NCBI GenBank assembly: GCA_016839425.1
Contig: JAEOUI010000440.1
Location: forward strand, 1 to 12,942
Source of the DNA: Promethearchaeota archaeon
Lineage (GTDB): Archaea; Asgardarchaeota; Lokiarchaeia; Sigynarchaeales; SOKP01
DNA length: 12,942 bases
Reading direction: 5' to 3'
Part shown: in pieces, positions 1 through 12,942 of the stretch
Numbering within the stretch: the stretch's first letter is position 1
Layout of the letters: the number at the start of each line of letters is the position of its first letter
Made by a program: the position numbers and the translations under genes
The notes under the pieces: model-generated
Seen by the model: only the letters and a program-made list of their open reading frames with translations
The model's database searches: none
Told to the model about the DNA's origin: nothing

Positions 1-534
1 CAACCTAAAACTGAAGAACAAAAAGCTAAAGAAAAACAACTTGATATCATTAAATATCGTATCCTTGAAAATAAAACTTGTCCAAAATGCCAAAAAAAAA
101 TGGACAAAATGAAATCACATTATGAGTGTCCTCATTGTGGAGAAATCGTGATTTTAGAAGGATATAATCAGCCGATTTTTGATAGATCCTCGTCTGACCT
201 TGATTTAAACTTTCAAGGTGATTTACCAATTAATTTTTATCTACCTGTAAGTGGTATTACCATTAAATGGTTAATGGGTGAATGGAAGGCATTAGCAGTT
301 ATTTACGCAAAAGACAACCCTAATAAAAAAGGGTTAAGGTTTTATTGGTGGGTAAGAGATTTGAAGAATTTAATGAAATATGGACAAAGAGATATGGGAG
401 CATCAACTCAAATGGGTTGGAAACTTCAAAAAGGCGTATCTTCCCCGAATATCTACGATAAAAACGAATTAAAACCTTTGATTGAAGCACTAAAAAGAGT
501 ATCAAGAGAATTAAATTGGAATACAGAGGAGTAA
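1..534 (+). CDS. Zinc-ribbon protein, 5' end outside the window
   Basis: The frame is open from the first base, so this is the C-terminal 177 residues of a longer protein; the ATG at 100 is internal and lies inside the zinc-ribbon. A charged Lys/Glu-rich lead-in (residues 1-24 of the visible part) precedes a four-cysteine zinc-ribbon, CPKC then CPHC (visible residues 27-30 and 43-46, 12 residues between pairs). A compact mixed alpha/beta region follows, with aromatic clusters (ITIKWLMGEWKAL, LRFYWWVRDL), and a C-terminal helix near 152-172. I do not recognise the family. The ribbon could bind nucleic acid or a protein partner; this is inference. It is the first visible gene of the + strand operon, and its stop at 532-534 lies 11 nt before the next start. 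Confidence 0.8.
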   Translation, partial: QPKTEEQKAKEKQLDIIKYRILENKTCPKCQKKMDKMKSHYECPHCGEIVILEGYNQPIFDRSSSDLDLNFQGDLPINFYLPVSGITIKWLMGEWKALAVIYAKDNPNKKGLRFYWWVRDLKNLMKYGQRDMGASTQMGWKLQKGVSSPNIYDKNELKPLIEALKRVSRELNWNTEE

Positions 535-545
535 AACGAGGAAAA

Positions 546-1487
546 ATGTCGAAAAGTTCTGAAAACATATGGGACCAACTTTTGAACGAATTTGCTACGG
601 GTGTTGAAAAATCAATTGAAAAATTGCAAGATAGAGATATAGAAAACATCCCGGGAGCGAGAGAGGCTCTCTTGAATCGCTTGAATAACATGAAAACATA
701 CTTTCCTAAAGATGAGGGAAAAATTTTCGTACAAGCCATAGATAATACGATACAAAACGCTTTTTTTCCAGTAACAAAAGATTTTACTGAAGCATTCTCA
801 ATGATTCTCAAATCAAGAACTCACGAGCAAGATTTTATCATTAATGAATTACTCAATGGCTTTGTTACATCAAAAGCAAAAGCAATTGCTTCTTATTCTC
901 AAGGTCCCATTATCGATCGTATGGTTGAGGCGTTTTCAAAACGAAACGATTTTCATATAGTCGACCACCAATTTTATGCAATGTTTGGGGACCCAAATAA
1001 ACCTAGGAGTTATATAAAAAGCCAATTAAAGGAACTTGTAAACCTTTTTGGTTTAGTATCCTATGAACACGAATATAAAGATGTAAGAACTAGTGAAAAG
1101 AAAATTGTGACTTTTTATACATTTCCCTCGGGAATATTAGAAATTTTAAACGAAAAATATATAGTAATAGATGAGGAATTAGGGCACGCCTATGTTTCCG
1201 AAGCGTTTGATAGGAATGTATTTATATGTATGTTTTTAGCAAATATTGCTGTTAATAGGGACGATCTTGAAAAAATTGGTGGATCATACACTGTAAATGG
1301 TATATCTGCAATATTTGCCTTGATCTTATTATTAAGCTTTATGCCGAAAGTATCGATCGAAGAAACTAACCCCATTCTCAAGGATACTTCTTTTAACGAG
1401 CAAAATATGAGCGTCATTCCAAAATCTTGGATGATGAAACAAGTATTGGAGTCGTTATTTGACCCCCTTATAAAGATCATTGAATAA
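546..1487 (+). CDS. Uncharacterised helical protein with probable winged helix
   Basis: 313 residues of unrecognised family. I chose the ATG at 546 over the in-frame TTG at 516 because the TTG lies inside the upstream gene, while the ATG sits just after it, with GAGG at 538-541 and GAGGAG at 526-531 as candidate ribosome sites. Residues 1-115 look all-helical and amphipathic. Residues about 121-205 have the order expected of a winged helix: helix, helix (RSYIKSQLKELVNLFGLV), then a two-strand wing (SYEHEY, KKIVTFYTF) and a closing helix. Residues 250-267 are strongly hydrophobic and could be a buried helix or a single membrane segment. There are no catalytic motifs. Tight spacing to its neighbours argues for a role in the same complex or pathway as the AAA+ ATPase downstream (inference). 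Confidence 0.75.
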   Translation: MSKSSENIWDQLLNEFATGVEKSIEKLQDRDIENIPGAREALLNRLNNMKTYFPKDEGKIFVQAIDNTIQNAFFPVTKDFTEAFSMILKSRTHEQDFIINELLNGFVTSKAKAIASYSQGPIIDRMVEAFSKRNDFHIVDHQFYAMFGDPNKPRSYIKSQLKELVNLFGLVSYEHEYKDVRTSEKKIVTFYTFPSGILEILNEKYIVIDEELGHAYVSEAFDRNVFICMFLANIAVNRDDLEKIGGSYTVNGISAIFALILLLSFMPKVSIEETNPILKDTSFNEQNMSVIPKSWMMKQVLESLFDPLIKIIE

Positions 1488-1488
1488 A

Positions 1489-1502
1489 GGGTTGGTGGGG
1501 GG
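1489..1502 (+). other. G-rich tract after a stop codon
   Basis: Immediately after the stop at 1485-1487 comes GGGTTGGTGGGGGG, an abrupt G-run in an otherwise very AT-rich window. It could be an overstrong Shine-Dalgarno-like element for the small ORF at 1521 (about 18 nt away, which is far), a two-layer G-quadruplex in RNA, or simply sequence drift. No function can be assigned from sequence alone. Confidence 0.35.
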
Positions 1503-1520
1503 CTTTGGTTTTCAAAAATA

Positions 1521-1682
1521 ATGATGGGAGAAAAAGAATCCCAAATAATGACTCAAATACGTTTTATGCTTCGAGATGTGTCTCCCTGGATTCTTGGAAA
1601 CTTATGTAGGGTAGAAATTCCTATCTTTGTCGAAATTGCAAATATTTTCACTGAAGTTTTAGTTGGATATCAAGAAGATTAA
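1521..1682 (+). CDS. Small ORF, 53 residues, in the operon
   Basis: An ATG-initiated frame (starts available at 1521, 1524 and 1548) runs to a TAA at 1680-1682 and fills the only sizeable gap in the + strand operon. The product begins MMGEKESQ and contains a hydrophobic amphipathic stretch (VEIPIFVEIANIFTEVLV, residues 31-48) and a Pro-Trp-Ile segment; it has no cysteine pair or known motif. It ends 10 nt before the next gene's ATG, as expected for a co-translated unit. It is in the same frame as the upstream 313-residue gene, so it could instead be a tail separated by a stop codon. No strong ribosome site sits directly upstream. The position supports it as a gene; composition alone does not prove it. 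Confidence 0.45.
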   Translation: MMGEKESQIMTQIRFMLRDVSPWILGNLCRVEIPIFVEIANIFTEVLVGYQED

Positions 1683-1692
1683 TAAGGTAACT

Positions 1693-3003
1693 ATGATGAG
1701 CAGTAAAAAAAATTATTCAAGAACAGTTAAACCTGGTAAAAAGCGAGAAAAATGGACGGATATACTCCCTCGATACCTTACATTTATAAGTCACATGAAA
1801 CCAATATTAAAAGAAACAAGGAGAATCATTAAAGATTTGGATCCTGACTTGCTCTTGGATTTGGAAATCTTGGATAAAATACGTGAAGAAGAAGAAAAAC
1901 GTAATATTCGAACGGTCAGGGCGTTATCTGAATTCTCTGCTATGTATCGATCTAATGTGTACGAAATTATGAAAGATTTCATTTCAAAATATCAGGATAA
2001 AATAGAAATTATAGATATCAAGGATTATATCCTCGAATTTTTGTATGAATCCGTAGGAGCCTTAGATGTCTTGCAACATGTGACAAATCCAGACGAAAAA
2101 AGCCTGGAAAATACTTATTTATATCGATTAGTAAAATTTTTAGAATTAAAACTCTTTCCAAGAGGGAGTAACTTGAAAGGAATATACGAAAAATTACGAG
2201 AAAATATTCCACAATTTTACGAGTGTCAAAGACACATTCTCCAACCTCACACATTTTATCGGGAAAAATTAGATGATTCTGATATGTTTGAAATTCCTGG
2301 AATATCTCCAAAAATGTACCAACTTCTTAATAATATTACATCTTTATTTAATCTGGATCCAAATTATGGAGAGTATCCAGAAAAAGAGAACCACGAAATT
2401 CCAATGATTTTAAAGAACGAAGTGTTTGCTCCGTATATTGATTCAATCGCAAACGCAGAGGAACAGTCATTAGATAAATTCGCTGATTTATTAGGTTTAA
2501 GGCTCATTGATGGTATTTTTCTTGCTCCAAAGGAAAATTTTGTTGAAATTTTGGTAGATAATAATTATTTAAGAGAAAACAAGCAATCTGATGGAACCAT
2601 AAGATATATTCCTCAATTTAGTAATGAAACCTTATTATTACATTATCTGGCGTTTTCTTCTATGAGAAGGGGTTTTTTAAGCCGAGAACTGATCAATTGG
2701 ATCTCAATGAATTTTGCTTTCTTGATATATATGGGTATATTAAAGTGGAAGTTATCTGACGAAAATATTTTCTATTCCATATTTAAAGACTTACAAACAA
2801 ACGAAAAAGTATTACCTTACTTGATGAAGCTTGCATGTTTTCCAAATTACTTGGGAATTGATAAGATGAAAATAAGGGATTCACCACAATATAGGAAGGA
2901 AATTTTCAACTTTATTGGTTCACAAATTGATAATTTAAAAGAACTAATTGAAGAAGTCGCAGATGAATGCGAGAAGATAGATAAGGAAAGAAAGAATAAC
3001 TAA
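1693..3003 (+). CDS. Uncharacterised 436-residue helical protein
   Basis: I place the start at ATG 1693 (or 1696) rather than the TTG at 1663. The upstream small ORF ends at 1682, and AAGGT at 1684-1688 is correctly placed for either ATG. The product is mostly alpha-helical, with a basic N-terminus (KPGKKREKW), an acidic charged helix pair near residues 40-75, and a C-terminal charged coiled-coil-like helix (about 408-432). A segment near 265-310 (ADLLGLRLIDGIF, FVEILVDNNYLRENK, then IRYIP) has winged-helix character. There are no zinc ligands, P-loop or protease motif. I do not recognise the family. Its place directly before the AAA+ gene makes it a candidate adaptor, scaffold or substrate-recognition subunit (inference only). 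Confidence 0.75.
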   Translation: MMSSKKNYSRTVKPGKKREKWTDILPRYLTFISHMKPILKETRRIIKDLDPDLLLDLEILDKIREEEEKRNIRTVRALSEFSAMYRSNVYEIMKDFISKYQDKIEIIDIKDYILEFLYESVGALDVLQHVTNPDEKSLENTYLYRLVKFLELKLFPRGSNLKGIYEKLRENIPQFYECQRHILQPHTFYREKLDDSDMFEIPGISPKMYQLLNNITSLFNLDPNYGEYPEKENHEIPMILKNEVFAPYIDSIANAEEQSLDKFADLLGLRLIDGIFLAPKENFVEILVDNNYLRENKQSDGTIRYIPQFSNETLLLHYLAFSSMRRGFLSRELINWISMNFAFLIYMGILKWKLSDENIFYSIFKDLQTNEKVLPYLMKLACFPNYLGIDKMKIRDSPQYRKEIFNFIGSQIDNLKELIEEVADECEKIDKERKNN

Positions 3004-3024
3004 TATAAAAGATGATAAAAAATA

Positions 3025-4077
3025 ATGTATACAAACGATGAGATAAAAGAGCGATTAGGAAAGTATGGTGCTGTTTATTTACCTGCTGATATTAAAGAAT
3101 CTGTTGAAGATATCCTTGGTAACGAGGATATCAAGGATAGATTAGACGACTTCTTTGGAGCACTTAAAAAATATGAGAAAATCGCTGATCAGTTAAAAAA
3201 AACAAAATTAACACCAAATATGACAGTATTATTATACGGTCCTCCTGGTACGGGAAAAACTTCCCTAACAAGGGCATTTTCGAAACAATATTCCATACCA
3301 ATTTGTGTAGTCGAATCGGATAGATTAGTCTCACCCCTATTAGGAGATACAATTAAGAATATCCGAAATGTAGTCGAATTAGCAGCTGACATCGCAAAGC
3401 AAAACAGTTGTTTTGTTTTATTTTTCGATGAAATCGACGCAATCGGCTCTGAAAGATCAAATATTCACGAAGTTGGGGAAATAAAGCGTGCGGTTATCTC
3501 ATTTTTACAAGTTATTGATAAAGTAAATTACGATGGAATGCCTTTAGCTATAATTGGTGCTACGAATCACCAACAACAACTAGACTCTGCCATATGGCGT
3601 CGTTTTACTTTTCATTTAAAATTTGATTTTCCTGATTACCGCCTAAGAAAATTAATTATTGAAGCTTTTATTAAAAAGATCAAAAACGCAAAATTTGGTA
3701 TTGATGAATCAATTGTCTCTAGTTTAAACAAGGAAGAAAAAATATTTCATGATATATCAACTAATCTAAATAAACGAGTAGGAAAACCAATTTCTGAATT
3801 TGATGATTTATTTCTTAAAGAATTAAATAATAAGGGCGTAAATGGATTATTAGAAGCAACTATGGGTTATTCAGGTTCTGATATTGAAAGAGGTACTCGA
3901 GTAGCTTTGTTCAAAACCTTTAGCACTGAGCTTTTAACTTTCGAGATCTTTTTAACATCGTTGAAGCTCGTTGGTGGTACTGCAACACATGTGAATAGAC
4001 AAGATGTTCTCGCTTCTGACTCTTCTAAAAACTCATACTCCGGAGGGAATCGAAAATCTCGCCCTCCTGAAATATAA
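3025..4077 (+). CDS. AAA+ ATPase, classic AAA clade
   Basis: 350 residues with a single AAA module. Walker A is GPPGTGKTS (72-80), Walker B VLFFDEID (131-138), sensor 1 is in GATNH (N181), the arginine-finger pair is RR (192-193), and the small-domain sensor-2 region is GYSGSDIERG (281-290), the form typical of FtsH/Vps4/katanin/proteasomal-type AAA proteins. All residues for ATP binding and hydrolysis are present, so a ring ATPase is expected. The pore-loop position before IKNIRNVVELA reads PLLGDT, lacking the aromatic residue common in AAA unfoldases. An insertion of charged helix (about 223-272) splits the lid, and the basic C-terminal tail (about 325-350) looks disordered. There is no MIT domain, membrane segment or peptidase domain. 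It is the only evident motor in the operon; remodelling of its neighbours' products is inferred, not shown. Confidence 0.92.
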   Translation: MYTNDEIKERLGKYGAVYLPADIKESVEDILGNEDIKDRLDDFFGALKKYEKIADQLKKTKLTPNMTVLLYGPPGTGKTSLTRAFSKQYSIPICVVESDRLVSPLLGDTIKNIRNVVELAADIAKQNSCFVLFFDEIDAIGSERSNIHEVGEIKRAVISFLQVIDKVNYDGMPLAIIGATNHQQQLDSAIWRRFTFHLKFDFPDYRLRKLIIEAFIKKIKNAKFGIDESIVSSLNKEEKIFHDISTNLNKRVGKPISEFDDLFLKELNNKGVNGLLEATMGYSGSDIERGTRVALFKTFSTELLTFEIFLTSLKLVGGTATHVNRQDVLASDSSKNSYSGGNRKSRPPEI

Positions 4078-4095
4078 ATATAGGTAATAACTTTT

Positions 4096-5133
4096 ATGGA
4101 GTATAAAAAATTCGATTTAGAAAAAATCAAGGAATTGACTAATCCAATTGAATCAATACAAGGTGAACTTAATTATCTTGATGAGGAATATAAAAAATTA
4201 GTAAATAAATGCTTTAAAATAAAACAGACTCTTCAAGAAGAGGAACTTGCCTTAAAAATCGAAAATTTATCAAAAAAGTTTGGATTTCTCAACGATGAAA
4301 TATCAACAATATGTAAAAATAACTTAAATCAATTTTTATACTTTCAAGATTTATTGATTGGGAAATATAAGGAATCCTTCAAGGATTCTCTTAAATTCTT
4401 AGATATTAGTCTGAAAAATACCAAAAAATTAGGATTGTCTTTCATAGAACAAAAGAATGTATTTAAAGTAATTGATGTACCTTCCTATATTTCATCAATA
4501 TCGTTGGATCATTGGATTAATCTTCTTAAATCTCTCAAAAACAATTCAATATTTCGTACGATTATAAAAAAAATGGAAATTTTTTTCAGTGTAATTTTAA
4601 AAAGAAATCTGGATGAAGAGCTGAATAAAATTGATCCTGATGTGGATATTGAAGTAGTAGAGGCGTATAAAAACGATTACTTCAACAATCCTATTTCTTT
4701 TCAAGATTATATGATGGCAATAGAAAGTACATTATCAAAAAGAAGTCTTATAAAAAAGCGAAAGATTGCTGAAAAACTAAAAGATAAAGAAGAACTCAAC
4801 GAATTAAAAAAGCAACAGGAAGAACAGTTTCGTTCTTCTACATATCAAGATTACATTCACCTCTCTGACGAAGAATTTGAAAGGAGAAGACGTAAACAAA
4901 AAAGAGAGAAATTATCAGAACTATCTAAAAAACCTATAAAAGAGGTTGAAATTAGTCAAGAGGTCATAGAAAAAATAGAAAAATTTAAGGAACAATTTGG
5001 CGAAAGTTTTGAAGAAAAATATTTAGTTAAAAAAGACGAAGAAAAAGACCCTCTAGAGATAATTAGGGAAAGAAAAAAGAAGAAACAAAAGGAATATAAG
5101 GCTTTCATTAAAAAATTAAAAGACGAGAATTAA
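4096..5133 (+). CDS. Charged coiled-coil protein, unknown
   Basis: 345 residues, starting at an ATG with AGGTAAT (4082-4088) upstream and ending 3 nt before the next ATG. Residues about 5-75 form a likely coiled coil; about 95-175 are more hydrophobic helices; 215-280 and 285-345 are very rich in Lys, Glu and Arg (for example ERRRRKQKREKL), giving a long charged helical or partly disordered tail. A conserved-looking segment around 180-212 (DPDVDIEV, NPISFQDYMMAIES) separates the halves. There are no catalytic motifs. If the downstream pair forms an SMC/KITE-like assembly, this protein would sit in the place of a bridging (kleisin-like) subunit, but no kleisin signature can be seen, so that is speculation. 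Confidence 0.75.
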   Translation: MEYKKFDLEKIKELTNPIESIQGELNYLDEEYKKLVNKCFKIKQTLQEEELALKIENLSKKFGFLNDEISTICKNNLNQFLYFQDLLIGKYKESFKDSLKFLDISLKNTKKLGLSFIEQKNVFKVIDVPSYISSISLDHWINLLKSLKNNSIFRTIIKKMEIFFSVILKRNLDEELNKIDPDVDIEVVEAYKNDYFNNPISFQDYMMAIESTLSKRSLIKKRKIAEKLKDKEELNELKKQQEEQFRSSTYQDYIHLSDEEFERRRRKQKREKLSELSKKPIKEVEISQEVIEKIEKFKEQFGESFEEKYLVKKDEEKDPLEIIRERKKKKQKEYKAFIKKLKDEN

Positions 5134-5136
5134 ACT

Positions 5137-6735
5137 ATGAGTAATAATAACACAAAGAAAAACTCGATAAATTTTGGAGAAAAAAAGATAAATATTTCGC
5201 AGAGATTTACCTTGATTCAAGGAAAATTCGCTAAAGACATCTTATTGCAATACAAACAACTTGGTTTATACGATATGATTCAATCATATGATATTATTCC
5301 TTTAAAGACAATTATCAATTTTTATAAGAGTAAAATAAACACATTTTCTGAATTAGATAAATCTATTAATCTGACCGATTTGTTGATCTACTATAATGAC
5401 CTAATGCAGAATAACGAGAATTTATTAATTAACTATTCTGGAGTTATCAAGAATTATAATGAACTTTATGATTATATTCAATTATTAAATAAAAAAGGAA
5501 TTTTGTTAAAAGAATTAGAGTTATCTAAAATCAAAGAAAAATCGAGTAATTTTTCCGCTAAATCTGATTTACTCAATAAATTATCTCAATCGATAAAAGA
5601 CACTCAAAATCAGCTAAGTTATTTTGAAGAAGATTATTTAAAAATTAAAACAAAGAGAAATCAAATAAACGCTTCGATTGAAGAAAAAAAGTTACAAATA
5701 AATAATTTAAACAAGGAAAAAAAAAATTGTTTCTCAAAAATTAATGCGATTACTCGAGGTATGGAAGACGATAGTTATTCTAAAAACAATAACGATAGTC
5801 CAAATCAACAACCGGCGTCAGAACGTATAAAATCGCTTCAAATCCAAGCAAAGGAGGCTCAATTTAAAATTAAGAAAACGCAATCTAATATAAATGAATT
5901 AGAGTTAAAACAAGAGAAAATTGAATTAAAATTCCAAAAACTCGATAATGATTACCAAAAATTACAAGATGTTCTTAATAAGGATACTTCGCGTTTAAAT
6001 GCACTTAAAATGGAGCTCAGCAAGGGTATGAACGATAAAACCAATTCAATGATAGTAGATCTATCACAGATGAATGAAATTAGATCTCCACCTGAAATCG
6101 AGCTCGATCTTGAAATAGTAAATAAAAACATTAATAGTTTATTGGAAGAAAACAAAATATTTCAAGGGGAAAATATTGATGTAATTTTTAATAAACTTGA
6201 TGAAAATTTTAACAAATTTCAATCCGAATTCACAAAAACAAAAAAGGACATCACATTAAATAACGATCAAGACCAATTAATGAATATCATTGGTCAATTT
6301 AGGAATCTTGAGTCATTAATAATCGAATTACAAAGTATCGTTAATGCGATGCTTTCTGAAATTAGTATTAATGTTATTTTTACTATTGTAATAGAAGAAA
6401 ATAGTAAGGAATTCTCTTTAAATTTCAAATTTAAACGTTCAAATAAGGAAGATCTAGATTTTGAAAGCTTAACAACCCCTGAAAAAATATTTTTTATTAT
6501 TTCTTTGAATATAGCCATTCAAATTCAACTTGATCAAAATAAAATAATATTTTCAAACCTTTTTGTTCAAAACGATTTTAATAAACGGGGTTCAATATAT
6601 CGCACGATAAGGAAAATAATTCCAATTTTAGAAAAAGAAAAGAAATTCAAAGATAGACTTTATATTTTTGTTTTATCGAATTTAGAAATGAAAAAATCTA
6701 TTGAAAATTTAAGTATAATAAAAATTGAAGACTAA
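5137..6735 (+). CDS. Coiled-coil hairpin with degenerate SMC-like head lobe
   Basis: 532 residues. The N-terminal about 125 residues are helical with no Walker A. Residues about 125-205 and 229-300 are two long coiled-coil stretches, separated by a low-complexity turn rich in Asn, Ser, Asp and Pro (about 208-228), which suggests an antiparallel hairpin. Residues about 395-532 follow the order of the C-terminal lobe of SMC/Rad50 ABC-ATPases: two beta strands (INVIFTIVIE, FSLNFKFKR), a signature-like LTTPEK (445-450) followed by a helix, a hydrophobic Walker-B-like strand (IIFSNL, 470-475), a helix (YRTIRKIIPILEK), and a final strand plus LSNLE (513-517) where SMC proteins carry the H-switch. 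The catalytic signature Gly-Gly, Walker-B Asp-Glu and switch His are all absent, so no ATPase activity is expected. The similarity is by layout, not strong identity. The neighbouring tandem winged-helix gene supports an SMC-like reading. Confidence 0.7.
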   Translation: MSNNNTKKNSINFGEKKINISQRFTLIQGKFAKDILLQYKQLGLYDMIQSYDIIPLKTIINFYKSKINTFSELDKSINLTDLLIYYNDLMQNNENLLINYSGVIKNYNELYDYIQLLNKKGILLKELELSKIKEKSSNFSAKSDLLNKLSQSIKDTQNQLSYFEEDYLKIKTKRNQINASIEEKKLQINNLNKEKKNCFSKINAITRGMEDDSYSKNNNDSPNQQPASERIKSLQIQAKEAQFKIKKTQSNINELELKQEKIELKFQKLDNDYQKLQDVLNKDTSRLNALKMELSKGMNDKTNSMIVDLSQMNEIRSPPEIELDLEIVNKNINSLLEENKIFQGENIDVIFNKLDENFNKFQSEFTKTKKDITLNNDQDQLMNIIGQFRNLESLIIELQSIVNAMLSEISINVIFTIVIEENSKEFSLNFKFKRSNKEDLDFESLTTPEKIFFIISLNIAIQIQLDQNKIIFSNLFVQNDFNKRGSIYRTIRKIIPILEKEKKFKDRLYIFVLSNLEMKKSIENLSIIKIED

Positions 6736-6739
6736 GGAG
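6734..6739 (+). promoter_or_regulatory. Ribosome binding site deciding a start
   Basis: AAGGAG overlaps the stop codon of the coiled-coil gene (TAA 6733-6735) and lies 6 nt before ATG 6746 and 9 nt before ATG 6749. It is the clearest Shine-Dalgarno in the operon. It argues for translation from one of these ATGs rather than from the TTG at 6725, and for translational coupling of the two genes. Confidence 0.65.
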
Positions 6740-6745
6740 TTAATT

Positions 6746-7261
6746 ATGATGAAAAATATTAATAATTATCAAGAAATCGTGAGAAAAATTTCACGTATCA
6801 TTCTAACAAACCAAAAAAGAATGATTAGGGAAGAAGATCTAAAAAATTTATGTGGGACATCCTTAGATTTTGACCAAGTTATAGGGGATGTATACTCCCA
6901 TTTGAGGGATATTGGATTTGAATTAATAAAAACTACTTTCCAAGAGCAGAAATATTATGTATTAATAGCAGAAGGAAAGGACGACCAAATTACACCTAGC
7001 CAATATGGTACATTGGCTTTAATAATTGCCTTAAGCAAGGAAGTTGATGAAAATATGAAGATTAGCGATTTAAAAGAAATTTTTTTGGAAGTATGGAACT
7101 CTGATATCGAATTTTTATTGAAGAATGATTATTTAAGAAAAATTGAAGAACTGGATATTATTAGAGTAACTCCTCTGGCAAAAGCCTTGTTCTTCAATAT
7201 CATAGGGGATTTAAAACTAAATAATTTGATAGATGTGTTAAACTCCAAGGAAAATAGTTAA
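6746..7261 (+). CDS. Tandem winged-helix protein, KITE-like
   Basis: 171 residues from ATG 6746. Two winged-helix units can be read in series. The first (about 5-70) has helices ending in REEDLKNLCG and FDQVIGDVYSHLRDIG, followed by wing strands FELIKTTF and KYYVLIAEG. The second (about 84-153) has GTLALIIALS, ISDLKEIFLEV and DIEFLLKNDYLRKIEE, then wing IIRVTP and a closing helix. This arrangement, including the hydrophobic helix opening the second unit, matches the KITE proteins (ScpB, MukE, Nse3/MAGE) that bind kleisins in SMC complexes. Identity is too weak to name a subfamily. It is the last gene of the operon, directly after the SMC-like hairpin gene, which strengthens the reading. A DNA-binding regulator with two winged helices is the main alternative. 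Confidence 0.6.
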   Translation: MMKNINNYQEIVRKISRIILTNQKRMIREEDLKNLCGTSLDFDQVIGDVYSHLRDIGFELIKTTFQEQKYYVLIAEGKDDQITPSQYGTLALIIALSKEVDENMKISDLKEIFLEVWNSDIEFLLKNDYLRKIEELDIIRVTPLAKALFFNIIGDLKLNNLIDVLNSKENS

Positions 7262-7280
7262 AAAGATAAAAATAAAAAAA
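7262..7280 (-). terminator. T-tract terminator after the Lsm gene
   Basis: On the - strand the 19 nt after the Lsm stop are runs of T broken by single A or C bases, the usual form of an archaeal intrinsic terminator. There is no hairpin. On the + strand the same stretch is A-rich, so the + operon has no evident terminator before running into the convergent gene. Confidence 0.5.
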
Positions 7281-7712
7281 TTAATCTTCGCTGTTTGGAT
7301 TTTCAAGATCCATCTTAAATTGATCATATATTTTTTTAACGCGGTCGGCAGATGGACCCTCTCCTCTCACGCCTTCTTCGTTTACTACGATCTTCCCATT
7401 GAGGATGGATATCACATTTTGTTCAGGGATGAAATTGACATGACCTTTAGAAAAGATCTTTGATATTCTTTCAGCAAGAGATTGCATGGGAAATGGCTCT
7501 TCTTCCAAGGTTAAATAATTGTAAAAATTGCTTCTTATGAGTATTTTAGGAAATAATTTGTTTTTTTCGTTCTTGGCGTTTACGAGCATGACATTTGAAT
7601 CTTCTGAAAATCCCTTTAATTGTCCAACGAAAAATTTATCTCCATTTAAATACACTTTGACGATCTTATCTAATAAGGTGGCCAATTCAGTGTTATATTC
7701 TCGGATTGACAT
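7281..7712 (-). CDS. Sm-like (Lsm) RNA-binding protein with C-terminal extension
   Basis: 143 residues. The Sm1 motif region is about 9-46 (LATLLDKIVKVYLNGDKFFVGQLKGF) and Sm2 about 53-70 (LFPKILIRSNFYNYLTLEE). Canonical Sm2 reads IRGxN; here the Gly is Ser. The remainder (about 75-136) is an extra domain ending in VRGEGPSADRVKKIYDQF, a size and layout like archaeal SmAP proteins with a second domain. Such proteins form heptameric or larger rings that bind U-rich RNA, and act in RNA processing or stability. It starts with ATG 7712 and is separated by 73 nt from hypB upstream, probably with its own promoter. It converges on the + strand operon with only 19 nt between the stops. Confidence 0.88.
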   Translation of the reverse strand: MSIREYNTELATLLDKIVKVYLNGDKFFVGQLKGFSEDSNVMLVNAKNEKNKLFPKILIRSNFYNYLTLEEEPFPMQSLAERISKIFSKGHVNFIPEQNVISILNGKIVVNEEGVRGEGPSADRVKKIYDQFKMDLENPNSED

Positions 7713-7744
7713 TTAAAACCAACAAATTTATCTATTAAATGGTG

Positions 7745-7773
7745 TATTTATTATTATTTTCGATTCTTTTAAA
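7745..7773 (-). promoter_or_regulatory. Possible promoter of the Lsm gene
   Basis: On the - strand the gap upstream of the Lsm ATG holds two AT-rich candidates: TTTAAAAG (7766-7773) and CGAAAATAATAATAAATA (7745-7762, a BRE-like CGAAAA followed by an AT-rich box). The second would give a leader of roughly 10 nt. In such AT-rich DNA neither is strong evidence. Confidence 0.3.
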
Positions 7774-7785
7774 CCTTAGTTGAAT

Positions 7786-8445
7786 TCAGACCTTTAATGC
7801 TTCAATGAGTTCGGAAATTTGTTCCCCTGTTTTTGCGCTGGTTGTAAATACTTTTAGTTCAGGATTGATTTCCTTTGCATCGTTAAGCATTTCATCGATA
7901 TTTACATCGAGATAATCCTTGAGGTCAACCTTATTAATAACCGCAATGTCTGAAAACTTGAATAACATCGGATGCTTGCGAACGACATGCGCTCCTTCTG
8001 TAATGCTCACGATTACGATTCGTTTTTCGGCTCCTAATATAAAATCGGAGGGACAGATAAGATTGCCCACATTTTCGATAAATAATATATCGTAATTACT
8101 TAAATCAATATTTTTAATGACTTGGGATATATGGTATGAATTTAGAGCGCACTCCCTACCTGTGTTGATCTGAATTGTTCTTGCCCCATGCTTTTCTATC
8201 CTATCGGCGTCTACCCTCGTTGCAACGTCTCCGTTAATGACTAAAATTCTTTTTTTATTTGATAAATTTTCACAAATTTTTTCGAGAATTGCAGTCTTTC
8301 CCGCTCCAATAGCCCCTACAATATCAAAAGACATTATTTTTTTTTCTTGAAATATTTTTGCGTTCTCAGAGGCTAATTTATCGTTATTTTGGATTAAATC
8401 CTCATTTAATTCAACTATTCTAGAAATTTCTTCTTTATCTGACAT
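7786..8445 (-). CDS. hypB: HypB, hydrogenase/urease nickel-insertion GTPase
   Basis: 219 residues from ATG 8445; the in-frame TTG three codons upstream is less likely. HypB is a SIMIBI-class GTPase that, with HypA, delivers nickel to [NiFe]-hydrogenase. Motifs: P-loop GAIGAGKT (44-51), ENVGNLICP (124-132), NKVD base-specificity motif (171-174) and SAK (203-205). The G-domain nickel/zinc site in the family normally uses a Cys-His pair in GKxCHLDA and a later Cys in NLxCP. Here the first motif reads GRECALNSYHI: Cys99 is kept, the adjacent His is Ala100, and His105 and Cys131 remain. The N-terminus lacks a His-rich nickel store. No hydrogenase or HypA gene is in the window. The family call is secure; normal metal binding at this site is not. 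Confidence 0.93.
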   Translation of the reverse strand: MSDKEEISRIVELNEDLIQNNDKLASENAKIFQEKKIMSFDIVGAIGAGKTAILEKICENLSNKKRILVINGDVATRVDADRIEKHGARTIQINTGRECALNSYHISQVIKNIDLSNYDILFIENVGNLICPSDFILGAEKRIVIVSITEGAHVVRKHPMLFKFSDIAVINKVDLKDYLDVNIDEMLNDAKEINPELKVFTTSAKTGEQISELIEALKV

Positions 8446-8480
8446 TTTTCTCAAATGAAGTTTTAGAAATATGATTTTTA

Positions 8481-8495
8481 AAATATAAATTCGTT
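8481..8495 (-). promoter_or_regulatory. Promoter (BRE/TATA) of hypB
   Basis: On the - strand AACGAATTTATATTT has a BRE-like ACGAA followed by a TATA box (TTTATAT). It lies about 40 nt before the hypB ATG, which predicts a leader of roughly 15 nt. The core AACGAATTTA also occurs in the two repeat copies flanking the mat gene. Confidence 0.5.
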
Positions 8496-8517
8496 GATAT
8501 GTTTTTCGGATCGATGT

Positions 8518-9471
8518 TTATAATTTTATCTTCCCGTGGACGACAAGATAAGCTGCGATTAATCCACCAAGATCAGGAAGAGATTCAACAAAGACATAAG
8601 GATTTCCATATATCATAAATAATAACAGCGCTGGTCCAATAGTCAATAAAATTATTACCCATAAAAAGGTTCTCCCTCTCATTCTCATTGGCATATATCC
8701 CATCATACCGGTGACTTGTTGATTTAATAAGGGGAGTATAGAAAGTGCCATTATCCCTATAATGGCGGCTGTAGCACAACTTGAAGGAAGCAACACGGCA
8801 ATATAAATATTATCTGGATTCAAGTACGCAAAGGGTAGATCGAGAAGGGCATACATCAGGATTTTAAAACCAGCACATAATAAATAAAATTTGACAAAAA
8901 ATATAGAACCCCGTTGCATTTCGATGATCCTTCCCATATACCATAGGAAATATACCATTATAAATAAAAAGAAAAAAGCAATTGGATCCCCAATATAATA
9001 AACAAATGGTGCTGTAAAAGCCCGCCATAGATATAAACCTATTAAAGTATCACTTATCTTTGGCATATTTTGAAAACTAGCTTCTAGAACTATTCTTGAG
9101 AATTCTACAATCGAAAACACGATTATCATTAAAATAATAAAGAGAGTTGCGTTTCCTTGAGGTCTAGAACTCTGGGCATAACCTGAATATGTTTTTTGTG
9201 CCTTTTTTCTTTCCTTTTCCTGTCTTTTGAGGTATTTTTTGAGTTGCTTCTCACTTCCTTGAACATAATCTTGAGAGTTTTGGTATGGTGCTCCTCTCGT
9301 AGGCCGGTAAAGTGTTTTAAGTTCAGTAGGGACTACTGGTTTGTGCTTTAAATCAAAGCTACATTCATGGTTTTCAGGGAGCCTGTGTTGCTTGCAATAG
9401 GTGAAACCACAATAATTACATTTAAAAGGAAGATAACCAATTTCCTCACCACAAAATTCACAATTAGGCAC
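8518..9471 (-). CDS. AN1 zinc finger fused to a catalytically altered rhomboid
   Basis: 317 residues from a GTG start, chosen because it puts the zinc finger at the N-terminus. Residues 4-37 form an AN1-type finger (C4, C7, C18, C21, C26, H29, H35, C37). A basic linker follows (about 75-95), then about six membrane segments (near 108-130, 162-180, 190-210, 223-247, 268-288, 298-312). The rhomboid fold is marked by LWRAFTAPFVYY (148-159, the WR motif of loop 1) and a Gly-Arg after the next helix (180-181). The catalytic serine motif, normally GxSGA, aligns with CATAAIIG (232-239), placing Thr234 at the Ser; the His of the last helix, normally AHxGG, is Asp300 in PDLGG. It is therefore probably a pseudoprotease (Derlin/iRhom-like in logic) rather than an active enzyme. 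AN1-rhomboid fusions are known in haloarchaea. Confidence 0.85.
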   Translation of the reverse strand: MPNCEFCGEEIGYLPFKCNYCGFTYCKQHRLPENHECSFDLKHKPVVPTELKTLYRPTRGAPYQNSQDYVQGSEKQLKKYLKRQEKERKKAQKTYSGYAQSSRPQGNATLFIILMIIVFSIVEFSRIVLEASFQNMPKISDTLIGLYLWRAFTAPFVYYIGDPIAFFFLFIMVYFLWYMGRIIEMQRGSIFFVKFYLLCAGFKILMYALLDLPFAYLNPDNIYIAVLLPSSCATAAIIGIMALSILPLLNQQVTGMMGYMPMRMRGRTFLWVIILLTIGPALLLFMIYGNPYVFVESLPDLGGLIAAYLVVHGKIKL

Positions 9472-9528
9472 TATTTTTCACTCATAAAAGATTAGTTTTA
9501 TCAGATTATTAATGTAAATTTTCTTGAG

Positions 9529-9540
9529 CTATAAATACTA
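9529..9540 (-). promoter_or_regulatory. Possible TATA box of the AN1-rhomboid gene
   Basis: On the - strand AGTATTTATAGC contains TTTATAG about 60 nt before the GTG start, which predicts a leader near 35 nt. It lies inside the 159-nt gap to the upstream M50 gene, downstream of that gene's T-tract terminator, which fits independent transcription. Confidence 0.4.
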
Positions 9541-9565
9541 TTATTCTTTGTAATTTTTTAGTTTC

Positions 9566-9583
9566 ACTATTTTACTAAATAGT
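9566..9583. repeat. Perfect inverted repeat, 7-bp arms
   Basis: ACTATTT-TACT-AAATAGT is a perfect dyad with a 4-nt centre. It lies about 25 bp upstream of the proposed TATA box of the AN1-rhomboid gene, where an archaeal activator or repressor might bind. It could equally be a chance palindrome in AT-rich DNA. Confidence 0.35.
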
Positions 9584-9607
9584 ATAATGATTAAAGTCAT
9601 ATAAATT

Positions 9608-9620
9608 TAGAAAAAAAAAT
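9608..9620 (-). terminator. T-tract terminator after the M50 gene
   Basis: On the - strand a run of nine T bases (complement of 9611-9619) follows the M50 stop codon by about 11 nt. An uninterrupted T-tract without a hairpin is typical of archaeal intrinsic termination. Confidence 0.55.
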
Positions 9621-9630
9621 AACTATTAAG

Positions 9631-10635
9631 TTATTGAGGAGGCCATATTAACCCACGGAGGCTTGGAATATAGACCATCAGATAATTGAGAATCAACAAT
9701 GCGAGTAAAGATGTAAAAAGAACAAAATACACCTTTTTATTCCATTTTAAAATGTTTTGACCGTCTAAAATGCCCAATGGGATCATGTTAAATGCACCAA
9801 GCATGAAATTAATGCTGGCGGCACTTGCTATGAAAAAATTTAGTGGATAAATTGGAAGAAATATTGAAATACCTAATAATATACTTCCGTATATTAAATT
9901 AACAGTAGGGCCCGCAGCCTTGCATCGTCCAGTTTCTTTACTTATTTTATCCAAACCTAACACTACGACGGCTCCAGGAAGAGCAAATGTAGGAGCAGGA
10001 AATTCCATGTTTAAGAACATGATGCCCATAGTTAAACTAATAACGGTTAATATCATACCAAAGGTGAGAAGCCTGAATTTTGTTTGAAATTTGTAATGCC
10101 TGGCCACTTGTCGGTGCCCCAATTCATGAAACAAGAAGGCCGTCGTGTAGAATCCAGCTAACATGAAAATAGCCCATCCATAACCAAAATTGATTAATTG
10201 CACGTTATAAAATGCGAGTAATCCAAGTAAGTAAATAAGTCCACATCCAATAATCAAATGAACAAATTCGGATTTGTAAGGAAGCAAAATTCCCTTAAAA
10301 TTAATGCCCGATCCTGGAGAAAATGCATTTTCTGGAATGGATTTTTCCTGGCGATACCAAGTGTATGTACCATCGGTTGTACCCCTTACTACGCCTACTG
10401 ATTGATGTGAATCGTAATCTTGTCCGTGAGAATAGAAGTGTTGTTCTTGTCCTATTTGAATATTATCTTCAATCAATGGCTGCGATGATTGATAAGGTTG
10501 ATGAAGTGACTCTTCCTTAAAAATCTCGCAATTATGATCTGAAGGATTTTGGTGCAACGAACAATAGCTTTTTCCGCATTCTTCGCATTTAAATAATTGA
10601 GGAACCTCTTCTAAACAAAGGTAACATTTTGGCAT
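9631..10635 (-). CDS. AN1 zinc finger fused to a site-2-type (M50) membrane protease
   Basis: 334 residues from ATG 10635. An AN1 finger occupies residues 4-36 (C4, C7, C17, C20, C25, H28, H34, C36). A long polar, Gln/His/Ser-rich linker runs from 40 to about 115. The membrane domain holds the zinc metalloprotease motif FLFHELGHRQVARH (167-180; HExxH at 170-174, catalytic Glu171), the M50 segment AAGPTVN (240-246), and the third-ligand motif LGILDGQN (287-294, Asp291). About six membrane segments are visible. All catalytic residues are present, so active intramembrane cleavage is expected; the substrate is unknown. AN1 fingers in eukaryotes are tied to ubiquitin and proteasome biology, so a quality-control or signalling role is possible but inferred. 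The next gene on the same strand carries a similar AN1 finger on a rhomboid fold. Confidence 0.9.
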   Translation of the reverse strand: MPKCYLCLEEVPQLFKCEECGKSYCSLHQNPSDHNCEIFKEESLHQPYQSSQPLIEDNIQIGQEQHFYSHGQDYDSHQSVGVVRGTTDGTYTWYRQEKSIPENAFSPGSGINFKGILLPYKSEFVHLIIGCGLIYLLGLLAFYNVQLINFGYGWAIFMLAGFYTTAFLFHELGHRQVARHYKFQTKFRLLTFGMILTVISLTMGIMFLNMEFPAPTFALPGAVVVLGLDKISKETGRCKAAGPTVNLIYGSILLGISIFLPIYPLNFFIASAASINFMLGAFNMIPLGILDGQNILKWNKKVYFVLFTSLLALLILNYLMVYIPSLRGLIWPPQ

Positions 10636-10673
10636 TTTTAAAATAATAATTTCTTGTTCTATGTTTTTCTGGA

Positions 10674-10685
10674 GATATAATAATT
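10674..10685 (-). promoter_or_regulatory. Possible TATA box of the M50 gene
   Basis: On the - strand ATTATTATATCT lies about 43 nt before the ATG, which predicts a leader near 17 nt. The 280-nt region from here to the divergent zinc-ribbon gene at 10916 is very AT-rich and holds promoters for both directions; I see no RNA gene or ORF in it. Confidence 0.35.
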
Positions 10686-10887
10686 AAAATTACATTAAAA
10701 TTTATTTATTTTTGTTTGTTAATTGCGAACTATTAGGTTCTTGGATTTTCTTTACGAGTTAAAGAATTACTATATAAAGCTCATTTATTATCCATCCTTC
10801 CAAATATATTATTAATAAGTTCTATTGAAGCGATTAATTCAGTTTTTTCAATACAAAAAATAATTAAATAATTTTGAATTATTTTAC

Positions 10888-10898
10888 ATATTTTAAAT
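10888..10898 (+). promoter_or_regulatory. Possible TATA box of the small zinc-ribbon gene
   Basis: ATATTTTAAAT is centred about 21-22 nt before ATG 10916 and about 30 nt before the in-frame ATG 10925. Archaeal TATA boxes sit about 25 nt before the transcription start, so a leaderless or nearly leaderless mRNA is suggested, consistent with the absence of a ribosome site. Confidence 0.4.
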
Positions 10899-10915
10899 TG
10901 TTGAGATAGAGACTG

Positions 10916-11146
10916 ATGGAATTTATGGGAAAAAAAATCTATTGTCCTGTTTGTGATCAAGAAGTCACTTTAAGACGTAAGCAATTCGAACATAAATATC
11001 ACGAGATTCTTTGCTTAACGATGATAGTAACATTTGGAATGTCATATGTAATTTTAAAATATATTAAAAAGAAGGATACATGTCCTAACTGCCAAACTCG
11101 TTATGATCTTAAAAGCCTACCCTTATCGCCTACACTTAAAGATTAA
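10916..11146 (+). CDS. Small zinc-ribbon membrane protein
   Basis: 76 residues. Two cysteine pairs, CPVC (10-13) and CPNC (56-59), would form a zinc ribbon, but they are separated by a hydrophobic stretch (about 31-50, ILCLTMIVTFGMSYVILKYI) long enough to cross or enter the membrane. That makes a single ribbon awkward unless the stretch is a buried hairpin; each pair could also bind metal with a partner. The start may be ATG 10916 or ATG 10925. The stop codon overlaps that of the convergent gene. Family not recognised. Confidence 0.6.
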   Translation: MEFMGKKIYCPVCDQEVTLRRKQFEHKYHEILCLTMIVTFGMSYVILKYIKKKDTCPNCQTRYDLKSLPLSPTLKD

Positions 11147-11367
11147 GCAGTTTTTATCCTCATTTCTGCCCTACATTTTGGACAAATTTTATCTTTCTTG
11201 TTAAGTTCTTTTTTCATAATCGTTTTTTGGTAATTACAACTTTTCTTTGAGCATGTAAGAATATATTTCTTAAATTCATTTGGTTTTTTTTCTAATGTTT
11301 TAACAGACGCTTGTTTTTCTTGTTTTGGTTTCTTTTTATTAGGTTTAACCCATTTGTCCAGACTCAT
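11143..11367 (-). CDS. Small basic zinc-ribbon protein
   Basis: 74 residues from ATG 11367; a GTG one codon upstream is also possible. The N-terminal 35 residues are very Lys-rich and probably disordered (MSLDKWVKPNKKKPKQ). They are followed by a four-cysteine ribbon: C39, C44, C62, C65 (CSKKSC then CPKC). The basic tail plus ribbon suits a nucleic-acid- or ribosome-associated protein, by inference. No sharp promoter is seen in the 208-nt gap to the mat gene; TTTAAATA near 11461-11468 on the - strand is the best candidate, giving a leader of about 70 nt. Its stop shares TTAA with the convergent + gene. Confidence 0.6.
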   Translation of the reverse strand: MSLDKWVKPNKKKPKQEKQASVKTLEKKPNEFKKYILTCSKKSCNYQKTIMKKELNKKDKICPKCRAEMRIKTA

Positions 11368-11524
11368 CACATATCATTCTCATTTTATATTTTCTTCTCT
11401 ATTAATTGTAATTTTTTCTAATTAAAATTTATTTTAATTTCTTATTTTTAAAAAATCTAATATTTAAAGCCTCTATTAGATAGATATCTTAACATTGCTA
11501 ATGAGATAATAAATGAAAATTTAT

Positions 11525-11539
11525 ATAAAACGAATTTAA
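11525..11539. repeat. 15-bp motif copy 1 (BRE/TATA-like)
   Basis: ATAAAACGAATTTAA, identical to 12921-12935. In the + orientation it reads as BRE-like ACGAA plus TTTAAA, but no + strand gene follows: it would transcribe antisense to the 3' end of the mat gene. On the - strand it lies in the region after mat termination. Confidence 0.6.
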
Positions 11540-11557
11540 AAAAAGGAAATAAAAAAT
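11538..11557 (-). terminator. T-tract terminator after mat
   Basis: On the - strand two T-tracts, six and seven bases long and broken by ATTTCC, start about 22 nt after the mat stop codon. This is the expected archaeal T-rich terminator; there is no hairpin. Confidence 0.55.
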
Positions 11558-11578
11558 TTAATCGAAAGGATGAGAAAT

Positions 11579-12814
11579 TTAGAACACTTGTACTTTTCCA
11601 GCGATTAGTCTTTCTCTCAAATCTATAATGCTTTGTTTGCTTAGTTTTTCCGCGCTGACTTCCTCTGCGATTTTCTTTATACTATTAAAATCAACATTAT
11701 CTGCTGGAATCAAACTAATTGAATTTACCCAAGGTTCTGTGATTGGGCTTCCAATTTTAGAAAGAAGCTTGACATGTGCTTCTACAATGTCTCCTTGACC
11801 CTTTTCTACTATTTCTCTTGCAATTTCAGTACTTAAAACATTATAAATCTTTCCAACATGATTTATTGGGTTCTTTCCGCAGACTGCTTCTAAGCTCATT
11901 GTTCTACAGGGCGTTATTAACCCGTTACTTCTATTACCTCGTCCAACTTCTCCGTCGTCTCCAGCTTCAGCGGAAGTTCCGGTAACGGTTAAATAAAGAA
12001 GTCCTGATTCAACATTGTCACCAACATTAACAGCACATGAGACATTCCTCTCGGGAATAATTTTTGCGGCTAAGTCTAAAACGGCATCTTTCATTTGATT
12101 TGTTGAGTTAACATAGGAGTCTTTATCGGTACAATATTTGCTTACCATTGCACCACAAATTGTAATACCAACATCGTTATTTAAACGATTTACCATTACT
12201 TTAATATCTTCCCCCGATGCAGGACATTTGTCCTTAAAAGCATCGGAATTTAACAATTTTTCCGCTTCTAGAGCAATTTTTTCGACATCAGAATAAGGGG
12301 CATATCCAACACCAAAACTTGTATCGTTTGCTAATGGAACGCTTTCCATGGCGTCTGATTCTTCGAACACTCCAGTTAAATCTATTGATCCTGGTCGAAC
12401 AGCATAATCGAATTGAATGTGCTTGTTTGAATTCACATCTATATTTCTAAAAACATCTGAAACCACTTGTCGGCAAGCGTCTAAACAAATCGTTGCAACT
12501 GGTATATATTCCAGTTTTCCTTCTTTCATAATCTGATTAATCGCCCTTCCAACAATTAGGAAGTATTCAGGTTCTATGATTAACCCTCCTCCAAGTTCGG
12601 GCTTTGATATTCCTCCAACTAATGCTGCTTTATCGACATTGTGATGATAATACCTTCCAAAATTTTCGAAATAATATTTACATAATGCTCTCGAGCATGC
12701 ATCCGCGGCAGCATCACAAACTGAGTCTGGATGCCCCACTCCCTTTCTTTCTACGATTTCGGGAAAGTCAGATTTTTCGATAGGATCAAATTTTGCCTTG
12801 TCAATTTTTAACAT
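11579..12814 (-). CDS. mat: Methionine adenosyltransferase, archaeal type
   Basis: 411 residues, close to the usual archaeal length of about 400. It makes S-adenosylmethionine from methionine and ATP, releasing phosphate and diphosphate, in the cytosol. It belongs to the archaeal MAT family, which is highly diverged from bacterial MetK. Visible features: [18 protein letters not shown] (22-39, containing the GHPD motif at 27-30), [11 protein letters not shown] (75-85), [14 protein letters not shown] (208-221), and [20 protein letters not shown] (278-297), followed by [22 protein letters not shown] (301-322), the strongly conserved core of archaeal MATs. No truncation or frameshift is seen. It is a single gene with its own promoter and terminator. 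Confidence 0.97.
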
Positions 12815-12830
12815 TTAATCCACTTCTTTA

Positions 12831-12850
12831 ATTAAAAGTTCGTTTAAATA
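12831..12850 (-). promoter_or_regulatory. Promoter region of mat
   Basis: Two overlapping candidates lie upstream of the mat ATG on the - strand. AACGAACTTTTAAT (complement of 12831-12844) has a BRE-like ACGAA and TTTTAA centred about 21 nt before the ATG, predicting a leaderless mRNA. AATATTTAAA (complement of 12841-12850) is centred about 31 nt before the ATG, predicting a very short leader. Confidence 0.45.
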
Positions 12851-12920
12851 TTATTTTTTTAATTAATCATATCTTAAAAAAAGTGTCATTTTGAACAATA
12901 ATTGGAGTTTAAAGAATTTC

Positions 12921-12935
12921 ATAAAACGAATTTAA
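12921..12935 (+). promoter_or_regulatory. 15-bp motif copy 2, possible promoter pointing out of the window
   Basis: ATAAAACGAATTTAA, identical to 11525-11539, at the divergent side of the mat gene. In the + orientation it reads as BRE-like ACGAA plus an AT-rich box, so it may drive a + strand gene beyond the window edge. Confidence 0.4.
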
Positions 12936-12942
12936 GGTTTTA

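Follow-up and report, generated by a model that had tools for sequence, protein, structure and literature searches.

Can a clamp of the SMC type be driven by an engine other than its own? SMC complexes depend on their ABC ATPase, and an operon that places an SMC-like protein without a Walker A motif beside an AAA+ ATPase turns this into a testable question. The window considered here is a stretch of 12,942 nucleotides from a Promethearchaeota archaeon (contig JAEOUI010000440.1), and its positions 1–7261 carry such an operon, of which no description was found in the literature searched. From sequence comparison and structure models we propose, with middling confidence, that this is a core operon of the Lokiarchaeia encoding a machine that acts on DNA and descends from an SMC-type complex.

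Layout, distribution and selection of the operon

Translation of positions 1–7261 gives seven co-directional genes, all on the + strand, in the order A-B-C-D-E-F-G. The intergenic gaps in the window are 11 nt (A-B), 10 nt (B-C), 21 nt (C-D), 18 nt (D-E), 3 nt (E-F) and 10 nt (F-G). The initial annotation had described seven or eight tightly spaced genes in one direction with gaps of 3–33 nt; the common direction and the tight spacing stand, while the number eight does not, and the true range of the gaps is 3–21 nt. The supposed gap of 33 nt falls inside gene B, and what had been taken for two helical proteins and a small ORF amounts to genes B and C alone. This ORF (1521–1682, 53 aa) is in frame with the preceding part of B (546–1487); among the named Lokiarchaeota loci covering the region, all 33 keep the frame of B open where the window has TAA (33 of the 34 listed loci, as L017 starts too late). 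The two pieces are therefore one gene B (546–1682) of about 380 aa, its length in relatives, with the small ORF as its 3' part. Gene B is broken in the window by the in-frame stop at 1485–1487, which is either a real mutation or a sequence error; past the stop the gene remains well conserved.

Gene C, scanned against 84,980 species genomes, returned at least 34 loci, all titled Lokiarchaeota or Lokiarchaeia. Among the matches listed, 26 of the 34 loci have all seven genes in the same order, five are cut by contig ends (L004, L017, L022, L032 and L034) and three bear an island between D and E (L026, L028 and L029). Across the 227 genomes of the phylum, gene A was found in 66 genomes (62 at E ≤ 1e-15), B in 62 and C in 60; G was found in 56, one of these being a remnant. 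Counted as 62, 62, 60 and 55 of the 227, these four genes single out almost the same set of genomes, as D also does; A and B occur together in 61 of the 63 genomes that have either. Gene D was detected at E ≤ 1e-40 in 63 of the 227 genomes with one match each, and in 62 of these 63 genomes at least one of A, B, C and G is present as well, in agreement with the expectation that the gene set travels with the AAA+ gene. The sole genome with D and none of A, B, C and G in the corresponding searches is G057, where an SMC gene lies directly beside D on a short contig. Because the seven-gene set recurs in most of the listed loci and A and B co-occur so consistently, the recurrence exceeds chance, and the operon at 1–7261 is real.

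One block of 73 genomes, which probably corresponds to a single class, the Lokiarchaeia, accounts for this distribution: 65 of its 73 genomes carry at least one of the genes A, B, C and G, and among all genomes with any of these four, G058 is the single one beyond the block. In eight close pairs the dN/dS ratio is below 1 for every gene, with ranges of 0.04–0.17 for B, 0.02–0.17 for C, 0.07–0.24 for D, 0.19–0.43 for F, 0.14–0.67 for E, 0.10–0.67 for A and 0.06–0.30 for G (the last from seven pairs). The operon occurs in most genomes, usually once, and its dN/dS is low, which points towards a housekeeping function in maintaining the chromosome and away from an optional one.

Beyond G, the window continues with a convergent Lsm-type gene, a HypB/UreG-type GTPase gene, two AN1 genes (AN1-rhomboid and AN1-M50) and a SAM synthetase gene. 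The Lsm and HypB/UreG-type GTPase genes are the usual neighbours of the operon, together with the SAM synthetase gene where the available stretch extends that far. The two AN1 genes (8521–9471 and 9634–10635, − strand) encode AN1 zinc fingers fused to rhomboid-like or M50 peptidase-like domains, and such genes adjoin the operon in many of the listed loci.

Gene F as a candidate relic SMC, and its partners

The SMC-like member of the operon is gene F (5137–6735), in which the initial annotation saw a coiled-coil hairpin with a degenerate SMC-like head, and an AF2 model built from 27 sequences (pLDDT 83.4, pTM 0.57) bears this out. The model has N-terminal strands, readable as the remnant of an N-lobe, then a helical hairpin (residues 73–210 and 227–298) and a C-terminal alpha/beta lobe; the hinge domain is absent, and in the model the hairpin helices are joined by a disordered loop of 16 residues. 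Foldseek matched the model to 45 PDB chains at E ≤ 1e-3, with Rad50 as the best (1.2e-8); 44 of the 45 are by title SMC, Rad50, MukB, Jet, Lamassu or Smc5/6 entries, and the remaining one is 9a6c (YydD-YydB). The head-lobe fold of SMC/Rad50 proteins and an antiparallel coiled coil are thus both present in the model, despite low TM-scores (at most 0.23 by query), and in VIA-align many generic coiled coils rank level with SMC arms.

A motif scan found Walker A (GxxxxGK[ST]) in none of the 27 gene F sequences. Eight of the 27 ORFs as called begin past the N-terminal segment, and in seven of these (all but L078) the upstream open frame has the segment, again without Walker A. The segment mostly reads T-L-I-x-G-K or close to it and has no P-loop, the signature region is LTTPEK in most rows, and no DE occurs in the Walker B region among the rows listed. 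In the profile comparison the LTTPEK segment of the C-lobe aligns with the signature region of SMC proteins. Compared with the full-length SMCs described in the next section, the gene F profile gives prob 20 and E 0.0011 against two SMC sequences and hhalign prob 87 and E 3.8e-6 against three, a match that is partly coiled coil. Because the TM-scores are low and coiled coils are generic, the call draws jointly on the Foldseek matches, the motifs and the relatives; on these, gene F looks like a relic SMC. Like Wadjet (JetABCD) and MksBEF, the operon combines an SMC-type protein with small partners; it differs from Wadjet in that no JetC score is convincing (F, E 0.004) and in that the Toprim protein JetD was not found among the eight window pieces scanned.

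Gene D (3025–4077) encodes the AAA+ ATPase, rightly recognised as intact from the beginning: it matches Pfam AAA at 2.5e-27 and keeps its ATPase motifs, Walker A as GPPGTGKT and a Walker B-like DE. Its best named matches are models of IetA (PADLOC, 8e-60; NCBIfam IteA, 1.7e-53), and its score against the NCBIfam IetA family, 182.1 bits, is below the family cut-off of 510. Models of TRIP13 match more weakly than those of IetA, and hmmscan gave no match to a HORMA partner in the operon pieces of the window; by sequence, the nearest solved chains are VCP and Cdc48. The operon therefore resembles IetAS in the best named family of D and differs from it in the score (182 against 510 bits) and in the serine protease partner IetS, which was not found among the eight window pieces scanned.

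The remaining genes carry fewer recognisable features, and for B, C, E and G no family in Pfam, NCBIfam or PADLOC reached significance. Gene A (1–534) is present in the window as the C-terminal half of a two-half protein, its 5' end being cut by the window edge; in relatives this protein has about 320 aa and is internally duplicated, each half carrying a zinc ribbon. The two halves match each other with hhalign prob 98 and E 2.9e-13, and the zinc-ribbon matches in Pfam are all below cut-off. Gene C (1693–3003; 435 aa from the ATG at 1696) is the most conserved member of the operon. Its AF2 model consists of an N-terminal helical bundle, central helices and strands and a helical C-terminus, and has no match at E ≤ 1e-3 in the PDB or among viral models; likewise the profiles of B and C have no PDB relative at E ≤ 5. 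Relatives of C number 589 at E ≤ 1e-3, and among the best 120 of the 589, which are 76–96% identical, those named by organism are Asgard archaea. Gene E (4096–5133) encodes a fast evolving, charged coiled-coil protein that lacks a known relative, has no kleisin similarity and is unrelated to the 313-aa gene of the full-SMC version described below. Gene G (6746–7261, about 170 aa) may encode a tandem winged-helix protein, perhaps of the KITE-like kind, as read from its sequence alone; it gave no significant match in Pfam or the PDB and no significant link to KITE proteins.

A full-length SMC at the same locus

Two genomes, G091 and G094, hold divergent relatives of gene B and one of them, G091, a divergent C, as found by profile searches. 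Here the order is X-B-C-D, followed by a full-length SMC of 1057 or 1071 aa in which Walker A, signature and Walker B are all present (GKNG[ST]GKS, HSSGQK and ITAIDEF). After the SMC come a gene of 322 or 325 aa and one of 313 aa, of which G094 has 265 aa up to the contig end; an additional protein of 176 aa follows the 313-aa one in G091. The SMC of this module scores 110–116 bits against TIGR02169, which has a cut-off of 729, and in a phmmer search of the PDB that of G094 matches Smc (3e-11), Smc5 (3e-10) and Smc6 (4e-8); a hinge is suggested by a single match, that to Smc6 spanning 8–528. The 313-aa gene of G091, for which a kleisin-like reading may be considered, has no match in the PDB, Pfam or NCBIfam and its G094 counterpart none in Pfam, while the 325-aa neighbour in G094 has a weak MksE match (E 0.006, below cut-off). 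With complexes of SMC, kleisin and KITE proteins, and Smc5/6 in particular, the module shares these matches to Smc, Smc5 and Smc6 chains and the tree position given below. It differs in the added AAA+ gene and families A, B and C (in two genomes X too), and the operon of the window differs further in that its SMC part, F, is without Walker A and hinge and that its kleisin and KITE are only candidates.

In G057 and G058 the AAA+ gene also lies directly upstream of an SMC gene of the same kind, both being cut by contig ends. In a tree of Asgard SMCs, built without the SMC of G058 and without eukaryotic Smc5 or Smc6, the module SMCs of G091, G094 and G057 group together as a clade (98/98) whose sister (88/90) is an Asgard SMC class of 1131–1188 aa. 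A search of 5.8 billion proteins with the module SMC gave at least two matches at E ≤ 1e-20, and because these are so few the full-SMC version seems rare. This AAA+-linked SMC clade may bear on how accessory factors joined SMC5/6-type complexes. The earlier idea of an SMC-type assembly that has lost its ABC ATPase and has an AAA+ protein gains support from the SMC/Rad50 matches of the F model, from the lack of Walker A throughout the F sequences, and from these relatives, in which an SMC with ATPase motifs stands beside an AAA+ protein of the same kind.

How the two versions are related can be followed at the locus. Between G091 and G092, gene A shares 71% identity, against 25% for B, 23% for C and 43% for D (D of G092 is incomplete); between G094 and G092, A is 60% identical over 205 residues and B 25%. 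In G091 gene A and a 62-aa remnant of G flank the module, one on each side; both are oriented against it, and Lsm is close by. In G094 the C-terminal part of A is oriented like the module and lies before it, and the N-terminal part is located on another contig beside galactokinase and Lsm-like genes. Judging from these sequences, B–F is replaced by a divergent set at the locus in G091 and G094 and A is kept, because A is the ordinary local copy while B, C and D are divergent. That A would serve both sets suggests that their function may be equal. In the gene D tree, the island-bearing L028 and L029 are nested inside the Lokiarchaeota-type D, and G091 and G094 fall outside it; the direction of change is uncertain because long branches limit the rooting of this tree.

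Candidate functions of the operon

It is most likely, at the confidence stated for the operon as a whole, that the genes encode a DNA-acting, AAA+-driven machine; a defence system comes next and a remodeller without a connection to DNA third. In this reading the products of the operon would form one complex and bind DNA. In such a machine D would form a ring and take B or C as adaptors, and the ring would act on an SMC-like clamp, loading, opening or stripping it; the clamp would be built on F together with E and the KITE-like G and would be targeted to nucleic acid by A. Where relatives have a full SMC, the ATP cycle of the SMC itself and the AAA+ ring would work together, while in the Lokiarchaeia version the SMC part would be a passive, ATP-dead scaffold and the AAA+ ring the only motor. 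Carried this far, the reading is a tentative one: a core chromosome machine of the Lokiarchaeia with its motor handed over, in which the ABC ATPase and the hinge of the SMC would be dead or lost and an AAA+ ring would drive the remaining clamp, some relatives having kept or regained the double-motor AAA+/SMC form, two of them at the same locus.

The islands between D and E bring in the second explanation. In L026, L028 and L029 (genomes G003, G115 and G004) the genes E, F and G are found further downstream on the same strand, and the intervening islands (L075, L076 and L077) contain an ASRP-type SMC-related gene and several paralogous small proteins of about 150 aa. Genes for TGT and DUF5591 (archaeosine-type) are found in L076 and L077, a PAPS-reductase-like gene and a cytosine methylase in L075, and a HerA-like gene in L076/L089 and L077. 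The island family scan covered L075 and L077, where the ASRP-type genes score 184 and 183 of 300 bits; the putative ASRP-type gene of L076 has 669 aa. ASRP proteins (ClsN/Sph) are like the operon in belonging to the SMC superfamily, and gene F itself was ruled out as one of them (NF045487 E 0.016, 13.8 of 300 bits; hhalign prob 3). Both D and F of G003 are split, each into two ORFs (L076 8025–9175, L089 776–2326), through decay or sequence errors.

Such DNA-modification genes inserted in three loci would fit a conflict or defence system, in which an IetA-like AAA+ protein and an SMC-type sensor would act much as in Wadjet or Lamassu; after exchange at a fixed locus, the system would by now have become largely fixed among Lokiarchaeia. 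The IetA models as best named matches of D agree with this, and so do the exchange of B–F in G091 and G094, in G091 near a DNA methylase gene, and the B-like gene beside E2/E1 and JAB-type genes in G058. We nevertheless regard a defence role as unlikely: defence systems are patchy, whereas the operon is found in 65 of the 73 genomes of the block and is under purifying selection, no convincing nuclease, protease or Toprim match was obtained in the operon of the window, and its usual neighbours are the Lsm, HypB/UreG-type GTPase and SAM synthetase genes. Protein remodelling unrelated to DNA, in which D would unfold or disassemble a coiled-coil scaffold of E and F and the SMC resemblance of F would be coincidental or a re-used fold, is quite improbable: the resemblance of D to Cdc48 and proteasome-type AAA+ proteins, the missing Walker A of F and the VIA-align scores of generic coiled coils would suit it, but SMC genes adjoin the related AAA+ gene in four genomes, the LTTPEK segment aligns with the SMC signature region, and the Foldseek matches of F are almost only SMC-type.

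The gene B relative of G058 mentioned above adjoins, at L084 (G058:C831) 3–5041, a gene for an E2-E1 (UBC-ThiF) fusion and a JAB-type gene. It is detected at E 2.6e-5 with the profile built without it and at 8.8e-98 with the profile that includes it, and a ubiquitin-like partner is possible in this one lineage.

The DNA-acting, AAA+-driven machine that we prefer would not be the only SMC of its hosts, because other SMC proteins are kept in these genomes: TIGR02169 matches at E ≤ 1e-30 in 32 of the 35 genomes examined, with 11 over the cut-off. An SMC frame of 1480–1514 aa is present in 16 of the 35 (e.g., G002:C27, G001:C222 and G112:C6), and in those frames for which both ends are listed, SMC is matched by the N- and C-terminal parts, with a long unmatched stretch between them.
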